NCBI RefSeq assembly: GCF_000942395.1
Contig: NZ_LN812103.1
Location: forward strand, 687,394-751,393
DNA length: 64,000 bases
DNA from: Risungbinella massiliensis
Lineage (GTDB): Bacteria > Bacillota > Bacilli > Thermoactinomycetales > Thermoactinomycetaceae
Direction: 5' to 3'
Position numbers and translations under genes: made by a program. Position 1 is the first letter of the stretch. Every line of letters begins with the position of its first letter. Below the pieces are notes generated by a model that was given only the letters and a program-made list of their open reading frames with translations, was not told the DNA's origin and made no database searches. Positions 1-64,000 of this stretch are shown here, in pieces.

Positions 1-277
1 CCTCCAGGCTGATTTGTATTCGGTTTTTAAGTCAAAAAGTATGTATAATTTGTGGTAGCTGAGAAATGGATAGTATTGTTGCAACAACCTTACTTATTTT
101 TTGACGTACGAACATAAATCAGATATAATTACATGAGCATTTGTGCCTAATTATGTATTTTAGGGGATGCAGGTTTTGGAGGTATTGGACCGTCTCTCTC
201 GGGAAACAGACGACTGTTTGCGTAACTCGGGAGCTTTTTGGACCTTTCCCATCTGCCCCACGGAGGGAGGGAAAAGC

Positions 278-454
278 ATGATAGAGACAAAAGTAAGAAA
301 AAACGAATCGCTCGATGTTGCTCTTCGTCGTTTTAAACGCTCCTGTGCAAAAGACGGCGTACTCTCCGAAGTGCGGAAACGCGAACGTTATGAGAAACCA
401 AGCATCAAGCGCAAAAAGAAATCGGAAGCTGCCCGCAAAAACAAGCGTAGATAA
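278..454 (+). CDS. rpsU: 30S ribosomal protein S21
   Basis: A 58-residue basic protein, the usual size for bacterial S21, a small-subunit protein that binds near the platform. The N-terminus [20 protein letters not shown] and the C-terminal run of Lys/Arg ([15 protein letters not shown]) are typical. I start it at the ATG preceded by ggagggaggg rather than at an upstream in-frame ATG that lacks a ribosome site. It heads the rpsU-yqeY-nfeD-floA series seen in Bacillus. Very secure. Confidence 0.97.
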
Positions 455-468
455 AATGAGGTGTTTCC

Positions 469-912
469 GTGGGTTTAATTGAGCAACTCCAAACGGATAT
501 GAAAGCTGCACTTAAAAATAAGGAGTCTGAGCGTCTGTCCGTGATCCGTATGGTGCGTGCAGCCATTAAAGATGCGGAGATCGAGAAGCGACAAGCACTC
601 ACCGATGAGGAAGCACTCCAAGTGGTTGCCAAAGCAGTGAAGCAGCGAAGAGATTCCGCTGCGGAATATGAGAAGGCGAACCGCCAAGACTTGGCAGAAA
701 AAGAACAGAAAGAGATCGATATTCTGATCGACTATTTGCCAAAGCAACTTAGCGAAGAGGAGCTCCGGACGATTGTACAAGAAACTGTACAAGAATTAGG
801 AGCCACTTCGAAAAAAGAAATGGGCAAAGTTATGGGGGCTGTTTTGCCAAAAATAGCTGGTAAAGCTGATGGCAAAGAAGTAAACCGCTTAGTCCAAGAG
901 TACCTTTCCTAA
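469..912 (+). CDS. yqeY: YqeY / GatB-YqeY domain protein
   Basis: A 147-residue protein of the YqeY family, related to the tail domain of the GatB amidotransferase subunit. Its exact role is unsettled; a tRNA-linked role is assumed from the domain. It begins at GTG (469) after atgaggtg. Recognisable blocks are LKNKESERLSVIRMVRAAIK near the N-terminus and DYLPKQLSEEEL mid-protein, with a GKADGKEVNRLV end typical of the family. It lies 14 bases after rpsU, so the two are probably co-transcribed. Confidence 0.93.
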   Translation: MGLIEQLQTDMKAALKNKESERLSVIRMVRAAIKDAEIEKRQALTDEEALQVVAKAVKQRRDSAAEYEKANRQDLAEKEQKEIDILIDYLPKQLSEEELRTIVQETVQELGATSKKEMGKVMGAVLPKIAGKADGKEVNRLVQEYLS

Positions 913-949
913 ACAGCATGGAGAACGTGTAGAGTAGAGGATGTAGCCG

Positions 950-1711
950 TTGGTTCCCTTACTATTACATGTTCTCTTCGCTGTTTTTTTAATTGGAATA
1001 CAAGGAGGGAGTATCCGGTTGAATGATTGGATAGTGTATTTGGCAGAGTGGATCACCAATCCAGCTGTGATGTCTTTATTACTCTGGATCGGATTGATAG
1101 GTTTAGTAGTTGAGTTACTCGCTCCAGGCCATCTACTAGGTGGAATTGTGGGTGTAGTGGCCTTTAGTATCTACTTTGCTGGACACTGGATAGCAGGAAC
1201 ACCAAATGAATACGCACCTTATATTTTTGTAGCAGGACTGTTGCTATTTGGTTTAGAAGCACTGGTTCCAAGTTTTGGATTTTTTGGAATATTGGCGACG
1301 GTAGCACTAGTCTATTCGGTCGTAGTGGTTGCTGAAAGCGTATCTATTGGTTTTACCGCTTTAGGTATTGGAATAGGTGGTACTATTTTATGTCTATGGA
1401 TTTTATATCGGTTTTTTGGATTCCGAACTACATGGAGCAGGATTATTCTCAAGGATACCCAGCGTAATCAAGAAGGATTTACCTCCGCAAGGGATCGGAC
1501 CCATCTGCTAGGGAAAATAGGCCGAACAGTTACCCCGTTACGTCCATCTGGTTGGGCAGTCATAGAAGATAGACGAGAAGATGTAGTAAGCGAGGGGGAA
1601 ATGATTCCAGCACAACGTCGGGTGAAGGTAGTACATGTGGAAGGCTCTCGTGTGGTTGTGCGATCGATCTTAGAAACGGAGATAGTAGAGTCAGAGGAAG
1701 AAAAAATTTAG
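950..1711 (+). CDS. NfeD family membrane protein
   Basis: 253 residues, apparently starting at TTG. About five hydrophobic segments lie between residues 5 and 155 (for example VELLAPGHLLGGIVGVVAF, the NfeD signature region), followed by a soluble C-terminal domain (about 170-253) with the GxxGxxxTxLRPSGWAVIED pattern of the NfeD OB-fold. NfeD proteins are encoded next to flotillin-like or SPFH proteins and are thought to work with them in membrane microdomains; here floA follows. The start is uncertain because the ribosome site is weak. This form lacks the N-terminal ClpP-like protease domain of long NfeDs. Confidence 0.88.
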   Translation: MVPLLLHVLFAVFLIGIQGGSIRLNDWIVYLAEWITNPAVMSLLLWIGLIGLVVELLAPGHLLGGIVGVVAFSIYFAGHWIAGTPNEYAPYIFVAGLLLFGLEALVPSFGFFGILATVALVYSVVVVAESVSIGFTALGIGIGGTILCLWILYRFFGFRTTWSRIILKDTQRNQEGFTSARDRTHLLGKIGRTVTPLRPSGWAVIEDRREDVVSEGEMIPAQRRVKVVHVEGSRVVVRSILETEIVESEEEKI

Positions 1712-1734
1712 ACTTAGATGTACATTTAATCCTT

Positions 1735-1876
1735 TTATAAATTGCATAATTAGCCCGAAGCCAGAGGTATTCTCCTTTTGAGATCTGACTATGAGCGATA
1801 GAGAGCCGGAAGTAGATCAAAAGCGGGAAAACCGGCAACGTGCCAACGTTCAACTGAGATTAATGCAACAAGTTAT
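1735..1876. repeat. Interspersed repeat, copy A (MITE-like / IS-end remnant)
   Basis: A stretch of about 130-140 bases between nfeD and floA that matches, in inverted orientation, the sequence at 24812-24951. Shared blocks include agccagaggt, tatgagcgatag and agcgggaaaaccggc. Its edges carry the family ends ttgcataatta (left) and attaatgcaacaag (right), which are roughly inverted copies of each other. No credible ORF is present. It occupies most of an otherwise unusually long gap (260 bases) inside a compact operon, as expected of an insertion. It could be a non-autonomous transposable element or a relic of IS ends. Confidence 0.75.
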
Positions 1877-2000
1877 AAATTTATAAAGTAATTTCCTGAT
1901 TGGTTAGGTAATATTTCATAAAATAAACTCTTCTGCTACGGTATTTCTAGGATTTTCTAGTGCTTAATATGAGATGATAAAAGTAAAAGGGGAGATTCGT

Positions 2001-2975
2001 TTGGATAGTTTATTAGGCTATGTTGTGATCGGTGTTCTTGCCGTTATATTCTTGGCCATTTTCTTTTCGTTTGTACCAGTTATGCTGTGGATTAGCGCTT
2101 TTGCTTCTGGGGTCTATGTACGATTGACCACACTGATCGGAATGAGGTTGCGACGTATTGTTCCAGCACGGATTGTCAATCCATTGATTAAGGCTCGAAA
2201 AGCTGGATTAGAAGTCGATATTACCCAATTGGAAACTCATTATTTGGCTGGAGGAAATGTCGATCGGGTAGTAGATGCCCTGATTGCAGCTCAACGTGCC
2301 AATATCGACCTCGTGTTTGAACGTGCAGCAGCAATTGATCTAGCTGGACGTGATGTATTACAAGCCGTTCAGATGAGTGTCAATCCAAAAGTGATCGAAA
2401 CCCCTTTGGTCTCTGCTGTGTGTAAAGATGGGATCGAAGTAAAAGTAGTAGCTCGCGTCACCGTGCGTGCTAATATCGACCGACTGGTAGGTGGAGCAGG
2501 TGAAGAGACGATCCTAGCTCGGGTTGGCGAAGGGATCGTCACAACCAACGGTTCAGCTGAAAGTCATAAAGTAGTTTTAGAAAATCCAGATTTGATCTCG
2601 GAAACTGTACTTGGTAAAGGTTTGGACGCAGGTACTGCATTTGAAATTCTGTCGATTGATATTGCCGATATCGATGTAGGAACCAATATTGGAGCGAAGT
2701 TACAAACTGACCAAGCAGAGGCAGATAAGCGAATTGCGCAAGCGAAAGCAGAAGAGCGTCGTGCGATGGCGGTTGCAAGGGAACAAGAGATGAGTGCCAA
2801 AGTGGAAGAAATGCGTGCCAAAGTGGTAGAGGCAGAAGCAGAAGTACCACTTGCTCTTGCCGAAGCTTTACGGTCTGGAAAAATGGGAGTTATGGACTAC
2901 TATCAGTTGCAAAACTTAGAAGCAGATACTAAAATGCGTCGTACTATTGGCAATACGGAGGCTGACGAGTCCTAA
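2001..2975 (+). CDS. floA: Flotillin-like protein FloA
   Basis: 324 residues. One N-terminal membrane segment ([20 protein letters not shown]) is followed by an SPFH-like domain with the nearly invariant stretch [20 protein letters not shown] and a Glu/Ala-rich coiled-coil tail ([20 protein letters not shown]). FloA scaffolds functional membrane microdomains in Bacillus. I choose the TTG at 2001, seven bases after aaggggag, over the ATG at 1974: the protein then begins MDSLLGYVV, close to known FloA starts. The nfeD neighbour supports the call. Confidence 0.95.
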
Positions 2976-2999
2976 CTCGAAAGGAGCAGGATTTGATTT

Positions 3000-3353
3000 A
3001 TGACCTCTATTCTAATCATCGCTGGTCTTATTTTGTTTAGCCTGATTTTTGGCTCTTCCAAAGGAAAACAAACAGATCAGAATCAAAAAAAGAACAAATC
3101 ATCCAAAAAACAAAAGCCAAAAAAGACTGCCAATAAAACCAAACAATCAGCCAAAAAGAACGAATACTCTGGGACACAAAAAGTGTTAAAAGAAAATATA
3201 AATGATGGCACTGCTGCTGTGAATCTATCTATAAAAACACATCGATCGGCAAAACCAAAGAGAACGGCTCTTCAGCAAGCATTTGTCTATAGGGAGATTT
3301 TAGGACCTCCTACTTCAACGAAACCATACAAACCAGGTAGGCATCGAACATAA
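3000..3353 (+). CDS. Small Lys-rich membrane-anchored protein, unknown
   Basis: 117 residues. ATG start after aaggagcagg. Residues 3-18 form one hydrophobic helix (SILIIAGLILFSLIFG); the rest is extremely Lys/Gln/Asn-rich (KKNKSSKKQKPKKTANKTK) and looks disordered and strongly basic. The layout suggests a membrane-tethered cytoplasmic or cell-surface basic tail. It occupies the place of yqfB in Bacillus, but I see no clear sequence reason to call it that. It follows floA by 24 bases and is probably in the same transcript. Function unknown. Confidence 0.7.
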   Translation: MTSILIIAGLILFSLIFGSSKGKQTDQNQKKNKSSKKQKPKKTANKTKQSAKKNEYSGTQKVLKENINDGTAAVNLSIKTHRSAKPKRTALQQAFVYREILGPPTSTKPYKPGRHRT

Positions 3354-3456
3354 GAGATAATATATTTGTTAGTTGTTCACATTGATGGAAAGAACTGTGA
3401 TTAGTAGCCTCCCCTTTGTTTCACATACTAAGAGAAAGCAGAAGGGAGGCTATGTA

Positions 3457-3660
3457 ATGGCTCGTAATTCAAGAAAACTGTTAGTTCCAGGTGCCGATTT
3501 CGTTTTGAATCAATTTAAAGAAGAGATTGCAGCGGAGTTTGGAGTGCAATTAGGATCGGATACCACAGCCCGTGCCAATGGTTCTGTTGGCGGTGAGATT
3601 ACCAAACGTCTCATTCGCCAATCTCAAGAATCAGTGCAAAATGGTTTTAATGGTCAGTAA
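3457..3660 (+). CDS. Small acid-soluble spore protein, alpha/beta type
   Basis: 67 residues, ATG after gaagggaggc. It contains the hallmarks of alpha/beta SASPs: [24 protein letters not shown] GPR protease cleavage region ([20 protein letters not shown]) and the second conserved block [12 protein letters not shown]. These proteins coat spore DNA and are degraded by Gpr on germination. It is normally expressed in the forespore under sigma G, so its place inside a housekeeping series probably means its own promoter. Secure family call; the paralogue letter cannot be assigned. Confidence 0.95.
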
Positions 3661-3809
3661 AACCTCACCTTCATATTCAGAAGAAGTAAGCAAGATAAGT
3701 GGGGAAAAACGAAAAACTGTTTGTTAAGATCCGATTCGTTCAACTAACCATCAGGAAAAAGAGAACCTTAGCTGATGGAGCTTCACTTAATAACATACCT
3801 TTTTTGTAA

Positions 3810-3838
3810 GCGGCTTAGTTTCTACTAAGTCGCTTTTT
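3810..3838 (+). terminator. Intrinsic terminator between the SASP gene and yqfC
   Basis: Hairpin gcggcttagt / actaagtcgc (one G-T pair) with a 4-base loop, followed by ttttt. It insulates the upstream genes from the sporulation genes yqfC-yqfD. Confidence 0.85.
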
Positions 3839-3844
3839 GCATTC

Positions 3845-3871
3845 ATAATGAACGAACGTCCTTCATATGTT
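3845..3871 (+). promoter_or_regulatory. Candidate sigma E promoter for yqfC-yqfD
   Basis: ATA (3845-3847), 16 bases, then CATATGTT (3864-3871) fits the Bacillus sigma E pattern ATA-N16-CATACANT with one or two mismatches. It sits just after the upstream terminator and about 25 bases before the yqfC start. YqfC and YqfD are mother-cell sporulation proteins in Bacillus, so a sigma E promoter is expected. Pattern match only. Confidence 0.45.
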
Positions 3872-3895
3872 GGGAAGAGAGTGGAGGGAGATTGC

Positions 3896-4168
3896 ATGAA
3901 ACAATTTTCAGGTTCATTTCGGAAATGGGCAGATTGGTTCGACCTTCCTTCTGATGTAGCAGGTGGAGCGGCTCGTGTGGAAATGATCGGAAGCCACCGC
4001 CTTCAGATACAAAATCATCAGGGAATCGAGCAGTTTAGCCCAGACAAATTACAGTTACGTACTCCGCAAGGTTCTCTGTTAATCCAAGGCAAATCCCTTA
4101 CGATTAAAGCTATTTTCCCTGATACGGTTTTTGTAGAAGGTGATATAAAAGAATTTCGTTATCTGTAG
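3896..4168 (+). CDS. yqfC: Sporulation protein YqfC
   Basis: About 90 residues when started at the ATG (3896) following gtggaggga; an upstream ATG at 3848 has no ribosome site. Features typical of YqfC/YabP-type proteins: an N-terminal KWADWFDLPSDVAGGAARVE and the RLQIQNHQGIEQFSPDKLQL block, a beta-rich spore protein fold. In Bacillus it is made in the mother cell under sigma E. It directly precedes yqfD, as is standard. Confidence 0.9.
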   Translation: MKQFSGSFRKWADWFDLPSDVAGGAARVEMIGSHRLQIQNHQGIEQFSPDKLQLRTPQGSLLIQGKSLTIKAIFPDTVFVEGDIKEFRYL

Positions 4169-4180
4169 GAGGAGAGGAAT

Positions 4181-5443
4181 TTGTTAAAGATTAGTTGGCC
4201 TAAAGCAGTAACTGGACAAGTACAAATAACGCTAAAAGGCGAGCGAATTGGCCAATTCCTCGACTACGCGGTACAAGCTGGTATTCCTTTGGAGAATTTA
4301 GTATGGATGGAAGAAGACAAGTTATCTATTCATCTAGCATTACGCCACTTTTTCCCAATGTATCGTGCTGCTAAAATGTACAAGCTACAAATAAGGATCT
4401 ATCGCAAGCTAGGTATGCCATTTATTTGGAAAAGGGTAAAAAAACGTAGATTTTTTGCGATCGGTGCTATTCTTTTTTTTCTTATTCTCACATCATTAAG
4501 TTCCTTTGTATGGAAAGTCGATATAGAAGGGAACAAACAAGTTCCCAACGAACAAATTTTATCTTTATTACGAACACATGGTGTCTATCCAGGTCAGCTC
4601 AAAGTGAAACTGCCACAAACTGATACATTACAATTTGAGATGCAACAAAAACTTCCTCAGGCATCTTGGATTGGGGTTCGTTTAGAAGGTACAAGAATAG
4701 TAGTAACGGTGGCAGAAAAGCGTCAGATTGAGCAGAGTCCAGAACAGGTGAAAATGGAAGGCAAATTTCATCTGATCGCCAAAAAAGATGCTATGATCTA
4801 TCAAATGCAGATCACACACGGTCAGCCGTTAGTTGGCGTGAATCATGTCGTCAAAAAGGGACAAGTCTTGGTCTCAGGATATTATGGTAACCCAGAAGCT
4901 CCCGAAACGGGGGAGGCTGTTGGAGCTAGCGGAGTCGTGTTAGGACAAGTATGGTACCAGTCCGAAGTTTATGCACCAATGAAGCTAGAGCGTAAAGAGT
5001 ATACAGGTGCACGGCAGAAGAAAAAATTTCTTTTTTTAGGCTCCTATATTGTTCGGAATCCTTTTTCCAAGCAAGCACCTTTTGAACAATATGAAATGAT
5101 TCAAGAGGTTCGTCCTATTCAGATTGGATCTTGGGAGTTTCCTTTTGGTCTCGTGGAAGAAGAATATTTGGAGATGAAAAATAATCAAGAGAAGTTGTCA
5201 GAGGATCAAGCAACTTTAAATGGACTCGATCAAGCTCGTGCAGATGTACTTCGTGCTGTAGGAAAACACGGGAAAATACTGGAGGAAAAAATTTTGCACC
5301 GTTCGATAGAGAATGGTAAAGTTTATTTGAAAATACATTTCGATGTTATAGAAAATATTGCGGTGCCAGAACCGCTCACACAAGGAGACGGAACGCTTGA
5401 CCCAACAAAAACACCTGCGAATCCCCCTCAACCATCCGAGTGA
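4181..5443 (+). CDS. yqfD: Sporulation protein YqfD
   Basis: 420 residues, TTG start immediately after aggaggagagga. A cytoplasmic N-terminal domain of about 90 residues precedes one membrane helix (FFAIGAILFFLILTSLSSFV) and a large extracytoplasmic domain that opens with a POTRA-like VDIEGNKQVPNEQILSLL. This is the classic YqfD layout; the family is needed for sporulation, with a possible tie to the SpoIIIA/SpoIIQ era of engulfment. The C-terminal Pro-rich tail overlaps the start of phoH by 47 bases. Confidence 0.92.
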   Translation: MLKISWPKAVTGQVQITLKGERIGQFLDYAVQAGIPLENLVWMEEDKLSIHLALRHFFPMYRAAKMYKLQIRIYRKLGMPFIWKRVKKRRFFAIGAILFFLILTSLSSFVWKVDIEGNKQVPNEQILSLLRTHGVYPGQLKVKLPQTDTLQFEMQQKLPQASWIGVRLEGTRIVVTVAEKRQIEQSPEQVKMEGKFHLIAKKDAMIYQMQITHGQPLVGVNHVVKKGQVLVSGYYGNPEAPETGEAVGASGVVLGQVWYQSEVYAPMKLERKEYTGARQKKKFLFLGSYIVRNPFSKQAPFEQYEMIQEVRPIQIGSWEFPFGLVEEEYLEMKNNQEKLSEDQATLNGLDQARADVLRAVGKHGKILEEKILHRSIENGKVYLKIHFDVIENIAVPEPLTQGDGTLDPTKTPANPPQPSE

Positions 5444-6362
5444 AGCATTGGCTTTGTTTGGACCTCATGATGCACATTTAAAAGCGATTGAGAGGGAGAC
5501 AACTGTAAAAATCGTTTCTCGTGGTGAAGAGATTGTATTAACTGGAGAGGAGGCAGAATTAGAAAATCTGCGTTCTCTTTTTGCTACTCTCTTGAAATTA
5601 GTACGAAAAGGATTCCATTTAAGTGAACGTGATGTAGTCTATGCTCATCGGTTGGCTAATTTGGGTCAAGTAGATGAGCTTTTGGAACTGTTTCAAGAAG
5701 AAGTAGGAGTAGCGCAAAAAGGGCAAAAAATTCTGGTTAAGACCCTGGGACAACGACATTATGTAACAGCGATCAAGAAAAATGATATTGTTTTTGGCAT
5801 TGGACCTGCTGGGACAGGGAAGACCTTCTTGGCAGTGGTATTGGCAGTGATGGCACTAAAAAAACAAGAAGTAAAGAAAATTGTTTTGACTCGACCAGCA
5901 GTAGAGGCTGGAGAGAATCTGGGGTTTTTGCCTGGAGATTTGCAAGAAAAAGTAGATCCATATTTACGTCCACTTTATGATGCCCTATATACGATGCTTG
6001 GAAATGAGCAAGTGACCAAGATGATGGAACGAGGACTAATCGAAGTGGCTCCGCTAGCTTACATGCGTGGACGAACGTTAGAGGATGCGTTTGTTATTTT
6101 AGATGAAGCACAAAATACGACTCCAGAACAGATGAAAATGTTCTTAACTCGTTTGGGCTTTGGTTCTAAAATGGTTGTTACAGGTGATGTGTCCCAAGTG
6201 GACTTGCCTAAAGGAAAAAAATCTGGCTTACGTGAAGCACAGCGAATCCTGCCAGATGTGGAAGGACTTCGCTTTATTTACCTAGGTCAGGAAGATGTGG
6301 TTCGTCATTCCCTCGTCCAACGAATTATCGAAGCATACGAACGAAACGAACAGACAACTTAA
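5397..6362 (+). CDS. phoH: PhoH family ATPase (PhoH-like RNA helicase/ATPase)
   Basis: About 321 residues if started at TTG 5397, which follows caaggagacg inside yqfD and gives the typical start MTQQKHLRIPLNHPSEALAL. Walker A is GIGPAGTGKT, followed by VLTRPAVEAGENLGFLPGD, the Walker B-like VILDEAQNTTP and the TGDVSQ motif, all hallmarks of PhoH. The family is tied to RNA metabolism and commonly lies just before ybeY. The overlap with yqfD suggests translational coupling. Confidence 0.95.
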   Translation: MTQQKHLRIPLNHPSEALALFGPHDAHLKAIERETTVKIVSRGEEIVLTGEEAELENLRSLFATLLKLVRKGFHLSERDVVYAHRLANLGQVDELLELFQEEVGVAQKGQKILVKTLGQRHYVTAIKKNDIVFGIGPAGTGKTFLAVVLAVMALKKQEVKKIVLTRPAVEAGENLGFLPGDLQEKVDPYLRPLYDALYTMLGNEQVTKMMERGLIEVAPLAYMRGRTLEDAFVILDEAQNTTPEQMKMFLTRLGFGSKMVVTGDVSQVDLPKGKKSGLREAQRILPDVEGLRFIYLGQEDVVRHSLVQRIIEAYERNEQTT

Positions 6363-6386
6363 TCCATTTTCAAGGGAGTAGATGAC

Positions 6387-8510
6387 ATGAAAGGCAAAAA
6401 GGGTAACTCTCCTTCCAAGTTACCCAAGTTGAAGCTTGGAAATCGAGATTTCCTTCGTCGAATAATACTATACGCGGCTTTTGCGGTCGCGTTCTATTTT
6501 TTATTACTCAATCATGTTTTTCCAAAACAGTTATTGGTTCAAGTTGGAGAAATCAGCAAAGAGACCATTTTGTCTCCGATCACGAAAGTGGATGAAGAAG
6601 CAACGAAACGAGCAAAAGAAAAAGCAGCTAACGCAATAGGACCACAATATAAAAAAGATGAATCTCTCACAAGTCAGCAATTAGAACGAATTGATCGTAT
6701 CTTTGTAGATATTAATCGGATTGTAGTAGATAAGACATTACGAGAAGAAGAAAAAATCACAACCTTAAAAGAATTGATATCCCCGGAACTTTCACAAGAG
6801 TTTTATTGGAATTTGGTTCGCATTCCTGTGGAAGAATTGGATACGATGCGAGATACTACCAAAAATATAGTCTCTCCGATCTTGTCAGATGGAGTAACCG
6901 AAAGTGAGCTAACCGAGCAAAAAGATTCAGTGGATCGATTACTGGTTACATCTACTCTAAGCAGCAATAGCCGTTTCGTGGTTCGGGAGATTGCGAGACT
7001 GAACATTGTAGTAAACGAGGTGTACGATCCAGCTAAAACGGCAACACTCGAAGAGGCTGCTAGAGAATCGGTAGAGCCGATCCCCATTAAAAAAGGGGAG
7101 TTGATCGTCTCACAGGGCCAAGAGATTACCCAAGACCATATAAGAAAGATGACGGAAGTTGGCTTGTTAAGAGAGAAGCAAAATCAGACTCCGTATCTGG
7201 GATTGTTGATTGTGGTAGCTACTCTCTTTGGAATTACTTATGCGTTTTTACATCGATTTGAACGAAAACTTCATCAAGATCATCACAAAATGTTGATGCT
7301 ATTTTCCATTAATCTATTGACTTTATTGGGCATGAAAGTAGTCGCCCTCGGAGAAAATTTAGAATGGAGCAATATTGGGTATTTAGCTCCTGTTGCATTG
7401 TCTGCGATGCTAATCACATTATTATTAGATGTAAAAGTAGCACTGGGTTCCGTAGTACTACTCAGTATTTTCTCTAGTCTTTTGTTTAGTGGTGGTAGTG
7501 GTATTTTGTTTGATTTTCGCTATGGGTTTGTATCGTTGGTCAGTGGATTGACTGGAGCTTACGCCTTAGCAGGTGTTCGCAAACGAAGCGCGATTTTGGG
7601 AGCTGGTTTGCTTGCTTCCGTAGGAAGTTGTATTGCGATTCTCGGGATCTATCTGTTGTTACCAACGGAAGGCAATCTCGTATCACTTCTGGAGTCATTG
7701 GGCTTTGGATTTGCTAGTGGGATCGCTTCCGCTGTTTTGACGATGGGCTTTTTGCCTTATTTGGAGACTGCTTTTTCGATCTTGTCGCCTATGAGATTGG
7801 TTGAACTATCCAATCCAAATCATCCGTTGTTAAAAAAATTGTTATATGAAACTCCTGGTACCTATCATCATTCCATTATTGTGGGAAACCTAGCAGAATC
7901 GGCAGCAGAGTCAATTGGAGCAGATGGATTATTAGCTCGAGTTGGAGCGTATTATCATGATCTTGGCAAGACGAAACGTCCGCAATTTTTTATTGAGAAC
8001 CAGATCAATCGGGATAATCCACACGACAAAATTTCCCCCCATCTTAGTAAGACGATCATTGTATCTCACCCAAAAGATGGAGTAGAAATGTTAAAAGAAC
8101 ACCGTATCCCTGAGCCACTCCAAGATATCGCAGCACAACATCATGGAACTACACTTCTAAAATATTTTTATTTTAAAGCAAAGGAACAAATGGAAAGTGG
8201 TCAGCTTGTGGAAGAAGATTTTCGTTATCCAGGACCCAAAGCGCAGTTTAAAGAGGCGGCCATTGTGGGAATCTGTGATTGTGTGGAGGCGGCAGTTCGC
8301 TCTTTGCAACGACCAACTCCTTCACGTATTGAAACGATGGTAAGAAAGATTATTCAGGATCGATTAGAGGATGGACAATTTGATGAATGTGATCTGACGT
8401 TCAAAGAACTAGACCTCATCACGGAAGCGATTTGTGCCACCTTACAAGGGATTTTCCACTCCAGGATTGAATATCCAGAAGATGTGACAGGGAAGGGTGT
8501 ACGTACTTAG
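6387..8510 (+). CDS. pgpH: Cyclic-di-AMP phosphodiesterase PgpH (7TM-HD)
   Basis: 707 residues. Layout: one N-terminal membrane helix, an extracellular 7TMR-HDED domain (about 50-260), seven membrane helices (about 265-465), then an HD phosphohydrolase domain with ETPGTYHHSIIVGNLAE, the HD pair in GAYYHDLGKTKRPQFF and later SHPKDGV / AAQHHGTTLLKYFY. In Listeria and Bacillus PgpH hydrolyses c-di-AMP. ATG after caagggagtag; its stop codon abuts the ybeY ATG with no gap. Confidence 0.95.
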   Translation: MKGKKGNSPSKLPKLKLGNRDFLRRIILYAAFAVAFYFLLLNHVFPKQLLVQVGEISKETILSPITKVDEEATKRAKEKAANAIGPQYKKDESLTSQQLERIDRIFVDINRIVVDKTLREEEKITTLKELISPELSQEFYWNLVRIPVEELDTMRDTTKNIVSPILSDGVTESELTEQKDSVDRLLVTSTLSSNSRFVVREIARLNIVVNEVYDPAKTATLEEAARESVEPIPIKKGELIVSQGQEITQDHIRKMTEVGLLREKQNQTPYLGLLIVVATLFGITYAFLHRFERKLHQDHHKMLMLFSINLLTLLGMKVVALGENLEWSNIGYLAPVALSAMLITLLLDVKVALGSVVLLSIFSSLLFSGGSGILFDFRYGFVSLVSGLTGAYALAGVRKRSAILGAGLLASVGSCIAILGIYLLLPTEGNLVSLLESLGFGFASGIASAVLTMGFLPYLETAFSILSPMRLVELSNPNHPLLKKLLYETPGTYHHSIIVGNLAESAAESIGADGLLARVGAYYHDLGKTKRPQFFIENQINRDNPHDKISPHLSKTIIVSHPKDGVEMLKEHRIPEPLQDIAAQHHGTTLLKYFYFKAKEQMESGQLVEEDFRYPGPKAQFKEAAIVGICDCVEAAVRSLQRPTPSRIETMVRKIIQDRLEDGQFDECDLTFKELDLITEAICATLQGIFHSRIEYPEDVTGKGVRT

Positions 8511-8981
8511 ATGAGTCTAAACCTACAAGTGATTCAGGAGATAGAATGTACGAAGGAAGAAGAACAAGCGCTTGTATCTGCAAAGCGTGCATTAGAACAA
8601 GCGGTGATCGTAGAGGAATGCCCACCTGTTGAGGTGGTTCTCACGATCGTAGACAATGACAAAATTCAAGAGATTAATCGTGAGCACCGTAACCTAGATC
8701 GTCCAACCGATGTGCTTTCTTTTCCGCTTTACGAGGCTGATGAAGACTTTGTATTAGAGGAAGAAGAGGAGTTTGTCTCCCTAGGTGATATCGTTCTGTC
8801 CATGCCACAAGCAAAGAAACAAGCATTGGACTATGGTCATTCATTGGAGCGTGAAGTTGCTTTCCTCGCAGTACATGGATTTTTGCATTTGCTCGGATAT
8901 GACCACGAAACCCAAGAGGAAGAAAAAGAAATGTTTGCTCGCCAGGAAGCGATTCTCCAGCAGATCGGTCTCACTCGGTAA
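8511..8981 (+). CDS. ybeY: Endoribonuclease YbeY (16S rRNA maturation)
   Basis: 156 residues. The zinc-binding signature HGFLHLLGYDHET (three His) and the upstream RPTDVLSFPL block identify YbeY, a single-strand endoribonuclease in 16S rRNA 3'-end processing and 70S quality control. ATG follows directly on the pgpH stop, implying translational coupling. An acidic insertion (DEDFVLEEEEEF) precedes SLGDIVLS. Era, encoded downstream, also acts in small-subunit assembly. Confidence 0.96.
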   Translation: MSLNLQVIQEIECTKEEEQALVSAKRALEQAVIVEECPPVEVVLTIVDNDKIQEINREHRNLDRPTDVLSFPLYEADEDFVLEEEEEFVSLGDIVLSMPQAKKQALDYGHSLEREVAFLAVHGFLHLLGYDHETQEEEKEMFARQEAILQQIGLTR

Positions 8982-8993
8982 GGGGGAGAAATC

Positions 8994-11006
<2,013 letters not shown>

Positions 11007-11095
11007 CAAAAGCTGACAATTTTTCCTTCTCATACTCTAACCAAGGTAGGTCATCCTATATAAAGGAGATTATCACCAGAAAGGATGTATGCTAG

Positions 11096-11239
11096 TTGCG
11101 AAACTTTTCTTGGAATTGCTTCCGAGTAACTGGCAGTATCGATGCCTATTTGCTATTCAAAGACTTGGAGGCTCTGACTGGTGGACTAGACAACGAACGA
11201 GAACGGGTAGAGGACGAGGAGGAAGAGCCACCGGCTTAG
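11096..11239 (+). CDS. yqzL: YqzL family small protein
   Basis: A 47-codon gene read in a different frame from the longer ORF that spans it. It starts at TTG 11096, ten bases after gaaagga, and encodes MRNFSWNCFRVTGSIDAYLL continuing FKDLEALTGGL with an acidic end EDEEEEPPA. Size, the TGSIDAYLLFKDLE motif and position between era and recO match Bacillus YqzL (47 residues as I recall it). Function unknown. It ends 14 bases before the recO ATG. Confidence 0.85.
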   Translation: MRNFSWNCFRVTGSIDAYLLFKDLEALTGGLDNERERVEDEEEEPPA

Positions 11240-11253
11240 AAAGGGTCTCGCCT

Positions 11254-12033
11254 ATGCTAATCCGTTTGGAAGGCTTTGTAATGCGTGCAAGAGACTACGG
11301 AGAAAGCCATAAGATTGTAACGGTTTTCTCCGAAACACATGGAAAAATCAGCTTTGTGGCTAGAGGTGCAAAAAAATCTCGAAGTCGCTTTGGAGCAGTG
11401 ACCGAGCCATTTACCAAGGCTCTTTTTGTCTGCTTTGCTTCCAATCCCAAAAGTATGCCGACCCTTTCGTCAGCAGATCTATTAGAATCGAACTATGCTC
11501 TTCGAAGTGATTTATTGCTTACATCTGTTGGTGCTTATTGGTTGGAGCTTGCAGATAAGTTACTAGTCGAAAAAGAGCCAGATAGTACATTGTTTTATCT
11601 ATTATCTGACAGTTTTCAGATGCTACAAGAGAATAAAGATATCGATATATTGACTCGGATCTTGGAAATGGCATTTCTCCAGAGAGCTGGCTACCAACCG
11701 ATTTTTCATGAATGTGTCACATGTGGCAGACGAGAAGGATTACGCAAAGTCAGTGTCTTACAAGGTGGGATGCTGTGCATGGAGCACTCGTATTTGGATT
11801 CACAAGCCATACCCATCTCGGAAAAAACAGCTAAGTTATTATCACTCATTCAACGGATCACACCTGATCGATTGGGAAAAGTGGAATTACAAGCAGAGAC
11901 AAAAAAAGAGATGGAAAAAGTGCTACAAGGATTCTTTGATGAATATGTGACTGCCAACTTCGCGACGAGAAAGATATGGCATACGATGAGAGATAGTTTA
12001 GCTGACCTAGAATCCATTTCAAATACGGAATAA
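11254..12033 (+). CDS. recO: DNA repair protein RecO
   Basis: 259 residues from ATG 11254 (after aaagggtctcg); a longer in-frame reading exists upstream but runs over yqzL. N-terminal OB-fold: EGFVMRARDYGESHKIVTVF and GKISFVARGAKKSRSRFG. A zinc-finger-like CVTCGRRE with a downstream Cys (GGMLC) lies around residue 150-175. RecO loads RecA with RecR/RecF in gap repair. Position after era is canonical. Confidence 0.94.
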   Translation: MLIRLEGFVMRARDYGESHKIVTVFSETHGKISFVARGAKKSRSRFGAVTEPFTKALFVCFASNPKSMPTLSSADLLESNYALRSDLLLTSVGAYWLELADKLLVEKEPDSTLFYLLSDSFQMLQENKDIDILTRILEMAFLQRAGYQPIFHECVTCGRREGLRKVSVLQGGMLCMEHSYLDSQAIPISEKTAKLLSLIQRITPDRLGKVELQAETKKEMEKVLQGFFDEYVTANFATRKIWHTMRDSLADLESISNTE

Positions 12034-12132
12034 CGCTAAGAGTATTTTGATCTAGGGAGTAGGTTTGTCATTGCAACAGAACGATTCGGATCAAAATTTT
12101 CGGAGTGTATGACAATAGGCTAAATCCCACTC

Positions 12133-12163
12133 TTGACAACAGGCTTCCGAATCTGCTAATAAT
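12133..12163 (+). promoter_or_regulatory. Promoter of the glyQS leader
   Basis: TTGACA (12133-12138), 18 bases, TAATAA(T) (12157-12163): a near-consensus sigma A promoter upstream of the T-box leader. Confidence 0.65.
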
Positions 12164-12169
12164 TTGATA

Positions 12170-12396
12170 TCTACATCTACATATTTGTGCGCAATGAAAG
12201 AAAAGAGTAACAATGGACACCTTCTATTAGCGAGGCAGGGAGAGTGGGAGCCTGCTGAAGATCCATGTGAAAGGCATTCTGGAGCGCTTTTCCAAGAGTG
12301 GACTAGGAGCTTTTATGTTCCTAGTCAATTAGGGTGGAACCGCGGGAGTTATAGCTTCTCGTCCCTATGAGCAATCATAGGCCGAGAAGCTTTTTT
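12170..12396 (+). promoter_or_regulatory. T-box riboswitch controlling glyQS
   Basis: The T-box sequence agggtggaaccgcgg (12331-12345) is followed by a strong intrinsic terminator: gcttctcg / cgagaagc (12354-12361 and 12383-12390), extended inside by cctatga / tcatagg, then tttttt. Uncharged tRNA-Gly pairing with this leader should favour the antiterminator and switch on glyQS. A purine-rich stretch (aatgaaagaaaagagtaac) near 12195 is consistent with stem I, but I could not assign the specifier codon by eye. Confidence 0.93.
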
Positions 12397-12425
12397 GCGT
12401 TTACTTTGAAGGAGGTAAGAGAAAG

Positions 12426-13310
12426 ATGAATTTCCAAAAGATGATTCAAACGCTTCAAGACTATTGGGCAAAGCAAGGTTGTTTAACAGTACAGCCTTAT
12501 GATGTAGAAAAAGGCGCCGGGACACTAAATCCGATGACCTTTCTCCGTTCACTGGGACCAGAGCCATGGCGGGTTGCCTATGTAGAGCCATCTCGTCGTC
12601 CAGCTGATGGTCGTTATGGGGAGAATCCAAACCGTGTTTATCAACACCATCAGTTTCAAGTTATCCTAAAGCCGTCTCCAGATAACGTTCAGGAGCTTTA
12701 CCTAAATAGCTTACGAGCGCTCGGCATCGATCCGCTGACACATGATATTCGGTTTGTAGAAGACAACTGGGAGAACCCAACGTTTGGTGCAGCTGGTCTT
12801 GGATGGGAAGTTTGGCTGGATGGGATGGAAGTGACTCAGTTTACTTATTTCCAACAAGTTGGGGGCATCGAAACAGATGTTGTCTCAGCAGAACTTACGT
12901 ATGGATTAGAGCGGTTAGCACTTTATATCCAAAACCAAGAAAATGTTTTTGATATGGCATATTCCGATGATTTTACCTATGGAGATGTTTTTTCACAACA
13001 AGAATACGAGCATTCCAAATATACGTTTGAAATTTCCGATGTAGCTCTTTTATTCCAACTCTTTGATTCCTATGAAAAAGAGGCAATTCGTGCACTAGAC
13101 CAAGATCTGGTCTTTCCTGCCTACGACTACATTCTCAAATGCTCCCACACGTTTAACTTACTAGATGCCAGAGGAGCAATCAGTGTAACCGAACGGACTG
13201 GTTATATCAGTCGGGTTCGAAACATGGCAAGACGAGTGGCCAAGAATTATATTGCAGAACGGGAACGGCTAGGATTCCCATTATTACAAAAGGGAGGCGA
13301 GCCACAATGA
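12426..13310 (+). CDS. glyQ: Glycine-tRNA ligase alpha subunit
   Basis: 294 residues, ATG after gaaggaggtaag. The N-terminus [19 protein letters not shown] and the blocks [20 protein letters not shown] and [20 protein letters not shown] are specific to the alpha subunit of the alpha2-beta2 glycyl-tRNA synthetase. It carries the class II catalytic site and works only with GlyS. Overlaps glyS by atga. Confidence 0.97.
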
Positions 13311-15394
13311 GCACACAAGATTTGCTATTAGAAATTGGCTGTGAAGAGATTCCAGCACGCTTTGTCGAAGACGGGAAAAATCAATTGGCACAAAAAGTGA
13401 CCGACTTGCTAACAGCAGAACGAATCTCCTTTGAATCAGTGGAAAGCTTTGCTACACCAAGGCGGCTAGCAGTAAGAGTATTGGGCGTTGCGGAGTTACA
13501 AGCAGATCAATCAGAAGAGGTGCGGGGACCTGCAGCCAAAATCGCCAAGGCTCCAGATGGCACTTGGAGCAAAGCAGCGCAAGGGTTTGCTCGTAAAAAC
13601 GGAGTGGAGCTAGACCAACTAGAGATTCGTGAGTTTAAGGGGGATCATTACGTTTTTGCCGTACGTCAAGAAAAAGGATTGCCTACGACAGAAGTTCTCC
13701 AAGACAAATTGGCATCGCTCATCAGCTCGCTTCCATTTCCAGTTACCATGCGTTGGGGAGCGAGAAAAGAGCGCTTCATCCGACCGGTTCGTTGGCTTGT
13801 TGCTTTATTTGGTGAAGAAGTAATTCCGTTTGAATGGGCAGGAGTAACCGCAGATCGTACTTCCCAAGGTCACCGTTTCCTAGGGAATGCCGTATTACTT
13901 AATGACCCTAGTGAATACCAAGAGAAGCTACTTCAAGAGTCCGTAATGGTCGATCCAGAAGAACGGAAATCGCTCATACTGAAACAAATTCAGGAGTTAG
14001 AACAAGAACAAGGTTGGAACGTTCCGATTGACGAAGGTCTATTAGAAGAGGTGACCTACTTAGTAGAGACACCAACTGTGCTTACAGGGACTTTTGAAAA
14101 AGAGTATCTGCAAGTTCCAAAAGAAGTTCTTATCACTACGATGAGAGAACACCAACGATATTTCCCTGTAGAAAACTTGGACGGAGAGCTACTTCCATTT
14201 TTCTTGACCGTCCGCAACGGGGATCGTCATCAATTAGAAGTTGTAGCAAAAGGAAATGAAAAAGTTCTTCGTGCACGTTTGGCGGATGCGGAGTTCTTCT
14301 ATTTGGAAGATCAAAAACAGACAATCGATCAGTATCTAGCAAAACTAGATAAAATCGTTTACCAAGAAGAGCTAGGAACCGTAGGGGATCGTCTGCGCCG
14401 GGTAGCAAATCTAGCACAGCATATCGGCTCTCAGATGGACTTAGCGGCAGAAGAGCAAGCAGATCTTACACGAGCAGCTACTATCGCCAAGTTTGATCTC
14501 GCAACACAGATGATTGGAGAATTCCCAGAGCTAGAAGGGTATATGGGGGGTATTTATGCTAGCCTAGCAGGGGAAAAAGAGAGTGTAGCGAAAGCAATTG
14601 AAGAACATTACTTCCCACATCATGCTGGAGATCTTCTGCCGGAGCAACGGATTAGCTTAATCTTATCTCTAGCAGATAAAGTCGATCAGATCAGTTCCAG
14701 CTTTGGTATCGGAATCCAACCAACAGGTTCTCAAGACCCGTATGGTCTGCGTCGAAAAGCAGCGGGAGTGACTCAAATCTACCTAGAGAGTAACTATGGA
14801 CTTCCTAGTCTGGAGTCGGTACTTTCGCTCAGTATCGGTGAATTACAGTCTGCTGGCTTGCTGAAAAAAGAAAGAGATGCTGTTTTATCAGACCTTATAG
14901 ATTTTGTTGGACTTCGTTTCAAAGCTGCTGTTCAAGAACAGATTCGTTATGACGTACTAGATGCTATTCTCCTCAGTGGTCTATCCAATCCAGCCCTCAC
15001 CAAAGCAAAAGGTGAAGTGCTCATGCAACAACTAGAGCGTTCAGATTTTAAAGGAGAAGTAGAAGGCTTTACTAGGGTAGCCAACCTAGCAAAAAAAGCC
15101 AACTTAACTCAAGCAAACCCAGAACTCTTCCAAACAGACGCTGAACAGAAGCTTTACAAAGCTTATCAACATGCCATGAATTCGTATCAGTCTGCCATGG
15201 AATCTTCCCATCCAAATCAAATGTATCAAGCATTGGCTGGTATGACACCAGAGATTCATCAATTCTTTGATGATGTGATGGTTATGGTCGAAGAGGAGCA
15301 AATCCGAGAAAATAGATTGGCGCTGTTAGCACAGATTACTCAGCTAACTAATGATTTTGCGAATTTCGATCAAATTGTTTTCCCATCAGAATAA
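13307..15394 (+). CDS. glyS: Glycine-tRNA ligase beta subunit
   Basis: 695 residues. It opens with [16 protein letters not shown], includes [19 protein letters not shown], an HD-like domain and a C-terminal anticodon-binding region typical of GlyS. It binds tRNA-Gly and supports aminoacylation by GlyQ. Start overlaps the glyQ stop. The [15 protein letters not shown] motif near residue 475-490 is conserved in the family. Full length. Confidence 0.97.
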
Positions 15395-15397
15395 GCA

Positions 15398-15425
15398 AAA
15401 AACCGTCCGATTTGGACGGTTTTTC
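15398..15425. terminator. Bidirectional terminator between glyS and a lipoprotein gene
   Basis: Perfect 8-bp stem aaccgtcc / ggacggtt with a 5-base loop, with an A-run before and a T-run after, so it can end both convergent transcripts. Confidence 0.88.
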
Positions 15426-15426
15426 T

Positions 15427-16323
15427 TTAGATTTTATCCCCTGGATCATACGGTTGAGTTGTGAAAGGAGGATTATCTTGTACATCCTCATTACCCGAGT
15501 AAACTTCAGGTGGAAGAGAAATAGACTTTACCTCTCCTTGGAAAAAGCCTTGGATATTTGCTTTAGCATCTAAAATATCATCATTCATAAGTGGAACAGA
15601 GATGGAAATGTTTTGGCTCACTTGCAAAATTTGATGAGATTGTTTATGTAGGTGCAATTCTATTTGATAAGATTGAAACGTGGCTTGAGATTTTACTACA
15701 TCTGGTCTAGCAAGAAGAGAATCAAAATGCGATTCCCCATATTTTTTTGCCAACGTAGGATCGTTTACATTCATCGTAAATACATATCGATCTGTTTCCT
15801 CTTTCATCTGAACATGCTGATTTAATCGCTCTGCCAAGATATGAAAGCTGTAGTTAGGGTCTTGGATTGTACTATCTAGTCGAAATGATTTACGTACTTG
15901 TTCGGCAGTCATGTTCTTTTTGCTCCAACTGCCATTACGCTTTTGATATAGTTCCGTGTCGATTAAATACAGCTCTAACCTTTCAGACTGTGTTTTCCCA
16001 TTTTCTGCTTGCACTGTCCCTTGGATCGTCATATGAAATTTATCGAGATTTGTAATTTCAGTGTTTACAATTGCTATGGAAGTGGATTTTTTTTGTTCTT
16101 TTAGAAGTTGTAGCTGTTGGTTTGTCTTTATTTCCCAACGATAACCATCTAGTTGGTTCATTGCTATTTTGGCGTTCTCTAATATTTCTGCTGGGGTTTG
16201 GGTGTTAGGTGAAGTCGAGGTAGGTTTACTGGTTTCTGAAATAATGGAAGAAAGGATCAAAGAGCACCCAGATAATAAAGGGAAGAGGAATATCAAAAAA
16301 AGAATGTAACTCTTTTGTTTCAT
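15427..16323 (-). CDS. Lipoprotein, DUF6612/LppX-like, unknown
   Basis: 298 residues. The signal peptide ends in a lipobox LLSGC (Cys at residue 20), so it should be a lipid-anchored surface protein. After a Ser/Thr/Pro linker comes PAEILENAKIAMNQLDGYRW, a start common to LolA/LppX-like lipoproteins (often annotated DUF6612). The remainder is beta-rich with many Gln/Asn residues. No catalytic motif is seen. It is transcribed against its neighbours and is probably a single-gene unit. Confidence 0.75.
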   Translation of the reverse strand: MKQKSYILFLIFLFPLLSGCSLILSSIISETSKPTSTSPNTQTPAEILENAKIAMNQLDGYRWEIKTNQQLQLLKEQKKSTSIAIVNTEITNLDKFHMTIQGTVQAENGKTQSERLELYLIDTELYQKRNGSWSKKNMTAEQVRKSFRLDSTIQDPNYSFHILAERLNQHVQMKEETDRYVFTMNVNDPTLAKKYGESHFDSLLARPDVVKSQATFQSYQIELHLHKQSHQILQVSQNISISVPLMNDDILDAKANIQGFFQGEVKSISLPPEVYSGNEDVQDNPPFTTQPYDPGDKI

Positions 16324-16468
16324 GATAGAAGGTAAATCCTTTCTCGTGTAAAATGGATTTTCTTACATTTATATCTTAAAGGGGAAAGAAGGGAATGCAA
16401 GGAGCTTTTTTGAAAAGAATGGTACTTTTTATCAAGAGTAATCCATTAAATGAAGTCTATTCTAGCGC

Positions 16469-16537
16469 TTACTCGAAACGAGTAAAGAAAAAGTATATAC
16501 TAATAATATGTTGACTAGAATTAGTATGACATAATAT
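16469..16537 (+). promoter_or_regulatory. ccpN promoter region with two inverted repeats
   Basis: Two dyads lie before ccpN: ttactcg-aaa-cgagtaa (16469-16485), and tactaat ... attagta (16498-16504 and 16520-16526). Candidate -35 TTGACT (16511-16516) and -10 TAATAT (16532-16537) are separated by a short 15-base spacer. The dyads may be operators, but no binding consensus was applied. Confidence 0.4.
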
Positions 16538-16547
16538 CGGTTAGGAG

Positions 16548-17195
16548 GTGTTCAAGATCGATTTGACAGCACGTCAAGAAAAAATCTTGGAAATTGTGAA
16601 GGCAGAGGGTCCCATTACAGGAGAGCAAATCGCAGAAAAATTAGAGCTAACCAGAGCAACCCTACGGCCTGATTTAGCTATTTTGACTATGTCTGGTTTT
16701 TTAGATGCTCGCCCTCGGGTAGGTTACTTTTATTCTGGAAAGTCAGCCAACCAGCTACTTGGAGAAAAAATACGAAATCTACATGTAAAAGATTACAAAT
16801 CAGTACCAGTCGTCATTACAGAGGAGACTTCAGTATATGACGCAATCTGTACCATGTTTTTAGAGGATGTAGGGACGATTTATGTGGTAAAAAAAGCTGG
16901 TTACTTGGTAGGTGTAGTTTCGCGAAAAGATCTTTTACAAGTAGCTATGGGGAAACAGGAGTTGACCTCTGTCCCAGTGGGGATTATTATGTCTCGTATG
17001 CCGAATCTGATCACCTGTACACCAGAAGATACTCTTTTTTATGCGGCGCAACAAATGATGAAACATCAAGTGGATTCGTTGCCCGTAGTTCGGCCCTTTC
17101 CTGATCAAGATGGACAATTAGAAGTATTAGGAAGGATATCCAAAACCACACTAGCCAAAGCTTTTGTAGAACTTGGACAAGCGATACAGATCTAA
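16548..17195 (+). CDS. ccpN: Transcriptional repressor CcpN (HTH + CBS pair)
   Basis: 215 residues. N-terminal winged helix with [20 protein letters not shown] followed by [20 protein letters not shown], then two CBS domains (about 75-210) with [13 protein letters not shown] and [13 protein letters not shown]. In Bacillus CcpN represses gapB and pckA under glycolytic conditions and is co-encoded with yqfL as here. The start is awkward: GTG 16548 overlaps the last base of AGGAGG, TTG 16563 is 14 bases away, and an ATC at 16557 sits at ideal spacing. GTG gives the best match to known N-termini. Confidence 0.93.
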
Positions 17196-17211
17196 CGAGA
17201 GGAGCGGCCTT

Positions 17212-18027
17212 GTGATTCCAACTAATCGATACCCTGTTATTTTTGTAGTTTCTGACTCTGTCGGAGAGACTGCAGAACTGGTAGTACGCGCAGCAGCTAG
17301 TCAGTTCCCAGAGCGGCCATTAGAGATTCGTCGTGTTCCTTATGTGATGGACCGTGGCACATTATCTGAAACGATCGCCGCAGCGAAAGAAGTTCAAGGA
17401 TGCATTGCCTTCACTTTGGTGATTCCCGAGATGCAACAATTTTTAGTGGAGGAGTGTGAGAAAAAGGGAATTGAATACTTTGATATTTTGACACCGATGA
17501 TCGCAAGCTTTTCGAGACAACTGCAAATAGCGCCACAGAGACAACCTGGCCTCGTACATAAATTAGATGAAGAGTATTTCCAAAAGATCGAAGCCATCGA
17601 GTTCGCAGTAAAATATGATGATGGACGTGATCCGAGAGGACTGTTGCGAGCGGATGTTGTCTTAATTGGCGTATCTAGAACCTCCAAGACACCACTTTCG
17701 ATGTATCTGGCACACAAATGCCTCAAAGTTGCAAATGTGCCTTTGGTTCCTGAAGTCGAGCCTCCAGAAGAATTATACCTCGTTCCAAAAGAACGTTGTA
17801 TTGGGCTTACGATCAATCCAAACCAGTTGAATGAGATCCGGAGAGAAAGGCTTCGTTCACTTGGTCTGACATCAGGTGCGAGTTATGCGAATATGTCTCG
17901 TATTTTAGAAGAACTATCTTACGCTGAACGAGTAATTGAAAAAGTTGGTTGTCAGCGTGTTGATGTGACGAACCGTGCAGTCGAAGAAACGGCAAACCTT
18001 ATTTTGGAAAAACTAAAAAAGAATTAA
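17212..18027 (+). CDS. yqfL: PEP synthase/PPDK regulatory kinase-phosphorylase
   Basis: About 271 residues from GTG 17212, which follows gagaggagcgg; an in-frame ATG at 17173 lies inside ccpN. DUF299 (PPSR) family: [20 protein letters not shown] near the start, the nucleotide-binding [15 protein letters not shown] and [10 protein letters not shown]-like end region. These bifunctional enzymes inactivate and reactivate pyruvate,phosphate dikinase by ADP-dependent phosphorylation; in Bacillus YqfL modulates CcpN activity. The pairing with ccpN supports that role. Confidence 0.94.
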
Positions 18028-18315
18028 TTACTGTATAATAGGGTAGTTAACCATATAGTAGTTTATAAATAAGTCAAAGAAAAAATCTTTTCATAAAAAG
18101 GATATTTTTTATGTTGAAAATGGGTTTTTTCGGAGAAGGAGAACAAAATTACTTTGTAGAAATTGTACACTTAGATTCGTATTTCGCCTCCTTTTCTGAC
18201 AAGAAAACATTTCTATTTAAAAGTACACTTTTTATGAAGGACTTTAAAAAGGGATGGCGAATACTTATCAAGATATGTACAAGCTAGCTCCTTATCTTAG
18301 AAAGCTGTGGTTTTC

Positions 18316-20160
18316 ATGGGAGATCATCATTTTGAAGAAGCTGTTGAACAAGTTCGTAAGCAGACGGATATTTTAGAAGTAATAGGTCGCTATGTGACCC
18401 TCAAAAAGAGTGGGAAGAATTATTTTGGTCTTTGTCCCTTTCATTCGGAAAAGACCCCTTCTTTTTCTGTAACCCCAGACCGACAAATCTTTCATTGTTT
18501 TGGTTGTGGGCAGGGCGGCGACGTCATAAAATTTATTATGGAGATCGAGCAGTTTACGTTTGGTGAGGCTGTGCGGAACTTGGCAGGCCAAATCGGTGTT
18601 ACCGTACCGAATACAGCAACTAATCGTGACGACCGTGAAGAAGAAGAAATACATACTATACGCCAAGCAATGGAACTCTCCGCTCAGCTATACCATCATT
18701 TGCTCCTTCATACGGAACATGGTGAACCAGCTAGAGAATATCTGGCAAAACGTCAGATTACAGAAGAGACGATTCGAGAGTTTCAAATTGGCTTTGCTCC
18801 CAGATTTCCTCAGTTTTTACTTAATTTCTTAACTACACGACGCGGTTATTCCATTCCAATTCTTCTAAAAGCGGGCTTGATCTCTCCAAGCACTCGCTCC
18901 AAGGATCAACATATTGATCGTTTTCGCGGGCGCTTAATGATTCCTATTCACGATACGCAAGGCCGAGTGATTGCATTCGGTGGTAGACTTCTAGGAGAAG
19001 GGCAGCCAAAGTATCTAAACAGCCCAGAGAGCAGACTGTTTCAAAAACGCCATCATTTATTTAATTTTCATCGTGCTCGCGCGACGATGCGAAAGCAAAA
19101 AGAGGCGGTTTTGTTTGAAGGGTTTTTAGATGTGATTTCCGCTTGGCAAGAGGGAATTCACCATGTAGTGGCTACCATGGGGACATCCTTGTCTGAAGAC
19201 CATGCCAGATTTATGCGTCGCAATGTGGAAACAGCAATAGTTTGTTATGATGGAGATCGTGCTGGTCAGGACGCTGCGGAAAAAGCATCCCAACTCCTGC
19301 ATAGTGTGGACTGTACAGTAAAAGTAGCAATGCTTCCTCATGGTATCGATCCAGATGACTATTTAAAAAAACATGGGGCTGCAACGTTTCGAGGAGATAT
19401 TCTAGCGGGATCTTTATCTTATTATTCCTTCCGCTTAGAACGTTTGAAACGAAACTTTTCACTTCAAGACGAGACTGGTAGACTTCGGTATCTTTATCAG
19501 GCTGTACAGATGATTGGAGAGATCCCTCTTCCTATTGAGCGAGATCATTATTTACAAAAATTAGCAGAAGAATTTCATGTCCCTTTATCTACCTTAAAAG
19601 ATCAATTGTCTCGCATAAAGGGGAAAAAGCAAAGTAGGAACACAAGGGATAAAGAGAAAGAGCAGTGGAATAATGGGTATTATGTAAATAGGAAAAGAAA
19701 GCACCCACCACTTCCACAAAAAAACAGAGTGGAACGATCCGAGATGTTTTTGATAGCGTATATGTTACGTGACAAAGGGATCGCGGAATGGGTAAAAAAA
19801 GAGTTGGGTGCAGAGTTTACAACGGATATCTATGCTGCATTAGCCGCTTATCTATTTTCTTATTATGAACGAGGTTATGATGCAGATCCAGTCCGCTTTC
19901 TTCATTACATGGGAGAATCTGAACTCAGTAGTGTTGTAAGTGAATTACTTACACGTGAAATTCCCGAACCAGTCTCTGAAAAAGAGCTACAAGAATATGT
20001 AGCAAATATAAGACGAGAACGGTTGGTGCAAGAAATTTTACAAAAAGAAGCAGAAGTCAACAGGCTTGGAATGATTGACCCATTGCGTGCTGCTGAGCTT
20101 CTACAAGAGTGTAACGAGCTACGGATAAGATTAAAGAATAATGATTTCGGTAGTTTTTGA
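18316..20160 (+). CDS. dnaG: DNA primase
   Basis: About 614 residues. Zinc finger with the [13 protein letters not shown] and [11 protein letters not shown] motifs (the CHC2 type), TOPRIM domain with [16 protein letters not shown] and [11 protein letters not shown], and a C-terminal DnaB-binding region. It synthesises RNA primers at the fork. I prefer ATG 18316 (start [10 protein letters not shown], similar to Bacillus DnaG) over GTG 18307; neither has a strong ribosome site. It is followed by sigA, as in many bacteria. Confidence 0.95.
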
Positions 20161-20174
20161 AAGGAGGACTCCCC

Positions 20175-21290
20175 TTGGCGAAAGAACAGAATGTGGACAC
20201 AGAATTGGAGCTGTCCCTCGACCAAGTGAAAGAGCAACTCATTGAATCGGGGAAAAAACAGGGAGTACTTACGTATAAGAAGATTACAGAGAAATTGGCA
20301 CCATATGACCAAGATTCTCAACAAATGGATGAGTTCTTCGAGCAACTATCCGAATTGGGTGTTGAAGTAATCAATGAGGAAGATTCGGATGAAGGTTTCC
20401 GTCCAAACAATAATTCTGATGACAATTATTCGGACGATGATCTAAGTGTTCCTCCAGGTGTCAAGATTAACGATCCTGTGCGTATGTATTTAAAAGAGAT
20501 CGGTCGAGTTCCTCTTCTATCAGCTGAAGAAGAAGTGAAATTGGCAATACGCATCGAAGATGGCGATGAAGAAGCAAAAAGCCGTCTTGCTGAAGCGAAC
20601 CTTCGATTGGTGGTAAGTATCGCCAAACGATATGTAGGACGTGGAATGCTCTTCTTGGATCTCATTCAAGAAGGAAATCTTGGTCTTATCAAAGCGGTAG
20701 AGAAGTTTGATTTCCGTAAAGGATTCAAGTTTAGTACCTATGCAACTTGGTGGATTCGTCAGGCAATCACCCGGGCGATTGCGGATCAAGCACGTACTAT
20801 CCGTATCCCTGTTCATATGGTAGAGACGATCAATAAACTGATACGTGTGTCTCGTCAATTACTACAGGAACTTGGCCGTGAGCCTGCTCCAGAAGAGATT
20901 GCAAAAGAGATGGGCCTTACACCAGAAAAAGTAAGAGAGATCATGAAGATCGCACAAGAACCAGTCTCATTGGAAACACCAATTGGGGAAGAAGACGATT
21001 CTCACTTGGGTGATTTTATTCCAGATGATGATGCACAAGCACCAGCTGAAGCAGCTGCTTATGAATTGTTAAAAGAACAGCTGAAAGATGTACTTGATAC
21101 TCTTTCGGAACGAGAAGAAAACGTGTTAAGACTTCGTTTTGGATTGGATGACGGACGAACTCGGACTCTTGAAGAAGTAGGGAAAGTCTTTGGTGTTACA
21201 CGAGAACGGATTCGTCAGATTGAAGCAAAAGCTCTCCGTAAATTACGCCATCCTAGTAGAAGTAAACGATTGAAAGACTTCTTGGAATAA
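20175..21290 (+). CDS. sigA: RNA polymerase sigma factor SigA (RpoD)
   Basis: 371 residues, TTG start seven bases after aaaggagg; the site overlaps the dnaG stop. Region 1.1 is followed by region 1.2 ([17 protein letters not shown]), region 2 ([38 protein letters not shown]), region 3 and region 4 with its helix-turn-helix [20 protein letters not shown]. This is the primary sigma factor, so -10/-35 promoters elsewhere in the window should be read by it. Confidence 0.98.
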
Positions 21291-21318
21291 AATAGTTTCC
21301 AATTTGGTTTCACAAATG

Positions 21319-21357
21319 GCTTTACCTATCTCTGCCAAGATGGGTAAAGCTTTTTTT
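21319..21357 (+). terminator. Terminator after sigA
   Basis: gctttacc / ggtaaagc stem (21319-21326, 21343-21350) followed by ttttttt. The rest of the 396-base gap to the next gene shows no ORF or RNA I recognise before the promoter at 21616. Confidence 0.8.
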
Positions 21358-21615
21358 ATCATCGTAAGCAGAACTACACAGAATCTTACTATTTTTCTAA
21401 CTAGTCATATCGGGATTGTGATATTTATCTATTCTGATGTTTGGATCTTCGTTACAGTCCATAATAGATCGAAATTGAGAGTATGTTTTTATTTAGACCG
21501 ATAATGACTTTTTTGTGACAACCTCGTATGTTGATTCAATTTTATCTGTTTTATCAGGTGAATGCAAATCGAAAGCAGAAAAAAATGAAACCGATTCCAA
21601 GTAGATGGAAAGTGA

Positions 21616-21663
21616 TTGAAGAGGGAACCAAACAATGACTATAATAAAATGTAAGCGCATTCA
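21616..21663 (+). promoter_or_regulatory. Promoter and cre-like site of the acyl-CoA dehydrogenase gene
   Basis: TTGAAG (21616-21621), 18 bases, TATAAT (21640-21645). A cre-like sequence TGTAAGCGCATTCA (21650-21663) lies right after the -10, matching TGWAARCGYTWWCW at 13 of 14 positions. CcpA bound here would block transcription, a usual arrangement for carbon-catabolite repression of fatty-acid use. Confidence 0.6.
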
Positions 21664-21686
21664 AAATCAGATTAGGAGGGCAATTC

Positions 21687-22823
21687 ATGAACTTTGATCT
21701 GACCGAAGAGCAGTTTCTATTACGAAAGATGATGAGAGATTTTGCTGAAGGGGAGGTTGCTCCAGGCGCTGAAGAACGAGACAAACAAAAGGCCTTTCCG
21801 AGAGAGATAATAGCAAAAATGGCACAATTAGGGCTCATGGGATTACCATTTCCAGAACAGTATGGAGGTGGGGGAGCAGATACGATCAGTTTTGCTATTG
21901 CTGTTGAAGAATTAAGTCGAGTTTGTGCCTCTACTGGTATTACCTACTCTGCTCATATTTCTCTGGGGGGCGCTCCTATTCATATGTTTGGAACAGAGGA
22001 ACAAAAGGAGAAGTATTTGGTTTCGATCTGCGATGGTACCTCATTAGGTTCTTTTGGTCTCACGGAACCGAACGCTGGCTCGGATGCAGGAGGAACAGAG
22101 ACAAAAGCTAGTTTTCAAGATGGGAAATGGGTCATTTCGGGGAATAAATGCTTTATCACCAATGGTAGTTATGCAGAGTTTATTACATTAACAGCTGTTA
22201 CTAGCCAGTCAGATTCAAAAGAGATAACCGCCTTTATCGTTCCAACAAAACAAGAAGGGTTTCAAGTATTGGAATCTTATGAAAAGATGGGACTCCATAG
22301 TTCCAATACGACGGAGTTGGTTTTGGATCATGTAGAAGTTGACCAAAATCAAATATTAGGAGAAATAGGAAAAGGATTTCGGCAATTCCTTGTGACGTTA
22401 GATGGTGGACGAATCGGAATTGGTGCGATGGCAGTAGGAGTCGCTCAAGGTGCTTATGAGAAAGCTCTTCAGTATGCCAAAGAACGTAAACAGTTCGGAC
22501 AAAGCTTAAGTAGGTTTCAGGTAATTCAGCATAAACTAGCCGATATGGCGATGGAGATTGAGTTAGCTAGAACTTATGTGTATAAAGCGGCGTGGTTAAA
22601 AGATCAAGGACGAAAATTCACCAAAGAGGCGTCCATATGCAAGCTCTATGCATCTGAAGTAGCAATGCGGGTATGCAGTCAAGCAATCCAAATTCATGGT
22701 GGCTGGGGATATATGCGTGATTATCAGGTAGAACGTTATCTTCGTGATGCCAAACTATTGGAAATTGGAGAAGGAACTTCAGAAATTCAGCGTAATATAA
22801 TTGCACGGGAAATTGGTTGTTAG
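21687..22823 (+). CDS. Acyl-CoA dehydrogenase
   Basis: 378 residues, ATG after attaggaggg. Complete three-domain FAD flavoprotein: [19 protein letters not shown] (signature 1), KAVQFGQ-like block [20 protein letters not shown], and the C-terminal [18 protein letters not shown] with the likely catalytic Glu in [10 protein letters not shown]. It should catalyse alpha,beta-dehydrogenation of short- or medium-chain acyl-CoA; substrate cannot be told. It is probably monocistronic or with the downstream GNAT. Confidence 0.93.
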
Positions 22824-22916
22824 TTGTAAAATTTTGTGAGTAGAAAGAAGATTGGCATAAGGTAAATCCCTCGATAAAATAAGAAAAAGTCTGTAAACCA
22901 GATAGGGGATTTTACC

Positions 22917-23531
22917 ATGGATTTTGCTAAACCGATTTTGATTGAGTTTCCCAACTCGTTTACAACCGAACGTTTAATTATTCGTCAACCACTGCCAGGT
23001 GATGGTGAAGTGGTTTATGTTGCCATGATGGAATCATTAGATCAACTACAACGATGGATGCCATGGGCAAAAAAAGCCCCTACGCTAGAAGATACAGAAG
23101 CAAATGTACGTCAAGCATATGTACAATTTCTAGAACGAACCGATTTGCGATTTCATCTGTTTCACCATGATACAAAAGAATTTATCGGCAGTAGTGGGTT
23201 ACATCGAATTGATTGGAAGGTACGTAAATATGAGATTGGATACTGGTGTCGATCTACATTTGCTAGACAAGGTTATATCACGGAAGCGGTGAAAGGACTT
23301 ACCGTATTTGCTTTCCAATTTTTAGAAGCCAATCGAGTCGAGATTCGATGTGATGAGCAGAATCTAGCTAGTAGAAAAGTTGCGGAACGAGTAGGATTTC
23401 AGATGGAAGGGATTTTACGCAATCATGACCTTTCGGTTGATCAGAAATTGCGTAATACATGTGTCTACTCCATGATCTCCGAAGATTTCTTAAACTTGGC
23501 AAAGCGTAACCGTAAGAATGCTTCAATGTAA
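22917..23531 (+). CDS. GNAT family N-acetyltransferase (RimJ/RimL-like)
   Basis: 204 residues. N-terminal TTERLIIRQPLPGDGEVVY, then GYWCRSTFARQGYITEAVKG (acetyl-CoA-binding motif A) and NLASRKVAERVGFQMEGILR are typical of ribosomal-protein or small-molecule acetyltransferases of the RimJ/RimL type. Target unknown. The stop codon overlaps a cre-like site that may serve hppD. Confidence 0.9.
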   Translation: MDFAKPILIEFPNSFTTERLIIRQPLPGDGEVVYVAMMESLDQLQRWMPWAKKAPTLEDTEANVRQAYVQFLERTDLRFHLFHHDTKEFIGSSGLHRIDWKVRKYEIGYWCRSTFARQGYITEAVKGLTVFAFQFLEANRVEIRCDEQNLASRKVAERVGFQMEGILRNHDLSVDQKLRNTCVYSMISEDFLNLAKRNRKNASM

Positions 23532-23565
23532 GCGTTTGCAAAATGGCGGATATTTTCTGTATCCT
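23527..23565 (+). promoter_or_regulatory. cre-like site and weak promoter before hppD
   Basis: TGTAAGCGTTTGCA (23527-23540) matches the cre pattern TGWAARCGYTWWCW at 13 of 14 positions and overlaps a possible -35 TTGCAA (23536-23541); a weak -10 TATCCT lies 18 bases later. It overlaps the stop codon of the GNAT gene. Confidence 0.5.
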
Positions 23566-23602
23566 AAAGATGAGAGCCTAATATTCTTTTGGAGGGATAG
23601 AG

Positions 23603-24682
23603 ATGAGTTCCGCTTTTCCTATTTTAGATGTGGATTATTTAGAGTATTATGCTGGAAATGCAAAACAGACCGCATTTTATTTCCAAAAGGCCTTTGGATT
23701 TCAATTGCAGGCTTACCGAGGTTTGGAGACGGGAGATCGTCAACAAGTTTCCTATGTGTTAACACAAGGGAAAATCCGTTTACTCATCAGCGGTACGTAT
23801 CAGTCGGACCATCCAATTGCGCGGTTTGTGAATTTGCATGGTGATGGAGTACGTGATATTGCATTGACCGTTCCCAACGTAGAGGAAGCATTCCAAGTTG
23901 CCAAGGAAAACGGAGCAAAAATTATCCAAGAACCAACAGAATTACGGGATGAACATGGTGTAGTGAAGACTGCTGTAATTGGGACTTACGGAGATACTGT
24001 TCATACTTTAGTAGAACGTACAGATTATCATGGAGCTTTCCTCCCTGGATTTCAGGCTATGACTTCAGAACAAAATGATGCGGGATTGATCGCAGTCGAT
24101 CATGTAGTAGGGAATGTAGAAGAGATGGAAGAATGGGTAGAGTATTATGAAAAGGTTATGGGCTTTCAACAGATGATTCACTTTGATGATGAAGATATCA
24201 GTACAGAGTATTCCGCTTTAATGTCCAAGGTAATGCATAATGGAACGGGGAAAATTAAATTCCCAATCAATGAGCCTGCTACTGGGAAGAGAAAATCCCA
24301 AATTCAAGAGTATTTAGAGTATTACAATGGTCCAGGTGTACAGCATTTAGCACTTTTAACGGAAGATATTGTAGAAACGGTAGCAACTTTATCAGCTAGA
24401 GGTGTACCTTTCTTAAATACTCCAGATAGCTATTATCAAGAGTTGGGAGCTCGTGTTGGTCCGATTGATGAAGACTTAGATCAACTGAAAAAGTATGGTA
24501 TTTTGGTAGATCGGGATGAAGATGGCTATTTATTGCAGATCTTTACCAAGCCTTTAGTAGATCGTCCTACCTTGTTTATTGAGATTATTCAACGAAAAGG
24601 TGCACGAGGTTTTGGTGAGGGGAACTTTAAAGCCCTTTTTGAGGCAATTGAGAGGGAACAAGAAAAGAGAGGGAATTTATAA
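23603..24682 (+). CDS. hppD: 4-hydroxyphenylpyruvate dioxygenase
   Basis: 359 residues, ATG after ttggaggga. Two VOC-fold halves; iron ligands appear as His in AVDHVVGNVEEM, His in GPGVQHLALLTEDI and Glu in TLFIEIIQRKG. It converts 4-hydroxyphenylpyruvate to homogentisate in tyrosine catabolism. The remaining homogentisate pathway genes are not in this window. C-terminal GFGEGNFKALFEAIEREQ is characteristic. Confidence 0.96.
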   Translation: MSSAFPILDVDYLEYYAGNAKQTAFYFQKAFGFQLQAYRGLETGDRQQVSYVLTQGKIRLLISGTYQSDHPIARFVNLHGDGVRDIALTVPNVEEAFQVAKENGAKIIQEPTELRDEHGVVKTAVIGTYGDTVHTLVERTDYHGAFLPGFQAMTSEQNDAGLIAVDHVVGNVEEMEEWVEYYEKVMGFQQMIHFDDEDISTEYSALMSKVMHNGTGKIKFPINEPATGKRKSQIQEYLEYYNGPGVQHLALLTEDIVETVATLSARGVPFLNTPDSYYQELGARVGPIDEDLDQLKKYGILVDRDEDGYLLQIFTKPLVDRPTLFIEIIQRKGARGFGEGNFKALFEAIEREQEKRGNL

Positions 24683-24811
24683 AGCGAATTGTATTATAAA
24701 TCCAACTGAAAAATTACATCTAGACTTCGTTTTGTAGTGACAAAAACCTTTCGGCTGAAAACTAGTTCCAACTTAATATAACCTAACTATTAGAAGTTTT
24801 AGCTTAAATAT

Positions 24812-24951
24812 AGCTTGTTGCATTAATCCAAGTTAAACGTAGGCGCACCGCCGGTTTTCCCGCTTATGATCTGCTCCGGTTCCCTATCGCTCATAGTTGT
24901 ATCTCCAAAGGGGAAAACCTCTGGCTTAGGGCTAAATTATGCAACATGCTC
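24812..24951. repeat. Interspersed repeat, copy B (MITE-like / IS-end remnant)
   Basis: A 140-base element between hppD and the M1 aminopeptidase gene. Ends agcttgttgcat (left) and atgcaacatgct (right) are imperfect inverted repeats. Its reverse complement aligns along its length with 1742-1872. The hexamer taaata occurs just outside both ends (24805-24810 and 24952-24957), a candidate target-site duplication. The longest reading inside is a 23-codon ORF starting MSDREPEQ that is not kept in copy A. Confidence 0.78.
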
Positions 24952-24965
24952 TAAATAGAATATAC

Positions 24966-25010
24966 AAACGAAAGCATCTGGGTCCAGATCGGACCCAGAT
25001 GCTTTCGTTT
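24966..25010. terminator. Long perfect hairpin, possible terminator
   Basis: A perfect 20-bp inverted repeat (24966-24985 and 24991-25010) with a 5-base loop agatc; arms begin aaacgaaagcatctgggtcc. It lacks a long T-run after the stem (ataac follows), so it may be a weak terminator, an mRNA-end stabiliser or a relic of another element. Confidence 0.6.
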
Positions 25011-25106
25011 ATAACAGGCAAAGCGTTAATTGGAAAATTTTTTCATACTTTTCCCTTGATTGGGTCAAGCTACTAGCGAAATGAAACTCAATCAGGAGTG
25101 ATACGT

Positions 25107-26543
25107 ATGAAACGCTTTGCATGTACTGTATTTTTGATAATGGCTTTGTTCTCTTCTACATTGCAATTGGAAGTACTAGCAGATCCAGTGCAAACAGCTC
25201 GTCCTAAGTATGAGATTCAGGCGAAATATGATGCTTCCAAGCAGACTGTTAGTGGACACATGGTAGTTACCATTCCGGAGATGCGATTGTTCCCGCAAAA
25301 AGAGGCATTCTTTCAGCTGTATCCCAATGTTTTTAAAGACTGGAAATACGAGAAAGAATCTAAGCCAGAAAAACCTGGATATCTCAATGTGAAAAATGTC
25401 CAAGTAGATGGAGTAACAGTAAAAGAAAATGTGAAAGAGACAATTTTACAGGTTCCATTTGGGAAAGAAGTGCCAATTGGAAAAACAGCTCGAATTGAGA
25501 TGGATTATGAATTGGTATTGCCCAAAGGTGGTACTCGCTTAAATACATACGAGAATACAGCCTTTTTAGCACAATGGTACCCTATGTTGGTAGTGCAGGA
25601 TAAAGAAGGTTGGCACAATGACCCCTATACTACTGTTGGCGATCCATTTTATACACAAATGTCCGATTTTGAAGTCTCCTTTGACCTTCCTGCTGGTTAC
25701 CAAGTGATCAGCTCTGCAAAAGATCAAGCATCTCCGGCAGAAAAGATGGTTCTCAAACAAGACAATGTTCGTGATTTTGTAGCGGTTTTGACCAAAGATT
25801 ATCAAGTGATTCGTGGCAAATCTGGAAAGACAGATGTGAATTTATGGTATCTCAAAGGTATGGAAAAAGAAAGCAAACCCCTTCATGAAGCAGCTCTGTC
25901 TAGTATGAAATTTTTTGGAGAGCGATTCGGTGAGTATCCTTATGAGGAAGTCGATGTGGTATTGGGCGAAACAGGATTTGGAATTGCTGGTATGGAGTAT
26001 CCTGGACTTATCACTTCGATTGCAAAAATGCCTACCATGACTGGTGAGACGCCAGCTATTAGTGTGGTGGCGCATGAATTGGCTCATCAATGGTGGTATG
26101 GTGTTGTCGGAAGCAACCAAGCGAAGGAACCTTGGCTTGATGAGGGGCTGACCACGTTCTCGGAACATTTGTTTATGCAAAAACAGATGAAAGAAGATGA
26201 TCGTGATTGGCTAAAAAAAGCAAGTGATAAAACGGATGAGATTCATAAAGCAGTAGGAATTCACTCTGCGCAAAAACTGTATGACTATCCAAATGAGATT
26301 TATGGGATTATGGTTTATATTCGACCTGCCGCTATGATGTATCAGCTAATGGATGACATCGGAGAAGAAAAGGTAATGGAGATTCTAAAAACTTATTACG
26401 AGCGGTACCAATTCCAGACTGCAACTAGTCAGGACTTTTTCAAGGTAGCGAATGAAGTATCGGGAAAAGACCTAAAACCGTTCTTTGATAAATGGTTGTA
26501 TTTCAAAGATGGAGAGCCAAAAAAGACAAATACTGCATCTTAA
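25107..26543 (+). CDS. Secreted M1-family metallopeptidase
   Basis: About 478 residues from ATG 25107 (caggag eight bases before). A Sec signal peptide (MKRFACTVFLIMALFSST...) ends near residue 27 at LADP. Gluzincin site: HELAHQWWYG with the third ligand Glu in EPWLDEGLTTF, and the exopeptidase GIAGMEYPG (GXMEN-like) loop. It lacks the large C-terminal helical domain of full M1 aminopeptidases, as in short bacterial M1 members. Likely extracellular or cell-surface aminopeptidase. Confidence 0.9.
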   Translation: MKRFACTVFLIMALFSSTLQLEVLADPVQTARPKYEIQAKYDASKQTVSGHMVVTIPEMRLFPQKEAFFQLYPNVFKDWKYEKESKPEKPGYLNVKNVQVDGVTVKENVKETILQVPFGKEVPIGKTARIEMDYELVLPKGGTRLNTYENTAFLAQWYPMLVVQDKEGWHNDPYTTVGDPFYTQMSDFEVSFDLPAGYQVISSAKDQASPAEKMVLKQDNVRDFVAVLTKDYQVIRGKSGKTDVNLWYLKGMEKESKPLHEAALSSMKFFGERFGEYPYEEVDVVLGETGFGIAGMEYPGLITSIAKMPTMTGETPAISVVAHELAHQWWYGVVGSNQAKEPWLDEGLTTFSEHLFMQKQMKEDDRDWLKKASDKTDEIHKAVGIHSAQKLYDYPNEIYGIMVYIRPAAMMYQLMDDIGEEKVMEILKTYYERYQFQTATSQDFFKVANEVSGKDLKPFFDKWLYFKDGEPKKTNTAS

Positions 26544-26547
26544 TAAA

Positions 26548-26578
26548 AAAGGCATGGTGCTTAAGGTACCATGCCTTT
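26548..26578 (+). terminator. Terminator after the M1 peptidase gene
   Basis: aaaggcatggt / accatgccttt, 11-bp stem with a 9-base loop; A-rich before and T-rich at its edge, so it may also serve the convergent gerP-like gene. Confidence 0.75.
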
Positions 26579-26592
26579 AAATGTAGAGCCCT

Positions 26593-26811
26593 TTAAAAAA
26601 ACTTGAATTGTGTCTGTGAATAAATATCTGGATCAAAGTATTCATTGTTTGCAGCATGTGCATTGGCAGAGAAATCTCCAATCCCACCACTACCACCTAC
26701 TGAAACGTCTTGATCAACAGGATTTACGTTGATTGCATTTCCGATATTGACCTGACCTGTATCAGATACACTATTGATTTTGACATTTACCAATTGGTTT
26801 AATACTGACAT
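26593..26811 (-). CDS. Spore germination protein, GerPA/GerPF family
   Basis: 72 residues. The pattern INSVSDTGQVNIGNAINVNP with a Gly/Ser-rich middle (GGSGGIGDFSANAH) and a C-terminal NEYFDPDIYSQTQ fits the small GerPA/GerPF proteins, which help germinants pass the spore coat. In Bacillus they are made late in the mother cell under sigma K. It stands alone here; the rest of a gerP operon is absent from the window. Confidence 0.85.
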   Translation of the reverse strand: MSVLNQLVNVKINSVSDTGQVNIGNAINVNPVDQDVSVGGSGGIGDFSANAHAANNEYFDPDIYSQTQFKFF

Positions 26812-26829
26812 CTATATCACCCCAAATCT

Positions 26830-26868
26830 AGGCTCCTATATGATATGAGAGACGGTATAATATAGTGA
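26830..26868 (-). promoter_or_regulatory. Candidate sigma K-type promoter of the gerP-like gene
   Basis: On the minus strand CATATCATA (26839-26847) fits the -10 pattern CATANNNTA used by sigma E/K, with an AC dinucleotide about 17 bases upstream. It lies about 25-30 bases before the start codon. Suggestive only. Confidence 0.3.
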
Positions 26869-27016
26869 AACTTCATTCACCGGGGCTTTTCTATTCTCCT
26901 CACTGAATGGAGTTGACCTTATCGGGTTCCTTATGGGCAGTTTTCACTCATCTGTGGTAGGGGTTTTACTGACTGTTAGAACGGGATAAAGGAACGAAAA
27001 AAGACGGAGGGGCATC

Positions 27017-27745
27017 ATGGACTTACCTATGTCGGAACGTTTACATACTATTTTACGCTATTTGTTACCTAACCACTTGACAGCAGATATCGGAGGTGAT
27101 CATGGCTATCTTCTGATTCAAGCTGCCAAAAAAGGCATATTATCCAAAGGGATTATTGGTGAGATCAATCGAGGTCCTTGGGAAGCTGCCAAGCGTCATG
27201 TCAAGATGTTTGAATTGGATAATCAGATTGAGGTTCGTCTTGGTGATGGGTTGAGTGTACTGCAAAATGGGGAAGCAGAGCAGATCTGTATTGCTGGGAT
27301 GGGGGGAGCACTGATCTCCCGAATTTTGGAAGAGGGAAAGTTAAAGTTGGGCAAGATTCGACGTTTGGTGCTCCAGCCTAATGTTGGTGAACACCGAGTA
27401 CGGCAGTGGTTGCGGGAAAATCGATTCCATATTGTAGACGAGCAGATCGTACTGGATCAGGAAATCTATTATGAGGTAATTGTGGCAGAACCGATTATAG
27501 AAACGGACGAGAATAATGAGTTATCCACAGCACGGTGGGATGAGATTGGTCCCAAGCTATGGGAAAAACGAGATCCTCTGTTTCTAGCAAAGCGACGCAC
27601 AGAGCAAGAACAACGAAAGAGAGTACTTCAACAATTATTGGCAGCAAAGTCCCCAGAAGCAATAGCTAGAAAAAAGGAACTAGAGCAAGAAATAAAACGT
27701 TGGGAGAAGGTGCTAGAAGAGTGGCAATTCAAGGAAACAATTTAA
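27017..27745 (+). CDS. trmK: tRNA (adenine-22-N1)-methyltransferase TrmK
   Basis: 242 residues, ATG after acggagggg. SAM-binding motif ADIGGDHGYLLIQAAKKG and the family motif QICIAGMGGALISRIL followed by LVLQPNV identify TrmK (YqfN), which makes m1A22 in tRNA. A C-terminal coiled coil (about 185-240) is typical. It overlaps the Nif3-family gene by 25 bases, the arrangement seen downstream of sigA in Bacillus. Confidence 0.95.
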   Translation: MDLPMSERLHTILRYLLPNHLTADIGGDHGYLLIQAAKKGILSKGIIGEINRGPWEAAKRHVKMFELDNQIEVRLGDGLSVLQNGEAEQICIAGMGGALISRILEEGKLKLGKIRRLVLQPNVGEHRVRQWLRENRFHIVDEQIVLDQEIYYEVIVAEPIIETDENNELSTARWDEIGPKLWEKRDPLFLAKRRTEQEQRKRVLQQLLAAKSPEAIARKKELEQEIKRWEKVLEEWQFKETI

Positions 27746-28827
27746 TTCAGGTGATGTCCCAAGTTGCTCCACCTGGTTTGGCCGTGGAAAAAGATCGTAT
27801 TGGTTTACAATTAGGGGATCCGCAAGCCCTGGTCAAGAAAGTACTGGTTACATTAGATGTGACGGAAGAGGTAGTGGAGGAAGCAATTTCCCTAGGTTGT
27901 AACTGGATTGTAGCTCACCATGCGATCATTTTTCATCCTCTGACCCATATTCGTCTAGATCAGCCACAAGGGAAATTGCTACGAAAATTAATTCAACATC
28001 AGATTCAAGTTTTTATTGCACATACCAATCTAGATGCAGCAGAAGATGGAGTAAATGATGTATTAGCAGATTTGTTGGGATTACAAAACACCAAAGTATT
28101 GGTTCCATACAAAGAGGATCGTTATCTAAAGTTAGTAGTGTTTGTTCCGGAGAGCCACAAGGAGAACATGAGAAAAGTTCTAGGAGATGCAGGAGCAGGT
28201 TATATCGGAAAGTATAGCCACTGTAGCTTTTCCACCTTGGGAACAGGAACCTTTATGCCTCAAATGGGAACTAATCCATATATCGGTGAAGTAGGGAAAT
28301 GGGAGAAGGTTTCAGAGGTCCGTTTAGAAACGATCCTTCTGGAATCCGAACGAGAAACGATTATCACTGCGATGAAAGAGGCACATCCGTATGAAGAAGT
28401 AGCTTATGATCTCTATCCACTCGCTTTGTCCGGTGTTCCTATTGGTTTTGGGAAAGTAGGAGATTTGGCGTCTCCGATCTCCTTAGGCGAATTTGCCCAA
28501 CAAGTAAAGAGTGCTTATCATGTAAAAGGGCTTCGAATGGTGGGAGATCCAACCAAAATGGTACAAAGAGTGGCTATTCTTGGTGGGTCTGGAAGTCGGC
28601 ATGTATCAGATGCTCTAAAAGCGAAAGCGGATGTATATCTTACTGGTGATATCGATTTCCATACTGCTCAAGATGCATTAGCTGCTGGGATTAGTTTGCT
28701 TGATCCAGGACATCATGTAGAATACTTAGCGATGTCTGAGCTAATGTCTCAATTACAAAAGCGCCTACCAAATGAGGTACCTGTTTACCTTTCTAGTGTA
28801 GATACAAACCCTTTTCGATTTGTTTGA
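27721..28827 (+). CDS. Nif3-like dinuclear metal-center protein (YqfO type)
   Basis: About 368 residues from GTG 27721. Metal-ligand motifs include WIVAHHAIIFHPL, FIAHTNLDAAEDGVND and the C-terminal GHHVEYLAMSEL. A central PII/CutA-like insert (about 125-225, YVPKE-like KLVVFVPESHKE ... GAGYIGKYSHCSFS) marks the YqfO subtype. Function is debated (GTP cyclohydrolase-like or metal-dependent hydrolase). Translation is probably coupled to trmK. Confidence 0.92.
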   Translation: MAIQGNNLIQVMSQVAPPGLAVEKDRIGLQLGDPQALVKKVLVTLDVTEEVVEEAISLGCNWIVAHHAIIFHPLTHIRLDQPQGKLLRKLIQHQIQVFIAHTNLDAAEDGVNDVLADLLGLQNTKVLVPYKEDRYLKLVVFVPESHKENMRKVLGDAGAGYIGKYSHCSFSTLGTGTFMPQMGTNPYIGEVGKWEKVSEVRLETILLESERETIITAMKEAHPYEEVAYDLYPLALSGVPIGFGKVGDLASPISLGEFAQQVKSAYHVKGLRMVGDPTKMVQRVAILGGSGSRHVSDALKAKADVYLTGDIDFHTAQDALAAGISLLDPGHHVEYLAMSELMSQLQKRLPNEVPVYLSSVDTNPFRFV

Positions 28828-28842
28828 TTTTCCAATAATTGC

Positions 28843-28872
28843 TTGTATCATTTTGCTATACTCTGATATAGT
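28843..28872 (+). promoter_or_regulatory. Possible promoter of the RNase P RNA gene
   Basis: TTGTAT (28843-28848), 18 bases, TATAGT (28867-28872), 20 bases before the predicted 5' end of the RNA. Confidence 0.4.
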
Positions 28873-28891
28873 ATATTTATGTTGCTTTTTT

Positions 28892-29318
28892 ACAGAAAGT
28901 AAGCTAGGTAATCGCCGGTGGTGTACCGCAAGGTCCCACGGGAGGAAAGTCCGAGCTCCATAGGGCAGGGTGCCGGTTAACGACCGGTGGGAGCGATCCT
29001 AAGGCTAGTGCCACAGAAATGTAGACCGCCGATGGGGGCCATTAGGCCTCACAGGCAAGGATGCAACGGTGCGGTAAGAGCGCACCAGCAGCATGGAGAC
29101 ATGCTGGCTAGGTAAACCCCACTTGGAGCAAGACCTAAGAGGAGACCGGTGTCATTTTGATGGCACAGCTGTTGCCCGCAGTGGTCTCGGGTTGGTCGCT
29201 GGAGGTGTGTAGCAATGCACATCCTAGACAGATGATTGCCACTCCAACAGTGGGAGACGAACAAGCCGTCGTTTAGACCACTAGGAGTACAAAACTCGGC
29301 TTATTGCTTGCTTTCTGT
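28892..29318 (+). ncRNA. rnpB: RNase P RNA, type A-like
   Basis: Catalytic RNA of RNase P, about 427 nt. P1 pairs acagaaagtaagc (28892) with gcttgctttctgt (ending 29318). The core has gaggaaagtccgagctcc, catagggcagggtgcc, accgccgatggg, ggtgcggtaagagcgcacc and ggtaaaccccacttggagcaagacc. The P12 arm (ggtgcggtaagagcgcacc) followed by a P13/P14-like arm (agcagcatggagacatgctgg), and the ggagcaagacc strand, are type A features (E. coli-like) rather than the Bacillus type B. Ends are set from P1 pairing. Confidence 0.95.
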
Positions 29319-29354
29319 TTTGGCTTGTTTCAAATAAATACGAATAGGTATAAG

Positions 29355-29388
29355 GCCTCTTGTCGAAAATGTGGACAAGGGGCTTTTT
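29355..29388 (+). terminator. Terminator after rnpB
   Basis: gcctcttgtc / gacaaggggc (one T-G pair) with a 9-base loop, followed by ttttt. Confidence 0.85.
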
Positions 29389-29420
29389 GTATTTTACGAA
29401 AAAGAAGGATGAGAACATAC

Positions 29421-29705
29421 ATGAATCAAGATTTCACTTCGTACGATGCATATCTGGAGCGTTATCGCCTTTTCTACGATGAAGAAGGAGATGAACGACC
29501 ACCGATCATGAGTCAAGAAGAGTTTCAGCAACGATTTGACCTTTTACGAGATTCTTATCAAGTTTATCAACAATACATTGATATGGGTCAGGTAGAACAA
29601 GGATCTATCTATTATCAAAGTGTGATCAATGGCTTAGAAAATCTACTAGCGATTGCAGATGGAACAGATAATTTCTCTCAAGATATCTATGGAGGTGCCA
29701 TCTAG
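29421..29705 (+). CDS. Small acidic protein, unknown
   Basis: 94 residues when started at ATG 29421 (aaggatgag before it; ATG 29409 is an alternative). Tyr/Gln/Glu-rich, helical: SYDAYLERYRLFYDEEGDER and VYQQYIDMGQVEQGSIYYQS. No transmembrane segment or known motif. It ends three bases before the M42 peptidase gene, so the two are likely co-transcribed. I do not recognise a family. Confidence 0.65.
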   Translation: MNQDFTSYDAYLERYRLFYDEEGDERPPIMSQEEFQQRFDLLRDSYQVYQQYIDMGQVEQGSIYYQSVINGLENLLAIADGTDNFSQDIYGGAI

Positions 29706-29707
29706 TC

Positions 29708-30775
29708 ATGCATTTTCTACAACAACTGACAGAGGCAAGAGGCGTACCAGGTTATGAACAGGAAGTTCGTACTTTGATGGAAGAGGAACTAAGTAAACTA
29801 GGTGCTGCAATCCAATATGATGGTCTTGGTAGTATTTTTGGAAAAAAACCAGGAACTGCAAGCAATCCGCGTGTTTTAGTAGCGGGTCATTTGGATGAGG
29901 TAGGATTTATGGTGAGTGAGATTACCAAAGGTGGCTATCTCCGTTTTGCACCACTTGGCGGTTGGTGGTCACAGGTTCTCTTGTCCCAACGAGTTCAAAT
30001 TGTCACAGAGAGACGTTCGTATACAGGTGTCATTGGCTCCAAACCGCCTCATATTTTAACACTAGAAGAGCGAAACAAGGTTTATCCCATTAGAGAGATG
30101 TATATTGATGTGGGAGCACGTAGTGATGAACAGGTAAAAGAATGGGGGATTCAGGTAGGAGATCCGGTTGTTCCAATCTGTCCATTTGAGATCATGCCAG
30201 ACGGAGACACCATTTTAGCCAAAGCACTAGATAACCGAATGGGCTGTTATATGGCAGTTGAAGTGCTTCGTCAACTTCAGATGACGGATCATCCCAATAC
30301 CATTATTGCGGGGGCAACAGTACAAGAGGAAGTCGGACTGCGTGGTGCTCAAACTGCACCTTACGAAGTGAAACCGGATGTTGCATTTGCACTGGATGTT
30401 GGAGTTGCAGAAGATGGTCCAGGTCAAGAAGGATCAGGTAAAGCAAAACTTGGGGAAGGACCTCTCCTCACTTTTTTAGATGCTAGCATGATTCCAAACA
30501 TACCACTCCGCAACTTGGTGGTCAAAACGGCAGAAGAGAACAATATCCCTTATCAAACAGAGACCATGCTTGGTGGCGGTACCGATGCTGGGAAATTCCA
30601 TCTGTATCATCGTGGTATTCCCTCTATGGTAGTAGGGGTTGCTGCCCGCTATATCCATAGTCACACCTCTATGATTAGCAAACGTGATTTGGAAAACGGA
30701 ATTCGCCTCTTGGTAGAAGTAATTAAGAAACTAAACACGGAAACCGTTCGACAGCTGACACACTATATAGGATGA
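29708..30775 (+). CDS. M42 family metallopeptidase (aminopeptidase/endoglucanase-like)
   Basis: 355 residues, ATG after atggaggtgcc. Metal-binding motifs of the M42/TET family are in place: AGHLDEVGFMV, KALDNRMGCYMAVE, the catalytic VQEEVGLRGAQTA and GGGTDAGKFH, with a late HSHTSMISKRDLENG. Cytosolic dinuclear-metal aminopeptidases of this type form tetrahedral dodecamers. Older annotation as endo-1,4-glucanase is doubtful for this family. Confidence 0.94.
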   Translation: MHFLQQLTEARGVPGYEQEVRTLMEEELSKLGAAIQYDGLGSIFGKKPGTASNPRVLVAGHLDEVGFMVSEITKGGYLRFAPLGGWWSQVLLSQRVQIVTERRSYTGVIGSKPPHILTLEERNKVYPIREMYIDVGARSDEQVKEWGIQVGDPVVPICPFEIMPDGDTILAKALDNRMGCYMAVEVLRQLQMTDHPNTIIAGATVQEEVGLRGAQTAPYEVKPDVAFALDVGVAEDGPGQEGSGKAKLGEGPLLTFLDASMIPNIPLRNLVVKTAEENNIPYQTETMLGGGTDAGKFHLYHRGIPSMVVGVAARYIHSHTSMISKRDLENGIRLLVEVIKKLNTETVRQLTHYIG

Positions 30776-30781
30776 AGTTAG

Positions 30782-30820
30782 GACTCTAGGGAAGGATAAA
30801 AAAGCTTACCTAGAGTCTTG
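30782..30820 (+). terminator. Terminator after the M42 peptidase gene
   Basis: gactctagg / cctagagtc, 9-bp stem with an 18-base loop, then a T-rich ttgtttg. Confidence 0.65.
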
Positions 30821-30918
30821 TTTGTATTACATATAAAAATAGAGAGGATTCCAATGCTGTTACGCTGTTGTGTTGATGTTATGCTAATCTAAGAGAAACA
30901 AAGAAGGAGAGAGAGAAA

Positions 30919-31644
30919 ATGGAGAAAAGTGCTTTTCTGTCGTATATGAGAAATGACTTGGAGAAAAATCCTGTCGTATCAGTAGAGGAACTGGTAGCAA
31001 AAGCAGGTGGGATCGATCATCTTTATCTTGTGATGGTGGATATTATCAAAGGTTTTTGTGAAGTAGGAGCTCTGTCGAGTCCGAAAGTATTGGAAATGGT
31101 ACAACCTGTGCAGAAGCTAGCTACCAAACTTCAAAAGATGGGATTGCCTTCATCCAATTATCTTTTTTTACATGATGCTCATCCTAGCGATGCAGTTGAA
31201 TTTGGATCCTTTGCACCTCATTGTGTTCGAGGAACTGTGGAAGCGGAGATAGTCGATTCACTACGCGTTTTTCAAGAACAAAAAGGTTCCCTCACTTTTT
31301 ATAAAAATGCTACAAATGGAATGTTCGGTAAAAATGAAGATGGATTACGGTTTTGCGATTGGTTAGAAAAGACCCTTTCGAAGCCAAATAGTCTCTTTTT
31401 GGTAGTAGGGGATTGTACGGATCTCTGTATATATCAAAATGCCATGAGCATTCGCATGTTGGCAAATGAGTTAAACGCCAATACTTCCGTATATGTCTCA
31501 ACTGAACATGTTCGAACGTATGATCTTCCAATCGAGACAGCGAACCAAATAGGAGTAATGGCACACGATGCTGATTTCTTAGACACAACATTTCTTTATC
31601 ACATGAAGTTGAATGGAATAGAAGTAGTTCAGAAAGTAAAATAG
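30919..31644 (+). CDS. Isochorismatase-like cysteine hydrolase
   Basis: 241 residues. The catalytic Asp is in VMVDIIKGFCEVG, a nicotinamidase-like HDAHPSDAVEF follows, then the FAPHCVRGT strand and the nucleophile Cys in GDCTDLCIYQNA. This is the isochorismatase/nicotinamidase fold; the HDAHP motif hints at metal binding as in nicotinamidases, but the substrate is not certain. Monocistronic with its own aaggagagag ribosome site. Confidence 0.85.
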   Translation: MEKSAFLSYMRNDLEKNPVVSVEELVAKAGGIDHLYLVMVDIIKGFCEVGALSSPKVLEMVQPVQKLATKLQKMGLPSSNYLFLHDAHPSDAVEFGSFAPHCVRGTVEAEIVDSLRVFQEQKGSLTFYKNATNGMFGKNEDGLRFCDWLEKTLSKPNSLFLVVGDCTDLCIYQNAMSIRMLANELNANTSVYVSTEHVRTYDLPIETANQIGVMAHDADFLDTTFLYHMKLNGIEVVQKVK

Positions 31645-31762
31645 TCGAATTTTTTTTTAGGTGGATTACTAGTATGGAAGTCTCTGTCTTTCTTCTGATT
31701 CCTCGATTGTGATATGCTAGAAAAAGTTGTTTGAAATAGCTTTTAGTAGATGGAGATGTTCA

Positions 31763-32383
31763 ATGGATCAGACATGGATTGAATTCCTACAACAATATGG
31801 ATATATAGGGATATTTTTATTTCTAGTTGTTGGGATTGCAGGACTCCCTTTGCCAGACGAGATCATGATGACCTTTCTGGGGTATTTAACGACTACAGGG
31901 AAGTTGGACTTGCTGTATACCTATCTCAGTTCTCTTCTGGGATCTGCGGCAGGGATCACGATCAGTTTTGTCATTGGGAGTAAATTCGGCTACCCTTTTA
32001 TTAAGCGATATGGAAGTCGATTTTTTATTACTCGGCGAAGGCTGAAGGTCTCACAGCTTCTATTTCGCAGATATGGGAATTGGCTGTTATTGGTAGGCTA
32101 TTTCATACCAGGTGTTCGGCATGTCACGGCTTATTTAGCTGGTATCACGAAAACCTCCTTCCTTCGCTTTGCTATATTTGCCTACAGTGGAGCAGTAATT
32201 TGGTGTGCAACTTTTATTGGATTGGGGCATTTTTTAGGTTCAAAATGGGAGACTGCATTTGCCCTGTTCCATCATTACGGCATTATGATTGGTGTTATTG
32301 TGGTAGTAGCTATTATCGTATGGCTCATTGTGAAGATGTTCTTTTTTGGACGTAAAAGGGTATCCGATCAAAAAGACCTTTAA
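31763..32383 (+). CDS. DedA family membrane protein
   Basis: About 206 residues from ATG 31763. Four to five membrane segments; family motifs GIAGLPLPDEIMMTFLGYL and the FxxRxxPGxR-type YFIPGVRHVTAYLAGITK. DedA proteins are implicated in lipid-carrier (undecaprenyl phosphate) flipping and membrane homeostasis. Ends against a bidirectional terminator. Confidence 0.92.
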   Translation: MDQTWIEFLQQYGYIGIFLFLVVGIAGLPLPDEIMMTFLGYLTTTGKLDLLYTYLSSLLGSAAGITISFVIGSKFGYPFIKRYGSRFFITRRRLKVSQLLFRRYGNWLLLVGYFIPGVRHVTAYLAGITKTSFLRFAIFAYSGAVIWCATFIGLGHFLGSKWETAFALFHHYGIMIGVIVVVAIIVWLIVKMFFFGRKRVSDQKDL

Positions 32384-32420
32384 ACGAGGTTTAGGAATAT
32401 TCTCGTTTAAAGGTCTTTTT
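32370..32420. terminator. Bidirectional terminator between dedA-type and SEDS genes
   Basis: 19-bp perfect arms aaaaagacctttaaacgag and ctcgtttaaaggtcttttt around a 13-base loop, with A- and T-runs at opposite ends. It overlaps the 3' end of the DedA gene. Confidence 0.92.
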
Positions 32421-33566
32421 TTATGTGGTGGTTGCCTGTTCTGAATCATTTGAAGTGGCAGTTTGCTGTTGTTGTTTATTGGATACAAACCGATAACGGG
32501 AAATGTTAGTTAAGATGCCTATTGTAATCATATTCATCATCAGTGCTGTTCCACCGTAACTGATAAACGGAAGGGGAACACCTGTGACAGGTAACATGGC
32601 TGTTACTACACCAACATTAAAGATAACTTGGATGCTGAATAGGGAAAGAATCCCGATGCTGACCAAGGTACCAAATTGATCTGGAGCTTGGATGGCGATT
32701 CGAATTCCCCGATAAAGAAGCAAAATGAAAAGAAGAAGTAAAACTCCAGCACCAAGAAATCCAAGCTCTTCCGCAACGATGGAAAAGATAAAGTCATTAT
32801 AAGCTTCAGGAAGATAAGCCAGTTTTTGCATGCTGTTACCTAGTCCAACGCCTGTTAGTCCACCTGGTCCAATAGCGTAGAGAGAGTATGAGATTTGGAG
32901 TCCAGCACCGGTAGGATCACTAAAAGGATTAAACAAGGTCTGGAGACGCTCTACTCGGTATCCATCTAATAAAAGAACTCCGACAAGGGAAGGAATGCCG
33001 ATGAGGGCCAACATCGGAAAATATCGGATGGGAACCCCTCCAACAAACATAATGACAATACTACACAAAAGTATTATTAACGTAACGCTAAAATGTGGTT
33101 GTGAAATAAGCAGGGCACAGATCATACCCACGACCAACAATGGTGGAATAACGGACCGATGGAACTGATGGATCACCTGTTGTTTTTTTACCATGATCGA
33201 TGCCGTATAGAGAATGACAGTCAATTTAGCAAGCTCTGAAGGTTGAAATGAGAGTGATCCTAACTCTAGCCATCTTCTAGAGCCGTTTATTCTGTCTGTA
33301 AATAATACTGCTATTAATAAACCAAACACCAAAATCAATAGTTTCCCTATATGTTTTCGATACCATCGGTATGGGATATTCGACACAATAAAAAAGAGAA
33401 CGATCCCAATCCCTGCAGCGGTCAACTGTTTGACAAAATAAAAATATGGATCTTTATGATCGATGATCCCTTTATAATAGCTGGTACTAAAAACCATCAC
33501 GAGACCGAATCCAGTCAATAAAAAGGTGATCAAGATTAGCCAGTAATCTGGCTTTCTACGTTGCAC
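32421..33566 (-). CDS. SEDS family peptidoglycan polymerase (FtsW/RodA/SpoVE-like)
   Basis: 381 residues, GTG start after aaggaggg on the minus strand. About ten membrane helices; SEDS hallmarks GSRRWLELGSLSFQPSELAKL, AIGPGGLTGVGLGNSMQKL, PEAYNDFIFSIVAEELG and the late PFISYGGTALMMNM. These proteins polymerise lipid II with a class B PBP. It stands alone, so whether it serves division (FtsW), elongation (RodA) or spore cortex (SpoVE) cannot be told; the PEAYNDFIFS motif leans to FtsW/SpoVE. Confidence 0.93.
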   Translation of the reverse strand: MQRRKPDYWLILITFLLTGFGLVMVFSTSYYKGIIDHKDPYFYFVKQLTAAGIGIVLFFIVSNIPYRWYRKHIGKLLILVFGLLIAVLFTDRINGSRRWLELGSLSFQPSELAKLTVILYTASIMVKKQQVIHQFHRSVIPPLLVVGMICALLISQPHFSVTLIILLCSIVIMFVGGVPIRYFPMLALIGIPSLVGVLLLDGYRVERLQTLFNPFSDPTGAGLQISYSLYAIGPGGLTGVGLGNSMQKLAYLPEAYNDFIFSIVAEELGFLGAGVLLLLFILLLYRGIRIAIQAPDQFGTLVSIGILSLFSIQVIFNVGVVTAMLPVTGVPLPFISYGGTALMMNMITIGILTNISRYRFVSNKQQQQTATSNDSEQATTT

Positions 33567-33763
33567 TCAAGTACCCTCCTTCAAAAACAATTCCTCTAAT
33601 AAAACTCTTTAGCTGATAATGTTTCTCTTTTTATAAAAAGATCTCCTTTCCGAACAGAGAGTTTTCCCTTGGATTCAGCGAATAAAAAATATTTCATCTA
33701 TTACAATCGGTTATTGCTGTTAAGAAAAATAGGGAATACCAAACAGATGAAGGAGGGAATGAA

Positions 33764-34441
33764 ATGGTTTGGTACCTTCTGATGCTAGTTAGCATCGGGA
33801 TTACTATTTGGGCTCAAGTAAAAGTACAAGGTAATTTTTCGAAATGGTCGCAAGTCCGCGCTTCAAGTGGATTGACAGGTGCAGAAGTAGCAAGACATAT
33901 TTTGGATCGAAATGGGTTATCTAATGTGACTATAGAACGGATCCCTGGTAAACTATCTGACCATTACGATCCAAGTGCGCGGAGAATACGTTTATCAGAA
34001 ATGGTTTATGATTCTAACTCGATAGCTGCGATCTCAGTAGCAAGTCATGAGTGTGGTCATGCACTTCAGCATCAAGAAAGTTATGGAGCACTTGTCTTGC
34101 GCCATCGACTTGTTCCAGTTCTTCAATTTACATCAGGAGCAGCACCTTGGCTTCTTTTGGCAGGAATCTTTTTTCGCGCCACCGGATTATTGTTTATTGG
34201 GATTGTATTTTTTGCAGTTGCAGTTGTCTTTCATTTAGTTACCCTACCTGTTGAGTTCAATGCCAGTGCCAGAGCAAAACGGATTTTAGCTTCAGAAGGG
34301 TTCATCAGAGGAGCTGAAGATCGGGGAGTAGATAAAGTTCTCGATGCAGCCGCCCTTACCTATATTGCAGGGGCTCTTGTCGCTTTGATGCAATTATTTT
34401 ACTATATCGCAATCTTCCTAGGACAGAGAAATAGGGACTAG
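33764..34441 (+). CDS. Zinc metallopeptidase, YugP-like membrane protein
   Basis: 225 residues, ATG after gaaggaggga. One N-terminal helix, the zinc motif ASHECGHALQH, then two or three C-terminal membrane segments (WLLLAGIFFRATGLLFIGIV and the final AALTYIAGALVALMQLFYYI). LPVEFNASARAKRIL is conserved in this peptidase family (often listed as Zn peptidase 2). Substrate unknown. Likely integral membrane. Confidence 0.9.
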   Translation: MVWYLLMLVSIGITIWAQVKVQGNFSKWSQVRASSGLTGAEVARHILDRNGLSNVTIERIPGKLSDHYDPSARRIRLSEMVYDSNSIAAISVASHECGHALQHQESYGALVLRHRLVPVLQFTSGAAPWLLLAGIFFRATGLLFIGIVFFAVAVVFHLVTLPVEFNASARAKRILASEGFIRGAEDRGVDKVLDAAALTYIAGALVALMQLFYYIAIFLGQRNRD

Positions 34442-34503
34442 TTCGTATAAATCCTTTTGAATTCTACATACTAAAACAAAACAAGATAGAAGGGGTTTAG
34501 AAG

Positions 34504-35103
34504 ATGAAAGGGAAAAAATGGCTAGTTCCATTTGGGGTAGTATCTATTTTGACGATTGGAACATTAGGATGTGCGGTAGATAATAATAACAACGAGACTG
34601 GCATGGGACAGAATAACCGATACCCAGAAACGACTCGTGTACGTAATGTTACACCTGTTCCTCCTACCGATCCAGATCCTACAACTCCCATGGATCGAAA
34701 TGACGATGGTCAAATAAATAATGGTGGAATAGATAATGATCGTACAAATAATGACCGAATAATGAATTACCGAGCATCAGATCGAGCGGCAGAAGCGTTG
34801 ACTAAAATGAAAGGTGTAAAAAGCGCAACTGTTTTTATTTATCGAGAGACTGCTTATGTAGGGGCAACAGTAGATCCAGCACAATCAAAAACTCGTAGTA
34901 TGGATCGCAAGATGAAACAGAGTATGCTACAGCAAGTAAAAAAAGTGGAGCCTGATGTCAAATCAGTCTATGTCTCCACTGCACCTAGCTTTGTAACGGA
35001 ACTGGAGAAAGTGAATAATGATATTCGTGCTGGTAGACCAATAACTAATTTAGATGAACGAATCCAAAACTTGATTTCGAGTACATTCCCAGGCAATCCT
35101 TAA
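34504..35103 (+). CDS. YhcN/YlaJ-family sporulation lipoprotein
   Basis: 199 residues. Signal peptide with a lipobox ending TLGC (Cys 23), an Asn/Thr/Pro-rich spacer (NNNNETGMG...), then the YhcN/YlaJ domain: RAAEALTKMKGVKSATVFIY, GATVDPAQSKTRS and VYVSTAPSFVTELEKV. YhcN-type lipoproteins are spore inner-membrane or coat proteins in Bacillus. Monocistronic with a terminator after it. Confidence 0.9.
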   Translation: MKGKKWLVPFGVVSILTIGTLGCAVDNNNNETGMGQNNRYPETTRVRNVTPVPPTDPDPTTPMDRNDDGQINNGGIDNDRTNNDRIMNYRASDRAAEALTKMKGVKSATVFIYRETAYVGATVDPAQSKTRSMDRKMKQSMLQQVKKVEPDVKSVYVSTAPSFVTELEKVNNDIRAGRPITNLDERIQNLISSTFPGNP

Positions 35104-35113
35104 GAAATCCTCG

Positions 35114-35145
35114 GCGTCCGTGATAGGCATTACGGGCGCTTTTTT
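35114..35145 (+). terminator. Terminator after the YhcN-like gene
   Basis: gcgtccgt / acgggcgc (one T-G pair), 10-base loop, then tttttt. Confidence 0.85.
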
Positions 35146-35187
35146 ATATAATAGATAGGAAAATAGGTGAGAAAGGAGTCTCCCCCT

Positions 35188-35505
35188 GTGAAAAGACTAA
35201 CCCCAATGGAAATTTTCGAAAAAGATTTTAAGACTGCGATGCGTGGTTACGATAAAGAAGAAGTAAACGAATTTTTGGATCGCATCATTCAAAGCTATGA
35301 AGATATCATTCAAGAGAATGAACGCCTCAAAGATGAATTATCAGCTATGTCCAAAGGAGGATTTAAAAAAGCTCCTACTAGTGCAGGAGTTGCTCCTAAT
35401 AGTGCAGGCGTCGCTCCTGCTATCGACCTTAGTGAATATGATGCTGTTATCAATGAAATGTTAGATCGAATTGAGCGACTAGAAAGAATGGTCAAACCTA
35501 GATAG
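35188..35505 (+). CDS. gpsB: Cell division protein GpsB (DivIVA-like)
   Basis: About 105 residues from GTG 35188, nine bases after gaaaggag. The DivIVA/GpsB N-terminal motif TPMEIFEKDFKTAMRGYDKE and VNEFLDRIIQSYEDIIQENE form the membrane-binding coiled coil; a short C-terminal helix pair (SEYDAVINEMLDRIERLERM) ends it. GpsB coordinates PBP placement between division and elongation. The linker carries a duplicated heptapeptide (PTSAGVA, PNSAGVA) encoded by a 21-base tandem repeat. Confidence 0.92.
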   Translation: MKRLTPMEIFEKDFKTAMRGYDKEEVNEFLDRIIQSYEDIIQENERLKDELSAMSKGGFKKAPTSAGVAPNSAGVAPAIDLSEYDAVINEMLDRIERLERMVKPR

Positions 35506-35559
35506 TAAATAGCTTGGTGATGTACATATATAATTCTGATATGCCAATACCAAGAACAG

Positions 35560-35606
35560 CACCCAAGCCAAAAAGCCCCGCTTATCGGGGTTTTTTGGCT
35601 TGGGTG
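35560..35606. terminator. Strong terminator after gpsB
   Basis: 21-bp arms (35560-35580 and 35586-35606) with one G-T pair and a 5-base loop cttat; the inner part is ccccg/cgggg followed by tttttt within the arm. Confidence 0.88.
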
Positions 35607-35632
35607 ATCAAAATAGTGAGGAGTGACGAATA

Positions 35633-36274
35633 ATGGAGAGAAAACAGGTCCAATCATACTTGCAAGCGCTCTTTGTGGAAGAATTAGCTGGGCAACAAAA
35701 TGTTCCAGAGCGTTTGGCTAAACATGGTCTACCTCAAATATCGGTACCAAAGGAGGTAGGCAAACTTTTATATCTATTAGTGAAAATATCTGGTAGTAAG
35801 CGGATTTTGGAAATTGGAGCACTTGGAGGATATAGTACTACATGGCTAGCTCGTGCTTTACCAGAAAAAGGAAGCATTCTTTCGTTAGAGTTAAAAGAAG
35901 AACATATTCAACTAGCTAAACAGACCGTAGAGGATTGTAATTTGTCATCAAAAGTGAATTTTCGATCAGGAGATGCTGGGGAGAACTTAGCATATTTAAG
36001 AGATCAAGGTGAGAAGTTTGACTTTGTTTTTATTGATGCAGATAAGCCAAATTATCTAAAATACCTTCAGATGGCGTTAGAAATAACGAATCCAGGGGCG
36101 TTGCTAGTTACTGATAACTTATTGCTAAATGGTCGGATATTTAATGATGAGGATCAAAACCCCTCAGCAGTCTCCGTTCGTATGGTAAATAAATGGTTAG
36201 CAGAAGAACCTAGAGTAGAAAGTCTTCTGCTTCCTATTGGAGATGGAGTAGGATTAGCTCGAGTGAAAGAATAG
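35633..36274 (+). CDS. O-methyltransferase (YrrM/CCoAOMT-like)
   Basis: 213 residues. SAM-binding ILEIGALGGYSTTWLARALP, then SLELKEEHIQLAKQTVEDCN and the metal-binding FDFVFIDADKPNYLKYL followed by LLVTDNLLLNGRI. This is the class of divalent-cation-dependent small-molecule or tRNA O-methyltransferases (cf. TrmR/YrrM, which methylates a wobble uridine derivative in Bacillus). I cannot tell between the two roles. Own promoter and terminator. Confidence 0.88.
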   Translation: MERKQVQSYLQALFVEELAGQQNVPERLAKHGLPQISVPKEVGKLLYLLVKISGSKRILEIGALGGYSTTWLARALPEKGSILSLELKEEHIQLAKQTVEDCNLSSKVNFRSGDAGENLAYLRDQGEKFDFVFIDADKPNYLKYLQMALEITNPGALLVTDNLLLNGRIFNDEDQNPSAVSVRMVNKWLAEEPRVESLLLPIGDGVGLARVKE

Positions 36275-36297
36275 AGTAATAACTTAGTGATAAGTAA

Positions 36298-36330
36298 CGA
36301 AAACGTCCCTTAAATGTAGGGACGTTTTCG
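36298..36330. terminator. Bidirectional terminator after the O-methyltransferase gene
   Basis: Perfect 12-bp stem cgaaaacgtccc / gggacgttttcg with a 9-base loop, placed between convergent genes. Confidence 0.85.
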
Positions 36331-36331
36331 T

Positions 36332-36583
36332 TTACTTGTTTGCTATTAGTTTTAGTTTTATCATTAATTTATCGGATTGCTTAGCCAGTTTGGGATGTTT
36401 GGCACGAAATTTCTCTAGCAAACGATGAGCCCAAGGAGTAGTTTTAGATAAAATAGCTAATCCGATTAGAAGAAACAGAATCCCTTGTAAAAAAGGAAGA
36501 AACAACCCTAATACTCCTAAAACCAAAAAACTATATCCTAAAATCGTTAACCAGATTTTTTTTCGAGTCGTAAGTTTTTTCAT
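36332..36583 (-). CDS. Small two-helix membrane protein (PGPGW/DUF454-like)
   Basis: 83 residues from ATG 36583 (seven bases after aaagga). Two hydrophobic helices in a hairpin: IWLTILGYSFLVLGVLGLFL and ILFLLIGLAILSKTTPWAHR, with a basic C-terminal tail. The GxxxLPFLQGxLFLLIGLAIL-TPWAHRLL pattern resembles small PGPGW/DUF454-type proteins. Function unknown. Confidence 0.7.
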   Translation of the reverse strand: MKKLTTRKKIWLTILGYSFLVLGVLGLFLPFLQGILFLLIGLAILSKTTPWAHRLLEKFRAKHPKLAKQSDKLMIKLKLIANK

Positions 36584-36851
36584 CAACTCATCCTTTCTGT
36601 CAGTTGATATTACATAGAAGGTGGATAAGTCGTAATCGGAAAAAACGGTGATCTTATCTAACCTACAGTTTTCTAGCAGTGAGATAAGATGTGCTTTGTT
36701 TGATATGTAGTATATCGTGATTGTTTAAATGAATTCAAGTTACTTATCGGAAAGAAAATGAAAAAATGATTTCGTTTTCATTTCTATATGTAATGATGTT
36801 AGATTATTATATTTATAAGCTATATATAAATGGGATACAAAGGATGGTTTC

Positions 36852-37376
36852 ATGGGTTTTGTTGTAACATTATTGACCACCACTGTGATAAAAGAAGAAC
36901 ACCTCCGCATCCCACCGGATTTTTTTTATAATGCATGGAATCTTTTGTTACCACAAGGAACTTTATCAGTCCTCCTAAGTGTTATGGCATATGTTCGACA
37001 AGGATTAGACAAAGAGGAAATATACGAGGTTATGACAGAAGAAGCTGACTTATTGGAGTTACATCCTTTTTCTTTTATAGCCACTCCAGCATTTCAGACA
37101 CCAGAAGAAAAGCATCACTACACACAGAGATTGAATCGCGAAACCGAAGTGAGAAAAGTATTGGAGCTTTCTGGTTTTCGTTATCCAAGAAATATACAAG
37201 ACAGTATTACATTACTGATTAAATTTGGGATTCTAATTGAAGTAGAATTGGATCAACGAGAGAAGATTTATCTAGATATGATCTTACATCCGTTTCCCAG
37301 ACCAGAGGAATATCTCACACTAGATGAGCAAAAACTTGAGGAAATACAGTATGGGCGAATCTATCGGTGGTATTGA
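36852..37376 (+). CDS. Hypothetical protein, unrecognised
   Basis: 174 residues, ATG after acaaaggatggttt. Soluble, mildly acidic. Notable segments: LRIPPDFFYNAWNLLLPQGT, LSVMAYVRQGLDKEEIYEVM, and IQDSITLLIKFGILIEVELD. The DSITLLIKFGILIE stretch resembles the end of a winged-helix or HTH-like domain, but I do not recognise a family. It follows a 265-base AT-rich gap with no gene and ends at a bidirectional terminator. Probably a stand-alone gene. Confidence 0.65.
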   Translation: MGFVVTLLTTTVIKEEHLRIPPDFFYNAWNLLLPQGTLSVLLSVMAYVRQGLDKEEIYEVMTEEADLLELHPFSFIATPAFQTPEEKHHYTQRLNRETEVRKVLELSGFRYPRNIQDSITLLIKFGILIEVELDQREKIYLDMILHPFPRPEEYLTLDEQKLEEIQYGRIYRWY

Positions 37377-37402
37377 AATAACAAAATCATTTTTTGAAAA
37401 AT

Positions 37403-37446
37403 AAAATGAAGGACTTCTTGTAAAAAGAGATCCTTCATTTTATTTC
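37403..37446. terminator. Bidirectional terminator
   Basis: aaaatgaagga / tccttcatttt, 11-bp stem around a 17-base loop, between two convergent genes; T-rich attttc follows. Confidence 0.8.
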
Positions 37447-37447
37447 T

Positions 37448-38014
37448 TTATATTTTACTGTATCCTTCATCGACCACATCAAGTTTGCCTGTCGTAGGGT
37501 TGATCACTAAACCGTGAACAGGAATTTTTGGGATAAGGGGATGATTTCTAATCAAATTTACACTACCTTTAATACTTTCTGATACATCATCAAAACCTTG
37601 GAGCCATTTTTCAATATCGAGACCAGAATTTTCTAATATAGAAATGGTTTGTTCTTCGATTCCTCGTTCCAAGAAGTGTTTCTTTATCTTTTTGGGATCC
37701 ACACTGCTCATACCACAGTCATGATGTCCAACAACCAGAACTTCCTCTGCACCTAGTTCATAGATGGCTATAATAATACTACGCATGATCCCACCAAAAG
37801 CTGTTGAAACAACGGCACCAGCTGATTTAAGAATCTTTACATCCCCATTTTTAACATTCATACTAGCTGGCAAAAGCTCGATCAGTCTTGTATCCATACA
37901 AGTAAGGATAACTAACTTTTTATTAGGATATTTGGAGGTTAAATAGGGCTCATATTCTTTTTGTTCTACAAAAGTACGGTTGTAACTTATGATATCATCT
38001 AATAATTTTTTCAT
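37448..38014 (-). CDS. Beta-type carbonic anhydrase
   Basis: 188 residues. Zinc ligands and catalytic dyad typical of the beta class are visible: CMDTRL (Cys, Asp-Arg) and VVGHHDCGMSS (His, Cys). The KILKSAGAVVSTAFGGIMRS segment links them. It interconverts CO2 and bicarbonate; similar proteins in Bacillus are YtiB/YvdA. Single-gene unit on the minus strand. Confidence 0.92.
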   Translation of the reverse strand: MKKLLDDIISYNRTFVEQKEYEPYLTSKYPNKKLVILTCMDTRLIELLPASMNVKNGDVKILKSAGAVVSTAFGGIMRSIIIAIYELGAEEVLVVGHHDCGMSSVDPKKIKKHFLERGIEEQTISILENSGLDIEKWLQGFDDVSESIKGSVNLIRNHPLIPKIPVHGLVINPTTGKLDVVDEGYSKI

Positions 38015-38212
38015 TACTCTTCTCCTTTATCCTAAGTTCATTTCTGTTCTCTATATTTTACTTTTCCTTCGTTCTCTTTAGCAACAGCTTTAATTGAAAG
38101 AGAGTTAAATGTATTATAGGGGAATATAATAGAGATATCCAATTCTCACTTTGAGATACTTGTCACGATTTTAGCGAAAGTAGTACCATAGATAGATAAG
38201 GGGGGTATTCCG

Positions 38213-38683
38213 ATGGAAAAAGCAACTTTTGGTGCAGGATGTTTTTGGGGTGTTGAAGAGACGTTCCGTAAAATTCCAGGCGTAATAGATACTACAGTAG
38301 GTTATATGGGTGGAAATTCGGAAAAGCCTACTTATGAAGAAGTATGTACGGATCGTACAGGGCATGCAGAAGTGGTAGAAATTGTCTATGATTCTTCAAA
38401 GGTTTCTTACAATGATCTGCTTCAGGTGTTTTGGGAGAATCATAATCCTACTACCTTAAATCGCCAAGGAGTCGATGTGGGAACGCAATACCGCTCTGCC
38501 ATTTTTTATCATAGTGAAGAACAACAAGAATTAGCAACGAAATCCAAGCAAGAACTCAATAATTCAGGCCGATGGAAAAATCCTGTGGTCACGGAAATTA
38601 CCCCTGCCTCTAATTTCTGGAGGGCAGAAGAGTACCATCAGCGTTATTTACAAAAAAGAGGACAAGATTCCTGCCATATTTGA
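38213..38683 (+). CDS. msrA: Peptide methionine sulfoxide reductase MsrA
   Basis: 156 residues, ATG after aaggggggta. The catalytic motif [18 protein letters not shown] is at residues 7-24, followed by [20 protein letters not shown] and [15 protein letters not shown], all MsrA signatures. A resolving Cys is at the C-terminus (DSCHI). It repairs Met-S-sulfoxide. No msrB is fused or adjacent. Confidence 0.97.
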
Positions 38684-38706
38684 AACAATATTAGAGCCGA
38701 ATTTTT

Positions 38707-38738
38707 GATAGACTCTTACGAGGGTCTATCTTTTTTTG
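38707..38738 (+). terminator. Terminator after msrA
   Basis: gatagact / ggtctatc stem (one T-G pair), short loop, followed by ttttttt. Confidence 0.8.
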
Positions 38739-38797
38739 GGAATAACAAAACATGATATACTTTGAAAAAAGCACCAGTTAGAAAGGAGTCCCTACCG

Positions 38798-39961
38798 TTG
38801 CTTTATCTTGATAATAGTGCGACCACTCCTGTCTATCCTGAAGTAATTGAGGTAATGGCAGATGTGATGAAAAACCACTTCGGAAATCCTTCTAGTTTGC
38901 ACGGTTTAGGGGTAAAAGCGGAGCGCCTTGTTGAACAATCGCGAAAAGTGATAGCACAAGCGATGAAAGCTTCACCCGAGGAGATTTTTTTTACTTCTGG
39001 TGGAACAGAATCGGATAATCTCGCCATTATGGGAGCGGCAAGAGCTTATCAAAATCGAGGAAAACATTTGATTACCTCTGAGGTTGAACACCCTGCTGTA
39101 TATGAAGTGATGGAACAGTTACAACAAGAAGGATTTGAAATCACTTTTTTACCAGTAGACAATAAAGGGAAAGTGAAGATAGAAGAATTAAAAAAAGCAA
39201 TTCGGGAAGATACAATTATCGTCTCGATCATGCATGTTAACAATGAAGTAGGAACCATACAACCTATTGAGGAAATTGGGAGGTTGTTGTCTACCTATCC
39301 CAAAATTCTTTTTCATGTGGATGCAGTACAATCTTTTGGAAAACTGCCTATCTCCGTAAGAGAATTGGGAGTAGATCTCTGTTCCGTCTCCGCACATAAA
39401 TTACATGGTCCAAAAGGAATAGGTGCTCTTTATGTTCGCAAAGGGGTTCAATTAGAACCAATACTGCGAGGTGGAGGTCAAGAACGGAATTTGCGCTCTG
39501 GTACTCACAATGTGTCGGCTATAGCTGGTTTTGCCAAAGCGGTTCTCATGTCGCTGAAATTACAAAAAAACAAGATGACGCAATTTACAGAGTGGAAAAG
39601 AAAGTTAGTAGAAGAGATCGAAGAACATCTTCCTTTTGCACAAATTGTAGGTGATACTTCATTAAATGAATCGGTTCCATACCTGTTGAATATCTCATTC
39701 CCTGGGTTTAAATCAGAGGTTATCGTACATGCTTTAGAAGAACAAGAGATTTATGTATCAAGTAAATCTGCGTGTTCTTCTAAAATAGAGAAACCAAGCA
39801 GAGTGTTGCTTGCAATGGGTTGCTCCAATGAGGTAGCAGTATCCGCCATCCGATTGAGTCTAGGATATTTATCGCAAAAAGAGGATTTTCCAAAGGCATT
39901 TCAAGCATTACAGAAGATTATTCCGACTTTACAACAAGTGATGAAGGTGCAAACAAGATGA
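38798..39961 (+). CDS. Cysteine desulfurase, ThiI partner (NifS/IscS-like)
   Basis: About 387 residues from TTG 38798, nine bases after gaaaggag; the start MLYLDNSATTP is canonical. PLP-binding Lys lies in SAHKLHGPKGIGALY; the catalytic Cys is in KSACSSK of the short IscS-like loop. It supplies persulfide sulfur. Overlap of atga with thiI matches the Bacillus nifZ-thiI pair, so its main client is probably tRNA 4-thiouridine synthesis. Confidence 0.95.
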   Translation: MLYLDNSATTPVYPEVIEVMADVMKNHFGNPSSLHGLGVKAERLVEQSRKVIAQAMKASPEEIFFTSGGTESDNLAIMGAARAYQNRGKHLITSEVEHPAVYEVMEQLQQEGFEITFLPVDNKGKVKIEELKKAIREDTIIVSIMHVNNEVGTIQPIEEIGRLLSTYPKILFHVDAVQSFGKLPISVRELGVDLCSVSAHKLHGPKGIGALYVRKGVQLEPILRGGGQERNLRSGTHNVSAIAGFAKAVLMSLKLQKNKMTQFTEWKRKLVEEIEEHLPFAQIVGDTSLNESVPYLLNISFPGFKSEVIVHALEEQEIYVSSKSACSSKIEKPSRVLLAMGCSNEVAVSAIRLSLGYLSQKEDFPKAFQALQKIIPTLQQVMKVQTR

Positions 39962-41151
39962 CAGAAAAAGTAATTGTTCTCCGTTTTGGAGAATTAACCT
40001 TAAAAGGGAAAAATCAAAAACATTTTGTCGCCCAATTAGTGCGTAATATTAAACAGAAGTTGATTGAGTTTCCAGCTTTGACATACACCAAAGACCATGG
40101 GCGAATGCTAATTGAACTCCATTCCCAAGATGCAGAACCAGTTATGGAGGGGCTCCAAGAAGTTTTTGGGCTACATGCATTTACAGTTGCAGAAAAAGTA
40201 GTTCCTGAGTTACATGAGATCCAACTAGCTACCAAGAGACTACTGGAACAACACACCAAGGAAGGCGGTACCTTCAAGGTTGAAACCAAGCGAGCTGACA
40301 AACGATTTCCGATTGACTCTCAAGAGATGAATCGGAAATTAGGTACCTATTTATTACAGAATTCGGTGAATCGCAAAGTGGATGTTCATCAACCGGATGT
40401 CATCATAAAAGTAGAAATTCGGACCCATGGAGCTTATATTTCCGGGAATGATACACATGGACCAGGTGGTTTGCCAGTAGGAACTAGTGGAAAATCGCTT
40501 CTGTTATTATCGGGTGGGATCGATAGTCCAGTAGCAGGTTATTTAGCTTTAAAGCGTGGTGTGAAATTAGAAGCGATACATTTTCATAGTTATCCTTTTA
40601 CCAGTGAACGCGCCAAACAAAAGGTTCTGGATCTTGCAAAACACTTAGCCAAGTATGGTACCTCGGTCAAAGTTCATGTAGTTCCTTTCACTGAGATTCA
40701 AACAGAGATTAACCGACACTGTTATGATGCATATTCTGTTACGATCATGAGACGAATGATGCTTCGTATTGCTGAAGCAGTAGCGCGAAAACGGAATGCA
40801 CTCACTTTGGTAACAGGGGAGAGTTTGGGTCAAGTAGCTTCGCAGACGATGGAAAGTATGAATACGATTAATGCAGTAACGAATTATCCCATTTTGCGTC
40901 CAGTAGTTACCATGGATAAGACAGAGATTATGGAAGTTGCTCGGCGAATTGGCACGTATGAGACATCCATTTTGCCATATGAGGATTGTTGTACGATCTT
41001 TTTGCCAAAGAATCCTAAGACACGACCTACAATTGAAAGTTGCGAGAAGCAAGAAGCCAAATTTGATTGGGAACCTTTAGTAGTCCAAGCAGTAGAGAAT
41101 ATCGAGACAATTGAGTGCAAACAGGAAGAAGAGGAGTTCCACTATTTCTAA
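39958..41151 (+). CDS. thiI: tRNA 4-thiouridine synthase ThiI
   Basis: 397 residues. N-terminal ferredoxin-like and THUMP domains (about 60-165), PP-loop SGGIDSPVAGYLALKRG, and a C-terminal block LPYEDCCTIFLPKNPKTRP. It adenylates U8 of tRNA and transfers sulfur. It lacks the C-terminal rhodanese domain of E. coli ThiI, as usual in Bacillales, so a dedicated desulfurase upstream would donate sulfur directly. Confidence 0.96.
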   Translation: MTEKVIVLRFGELTLKGKNQKHFVAQLVRNIKQKLIEFPALTYTKDHGRMLIELHSQDAEPVMEGLQEVFGLHAFTVAEKVVPELHEIQLATKRLLEQHTKEGGTFKVETKRADKRFPIDSQEMNRKLGTYLLQNSVNRKVDVHQPDVIIKVEIRTHGAYISGNDTHGPGGLPVGTSGKSLLLLSGGIDSPVAGYLALKRGVKLEAIHFHSYPFTSERAKQKVLDLAKHLAKYGTSVKVHVVPFTEIQTEINRHCYDAYSVTIMRRMMLRIAEAVARKRNALTLVTGESLGQVASQTMESMNTINAVTNYPILRPVVTMDKTEIMEVARRIGTYETSILPYEDCCTIFLPKNPKTRPTIESCEKQEAKFDWEPLVVQAVENIETIECKQEEEEFHYF

Positions 41152-41236
41152 AGTGGCTCCTATTTATTTTGTCTGGGTATTACTTCCTGTTAGCGACATA
41201 AAATAGGACAAGAAGTACGGGAAAGGAGTTTCTCTC

Positions 41237-41911
41237 GTGATGGAATGGAGCCAGTTTCTTGGGATATTCAATATTATTATTATTGATCTTATTTTAAGTG
41301 GAGATAACGCTGTCGTAATTGGGATGGCTGCTAGAAGTTTGCCAGTTGAACAGAGGAAAAAAGCAATTATGTTTGGTGCAGGCGCTGCGATCGTGCTTCG
41401 AGCTTCCCTTACGATGATTGCTACTTGGCTACTTCATATCCCATTACTTATGACGATAGGTGGTTTGTTGTTATTATGGATTGCCGTCAAATTACAGCAA
41501 GATGAAGAAGGACCAGAAGTACAAGCTGGAACAGATTTACGAAGTGCCATTAAGACTATTATCGTGGCAGATGTCGTGATGAGTTTGGACAATGTACTCG
41601 CTGTTGCAGGAGTAGCGTTAGGCGACCTTTGGCTAGTGTTATTTGGACTGGTGTTCAGTATCCCGATCATCATGTGGGGAAGCGGTCTCATCGCCAAATT
41701 ATTGAACAAGTTTCCTTGGTTTGTCTTTTTAGGAGCCGCTATATTAGGATACACTTCAGGAGAACTGATAACGGAGGATCGAGTGTTAGCTCATTATTTG
41801 ATCCAAGGGCAACCTTTATTAGAAAAAGGAATTCCGATCTTGCTAGCGATTGGTGTGGTATTAGTAGGATTTGTTCTTCGCAATCGACACAATAAACAAC
41901 ATTTAACATAA
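41237..41911 (+). CDS. TerC family integral membrane protein (YjbE-like)
   Basis: 224 residues; GTG 41237 and ATG 41240 are both usable after gaaaggag. About seven membrane helices. Family motifs: IIIDLILSGDNAVVIGMAAR and VADVVMSLDNVLAVAGVALG carry the paired Asp residues typical of TerC proteins, several of which export manganese or help metallate secreted enzymes. I infer metal export, unproven. No yybP-ykoY riboswitch was recognised in its 85-base leader. Confidence 0.9.
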   Translation: MMEWSQFLGIFNIIIIDLILSGDNAVVIGMAARSLPVEQRKKAIMFGAGAAIVLRASLTMIATWLLHIPLLMTIGGLLLLWIAVKLQQDEEGPEVQAGTDLRSAIKTIIVADVVMSLDNVLAVAGVALGDLWLVLFGLVFSIPIIMWGSGLIAKLLNKFPWFVFLGAAILGYTSGELITEDRVLAHYLIQGQPLLEKGIPILLAIGVVLVGFVLRNRHNKQHLT

Positions 41912-41949
41912 AAAAGTAGCCTTCGTTAAATAAACGAAGGCTACTTTTT
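41911..41949. terminator. Bidirectional terminator between the TerC-family gene and tRNA-Gln
   Basis: Perfect 17-bp stem aaaaagtagccttcgtt / aacgaaggctacttttt with a 5-base loop, between convergent units. Confidence 0.92.
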
Positions 41950-41957
41950 TTAAGTAA

Positions 41958-42029
41958 CTGGGGAAGTAGGGATCGAACCTACGAATCACGGAGTCAAAGT
42001 CCGTTGCCTTACCGCTTGGCTATTCCCCA
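41958..42029 (-). tRNA. tRNA-Gln (TTG)
   Basis: The minus strand folds as a 72-nt cloverleaf: acceptor tggggaa / ttcccca with discriminator G, D arm tagccaagcggtaaggca, anticodon stem acgga-ctttgac-tccgt with TTG in the loop, and T arm gtaggttcgatccctac. CCA is not encoded. A single-gene tRNA locus. Confidence 0.95.
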
Positions 42030-42197
42030 TCAACTTAATACTATTTTGTTCCTAATCACCGAATATATTCTGTCAAATTTTGTATTCTTTAGGAGGGTTT
42101 TCACTAAATTGGTCGAAAAATCTTATGATAGAAACGTTTGTTTGGATTATGATATAGATTCCTAATAGTGGTGTTTATAGTGGAAAGGAGTAAGATT

Positions 42198-43307
42198 TTG
42201 GATGTTATAGCTTATGTAAATCAAATGATAGAATGTGCAGTTAGGAAAGAGGCTAGTGATATACATATTGAACCCATTCGAGATTCGGTTCGGATTCGTC
42301 ATCGAATCGATGGATACTTAATCGAAGTGGATCAACTGTCTCGGCAAGAGGAACCTGCACTTCTGTCTCGTTTGAAAGTAATGGGAAATTTGGATATTGG
42401 AGAACGAAGAAAGCCGCAAGATGGAGCCATGTCGATCGAAGCTCATGGTCAGCAACTAGAGATTCGGTTTTCAACGATTCCTACTCTCCATGGAGAAAAA
42501 ATGGTATTACGGCTCTTGTATCAGAAAGAGAAATATCTGGGACTATCCGATCTAGGAATGACAGAAAAACAAACAAAGCAGATGAGCAGATTGATGCAGC
42601 AATCTGGATTAATAGTAGTTACTGGTCCAACTGGATCTGGGAAAACGACGAGTTTGTATGCACTTCTTCATCAATTAAACACTCCTGATGTGAACATAGT
42701 TACATTAGAAGATCCGATTGAGTTGCAAATCCCAGGAGTGAATCAAGTACAAGTAGGGAGCAAATTTGGGCTATCATTTGCCCAAGGTCTACGGGCTATT
42801 TTACGACAAGATCCAAACATCATCATGATTGGGGAGATTCGAGACTCTGAAACAGCTGAGAATGCGATTGGCGCAGCATTGACAGGACATTTAGTTTTAA
42901 CAACCCTTCATACACAAGATAGTGCTAGTGCCATTACAAGGCTATTAGATATGGGGATTGCGCCTTACTTAGTTGCTGCAGCTTGTAAAGGGGTCTTAAC
43001 TCAGCGTTTGGTACGCACTTATTGTTCCTATTGTCAAGGCAGTGGCTGTGATTCTTGCCATCTAACAGGATATCAGGGACGAATAGGAGTGTTTGAAATT
43101 TTGGAAATAGAAGAAACCATCCGACAACTAATTTTAGAACGTGCTTCCGTAGATAAAGTGCGTTCCACTTACCATCAGTTGGGTATTTCTACTCTTGTGG
43201 ATCGTTTGTTTCAGTTGGTTGATCAAAAAATAACTTCTCTAGAAGAAGTGTATCGGGTGTTGCCTTATGAGCCAAAAAAAGAAATATCGTATTCGTTGGA
43301 CAGATAA
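42198..43307 (+). CDS. comGA: Competence traffic ATPase ComGA
   Basis: About 369 residues from TTG 42198, seven bases after gaaaggag. GspE-type secretion ATPase: Walker A VTGPTGSGKTTSLYALL, Asp box ILRQDPNIIMIGEIRDSETA, His box GHLVLTTLHTQDSAS. A zinc-binding four-Cys loop CSYCQGSGCDSC sits near residue 275-290. It powers assembly of the transformation pilus. Overlaps comGB by 41 bases. Confidence 0.94.
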   Translation: MDVIAYVNQMIECAVRKEASDIHIEPIRDSVRIRHRIDGYLIEVDQLSRQEEPALLSRLKVMGNLDIGERRKPQDGAMSIEAHGQQLEIRFSTIPTLHGEKMVLRLLYQKEKYLGLSDLGMTEKQTKQMSRLMQQSGLIVVTGPTGSGKTTSLYALLHQLNTPDVNIVTLEDPIELQIPGVNQVQVGSKFGLSFAQGLRAILRQDPNIIMIGEIRDSETAENAIGAALTGHLVLTTLHTQDSASAITRLLDMGIAPYLVAAACKGVLTQRLVRTYCSYCQGSGCDSCHLTGYQGRIGVFEILEIEETIRQLILERASVDKVRSTYHQLGISTLVDRLFQLVDQKITSLEEVYRVLPYEPKKEISYSLDR

Positions 43308-44307
43308 TCAGGTCTATTCTTTCTGTTTTCAGTTGAGCGATTTACTGGGAAGTGGCTTACCCTTGTTATCAAGTTTAGAGGTTTTAGAACAGCAAAGGGA
43401 CTTTCCAATAAAGTGGCTTCATCAGATCAAAATAGGAGTTCAAAGAGGGGAACGACTATCTGAAACACTTCGAAAGGTATGTTTTCCAGCGGAAGCCATT
43501 GCTTTTATTGCTGCTGCTGAAGAACATGGCAGTTATGCTTGGGGATGTCAACAAACAGCGCAAGTCTATCAGACTAAAATGGCCTTTCAAGAGGAGATCC
43601 AAAAAGCAATTCGTTATCCTATTTTGGTATTAATCGTCATTACCATTGCCCTAATTTTTTTGCATCAGCTGATTGTCCCACGTTTTGAAAGCTTGTATCA
43701 ATCGTTAGATGTCTCCTTACCTTGGTTTACCCAAATAGTTTTTCCCATTAGCCTTATCAGTTGTTTTTTGTTTGGTTGTGGGCTTGGAGTGATCTTATTC
43801 CTCGTTTATGGGAAAGCGTTATGGATGAGGATGGATTGGATTTTGCGACTTCTCTTTCGAATTCCTATGATCAAGACGATTCTTCCTTTACGCTATGGTC
43901 ACTATTTCTCGTTACAATTAGGTGCTTTCCTAAAAGCGGGTATTCCTGTTGTACAAGCACTCCAGATATTAGAGAGACTAACCCCTTGGTATCCAATAAA
44001 GAAAAACATAACAGTCCTCTTGCAATATCTACTAAAAGGAGAGTCTCTTACTAATAGTTTTCAAAAGGTGCCATATCCATTTTTTGACTCTGTCCTACAC
44101 TCATTTTTATCCATTGCAGAACAGACAGGTGAAACAGCAAAAGGCTTGGAACGATATGCGGATCTATCGAAAAAAAGGCTAAGCCGATACTTAGAAAAAA
44201 CGATGAAGCGATTGGAACCTACTTTGATTCTTCTGTTGGGTTTGTTAGTTGGAGGAATTGTATTAGCGCTATTTTTGCCAATGTTCCAATTAATCCAAGT
44301 GATATGA
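43267..44307 (+). CDS. comGB: Competence pilus platform protein ComGB (GspF/PilC-like)
   Basis: 346 residues. Two repeated T2SF domains, each LLGSGLPLLSSLEVLEQQ- / FLKAGIPVVQALQILERL-like, and three membrane helices (about 118-145, 165-195, 320-343). It is the inner-membrane platform of the DNA-uptake pilus, partner of ComGA. The start lies within comGA, implying coupled translation. Confidence 0.93.
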   Translation: MSQKKKYRIRWTDNQVYSFCFQLSDLLGSGLPLLSSLEVLEQQRDFPIKWLHQIKIGVQRGERLSETLRKVCFPAEAIAFIAAAEEHGSYAWGCQQTAQVYQTKMAFQEEIQKAIRYPILVLIVITIALIFLHQLIVPRFESLYQSLDVSLPWFTQIVFPISLISCFLFGCGLGVILFLVYGKALWMRMDWILRLLFRIPMIKTILPLRYGHYFSLQLGAFLKAGIPVVQALQILERLTPWYPIKKNITVLLQYLLKGESLTNSFQKVPYPFFDSVLHSFLSIAEQTGETAKGLERYADLSKKRLSRYLEKTMKRLEPTLILLLGLLVGGIVLALFLPMFQLIQVI

Positions 44308-44319
44308 GGAGGTTTTATA

Positions 44320-44667
44320 GTGAAACAACAATTTTTTTCACAAAAAAGAAGAGGAGAAGAAGGATTTACACTAGTTGAGATGTTAGTGGTGCTCTTTATT
44401 ATTGGACTGATCCTTGCTATTGCAATTCCCAATCTTCAAGCAGCGGGAGAGAATGCCAAGAAAAAAGCGGATGAAGCTAACAGGAAGTTGATTTCGACTC
44501 AAGCGGATCATTATTACTTAGAGAATGGACAGTATCCAAAATCAGTAGAAGAATTAGTCACCAAAAAATATCTTCGCTCTGTTCCGACATGTCCTACAGG
44601 GAAAGGAGTTTATGTGATTGACACAAAACCAGAAACGGCTCCAGACAAGAGGGTTCGTTGTCCATAA
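44320..44667 (+). CDS. comGC: Major competence pseudopilin ComGC
   Basis: 115 residues, GTG start after gaggaggtttt. Type IV pilin leader cut by ComC: EEG|FTLVEMLVVLFIIGLIL, with Glu at +5, followed by the hydrophobic helix and a short globular domain that contains Cys residues near the end (VPTCPTG, RVRCP), likely a disulfide. It is the main subunit of the transformation pseudopilus. Confidence 0.95.
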   Translation: MKQQFFSQKRRGEEGFTLVEMLVVLFIIGLILAIAIPNLQAAGENAKKKADEANRKLISTQADHYYLENGQYPKSVEELVTKKYLRSVPTCPTGKGVYVIDTKPETAPDKRVRCP

Positions 44668-45094
44668 GGAGTTAGGCTTTACTTTCATAGAAACCATACT
44701 CACGTTGTTTCTTCTTAGTTTGTTAACATCCATGGCAATTCCGACCATTACGACAGTAGCAACACATCTTGAAATAGGACATATTCGGGAACAGTTGATG
44801 CATCAGGTTTCGCTTGCGCAACAAGTAGCATTAAGTCAGGAGAAAAAGGTGACAGTACATTTCTCTTCTGATCAAGTAACATGGGGAACAAATGATCAAA
44901 AGCATCGAGTATGGAAACTAGATCCAGATTATCAACTGAAAAGTAACTACCCTAACGGTGTTTTACAGTTCCATACGACAGGACAAAGCCGTGGGGGAAC
45001 TATATTTCTCTTTCACCAAGGGGCCTTGATAACAACATTGCAAATCCAAGTGGCGTCAGGTCGGGTTACTTGGGAGGAGAGTGATGTACCATGA
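44618..45094 (+). CDS. comGD: Competence pseudopilin ComGD
   Basis: 158 residues. TTG 44618 lies nine bases after gaaaggag within comGC and gives a prepilin leader KELG|FTFIETILTLFLLSLLT. GspH-like minor pilin size. The 50-base overlap with comGC in another frame is a little longer than in Bacillus but each frame has its own ribosome site. Confidence 0.9.
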   Translation: MTQNQKRLQTRGFVVHKELGFTFIETILTLFLLSLLTSMAIPTITTVATHLEIGHIREQLMHQVSLAQQVALSQEKKVTVHFSSDQVTWGTNDQKHRVWKLDPDYQLKSNYPNGVLQFHTTGQSRGGTIFLFHQGALITTLQIQVASGRVTWEESDVP

Positions 45095-45501
45095 GTTCAG
45101 TCTTATCTAATCCTTTCTATTCTCGGTTAGAGCAAGGATTTAGTCTTTTGGAATGTCTGTGTTCCCTTTTTTTACTGAGTACTTTCTTAGTGTTCATTGT
45201 TCCGATATATCAAGAGGTAGAGTTCCTTTCGCAGTCTCAGGTTAAAGAGAAAGAGGCTCGATTGATCCTAGAACGTGAGCTAGTAAGGCTAGAATCTACA
45301 CAGACAAATACCCGATATGATGTTACCGGTGTTCTACACTTTGCCACTAAGTATCATATTCAAAGTCAGATTACTCCATATCCAGAGGGAAAAGAGGTAA
45401 AAATCGAAGTTATATGGAAAGATTCCAAAGGCAATCCGCACAAGATCACTCGAAGCAAACGAGTCGTTCATCCCAGTCAGAGTCAGGCTTTACCTATCTA
45501 G
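45091..45501 (+). CDS. comGE: Competence pseudopilin-like ComGE
   Basis: 136 residues, start overlapping the comGD stop (atga). Prepilin-like N-terminus EQG|FSLLECLCSLFLLSTFL with Glu at +5. The remaining domain is poorly conserved; the name is by position and leader. Minor pilus component. Confidence 0.82.
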   Translation: MSSVLSNPFYSRLEQGFSLLECLCSLFLLSTFLVFIVPIYQEVEFLSQSQVKEKEARLILERELVRLESTQTNTRYDVTGVLHFATKYHIQSQITPYPEGKEVKIEVIWKDSKGNPHKITRSKRVVHPSQSQALPI

Positions 45502-45941
45502 AGACTATCTGCTCTTTATTTGTCTTTTTGCTGTTATTAAGCACGATGGTATTATGGTATATAGGGGTCCGAAACGATACCGAAAAGTGGGTAGACCAGA
45601 GTCGTATCTTGACTGAGATCTCTTTCATTTAAGATAGCATAAAGAAAGAGTTACAATCTGCAACGAAAGTAGAGATACAGGAGAATGCTATTATTGCCTC
45701 CTATTTAACTGGAGCTCAAGTTCGATTTTATTTAAAAGATCATAAACTGATTCGTACAGTTCGACAACCAGATGAAACGTTGTTTCGTGGAACGACTGTT
45801 TTATCTAATCAGGTGCAGGAGATGAATCTTCAATTAAACGGAAACAAATTAAGTATGATGCTTACCTTCATTAGCAAAACAGATTCCGATACAAGGCAAG
45901 AGTTACTTATTGCCTGGGGAAGCCAGGGGTTGCTGAAATGA
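45414..45941 (+). pseudogene. comGF: comGF interrupted by an in-frame TAA
   Basis: The frame opens at ATG 45414 inside comGE and shows a prepilin leader SESG|FTYLETICSLFVFLLL. After codon 72 (EISFI) there is TAA at 45630-45632; the same frame then continues for 102 codons (DSIKKELQSATKVEIQENAI ... LLIAWGSQGLLK) to TGA 45939-45941, overlapping the comGG ATG. The downstream half looks like a normal ComGF body, so a single substitution (for example CAA to TAA) or a sequencing error explains it. If real, a minor pilin is lost and transformation is probably impaired. Confidence 0.85.
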
Positions 45942-46294
45942 GTCGCCAAGCAGGATTTTACTATCCCATTCTTTTAGGATTTGTTAGTTTGATTCTTTTT
46001 ATATTGTTGGCTCAGCTTTCAGAGCTTCAGCAACGACGAGAACTGGAATGGTGGGAACGTGAACGTTCTGAGGTAACCAATGCAGCAGAATCCGCTTTGG
46101 CTAGTTGGCTTATGCAGGGAGGACCCACATCATCAGAAGGTTCGATCAAACAATCATGGGATCGTTTTTCAGTAGAGATACAATGGAATCAAGAAGCGTC
46201 CGGAAATACAATTATCCAAGTAACGGCATTTGGGGAACGAAAGGTTCAGAAATCACTAGTTTATCGGTATGTACTTACAGCTCACCCCAAATGA
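45938..46294 (+). CDS. comGG: Competence protein ComGG
   Basis: 118 residues; ATG overlaps the end of the comGF frame. An N-terminal helix (YYPILLGFVSLILFILLAQL) with the GFYYP start resembles the ComGG/GspK-like minor pilin. Called by position at the end of the comG operon. The body is polar with no motif. Confidence 0.8.
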   Translation: MSRQAGFYYPILLGFVSLILFILLAQLSELQQRRELEWWERERSEVTNAAESALASWLMQGGPTSSEGSIKQSWDRFSVEIQWNQEASGNTIIQVTAFGERKVQKSLVYRYVLTAHPK

Positions 46295-46321
46295 ATTTAA
46301 CGAATGGATAGGTGTCAATCT

Positions 46322-46849
46322 ATGCAAAAGCAGCCTCATCTTTATCTAGTGGGAATGTCAGGAGTAGGAAAATCAACAGTAGGAAATATCCTAACTACTC
46401 GCTATCAATACCCTTCAATAGATACTGATCAATATTTAGAAGATATGGAAGAGAAAACGATTGCGGAAATATTTCAGTATGATGGAGAGTTTGTTTTTCG
46501 TCGTTTGGAATCTGAGACGTTGTTGGAATTAAGTCAACGACGAATACCACATCTTATTATCACGGGTGGGGGGATGATTCTAGATTCGCAAAATAGACAA
46601 ATCATGCAGGAAACAGGGAAAGTTATTTATCTCCAGGCAAGTTCTCCCATTCTGAGACAGCGCCTTCTCAATGAAATGGAATGGCAGAAACGGCCGTTAT
46701 TACAAGAAAATTGGGAGAATAAACTCGAAACGATGTTGGTTAGAAGAGACCCCCTCTATCGAGAAGTAGCAGATTTAGTAGTCAGGACGGATCATCTCAC
46801 TTCAGAAGAAGTTGTAGAGGAAATACTTCGCAACATTTCTAGGGTTTAG
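46322..46849 (+). CDS. aroK: Shikimate kinase
   Basis: About 175 residues from ATG 46322 (ATG 46304 is also in frame). Walker A VGMSGVGKSTVGN, shikimate-binding DTDQYLEDMEEKTIAEIFQY, GEFVFRRLESE and the GGGMIL motif are all typical of AroK/AroL, and a lid Arg occurs in QKRPLL. It phosphorylates shikimate in aromatic amino acid synthesis. Its place right after comG is similar to Bacillus. Confidence 0.9.
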   Translation: MQKQPHLYLVGMSGVGKSTVGNILTTRYQYPSIDTDQYLEDMEEKTIAEIFQYDGEFVFRRLESETLLELSQRRIPHLIITGGGMILDSQNRQIMQETGKVIYLQASSPILRQRLLNEMEWQKRPLLQENWENKLETMLVRRDPLYREVADLVVRTDHLTSEEVVEEILRNISRV

Positions 46850-46889
46850 AGAACAGTTACCTCGGTGATGCTAGTGACGAGGTGAAAAA

Positions 46890-47105
46890 ATGTCTTTTAA
46901 AGATTGGATCTCGTATATGATCGAGAAAATGTTATGGTATGTGGAAACTCCAAAAGATGAACGAAAGGCGCATCGGCAAGCTCAAAAAGAGCCTTTTATG
47001 ACAAGATGGTTTGGGATGATTCCTTTTTCTACTAAAATGTACCTAGAAAAACAAAAAGATCGCCTTCAAGGATTGCGTTTGTCGCGTAATAATCGCAATA
47101 ACTAA
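46890..47105 (+). CDS. yqzE: YqzE family small protein
   Basis: 71 residues, ATG after acgaggtg. Basic, helical, with DWISYMIEKMLWYVETPKDE and PFMTRWFGMIPFSTKMYLEK, matching the YqzE family found after comGG in Bacillus. Function unknown. Confidence 0.88.
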   Translation: MSFKDWISYMIEKMLWYVETPKDERKAHRQAQKEPFMTRWFGMIPFSTKMYLEKQKDRLQGLRLSRNNRNN

Positions 47106-47137
47106 AAAGACTCCTCTCCTTTTTTCTTGACCAGATG

Positions 47138-47254
47138 TGGTATACTTTCCTTTGTAGAATCAAAAGAACATAGAGTAAACAAAACGAAAAATGTCTTGAA
47201 CCAAAGAAACTTACGTGAGGAGAACGATATATAAATTGAAGTGTTTTCCTCGCG
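47138..47254 (+). promoter_or_regulatory. ispG promoter and leader hairpin
   Basis: An extended -10, TGG-TATACT (47138-47146), has no good -35 at normal distance. About 70 bases further the leader forms a 12-bp stem cgtgaggagaac / gttttcctcgcg (47214-47225, 47243-47254; two wobble pairs) with a 17-base loop. The stem has no T-run, so it is not an obvious terminator. It may tune ispG translation or stability. Confidence 0.45.
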
Positions 47255-47317
47255 TTTGCTAATAGTTACAGTGTAAACCTACAATTTAACCTCTGAAAGA
47301 AAAAAGGAGCGGTTTTC

Positions 47318-48415
47318 ATGTTTCATCGTACAGAGACTCGGCCTGTTAAGGTGGGCAATGTACAGATTGGTGGAAACGATCAAGTAGTTATCCAAAGTAT
47401 GGCTACTACAAAAACACATGATGTACGAGCAACTGTTGCAGAGATCAATCGTTTAACAGAAGCTGGCTGTCAAATTGTTCGAGTAGCAGTTCCAGACATG
47501 CGCGCTGCTGAGGCAATCCCAGAAATCAAAAAGCGTATCACCATTCCTCTAGTGGCAGATATTCATTTTGACTACAAACTGGCACTAAAAGCAATTGAGG
47601 GTGGAATCGATAAAATTCGAATCAATCCTGGTAATATCGGAAAACGTGAAAAAGTGGAAGCAGTAGTGAAAGCGGCAAAAGAACGTGGGATTCCAATTCG
47701 AATCGGGGTAAATGCTGGTTCATTAGAAAAACGTATTCTAGATAAATATGGATATCCTACAGCGGATGGTATGGTAGAAAGTGCTCTACACCATATTGGG
47801 ATTCTAGAAGACTTGGATTTCCATGATATTATCGTTTCCATGAAAGCTTCCGATGTCCGTTTAGCAATTGAAGCGTACAAAAAGGCATCTGAGGCATTTA
47901 ACTATCCACTTCACCTCGGAATTACAGAATCTGGGACTCTTTTCTCTGGTACTGTAAAGAGTGCAGCAGGACTAGGTGCAATCCTTTCTATGGGTATTGG
48001 TTCGACAATGCGGATTTCACTCAGTGCAGATCCAGTTGAAGAAGTAAAAGTGGCGAGAGAATTACTCAAATCATTTGGTTTGGCTGCTAATGCTGCTACG
48101 TTGATCTCCTGTCCAACTTGTGGTCGTATTGAGATTGATCTGATCAGTATTGCCAATGAAGTAGAAGAATATATTTCCAAAATCCAAGCTCCGATTAAGG
48201 TTTCCGTTTTGGGTTGTGCAGTGAATGGTCCTGGGGAAGCGAAAGAAGCAGATATTGGGATTGCAGGTGCTCGTGGTGAAGGACTACTGTTCCGTCATGG
48301 AGAGATCATCCGTAAGATTCCTGAAAGTGAAATGGTAGCTGAGCTCAAAAAAGAAATTGACAAGCTAGCAGAGGAACACAAGAGAAAACAAGAAGAAGCA
48401 GCAGCTACTGTCTAG
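47318..48415 (+). CDS. ispG: 4-hydroxy-3-methylbut-2-en-1-yl diphosphate synthase
   Basis: 365 residues, ATG after aaaaggagcgg. TIM-barrel half with [20 protein letters not shown] and [20 protein letters not shown], then the [4Fe-4S] ligands in [13 protein letters not shown] and the [18 protein letters not shown] block. It makes HMBPP, the penultimate step of the MEP isoprenoid pathway. Standard length. Confidence 0.97.
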
Positions 48416-48533
48416 AACCCTTTAAAAGACTCTTGATCTAGAGAGGTGCGAGAGCATCTAAAGTCAAAAGCTACGTAAATGTTCTGTGATCAAGATTTGG
48501 GTTCAGTAATTCAATTACAAAACCAGTCTTGTC

Positions 48534-48575
48534 AAAGAATCTCGAAGAGGATACTTCTTTTTGGGATTCTTTTTT
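48534..48575 (+). terminator. Terminator after ispG
   Basis: aaagaatc / gattcttt stem with inner aagag / cttctt pairing, followed by tttttt. Confidence 0.75.
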
Positions 48576-48643
48576 CTGTAAGGATATTTTTTTGCTTTCT
48601 CCCCATACTATTTTCGAGCCTTTGAAACGAAGGAGGAAGTAGC

Positions 48644-48862
48644 ATGGGAAGAGTCGCATTACTATTAGTGATTATTGGAGCTCTGAACTGGTTACTAGTC
48701 GGTGTATTTGGTTTCGACCTAGTGGCTGCGGTTTTTGGTGGAGACGCTACCAGAGAATCCTCAGCATTTAGCCGTATTATTTATACGTTGGTAGGGCTTG
48801 CAGGAATCTACTCTATTAAATATCTCTTCGAAAACCGTGAGACATCACGCAATGTAGACTAA
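48644..48862 (+). CDS. DUF378 small membrane protein (YuzA-like)
   Basis: 72 residues, ATG after gaaggaggaag. Two helices: ALLLVIIGALNWLLVGVFGF and FSRIIYTLVGLAGIYSIKYL; the GALNWLLVGVFGFDLVA motif is the DUF378 signature. Function unknown; often general-stress-associated. Single-gene unit. Confidence 0.92.
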   Translation: MGRVALLLVIIGALNWLLVGVFGFDLVAAVFGGDATRESSAFSRIIYTLVGLAGIYSIKYLFENRETSRNVD

Positions 48863-48887
48863 TAACCATATTTTGATCTAATGAAAA

Positions 48888-48914
48888 AGCTCCAGTCCTT
48901 TCTGGAGCGTTTTT
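48888..48914 (+). terminator. Terminator after the DUF378 gene
   Basis: gctccag / ctggagc with a 6-base loop, then gttttt. Confidence 0.85.
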
Positions 48915-48978
48915 GTTTATAATGTATAGCATTCGTTGTAAATAAAGACGCTCATGTCGTGGGCTAGGAGGGAACAAA

Positions 48979-49698
48979 ATGATATTAATTGGATTGAGTG
49001 CGCATTATGCAGACCATCAATTGCAACTCAACCGAGACTATCATGATGCTGTTGTCAAATCAGGCGGAACTCCCATAATTTTACCACTTCTAACCGATTC
49101 GGTTCGTCTGGGTAGCCTTGCAGATCAGCTAGATGGATTGATATTAACTGGTGGTTTTGATATAAATCCGCTTTATTTTGGCGAAGAACCAGCCGCTAAA
49201 CTAGGTGATGTCTCTCCTGAACGTGATTCATTTGAATTAGCATTTTTAAATGAATTTTATCCAACAGGTAAGCCGATCCTTGCGATATGTCGTGGACTTC
49301 AAGTTCTGAATGTGTTCTTAGGAGGTACCTTGTATCAGGATTTGCCAAACCAATATCCAGATTCAATTCAACATTCTCAAAAGGCTCCTAGACATCACTG
49401 TGCTCATTCTGTCCTCCTAAAACCCAACTCCATACTGGCAAAATCTTTTCAACAAGAAAAGATATTTGTCAATACGTATCATCATCAATCGATCAAGAAG
49501 ATCGCTAGCTCTTTAGAACAGATAGGCAATGCCACTGATGGGGTAATAGAAGCCGTTGAGTCTTCTGACAAAAAACGTTATTTAGTAGGTGTACAATGGC
49601 ATCCAGAAGGAATGTTTGATACAGACGATAATTCTAGAAAGTTATTTCAGCAATTCATATCAGTATGTCAGAGTCAAAAAGACACAATAAATGTATGA
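48979..49698 (+). CDS. Gamma-glutamyl-gamma-aminobutyrate hydrolase family protein (PuuD-like)
   Basis: 239 residues, ATG after aggagggaac. Class I glutamine amidotransferase fold: LDGLILTGGFDINPLYFGEE, nucleophile Cys in AICRGLQVLNVFLGGTL, and the His-Glu pair in VGVQWHPEGMF. The QDLPNQYPDSIQH segment is typical of the PuuD group, which cleaves gamma-glutamyl conjugates. No putrescine-pathway genes are nearby, so the natural substrate is open. Confidence 0.9.
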   Translation: MILIGLSAHYADHQLQLNRDYHDAVVKSGGTPIILPLLTDSVRLGSLADQLDGLILTGGFDINPLYFGEEPAAKLGDVSPERDSFELAFLNEFYPTGKPILAICRGLQVLNVFLGGTLYQDLPNQYPDSIQHSQKAPRHHCAHSVLLKPNSILAKSFQQEKIFVNTYHHQSIKKIASSLEQIGNATDGVIEAVESSDKKRYLVGVQWHPEGMFDTDDNSRKLFQQFISVCQSQKDTINV

Positions 49699-49763
49699 AC
49701 TTCAACCTGAGTTAACAGAATAGTCCGCTATAGGGATTAATGCTATTTGTCACATGGAAATAA

Positions 49764-49791
49764 AAAAGCCGAACAATTCCGTTCGGCTTTT
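49764..49791. terminator. Bidirectional terminator before cydB
   Basis: aaaagccgaac / gttcggctttt, perfect 11-bp stem with a 6-base loop, between convergent genes. Confidence 0.9.
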
Positions 49792-49798
49792 GTACATA

Positions 49799-50830
49799 CT
49801 ACAATGAAATATCTTCTTTTTCTCCTTTTACATACTTTGCATTAAATAAGAAGAGCCATAACAGTAGTAAGAGGGAAGGGATCAATAACAATAGGCCTGC
49901 CAGAAAGGCGATTACCAAAGCCCAACCTACCGCTGGTGTGGTTACGGCACTTTCGATGGTAATGTATGGATAGAGTAAATAGGGTAGATGGGAGTATCCA
50001 TAGCCAAAGAAAGCAAAGGCAAATTGAGCCATGACAAACAGAAAAGCTGTTCCCAATCGTTTTCGGCGATAGATAAAAAAGGTTGCAATCAAGAAACAGA
50101 TTAAGGAAGCACCAAACATCCATCCAATGGCGATCATCTTCTCAAAATGAATAGGGTTGTGTAGAGATAAGCTCCAAAAAACACCTAAACTCGCCAGAAT
50201 GGTAGGACCTGCCCAAAATAAAGCGTATTTTCGTAGTTGATCGCGAGCAGGTGTATCCTTTGCGCGATCTGCATAGAAGGTAAGAAAACTAGCACTGATA
50301 AATAACACACTTACTAAAGCCAAGAAGACAACAGCCCAAGAATAAGGACTGGCGAATAGGCGATCAGCTAAGAAAATTACTTGACCAGAGCTATTCTTTT
50401 CTATAAAACCCCCTTCAGAAATAGTTAGCACAGTAGACAGCGATGCTGGGATAAATAAGCCCGATAAACCGTAAAGGAACAAGAAAAAGGAACTTTTTCG
50501 GGCACCATAATTGCCAAAAGCATAGAATGAGCCACGAATAGTCAATAAAACGAGTGCGATACAACCAGGAATGAGCAAAGCAGTTCCGTAGTAGTAGGCT
50601 GTATCAGGGAAGAAACCAACCAGTCCTACAAAGAAAAAGACGAGAAAGACATTGGTTACTTCCCAGACAGGCTTTAAATAGCGGTCAATAATTTTACTTA
50701 CTATATGATCTTTTTTAGTGAGATGGCTGTAGTAAGAGAAGAAACCAGCTCCAAAGTCGATCGAAGCAACAATTAGATATCCATATAAAAACGTCCATAA
50801 GACAGTAATTCCAATTAGTTCAAGCTGCAT
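49799..50830 (-). CDS. cydB: Cytochrome bd ubiquinol oxidase subunit II
   Basis: 343 residues, about nine membrane helices. TVLWTFLYGYLIVASIDFGAGFFSYY at the N-terminus and the DRYLKPVWEVTNVFLVFFFV and RGSFYAFGNYG motifs fit CydB. It supports heme b595/d assembly with CydA in a high-affinity terminal oxidase. It starts one base after the cydA stop (transcribed cydA then cydB). Confidence 0.95.
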   Translation of the reverse strand: MQLELIGITVLWTFLYGYLIVASIDFGAGFFSYYSHLTKKDHIVSKIIDRYLKPVWEVTNVFLVFFFVGLVGFFPDTAYYYGTALLIPGCIALVLLTIRGSFYAFGNYGARKSSFFLFLYGLSGLFIPASLSTVLTISEGGFIEKNSSGQVIFLADRLFASPYSWAVVFLALVSVLFISASFLTFYADRAKDTPARDQLRKYALFWAGPTILASLGVFWSLSLHNPIHFEKMIAIGWMFGASLICFLIATFFIYRRKRLGTAFLFVMAQFAFAFFGYGYSHLPYLLYPYITIESAVTTPAVGWALVIAFLAGLLLLIPSLLLLLWLFLFNAKYVKGEKEDISL

Positions 50831-50831
50831 T

Positions 50832-52181
50832 TTATGCTTCGCCTCCAGCTTGTGGTGTAGAATGCCGTTCTTCTAACTCATCTTCCGCACGATTCTGACG
50901 GAACAGACGGAACAAGACGATGGAAGCGACTATTCCTAGCAGGATGTATAAGCAAGTAAAGAGGTAGAACATAGTTTCCACCCCATTAGACAGGGTAGCT
51001 GCTTGATCAACTCGCATGATTCCTACAATAATCCATGGCTGACGACCTACCTCAGCAAAGATCCAACCAGCCTCAATCGCGATAAAGGAGAGAGGAGCAC
51101 CTAGGAAGATTCCCCATAATAACCAACGAGCAGGCTGATATTTTCGCCAAATAAAGAACAGATACAGAACTGAGACCAAGATCAGATACATCCCGATTGC
51201 TACCATCGTATCGAAAAGGTAATGGATATAAAGCGGTGGCCACATACTGCGAGCATATTGGTCCAATCCTTTTACTTCTGTGTCTGGAGAGTTACCAGCC
51301 AAAATACTGAGTGCATACGGAATCTCAATTGCATTTTCAATCTCTAATGTCTCTTCATTCAATGTTCCACCAAAGATTAGAGGAGCTTCTTTTCTTGTCT
51401 CGAAATGCCATTCTGCTGCGGCCAATTTTTCTGGTTGATATTTTGCCAGGTATTTTCCTGAGATATCTCCAGCTACAGCAGTTAAAATTGCCATAATCGC
51501 ACCTGTGATCATAGTTAGTTTAAGCGCTTTTTGATAGTATACATGGTCGCGTCCTCTTAGGATAAAAAAGGCAGCAAGACCAGCTAACAAGAAACCACTG
51601 GTGAGATAGGCAGAAGATAATACGTGACTTACTCTACTCGGTGTAGAAGGGTTTAACATAGCTGCAATCGGATCTATATCAAAAAACTTTCCAGTTGCGA
51701 GATCGTAGCGAAAACCAGTAGGTGAGTTCATAAAAGAGTTCAAGGTCGTAATAAAGATAGCGGAAAAAGCAGATCCGATTACGATCGGTATGGAAGTTAG
51801 CCAATGCCAGATAGGATTTCGAAAACGATCCCAAGTGTAAAGATATATCCCTAAAAATATGGCTTCAAAGAAGAATGCGAATGTTTCCATAAAAAGGGGT
51901 AGACTGATAATATTTCCGGCCAATTGCATGAAATTTGGCCACAATAGAGTTAACATCAGACCAATACATGTTCCAGTTACGACACCTACTGCAACAGTAA
52001 TAACAAATCCTCGGGTCCAACGACGTGCTAATAAAATATAATGATGATCTTTTTTCCAAATGCCAATACCTTCTGCGATCGAGATAAACAAAGGAACACC
52101 TACCCCGATGGTGGCCCAGATAATATGAAATGCTAACGTTTCAGCAGTTAGTAATCTGCTCCAAATAACAGATTCCATCAT
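50832..52181 (-). CDS. cydA: Cytochrome bd ubiquinol oxidase subunit I
   Basis: About 449 residues starting at the ATG (52181) that follows agaggagacacgg; a longer in-frame reading adds 14 unlikely residues. Quinol oxidase core: WSRLLTAETLAFHIIWATIG at the N-terminus with a conserved His, the GRQPWIIVGIMRV motif late, and a short Q-loop of the Bacillus type. Forms the bd oxidase with CydB. No cydCD is present in this window. Confidence 0.95.
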   Translation of the reverse strand: MMESVIWSRLLTAETLAFHIIWATIGVGVPLFISIAEGIGIWKKDHHYILLARRWTRGFVITVAVGVVTGTCIGLMLTLLWPNFMQLAGNIISLPLFMETFAFFFEAIFLGIYLYTWDRFRNPIWHWLTSIPIVIGSAFSAIFITTLNSFMNSPTGFRYDLATGKFFDIDPIAAMLNPSTPSRVSHVLSSAYLTSGFLLAGLAAFFILRGRDHVYYQKALKLTMITGAIMAILTAVAGDISGKYLAKYQPEKLAAAEWHFETRKEAPLIFGGTLNEETLEIENAIEIPYALSILAGNSPDTEVKGLDQYARSMWPPLYIHYLFDTMVAIGMYLILVSVLYLFFIWRKYQPARWLLWGIFLGAPLSFIAIEAGWIFAEVGRQPWIIVGIMRVDQAATLSNGVETMFYLFTCLYILLGIVASIVLFRLFRQNRAEDELEERHSTPQAGGEA

Positions 52182-52234
52182 ACCGTGTCTCCTCTCATCT
52201 TGCTCATGACTCATCATATACAACAGGATTGAGA

Positions 52235-52252
52235 TTGTACATTATTTCACAA
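52235..52252. promoter_or_regulatory. Rex-like operator upstream of cydAB
   Basis: TTGTACATTATTTCACAA: read on the minus strand TTGTGAAATAATGTACAA, it fits the Rex pattern TTGTGAA-N4-TTCACAA with one perfect half and 5 of 7 in the other. It lies 54-71 bases before the cydA start. Rex senses NADH/NAD+ and represses cyd genes in Bacillus, so low-oxygen induction is likely. Confidence 0.6.
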
Positions 52253-52342
52253 ACTCATTCAATAATTGTACACATTTATGCAAATGACAGCTTAGTAAAG
52301 GAGGAAATTGCGCTTACTTCATAATTATGCTAAATTTTGATT

Positions 52343-52615
52343 ATGTTCAATATTTTAATAGGCTATATCGTGATAATAAATTTAGTCGGTTTTATCAATA
52401 TGGGCCGAGACAAACGTCGTGCAGAAAAAGGTGAATGGAGGATACCAGAAAAAAACTTCTTTCTGATTGCGCTAATTGGAGGCGCAGTTGGTGTTTTTTC
52501 AGGAATGCAGAATTATCGTCATAAAACTAAACATTGGACGTTTGTAATTGGAATCCCTCTTTTAATCATTTGGAATGTGGGACTCTTTATTTTCGTGTTC
52601 CAACTTCTTATGTAG
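52343..52615 (+). CDS. DUF1294 membrane protein
   Basis: 90 residues from ATG 52343. LVGFINMGRDKRRAEKGEWRIPE and LIGGAVGVFSGMQNYRHKTK with three hydrophobic segments are the DUF1294 signature. Function unknown. The nearest good Shine-Dalgarno, aaaggagg (52297-52304), is 38 bases away and sits before a separate 10-codon reading (TTG 52308 to TGA 52340), so translation may be coupled to a short leader. Confidence 0.88.
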   Translation: MFNILIGYIVIINLVGFINMGRDKRRAEKGEWRIPEKNFFLIALIGGAVGVFSGMQNYRHKTKHWTFVIGIPLLIIWNVGLFIFVFQLLM

Positions 52616-52641
52616 CCTAGCGTATTCGTTAGGCTTTTTTT
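52614..52641 (+). terminator. Terminator after the DUF1294 gene
   Basis: agcctagcg / cgttaggct (one G-T pair) with a short loop, followed by ttttttt; it overlaps the stop codon. Confidence 0.8.
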
Positions 52642-52699
52642 ATGCGTTCTCATACTCCTACTATTTGAAGAGAAAACTAGGAGAAGAGGAGGGAATTTA

Positions 52700-53539
52700 A
52701 TGTTGGCTAATATTATCTCATGTTTGTCTCTCATGTTTTTTTTCAATCCACCCATACCTAATTCGTTTCATTTTACCTACCAGGATCAGCATTGGTATGT
52801 TCCTTATTCCACACTAGGTTTTGATGGGGTTGATCCTACTACTATTTCCCCATTGCTATGGGATAGATGGATTCAAAAAGAGGTGGTACCGAAGATCGAA
52901 TGGAAGGCACAAGATGCTAAATTTCTCCATCGCAAGATGGTTGCCCATCGGTTGGGTAATAAAATAGATAGAACGAAAACATGGGAAAACTTGTATACTT
53001 CAACCTATCAAACGATTCCTATCTATACATATTCAGTTCGCCCAAAGTTATCCTATCAACAACTAAAGCGACTAAAGCAAAAAAAACTTGGAGAGTATAC
53101 TACATACTTCCAGCAGAGTAATGAGAATCGAACACGTAATTTAGAACTCTCATCTTGTGCAATAGATCACAAAGTGGTTATGCCGAATGAAATATTTTCC
53201 TTTAATCAGACAGTAGGAATGCGAACAACACAAAAGGGATATCGGTTTGCCAAGATCATTGTAAAAGGTGAATATAGTGAAGGGGTCGGAGGAGGAATCT
53301 GCCAGACTTCGTCCACTTTGTTTAATGCTGCAGATAAAGCTGGATTACGTATTATTCAACAAATAAGCCATAGTAGATCCGTTCCCTATGTTCCAAAAGG
53401 GCGGGATGCGACTGTTTCGTGGGGTGGACCTGATTTTCAATTTCAGAACAACCGACCGACTCCTATACTAATTGTTTCTGACATAATGAATGGAGTTCTT
53501 CATATATCTATTTATGGAGAAAATGATAACCAATTTTAG
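52700..53539 (+). CDS. VanW family protein
   Basis: 279 residues, ATG after gaagaggaggg. The C-terminal VanW domain is clear: NLELSSCAIDHKVVMPNEIF, SFNQTVGMRTTQKGYRFAKI and the GGGICQTSSTLFNAADKAGL motif. The N-terminal half has no match I know; a hydrophobic stretch at residues 3-16 may be a signal anchor. Related proteins occur with or without glycopeptide resistance; no van genes are present, so a cell-envelope role in ordinary physiology is more likely. Confidence 0.88.
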   Translation: MLANIISCLSLMFFFNPPIPNSFHFTYQDQHWYVPYSTLGFDGVDPTTISPLLWDRWIQKEVVPKIEWKAQDAKFLHRKMVAHRLGNKIDRTKTWENLYTSTYQTIPIYTYSVRPKLSYQQLKRLKQKKLGEYTTYFQQSNENRTRNLELSSCAIDHKVVMPNEIFSFNQTVGMRTTQKGYRFAKIIVKGEYSEGVGGGICQTSSTLFNAADKAGLRIIQQISHSRSVPYVPKGRDATVSWGGPDFQFQNNRPTPILIVSDIMNGVLHISIYGENDNQF

Positions 53540-53721
53540 CCAAAAAATGAACCTTTAGACCAGAGAGATTTTGAGCAAAAACGATTGATATAACTTGGAT
53601 TCATAAATTTCACGAGAACGACAAATCAAGGAACATCTTGTTAAGGCTTTCAGCTTTCGCTTTTCCAAACTCATTTTTTTGTTATAATGGGCACCATGAA
53701 ACTGGTACAAGGAGGAGTTGG

Positions 53722-54714
53722 ATGAAAAAAATCCTACTCAGCGGACTTGTGGTCGCGGGTGTCGTTGCCTCAGGCTCCATGATTGCCTATGCAGCAATGG
53801 AAAACGAAGTGACTATTCAGTTCAGTGATGGTAAACCTACGATTGTCAGCGAAGGGTTGAACAATACGCTTGCCGAAGCATTGGAAGATGAGGGGCAAGA
53901 TGTTGCAAAATTAAAAGAGCAATATGTCCCAAGTGTTGGTTGGGATGCTCCTGTGAAGGATCAAGCCAAAGTTCAATTAAATTGCAAGTGTAACGTTTCG
54001 CTAACAGTCGGAGGCCAAAAGGTAGGCGATTTTCAAACTACCCAAACTACAGTTGCTGATTTCCTGAAAGAAAAGAATGTAGTTTTAGGCCAATGGGATG
54101 AGATGAATGCAAGACCAGATCAAAAAATAACCAACAATCTTCAGTTAGTTATTGATAAAGTAGAAGAGCATATTACAAAAGAAGTGAAAAAAATCCCTTT
54201 TGAAAAAGAAGAGAAAAAAGATGACAAACTTGCCAAAGGGGAAAAGAAAGTGGAGACCAAAGGGAAAGATGGTCGAGAAGTGTTTATGGTTTCCACACTG
54301 TTCAAAAATGGTCAACCTTTCTTAAAAGACGGTCAACCTGTTGTTAATCGGACAGTAGTAGAAAAGGTAGATCCTGTAAAAGAAGTAGTTCGGATTGGAA
54401 CCAACGAAGAGCTAGCAAAGGATACTACAGCTGGACCTCTACCACAGGGAACACCAATTACGTTTGAGTCAACCTGTTATAATCTTTCTGGAACTACTGC
54501 TTCTGGAAGTCCAACAGGCCCTGGCACGATCGCAGTTGATCCTAAGGTAATTCCACTTGGAACTAAGTTATATGTGGAAGGTTATGGTTGGGGAGTTGCA
54601 AAGGATACAGGTGGTAGAATCAAAGGTAAGATTATTGATGTTTGGAAACCACCAGGTCCAGGTTGTACCCAGTGGGGTCGACGTGATGTAAAAGTTTGGA
54701 TTGGTAGCAAATAA
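53722..54714 (+). CDS. G5 and 3D domain secreted cell-wall protein (YabE-like)
   Basis: About 330 residues from ATG 53722 after acaaggaggagttgg. Signal peptide (ILLSGLVVAGVVASGSMIAY), two DUF348-like segments (about 28-150), a G5 domain (about 155-235) with Lys-rich insertion and a C-terminal 3D domain: the Asp residues in TIAVDPKVIPLGTKLYVEGYG, AKDTGGRIKGKIIDVW. This is the Rpf/YabE/YuiC-type layout: a muralytic transglycosylase active on peptidoglycan, useful in growth or spore outgrowth. Confidence 0.92.
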   Translation: MKKILLSGLVVAGVVASGSMIAYAAMENEVTIQFSDGKPTIVSEGLNNTLAEALEDEGQDVAKLKEQYVPSVGWDAPVKDQAKVQLNCKCNVSLTVGGQKVGDFQTTQTTVADFLKEKNVVLGQWDEMNARPDQKITNNLQLVIDKVEEHITKEVKKIPFEKEEKKDDKLAKGEKKVETKGKDGREVFMVSTLFKNGQPFLKDGQPVVNRTVVEKVDPVKEVVRIGTNEELAKDTTAGPLPQGTPITFESTCYNLSGTTASGSPTGPGTIAVDPKVIPLGTKLYVEGYGWGVAKDTGGRIKGKIIDVWKPPGPGCTQWGRRDVKVWIGSK

Positions 54715-54745
54715 ATAGACAGCATTCATAAGATAAACACAATAT

Positions 54746-54786
54746 AGGCGGAATTTCGGGAAACTTCCTGAGATTTCGCCTTTTTT
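54746..54786 (+). terminator. Terminator after the G5/3D gene
   Basis: ggcggaatttcggg / cctgagatttcgcc imperfect stem with wobble pairs, then tttttt. Confidence 0.8.
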
Positions 54787-54885
54787 GTTAGTTGATTTTT
54801 TCCATATTTTAAGGTTTGTTGTTCCATTTTTCGGGTAATAGCAGAGTAAGAGAAACAAAAGAATTGGATTTTTTTACAAATTTTC

Positions 54886-54914
54886 TTGGAGTTGTGACAA
54901 AAAGTTGTTATACT
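54886..54914 (+). promoter_or_regulatory. Promoter of the 484-residue unknown gene
   Basis: TTGGAG (54886-54891), 17 bases, TATACT (54909-54914); start codon 34 bases on. Confidence 0.6.
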
Positions 54915-54947
54915 AGTGACAAGGAAATTTGCATCCGAGGTGTATCC

Positions 54948-56402
54948 ATGGTAGGTCGTTTGGAAACCGGTTCTGTTGACATCGAAGAGTCTTTTCCGCA
55001 AAATGGTAGCAATATTATCCCGTTTCGACAAATAGAAAGAGTACGCGAACTCCGAGATCAAGAACAAAAGCAACTGTTCGTTTCAGACTTTGGCCAATGG
55101 TTTCAACGGTATTATAGGAAAGAGAGCCAAACAGACTGGCAAAATCGTTTCAAAGAGCTGCTTCAGTTGCCACTCAATAGACCGATTCCGTCTCGCTTAG
55201 AGCTATCTTATCAGCATTGGTTGATGTTCGATTCGACTAGTATGAATAACCGACGCCCAGTCGAAATATGGGCTTCTACTATTCGTACAAAACAAATGGA
55301 TGACCGGATATTCCATAGCTTTTGCCATTCTCATTTCGACTGTTTAGAATTGGTAGAAGAGGGCATACATACGGTACTATTTTGTTCTTTGCTGACTGGA
55401 AAGCACTACAAAGTAAAAAAGGACAAGTTAACGAGAAACGAGCCGCTTATTTTTGCTCGCTTAATTCGTTGCGGGAATCGCTATGAACTCTTTGGCCCTT
55501 ATGCATCTTTTGTACTTGAGATGAGAGGGGAGATACTTGTGCAACTAGAGAAATACAAACAACAAGAAGAGCAGCACGATATTGCAACTCGTGAGGACGG
55601 ATGGAAATTGTTAGGCTGGGCTATTCAGAAAGCGAAAGAAACAGAGAGAATTGAAAACATCATGTCTACTCCAGCGGATTTACTGGATCAAATGCGTTAT
55701 AACATTATGTGGCCAGAAGGGGAAAAGCGGACGGAAAAGCGGGGATTACCTGTACACGTTATGCAACAGTTAGAACAATACTATGTATCCCAGATTACTC
55801 CATTACAAAAAAAGACTCAACTATATTACAGCCGTTCTTTGGAGCTACTGTTTCAATATGTATCATTACGGTTTGGTCAGTCCTTTGAATGGTCTAAGTT
55901 GACAGAAGATGTCTTTAGTCATTTTCTAGGTGTGTGGTATATCGAGAACAGTGAGCCAACACCAAATGCTTCCCGTGTTTTTTTAAATACTTTAAAGAGC
56001 TTGTTTCGATGGTTAGGTAATGAAGGGATTAGCTCCGTATACCATTCCTTCAAAAAGGTATATATTCACCTCATTCGCTCTCTTCCAGCGACATTAGAAG
56101 TAAAAAAATGGTTAAAAGAACATGGAAGTGCAATCACTACTCAATTGGAAGAGACTCCTGTACATGACGTCTTCTTGCTCTCTGTATCTACAACGGGACC
56201 CGTAGTCTATGTTGGAAATCAATGGAGAGAATGTAACTTATTAAACTTCCCTTCCCTATATGTAAACCAACGTTTTTGGATTCGTGGTAGTCTTATCGTT
56301 CAACAACATCTCTGTACCATTACGGAACTAAACCAAATATATCCTATGGTACCATTAGAAGAAGAAGCTATACGCGACTCCTCTTTAATGGCCAGAAAAT
56401 AA
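54948..56402 (+). CDS. Unknown protein with a recombinase core-binding-like region
   Basis: 484 residues from ATG 54948; the longer reading from 54816 runs over its promoter. No signal or membrane segment. Residues of about 285-375 (VSQITPLQKKTQLYYSRSLE, LLFQYVSLRFGQSFEWSKLT, ... ASRVFLNTLKSLFRWLGNEG) resemble the helical SAM-like core-binding domain of tyrosine recombinases, but no catalytic Arg/His/Tyr domain follows. The N-terminal half (PVEIWASTIRTKQMDDRIF, CLELVEEGIHTVLFCSLLTG) is unfamiliar. Function unknown. Confidence 0.7.
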   Translation: MVGRLETGSVDIEESFPQNGSNIIPFRQIERVRELRDQEQKQLFVSDFGQWFQRYYRKESQTDWQNRFKELLQLPLNRPIPSRLELSYQHWLMFDSTSMNNRRPVEIWASTIRTKQMDDRIFHSFCHSHFDCLELVEEGIHTVLFCSLLTGKHYKVKKDKLTRNEPLIFARLIRCGNRYELFGPYASFVLEMRGEILVQLEKYKQQEEQHDIATREDGWKLLGWAIQKAKETERIENIMSTPADLLDQMRYNIMWPEGEKRTEKRGLPVHVMQQLEQYYVSQITPLQKKTQLYYSRSLELLFQYVSLRFGQSFEWSKLTEDVFSHFLGVWYIENSEPTPNASRVFLNTLKSLFRWLGNEGISSVYHSFKKVYIHLIRSLPATLEVKKWLKEHGSAITTQLEETPVHDVFLLSVSTTGPVVYVGNQWRECNLLNFPSLYVNQRFWIRGSLIVQQHLCTITELNQIYPMVPLEEEAIRDSSLMARK

Positions 56403-56512
56403 ATCGCAGCCATTCCAGATCAAGCGGAAGGTTGCTTTTTGTTTTGTGTATAAGTCATTTCTAGTTTTCCTATACTATGATTGCACTCAACTTTTTTAGG
56501 AGGCGATGTGTG

Positions 56513-56665
56513 ATGCCAAGGAAAAATGCCAAAAAAAACGATATAAACAATTTAATCGCAGAAGTTGGTAATGAACTCGGAGTAAATCAAGAGACCCGAA
56601 GCATCAATGGAAACCCAAAACAATTCGCAGCTAAGATGAAGAAAGCGATCCAGAAACGCACCTAA
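56513..56665 (+). CDS. Small basic protein, unknown (possible spore protein)
   Basis: 50 residues from ATG 56513 after taggaggcg. Asn/Lys-rich: PRKNAKKNDINNLIAEVGNE, then NPKQFAAKMKKAIQKRT. Size and composition recall minor small acid-soluble spore proteins, but I see no diagnostic motif. It has its own terminator. Confidence 0.65.
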   Translation: MPRKNAKKNDINNLIAEVGNELGVNQETRSINGNPKQFAAKMKKAIQKRT

Positions 56666-56676
56666 AGTTGAGAGCA

Positions 56677-56707
56677 AGACACCTCTAGAAATAGAGGTGT
56701 CTTTTTT
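56677..56707 (+). terminator. Terminator
   Basis: agacacctct / agaggtgtct perfect 10-bp stem with a 6-base loop, then tttttt. Confidence 0.9.
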
Positions 56708-56830
56708 GTACTTTAAGAAAGTATAAGTTTTTTATGGATAAAAGTATAATAAAAATAAGGCTTTCGCCAGTAAGAAATAGGCGATAATTGGAGTTATTCT
56801 AATTAGAATAGAAAGTAGGAGCTAATAATT

Positions 56831-57670
56831 ATGAAATTTGTAGATTTACATTCTCATACTACAGCCTCTGATGGAAAGTTGACTCCTTTAGAATTACTAC
56901 AATATGCGAAAGAAAAAGGACTCTCAGCTCTTGCTATTACGGATCATGATACAATCGAAGGAGCAATAGAAGCAGCAAAATATACCAAAGAATTTCAGTT
57001 GGAGATAATAATTGGAGTAGAACTCAATACTGTTTGGAATCAACGGGAAATTCACATGCTGGGCTATTTTGTAGACCCAGACAACCCAAGATTGCAGGAG
57101 CAATTAATAACTCAACGAGAGATGAGAATTGCTCGTTCAGAGAAGATCTTGGCACGCTTACAGGAATTGGGTATTGCGCTTACGGTGAATGACGTATTAA
57201 GTGAGCTGAATTTTAATTCTGCCAGGGATATTCTGCTACCACATATCGCGGAATTGATGGTAAAAAAAGGATTTGTCTCTTCGAAACAAGAAGCATTTCA
57301 GCGTTATATTGGAAAAGGGAAACCTGCATATGTATTACCAACTGCTTTAACACCAATAGAGGCAATAAAATTGATTCAAGAGTCTGGTGGTGTAGCAGTG
57401 GTAGCTCATCCAGGTATCTATCAGGAAGAAGGATTATTACCAGATCTGGTAGAAGCGGGTCTTGATGGAATAGAAGTTTATCATCCAGATCATGGAGCAG
57501 ATGAAAGAGAAAAGTATGCCAAATTGGCAAAAAGTTATAGATTAATAATTACCGGTGGTTCTGATTTTCATGGGGAGCAAGAGGGGAAGATGTTTCATGG
57601 AGATTTGGGATCGCAAGCACAATTTGTTGCTGAAGATATAATAGATCAGCTTCGTACTGCCAGAAAATAA
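56831..57670 (+). CDS. PHP domain phosphoesterase
   Basis: 279 residues, ATG after gtaggagctaata. PHP metal motifs: DLHSHTTASDGKLTP, ALAITDHDTIEGAIEA, VVAHPGIYQEEG, and GGSDFHGE. Length and layout fit the YciV/RNase AM-type 5'-3' nuclease or 3',5'-nucleoside bisphosphate phosphatase subgroup. Single gene; substrate not certain. Confidence 0.9.
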   Translation: MKFVDLHSHTTASDGKLTPLELLQYAKEKGLSALAITDHDTIEGAIEAAKYTKEFQLEIIIGVELNTVWNQREIHMLGYFVDPDNPRLQEQLITQREMRIARSEKILARLQELGIALTVNDVLSELNFNSARDILLPHIAELMVKKGFVSSKQEAFQRYIGKGKPAYVLPTALTPIEAIKLIQESGGVAVVAHPGIYQEEGLLPDLVEAGLDGIEVYHPDHGADEREKYAKLAKSYRLIITGGSDFHGEQEGKMFHGDLGSQAQFVAEDIIDQLRTARK

Positions 57671-57823
57671 AGGCTATTTTAAAACTAGCTGTTGCAAGAA
57701 AAGGACTTAGTTTCTGTTAAATCTCTTCGCTAAGGAAACTTAACCGAGATTGGGTACAAGGGTTATTTTTATTTCCTTATTGGAGACTTTTGAAATAGAT
57801 TCAAATGAAATAAAGATTGTTAA

Positions 57824-57861
57824 GTCACTCTTTCTTATCAAGATTTTAAGGAAAGAGTGAC
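57824..57861. terminator. Terminator between the PHP and GNAT genes
   Basis: gtcactctttc / gaaagagtgac, perfect 11-bp stem around a 16-base loop; T-rich sequence follows. It lies between convergent genes. Confidence 0.75.
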
Positions 57862-57867
57862 TTGTTC

Positions 57868-58299
57868 TCAGATATTTTTTTTCATTTCAATATGTTCGAT
57901 GTCAGCTTTAAAGAAAACTTCCCCTACTGTTTGATAACCAAGTTTTTTATAAAAAGGTAAAGCATGAGTTTGCGCAGACATTACAATCTGTTTTGCTCCT
58001 TGACTTTTTGCCTCTTCTTCGAGAGCTTCCATTAACTTGCGCCCTGCTCCTGTTCCACGAGCTTCAGTGATTACTGCGATACGTTCTGCTTTTGCTGTTT
58101 GAACATCTATCAGACGCATTCGGCAAGTGCCAACAGGTTTATCATTATGTAGAGCGAGAAATAGAGTTGATTCCATGTCCTTACCGTCTTTTTCTATTTC
58201 TTCAGGTACATTTTGTTCTACGATAAATACTTTGTGTCTAATATTCTGAATCTGTGATAAACAGTCTGTATTTTCAGAACAAATGATTTTAATCTCCAA
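57868..58299 (-). CDS. GNAT family N-acetyltransferase (YjcF/ElaA-like)
   Basis: About 143 residues if started at TTG 58299, nine bases after aaaggag; a longer frame without ribosome site goes to 58440. Motif NIRHKVFIVEQNVPEEIEKD and acetyl-CoA-binding VITEARGTGAGRKLMEALEE, then QTHALPFYKKLGYQTVGEVF are typical of the YjcF group. Target unknown. Confidence 0.88.
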   Translation of the reverse strand: MEIKIICSENTDCLSQIQNIRHKVFIVEQNVPEEIEKDGKDMESTLFLALHNDKPVGTCRMRLIDVQTAKAERIAVITEARGTGAGRKLMEALEEEAKSQGAKQIVMSAQTHALPFYKKLGYQTVGEVFFKADIEHIEMKKNI

Positions 58300-58427
58300 T
58301 GTTCTTGTCTCCTTTAAAGGTTTGGTATTCATGTTAACATATCTAGAATGTGATAAAATCATTACACTATTCAACTGAATTTTATGATAAAATAAAGTTT
58401 TCTCAACCCAAAATGGGAGGGATACTA

Positions 58428-58958
58428 ATGGGGAAACCAATTCACAGTTTAGAGGTTCATGAAGCTACACTCCAAAAGCTTGCAGAGCGAGGTGTGACGA
58501 TAGAAGCGATTGCTGAGATTGTCTATGAGATGCAAGTTCCCTATGCTCCAGAGTTGACAAAAGCTGCATGTGTGGAAAGTGTAGTTGCGGTACTTAAAAA
58601 AAGAGAGATTCAACATGCAATTTTAGTCGGAATTGAACTAGATGTTTTGGCTGAGAAAAATCTTTTATCAGAGCCACTGCTCTCATTGGTAAAAGTGGAT
58701 GAGGGGTTGTTTGGTTGTGATGAGACACTAGCCCTAGGCTCTGTTTTTGGCTATGGTAGCATAGCTGTAACGACATTTGGACATCTAGATAAGCATAAGA
58801 TTGGAATTATTGAACAATTAGATACAACGAAAAATGGTCCTGTTAATACGTTTTTAGATGACTTGGTGGCAAGTGTTGCTGCTTGTGCTTCCAGTCGCTT
58901 AGCTCACCGATTACGAGATGAAGAAGAAGCGAATGTTACGGATCAAGCTTTAATTTAA
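58428..58958 (+). CDS. Phosphatidylglycerophosphatase A / YutG family
   Basis: 176 residues from ATG 58428 after gggaggg. RGVTIEAIAEIVYEMQVPYA and VESVVAVLKKREIQHAILVG plus NTFLDDLVASVAACASSRLA are typical of the YutG/PgpA family found in Bacillus. Whether it dephosphorylates phosphatidylglycerophosphate here is unproven. Ends at a terminator. Confidence 0.9.
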   Translation: MGKPIHSLEVHEATLQKLAERGVTIEAIAEIVYEMQVPYAPELTKAACVESVVAVLKKREIQHAILVGIELDVLAEKNLLSEPLLSLVKVDEGLFGCDETLALGSVFGYGSIAVTTFGHLDKHKIGIIEQLDTTKNGPVNTFLDDLVASVAACASSRLAHRLRDEEEANVTDQALI

Positions 58959-58960
58959 AG

Positions 58961-58990
58961 GAAAACCTCCCGAATTTTTGGGAGGTTTTT
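58961..58990 (+). terminator. Terminator after the PgpA/YutG gene
   Basis: aaacctccc / gggaggttt, perfect 9-bp stem with an 8-base loop, then tttt. Confidence 0.9.
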
Positions 58991-59078
58991 TTCGAAAAAA
59001 TCATCTCATTTACCACTTCAAATAGGAGTATGCAAAGGATGTGCTGGGGAAAATAGGGTGGACAAGGAGGAATAAAAG

Positions 59079-59270
59079 ATGACAACCAAACAATCTGCTT
59101 GGATTTATTGGGCAAAATTATTTGATTCACGTTTTCAAGCGAGGTGTTTAGCAGCACGTATGCAAGAAGATTGGTGGATTTATGGGTATGACAGTCCAGA
59201 TGAGGTGGAAGTGTATCGCTCCAACAAAGGGAAATTCGGGGTTAGATATCTATGGAAGAGACAAAAATAA
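59079..59270 (+). CDS. Small hypothetical protein, Trp/Tyr-rich
   Basis: 63 residues, ATG after caaggaggaat, a strong ribosome site. Unusually aromatic (AWIYWAKLFDSRF, EDWWIYGYDSPDEVEVYRSN, FGVRYLWKRQ). No known family. It stands just upstream of the tRNA cluster. Confidence 0.7.
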   Translation: MTTKQSAWIYWAKLFDSRFQARCLAARMQEDWWIYGYDSPDEVEVYRSNKGKFGVRYLWKRQK

Positions 59271-59279
59271 AAAAACTAC

Positions 59280-59308
59280 TTGCATTTTTTACCTCGATCC
59301 TGTATATT
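59280..59308 (+). promoter_or_regulatory. Candidate tRNA-cluster promoter
   Basis: TTGCAT (59280-59285, a weak -35), 17 bases, TATATT (59303-59308), 24 bases before the first tRNA. Confidence 0.45.
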
Positions 59309-59332
59309 AGTAAATGTGCTTCAAAACTATGT

Positions 59333-59408
<76 letters not shown>

Positions 59409-59414
59409 AATTAT

Positions 59415-59491
<77 letters not shown>

Positions 59492-59496
59492 AATAT

Positions 59497-59573
59497 GGAG
59501 CTGTGGTGTAGAGGCCTAACATGCCTGCCTGTCACGCAGGAGATCGCGGGTTCGAATCCCGTCAGCTCCGCCA
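59497..59573 (+). tRNA. tRNA-Asp (GTC)
   Basis: Acceptor ggagctg / cagctcc, anticodon loop ctgtcac with GTC, T arm gcgggttcgaatcccgt, discriminator G, CCA encoded. Confidence 0.95.
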
Positions 59574-59591
59574 TATATTTATATAGTATAT

Positions 59592-59667
59592 GGGCCTATA
59601 GCTCAGTTGGTAGAGCAGTCGGCTCATAACCGATCGGTCACAGGTTCGAGTCCTGTTGGGCCCACCA
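59592..59667 (+). tRNA. tRNA with CAT anticodon (elongator Met or Ile2)
   Basis: Acceptor gggccta / tgggccc (one mismatch or wobble), D arm gctcagttggtagagc, anticodon arm cggctcataaccg, CCA encoded. Lacks the initiator features. The cggctcataaccg arm recalls lysidine-modified tRNA-Ile2 of Bacillus, but elongator Met cannot be excluded; presence of TilS recognition would decide. Confidence 0.85.
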
Positions 59668-59683
59668 ATTGAAGATTGCGTTT

Positions 59684-59755
59684 GGGCAGTTAGCTCAGGG
59701 GGAGAGCGCTACCTTGACACGGTAGAGGTCGCTGGTTCGATCCCAGTACTGCCCA
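59684..59755 (+). tRNA. tRNA-Val (GAC)
   Basis: Acceptor gggcagt / actgccc, discriminator A, anticodon stem ctacc/ggtag with loop ttgacac (GAC). CCA does not directly follow the discriminator (tacca comes next). Last gene of the tRNA cluster. Confidence 0.9.
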
Positions 59756-59803
59756 TACCAAGTATTTTCGTAATTGTAGTATTACGGTCATGCTAAGAAG
59801 TCG

Positions 59804-59847
59804 AAAGACCTTCTGACGAACTTTAAATGGTTCGTCAGAAGGTCTTT
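59804..59847. terminator. Terminator of the tRNA cluster
   Basis: Perfect 18-bp stem aaagaccttctgacgaac / gttcgtcagaaggtcttt with an 8-base loop, then ttt. Confidence 0.92.
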
Positions 59848-59862
59848 TTTGTTGAGTGTTGA

Positions 59863-60194
59863 GACTTTACAGAAGAATTATTAGCGGACAAAAAGTTTGA
59901 GGGGTTGAAAGACTCAACACTTGAAGCTTATGGAAATTTTTCAGGACTCGGCACAATTGGTTGAACGAACAAGGTCTTGAACATTTGGAAGACATGAACT
60001 CACGAACAACGAAACAGTTTCACATTCATTGTTCTGAAGCTAGGAACAATCCAAGAACATTAAACACAAAACTCAAGCTCCTGCGACCGTTGGAGGAGTA
60101 TTACAAGGAGAATCAAAAAGCTCCAAGTCGTACTCTCCTAATGAAAGAACTGGAGTTGGGAGAATGGGAGAGTCGTAAAATCGTTTTAGTTTAA
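59863..60194 (+). pseudogene. Frameshifted tyrosine recombinase (integrase) fragment
   Basis: Read in two frames, this gives FTEELLADKKFEGLKDSTLE then, after a shift near 59937, FRTRHNWLNEQGLEHLEDM and FHIHCSEARNNPRTLNTKLK with LLRPLEEYYKENQ: the helical core-binding domain of a phage-type integrase. No start codon, no catalytic domain; the 3' end runs into KAPSRTLLMKELELGEWESR, which looks like an unrelated HTH piece. It lies right after the tRNA cluster, a common integration site. Confidence 0.7.
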
Positions 60195-60211
60195 AAGAAG
60201 AAAAGCTAGTT

Positions 60212-60246
60212 AGGAGATCAGTTGAAAAAATAGGTCTCCTTTTTTT
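60212..60246 (+). terminator. Terminator-like hairpin
   Basis: aggaga / tctcct with a 17-base loop and ttttttt after it. Confidence 0.6.
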
Positions 60247-60340
60247 ATTTGTTAAGGAAGCTATTGTTCAGATGAGGAAAATGGTTTTAATAAAAATGGG
60301 AGTAGAATATTTTGAATAGGGTAATAGGAGATATGTTTCT

Positions 60341-60772
60341 ATGTTTAAGAGGTGTAAACTGAATAATGATCAATTTTCATATCGAATGATTAAAAATTCA
60401 TTTTGGGGTATTTGTATAGATATAAAGTTTGAGATTACTTCAATGAGTAGCTATGAAAATAAAAATTCTTGCAAAGAGATTTCCAAGGGACTATGGGCTA
60501 GAGTCTTAGATATAGGATTAGAGAATGAAGAAGAATTTATATGGAAAGGACTTACATTAATTAGTAAGTCAATCATTTCGAAATCCCCATATAATGATGA
60601 CACTTTAATACTTTTTCACAACATAGACTATAATCCATGTGATTATCAATCAGAAGGACTAACAGATGCAACTATGCAATTAATAGCTCACCTTTTGGAT
60701 ATTGATGTACCTAAGGCAGAAATAACATTTAACAGAAACTTGAATAAATATGAGTTTAAATACGAGGAATAG
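60341..60772 (+). CDS. Orphan hypothetical protein
   Basis: 143 residues, ATG with aataggagata before it. Very AT-rich, acidic. NSFWGICIDIKFEITSMSSY, RVLDIGLENEEEFIWKGLTL, ILFHNIDYNPCDYQSEGLTD. No signal or membrane segment, no family I recognise; the composition and single-gene layout recall immunity or phage-accessory proteins, but that is only an impression. The only intact-looking ORF in the decayed region. Confidence 0.6.
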   Translation: MFKRCKLNNDQFSYRMIKNSFWGICIDIKFEITSMSSYENKNSCKEISKGLWARVLDIGLENEEEFIWKGLTLISKSIISKSPYNDDTLILFHNIDYNPCDYQSEGLTDATMQLIAHLLDIDVPKAEITFNRNLNKYEFKYEE

Positions 60773-60799
60773 ACTTTGAGAATTTTAACAAGATGGAAG

Positions 60800-60912
60800 G
60801 AGACCTGCATAGGTTTTTTTCGTTTTAGTTGCAAAGGCTGGAGATCGACAACTTCAACGAGGTTTTTGAAATAGTTGAATAGACCTTCACACCATTTGGG
60901 GAGGTCTTTTAT
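60800..60912 (+). other. Two small terminator-like hairpins in non-coding sequence
   Basis: acct-gcat-aggt followed by ttttttt (about 60803-60821), and agacct ... aggtct with tttta (60881-60910). Between them, ggctggagatcgacaacttc reads as a stray fragment RLEIDNFNEVFEIVE. No gene is supported here. Confidence 0.45.
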
Positions 60913-60932
60913 TTCTTATTTTACTCCAGTGT

Positions 60933-61411
60933 TCAATTTAATGTTGACGCTTTGCTTTTTCTTTGTTTAGAGGTTTCAGGTTTTCTTCTATTTATTAAAC
61001 GTATAAGTGCTTTTCTTGCGTTCAGTTCACTTTTATTTGGAAAAATAAACTCCAAAATGTTTCTAGATTTGTTTAGCTGTTTTTCACGGAACGGGTCTCT
61101 TAAACGTTTTCTAGTTTTAAAATTTCGTGCTATTTCATTTTCACTAAAGGGAGGACTATCTGATTGTAAGGCTTCTTCAGGAGTAGTTGGTCTATTAGCA
61201 CAGAAACAACAATTTGGATCATTTCAACTATCGACTTGCCAAGTGTTGCAGTATAGGCAAATGTCTGAATCATATTTCCAATAGTAAAGTAACTTTCTAT
61301 TACATACTGGACAGTGTTTTTTGGTAGCTAAACAATCCTTACTCCATTTACGATACAGACTGTATACAGTTCTTTTTTTTTACTGTTTCTCCTTACCAAT
61401 AAATCACCCAT
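60933..61411 (-). pseudogene. Zinc-ribbon-like protein gene, frameshift plus stop
   Basis: On the minus strand ATG 61411 opens MGDLLVRRNSKKK; at a run of nine A's (RC of 61374-61382) the reading must shift to continue KRTVYSLYRKWSKDCLATKK, then HCPVCNRKLLYYWKYDSDIC, LYCNTWQVDS. A TGA (around 61227) interrupts just where a Cys would be expected before NDPNCCFCANRP. It goes on ENEIARNFKTRKRLRDPFRE to TGA 60933-60935. Several CxxC pairs suggest a zinc-binding protein. Two lesions make it a probable pseudogene. Confidence 0.7.
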
Positions 61412-61963
61412 TGGAATACCAATGAATATTAGAATTTGTTAGTTGTAAAAGTGTATTATAGCACGGGGGGAATTTATTATTGCAGTAAGTACGCTGAAAC
61501 TGCTATATAAAATGAATGAATTCCTATTTCAAGATACTTTAAAGAATAATGAACGCTTTACAGATGGAGGACTTGAACGAAATCTTTGAAACGAAGAGGA
61601 TTTGAAGCAAATGTTGCAATTCGACTTTTATTATGAAAATCGTTTGAAGCTGTCCTCAAGACTTGGCCACCATTGAGTATTTTGGTCAAATCGTCAAAAG
61701 CTTCTTGAATGGAGTCATAATACCTTTTCTTCATTTGTAAGCCTGTATTGATCTCAAAAAAGGAACTGTCCAAAATTGGAGGCATATATATTTCAGCTTC
61801 TTTTTCTCGCTGAAGGAGAAAATTTGCACGAATTGAAAGTTATTGTAATTGGTCAGTTAAAACTGAAAAAATTACTAAGCTCTCTCTATACACAAAAGGA
61901 ATGGCAGGAACTGACCAAAAAGACCTTTATTCCCTTTGATGAGGAATATTACGAGGAGATACC
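61412..61963. other. Decayed intergenic region with short unassigned ORFs
   Basis: 550 bases with no gene I can support. It includes a minus-strand 75-codon ORF (61558-61785; MKKRYYDSIQEAFDDLTKIL within) and a plus-strand 72-codon ORF (61776-61994; LKLKKLLSSLYTQKEWQELT), neither with a ribosome site. Both could be fragments of lost genes. Confidence 0.5.
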
Positions 61964-62556
61964 TTGGTTGTTGTACGATTTCTGGATTTTGTGATGGCAT
62001 TATTATTGGGGAATATTATTGCTCATCCTTTATCAGATGAGGAGTTGGGCTTAGAGGGTTCGATGATTACAATGGGTGTTTTGGTTATTTTATATGTGGT
62101 CGGGGTATTAGTGGCTTTGCGGTGGAATGCAATAAAGAAGTTTTTTAATCCTTCGCCGATCACTCTTATTGAAAATGGACAAATCGATTACCGAAATTTA
62201 CTAAAGCAAGGATAACGGTTGATTTTCTTTTGTCGGAACTACGAAAGGAAAAGACGGAAGATATCCAAAAAGTAGCACTGGCATTATGGGAACCGGGAGA
62301 AACAATTTCCATATTTTTAAATCCGCAATACCAGCCTTTAACACCTGCCAATACATCCATAGCAACAAAACCTTTTGCTTTTCCAAGAGCCATTATTAAA
62401 GAACGAAAGTTTGATTACGATGAGTTACTACAGCTTGGAAAAGATGAACAATGGGTTGTAAATAAGATCAGCAAAACGTACAACGTAACAATAGATGATG
62501 TTTTGTTGGCAACATTGGATCAGAATGAAAATCTACAAATATTTTTATACAAGTAG
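61964..62556 (+). pseudogene. Frameshifted, truncated DUF421 (YetF-like) gene
   Basis: First frame: LDFVMALLLGNIIAHPLSDE, two membrane segments, then SPITLIENGQIDYRNLLK, ending in TAA at about 62213. Shifted by one base the protein continues ARITVDFLLSELRKEKTEDI and VALALWEPGETISIFLNPQY QPLTP, the soluble DUF421 domain, to 62556. The N-terminal membrane region appears shortened (VVVRF runs straight into LDFV). Probably a deletion plus a frameshift in a once-intact YetF-like membrane protein. Confidence 0.75.
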
Positions 62557-62569
62557 TATTTACACAGAG

Positions 62570-62632
62570 AGCTTGTTGCATCATTAATTCGCGAACCAAG
62601 GTGTTTCACGGAATTTTTTTATGCAACAAGCT
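62570..62632. repeat. Short palindromic element, copy C (ends only)
   Basis: Perfect 12-bp inverted repeats agcttgttgcat (62570-62581) and atgcaacaagct (62621-62632) around 39 bases. The ends match those of copies A and B, but the interior does not. It follows the DUF421 pseudogene directly. It may be an internally deleted element or a hairpin terminator that shares the ends by descent. Confidence 0.65.
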
Positions 62633-62706
62633 TTTATTATTCAATACTAAATCATGGAGATGGTTGTTGTCTAAGATTCCAAAATGTTTTGTTGCTTCTT
62701 TTACAG

Positions 62707-62871
62707 TTATTTAGTTAAATTTTTTACTGCATTGGAAACGCGGTTCACTACTTCTTTACCGGTGTTTTCCATAGCTTCGATTGATTTCTTTGCTACGTCA
62801 CTAGCTGCTTCTACGCCACGTTTTGCAGCATTGCGTGACCGGTCAGTAGCAGATTGATTTTGTTGCATCAT
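62707..62871 (-). CDS. Small amphipathic helical protein, unknown
   Basis: 54 codons with a strong ribosome site (aaggaggg, nine bases before ATG 62871). Sequence MMQQNQSATDRSRNAAKRGV, then EAASDVAKKSIEAMENTGKE and VVNRVSNAVKNLTK: an Ala/Lys/Glu-rich helix with regular hydrophobic spacing, like LEA/apolipoprotein-type stress proteins. Family not recognised. It looks intact, unlike its upstream neighbours. Confidence 0.75.
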   Translation of the reverse strand: MMQQNQSATDRSRNAAKRGVEAASDVAKKSIEAMENTGKEVVNRVSNAVKNLTK

Positions 62872-62948
62872 TGGTTTCCCTCCTTATATCATTTTCAGCT
62901 TAGTATAAGATGATATTCCATTGTTATTCATGTGCAGTTTAGGATAAG

Positions 62949-62983
62949 CTCCTCCTTGATCTTAGGATTCAGGAGGAGTTTGT
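62949..62983. terminator. Terminator-like hairpin downstream of brnQ
   Basis: ctcctcct / aggaggag around a 14-base loop, between brnQ and the small minus-strand gene; T-run is weak. Confidence 0.5.
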
Positions 62984-63007
62984 TTGAGTACCTGTACAAG
63001 TGAATCG

Positions 63008-64000
63008 TTAGACGATTTGTGCCTTCCCTTGTTTTTTCGATTTGTTGTCTGATACTTTTTCTACTACAAGACCAATGATTGTTCCAACGATCGCGGGGAT
63101 GACCCATCCAAGACCACTAGAGGCGAGAGGAAGGGAGTCTATGAAAGGCTGAATCGGTCCCAAATGGAATCCGAAGGCTTTTACTCCATCGAATATGGCT
63201 ACGATTCCAGTGAAGAGGACAGCACTTCCGTAGACTTTTTTGGAACCTTTCAGGTATTTATCAAAAAAGACCAGAGTGATTAGGACAATTGTAATCGGAT
63301 AGGCAGTTACCAGGAATGGAGCAGAGATCGTTAGAATTTGATTCAAACCAAGATTGGAAACGGTAAATCCAACCAGAGAGATAAGGATTACAACCATATG
63401 ATAGCTCAGTTTTGGCATCAGCTTGGAGAAGTATTGTCCACACGCTGTGGTCAGTCCTACTACGGTAGTAAAGCAAGCTAAGGTGAAAATCAAGCCTAGT
63501 AGCACTGTACCACCCGATCCAAATAAATAGCTAGAGGAAACGACGAGGATCTCTACTCCGTTTTCATAGGTCCCAACAGACATCTTTGTTCCAATGATTC
63601 CGAGGGAGATATAAACAAGAGCGAGAATCAATCCAGCAATAAATCCTGCTTTAATAGTGTTTTTCGTCAATTGTCCGCGATCTTGTACTCCTTTTTGGTG
63701 AATTGCAGTCATGATCACGATCCCATAAGCAAGAGATCCAAGGGCGTCCAAGGTAGCATATCCTTCAATAAATCCTTTAAAGAAAGACCCGGATTGATAG
63801 GCTTCTGTAGGTGCTTGGACAGGAGAGTCCAGATAAATAAAACCTGCTACACACAAAATCAAGATTGCTACTAGCAACGTAGGAGTGATTAAGCGGCCCA
63901 TAAATTCCGACATTTTGGATGGATTCAGACTAACTAGGCATGTGATCAGAAAGAAAACTCCGATAAATACAGCTAGTAAGATCGGGGAAGTTCCAACTGA
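63008..64000 (-). CDS. brnQ: Branched-chain amino acid transporter BrnQ (5' end outside the window)
   Basis: 331 codons visible; the frame continues without a stop through 64000, so the N-terminal part of about 110 residues lies outside. Membrane segments with FFKGFIEGYATLDALGSLAY, the BrnQ/LIVCS signature region, and AFLVTAYPITIVLITLVFFD-like helices. Sodium-coupled uptake of Leu, Ile and Val is the family role. An internal ATG at 63913 is not the start: upstream codons read GVFFLITCLVSLNPSKMSEF in the same frame. Confidence 0.93.
   Translation of the reverse strand, partial: SVGTSPILLAVFIGVFFLITCLVSLNPSKMSEFMGRLITPTLLVAILILCVAGFIYLDSPVQAPTEAYQSGSFFKGFIEGYATLDALGSLAYGIVIMTAIHQKGVQDRGQLTKNTIKAGFIAGLILALVYISLGIIGTKMSVGTYENGVEILVVSSSYLFGSGGTVLLGLIFTLACFTTVVGLTTACGQYFSKLMPKLSYHMVVILISLVGFTVSNLGLNQILTISAPFLVTAYPITIVLITLVFFDKYLKGSKKVYGSAVLFTGIVAIFDGVKAFGFHLGPIQPFIDSLPLASSGLGWVIPAIVGTIIGLVVEKVSDNKSKKQGKAQIV

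Follow-up and report, generated by a model that had tools for sequence, protein, structure and literature searches.

A dispersed 140-bp repeat of Risungbinella massiliensis: a very probable type II MITE family and its candidate insertion sequence driver

In the Gram-positive Bacillus cereus group, the elements known as bcr1 are about 150 bp long, recur many times on the chromosome and are flanked by short duplications, which are of 5 bp (TTTAT). The repeat of Risungbinella massiliensis analyzed here resembles bcr1, as the latter is generally described, in size, duplications and copy number; its duplication, however, is 6 bp rather than 5 bp. In type II MITEs, similarity to an insertion sequence (IS) is confined to the terminal repeats (PMC10969869). 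Compared with the bacterial type II elements of that review, our family is alike in being short, in having terminal inverted repeats and target duplications, and in its many copies; nothing categorical separates it from them, and its sequence, its host and the 6-bp duplication are its own.

We conclude that the repeat is very probably a type II MITE family: its short copies are dispersed, they carry terminal inverted repeats and target duplications, and their ends match those of IS elements in two other genomes (G091 and G032), whereas the interior, by inspection, does not. From this anatomy we infer mobility as a MITE, and the family is presumed to be immobile now. It is apparently a new family of an ordinary, known kind, and searches of the available collections found it in no other genome.

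Copies, ends and insertion sites

Two copies, A and B, lie in the 64-kb stretch of DNA that was analyzed (the window; Table 1). The sequence-only reading had described them as one repeat in opposite orientation, and a search with window positions 1735 to 1876 bore this out: copy B was matched on the opposite strand with 84% identity over query positions 8 to 142 (E = 3.5e-34). Both are members of a family dispersed throughout the genome, which comprises 3,421,198 bases (3.42 Mb) in 7 contigs. At E ≤ 10, the same query gave at least 42 matches in this genome, a lower bound that includes copy A itself and in which some matches are two pieces of one copy. The central core, with up to 3 mismatches allowed, occurred at 49 places (reversed-pattern control, 0), and the two end cores, 36 to 60 bases apart, occurred at 8 further places that did not overlap with these (control, 0). 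Similarity added 10 diverged copies absent from both pattern lists, derived from 11 clusters of which two are probably pieces of one element. The family therefore totals 49 + 8 + 10 = 67 places, one of which (window position 62569) has only the ends in common; the end pattern DAGCWTGTTGCATNA occurred 69 times in the genome. A dispersed copy number above about five had been named beforehand as a sign of mobility, and the genome-wide count far exceeds it.

Table 1. Features of the window, by position (MITE denotes the class to which the repeat very probably belongs).
Feature	Position	Strand	Description
nfeD-like gene	950..1711	+	5' of copy A; name from the sequence-only annotation
Copy A, likely left target duplication	1738..1743		TAAATT, by eye; overlaps the damaged tip
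Copy A	1742..1875	+	MITE whose left terminal repeat has lost ~7-9 bp; in the nfeD-floA gap
Copy A, right target duplication	1876..1881		TAAATT, by eye
floA-like gene	1974..2975	+	3' of copy A; name from the sequence-only annotation
Copy B, target duplication	24805..24810		TAAATA, exact 6 bp (row L014)
Copy B	24811..24951	-	Complete 141-bp MITE; 94% to consensus, positions 1-140
Copy B, target duplication	24952..24957		TAAATA, exact 6 bp (row L014)
Third element	62569..62633	+	65 bp; same terminal repeats, GAGCTTGTTGCAT / ATGCAACAAGCTT

The family ends are GAGCATGTTGCAT and ATGCAACAAGCTA, and the terminal inverted repeats span about 13 to 17 bp; 94.4% of the end-helix cells were paired in 36 aligned copies. 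Alignment of 30 copies in one orientation gave a main unit of 140 bp, GAGCATGTTGCATAATTAGCCC...GATTAATGCAACAAGCTA. A longer class of 147 to 170 bp, mostly about 160 bp, contains an additional ~22 bp, a stretch like CCCTCAGGACAGGCAGGACAGGC. Short forms of 59 to 86 bp retain both ends, and those of 70 bp that were aligned lack the central palindrome. The dimensions proposed from the sequence alone are thus refined: the unit is 140 bp, its outer ends are GAGC... and ...GCTA, and the duplication is 6 bp. Elsewhere in the genome (L094, contig C6, ~941.9 kb), a stretch of about 240 bp has one GAGCATGTTGCATAAA and one TTTTGCAATAACCTC end; the CCCTCAGGACAGGCA stretch within it resembles the additional segment of the ~160-bp forms.

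Copy A matches positions 8 to 140 of the 140-bp consensus at 87% and has the right end ATGCAACAAGTTA; the TAAATT on its left touches or overlaps its GCAT. Its place in the nfeD-floA operon was as read earlier, between the two genes. Copy B has its left end, GAGCATGTTGCAT, at position 24951 on the minus strand and its right end at 24811, so that the forward strand of the window reads TAGCTTGTTGCAT (from 24811) and ATGCAACATGCTC (to 24951). Its inverted ends and the candidate TAAATA on both sides had been noticed from the sequence alone, and the TAAATA copies were seen to flank it directly. The interior of the third element had no BLAST similarity to the 140-bp family, and this element had no target duplication, its flanks differing at 5 of 6 bases.

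Target duplications were analyzed in 47 copies, namely 46 of the 62 similarity clusters and the 65-bp element at window position 62569. The 16 clusters omitted, which include copy A and two clusters taken as pieces of one element, had one end missing, mutated or unplaced; for rows L045, L046, L097 and L047:1739 and for the 65-bp element, the borders were taken from the terminal repeats alone. With the borders fixed at GAGC and GCTA, 21 of the 47 copies had an exact 6-bp duplication, compared with a mean of 0.75 and a maximum of 5 such matches when the right flanks were shuffled 500 times. Six more had a 6-bp duplication with one mismatch, seven an exact 5-bp duplication and one a duplication at 7 bp; in the remaining 12, neither an exact duplication of 5 to 7 bp nor a 6-bp duplication with a single mismatch was found. 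The 21 exact targets were AT-rich, most commonly T-A-T at positions 1 to 3 and T-A at positions 5 and 6. These many copies with conserved ends and 6-bp flanking duplications agree with the proposal, made before any search, of a small non-autonomous element family.

When the flanks were joined, only 2 of the 47 sites lay inside an open reading frame (ORF) of at least 100 amino acids, as called mechanically, whereas of 940 points placed at random in these stretches, 671 did. The neighboring genes were codirectional at 24 sites, divergent at 13 and convergent at 8. A terminator-like hairpin (window positions 24965 to 25011, up to 20 counted pairs) directly adjoins copy B, and targeting of terminators was examined for this reason and rejected: 6 of the 47 insertions were within 100 bp of a hairpin followed by a T-run, as were 93 of 940 intergenic points chosen at random (P = 0.46). 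The genus is represented by a single genome, and an exact empty site was not found.

A candidate driver and its fossil

We propose that the non-coding 140-bp unit would have been spread to about 65 sites, most of them intergenic, by a DDE transposase that acted in trans and made a 6-bp staggered cut. The enzyme would most likely have come from a 1.1-kb IS with DUF772 and DDE_Tnp_1 domains and GAGCTTGTTG(C/A)AT ends. A search of 398 genomes of the class for this transposase gave matches at E ≤ 1e-20 in 7 of them. The single contig of G091, a class-level relative, contains three open IS copies of 1099 bp each, without stops; all three have the ends GAGCTTGTTGAAT...ATTCAACAAGCTC, and their duplications are TGCATT, TGAAATA and TATATA (6, 7 and 6 bp). 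In G032, pieces of a DUF772 + DDE_Tnp_1 transposase adjoin the end GAGCTTGTTGCATAAATCAAA, of which 20 bases (AGCTTGTTGCATAAATCAAA) recur in several MITE right ends; the flanks of the end pair there (L084, 1536 and 2585) do not match. In G009, an open 311-amino-acid homologue (L106) has just one recognizable end; incomplete copies at the edges of contigs have GAGG- or GACC-TTGTTGCA ends. The MITE shares its GAGCTTGTTG(C/A)AT ends with the IS elements of G091, G009 (which also has GAGG- and GACC- tips) and G032, and it resembles those of G091 in their duplications of 6 to 7 bp; unlike the MITE, the IS carries a transposase gene.

The family of this IS is left unassigned, because the G091 and G009 proteins scored below the curated cutoff of every NCBIfam model listed, the best scores being 69.7 of 270 for IS1182, 66.1 of 140 for IS5_2, 72.7 of 130 for IS982 and 47.8 of 115 for IS4_1, and because three of the five plasmid records with relatives of the transposase, at 34 to 35% identity, are annotated as ISNCY. 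The nearest plasmid relative (44% identity) has no annotation there.

The earlier expectation of a transposase gene between GAGC-TGTTG-type ends held in the relatives but not in R. massiliensis itself, where neither a 183-amino-acid query (E ≤ 0.01) nor a 311-amino-acid query (E ≤ 10) detected a transposase of this type; the query that was negative in this genome did recover G009 and G091. At about 387 kb on contig C6, beside a lone end, 65 bp of the R. massiliensis sequence align with three IS 3' ends of G009. Beyond the terminal repeat, the three alignments scored 41, 38 and 47, whereas the highest scores among 1000 shuffles for each were 27, 29 and 25, and the fossil reads KAPWNR-stop, as do the 3' ends in G009. 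This fossil lies at the end of a reading frame (L093, 2021 to 2692) that, by eye, resembles a serine recombinase and has last codons extending into the terminal repeat.

Because no transposase of this type was detected in the genome, the link to a driver rests on the common ends, the duplication length and the 65-bp fossil. On these grounds, a G091-type IS with DUF772 and DDE_Tnp_1 domains probably moved the MITE copies. Assemblies can drop IS copies, and since this one is in 7 contigs, an intact copy may still be present. It is also conceivable, although unlikely, that a transposase of a different family, recognizing similar TGTTGCA-type ends, was responsible. Such ends do recur, since a repeat in one Candidatus Saccharibacteria genome with an unrelated interior has the core TGTTGCATAATTAGCC, and the absence of a detected DUF772 + DDE_Tnp_1 transposase from the genome would fit; however, the GAGC tip, the TGTTG core and the 6-bp duplication jointly match the G091 IS, and the fossil points to the former presence of an IS of the G091/G009 type.

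Of the 23 family genomes searched, one, that of R. massiliensis, contained the whole unit among the matches listed at E ≤ 0.001, a count that is a lower bound. A young 140-bp copy had no DNA match at E ≤ 0.01 in the plasmid and phage collections. When the contigs of 84,980 species were scanned for exact matches to the two ends at MITE spacing, a scan that may omit the records of this genome, four stretches were found, all in the Candidatus Saccharibacteria genome RGIG524. The four copies of that repeat (L059 to L062) are 125 to 147 bp including the end cores and have TTGTTGCATAA-type ends. Of their two ends, one has TGTTGCATAATTAGCC and the other GATTTATGCAACA in common with our family, but their tips are mostly of the GGC type rather than GAGC, and BLAST found no similarity between the interiors. 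Among 42 genomes of the order, the end pattern DAGCWTGTTGCATNA had 26 hits in G020, 5 in G032 and, apart from the present genome, 0 to 4 in each of the remaining 39. Most of ten loci in G020 (L073 to L082) carry another MITE-like repeat, with GAGCATG.../GAGG-type ends and the interior AACCTAGATCATTCCTAGAT...; by eye, exact 6-bp duplications were present in 2 of the 10 (TGAATA in L077 and TTCTTA in L082). The convergent ends 1.85 kb apart on contig C12 of G020 (L073) were considered as the borders of an autonomous copy, but the interval holds other genes and each end starts its own MITE-like copy. In the literature searched, no paper joins MITEs with Thermoactinomyces, and the papers listed for the end sequences look unrelated, which does not prove that the family is unpublished.

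Other explanations of the repeat

Some bacterial repeats are described as containing RNA motifs that act on mRNAs (PMC2229807), and, given its palindromic interior, our repeat might be read as a conserved regulatory RNA or as a hairpin that is transcribed. Folded as DNA, copy L004 and copy B each gave a z score of -2.91 (none of 200 shuffles was equally stable); for the opposite strand of L004 the value was -2.37. In the 36 aligned copies, 90.7% of the cells of the L004 hairpin were paired (equalled by 5 of 500 shuffles), and its double-change cells and covariation score were equalled by 19 and 24 of 500 shuffles, respectively. Kinship inflates such figures, and by the tool's own warning, related rows can yield them without any structure; we have therefore not taken them as evidence for an RNA. 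The pair counts as a whole are mixed, and the other comparisons argue against this reading: among 500 shuffles, 144 reached the number of double-change pairs (5 of 46) and 249 that of pair types, and RNAalifold found 1 of 19 pairs compensated. DNA folding was weak in copy A (z = -1.44) and in a 70-bp form (z = -0.48), as was folding as RNA with flanks (-1.83 for copy A; -1.35 and -1.40 for the strands of copy B), and Rfam gave no match at the repeat in the window or, at E ≤ 1, around a young copy. Moreover, the neighboring genes show the mixed orientations given above, and an RNA would leave the duplications unexplained. An RNA function is not supported, and we regard it as very unlikely. One of two promoter-like sites at copy B (24836 to 24807, minus strand) begins inside the repeat, with 1.1 expected in shuffles.

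Two further explanations concern the origin of the copies. The sequence-only reading had allowed that A and B might be two remnants of the same IS ends. The terminal repeats are indeed of the IS type, and one fossil of an IS 3' end is present in the genome, but this proposal fails on the interior, which in the 36 aligned copies is uniform from end to end and which, by inspection, is unlike that of the IS beyond about 20 bp from the ends; in addition, 21 of the 47 copies have one duplication on both borders. That the copies are leftovers of both ends of a full IS, rather than a separate small element, is therefore extremely unlikely. The elements are also reminiscent of the REP/BIME-type palindromes moved by a RAYT transposase, in that they are short, partly palindromic, intergenic and present in many copies. 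To our knowledge, however, REPs make no target duplication, and the exact 6-bp duplications make the chance of this origin almost negligible.

The nfeD-floA spacer and the significance of the family

Copy A makes up 134 of the 289 nucleotides between nfeD and floA. The floA start candidates are ATG at 1974 and TTG at 2001, and homologues of the floA-like product were found in 16 other genomes of the family at 78 to 87% identity and in one more at 56%. Measured to the TTG, the spacer was the longest among the 18 loci compared, which included this genome and one locus without an nfeD match; in 16 relatives it ranged from -31 to 118 nucleotides. Around copy A, one promoter-like and one terminator-like site were found, both outside the repeat.

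We tentatively suggest, as a possibility somewhat short of an even chance, that an unnamed IS group (DUF772 + DDE_Tnp_1, 6-bp duplications, GAGC/GAGG-TGTTG ends) has repeatedly spawned separate MITE families in one order and that, in this genome, some 65 copies have outlived the driver, of which a fossil remains. The MITEs in question would be the 140-bp family described here, the other one in G020, and single elements with other interiors in G004 and G021.

In conclusion, ideas on how MITEs work are unchanged by these results, which supply a very probable MITE family, a candidate driver and a likely fossil of that driver for a little-studied bacterial group. For annotation, they account both for about 65 repeats in intergenic sites and for the unusual length of the nfeD-floA spacer of R. 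massiliensis, and the ends and the duplication length are defined well enough for a direct test of transposition in trans.
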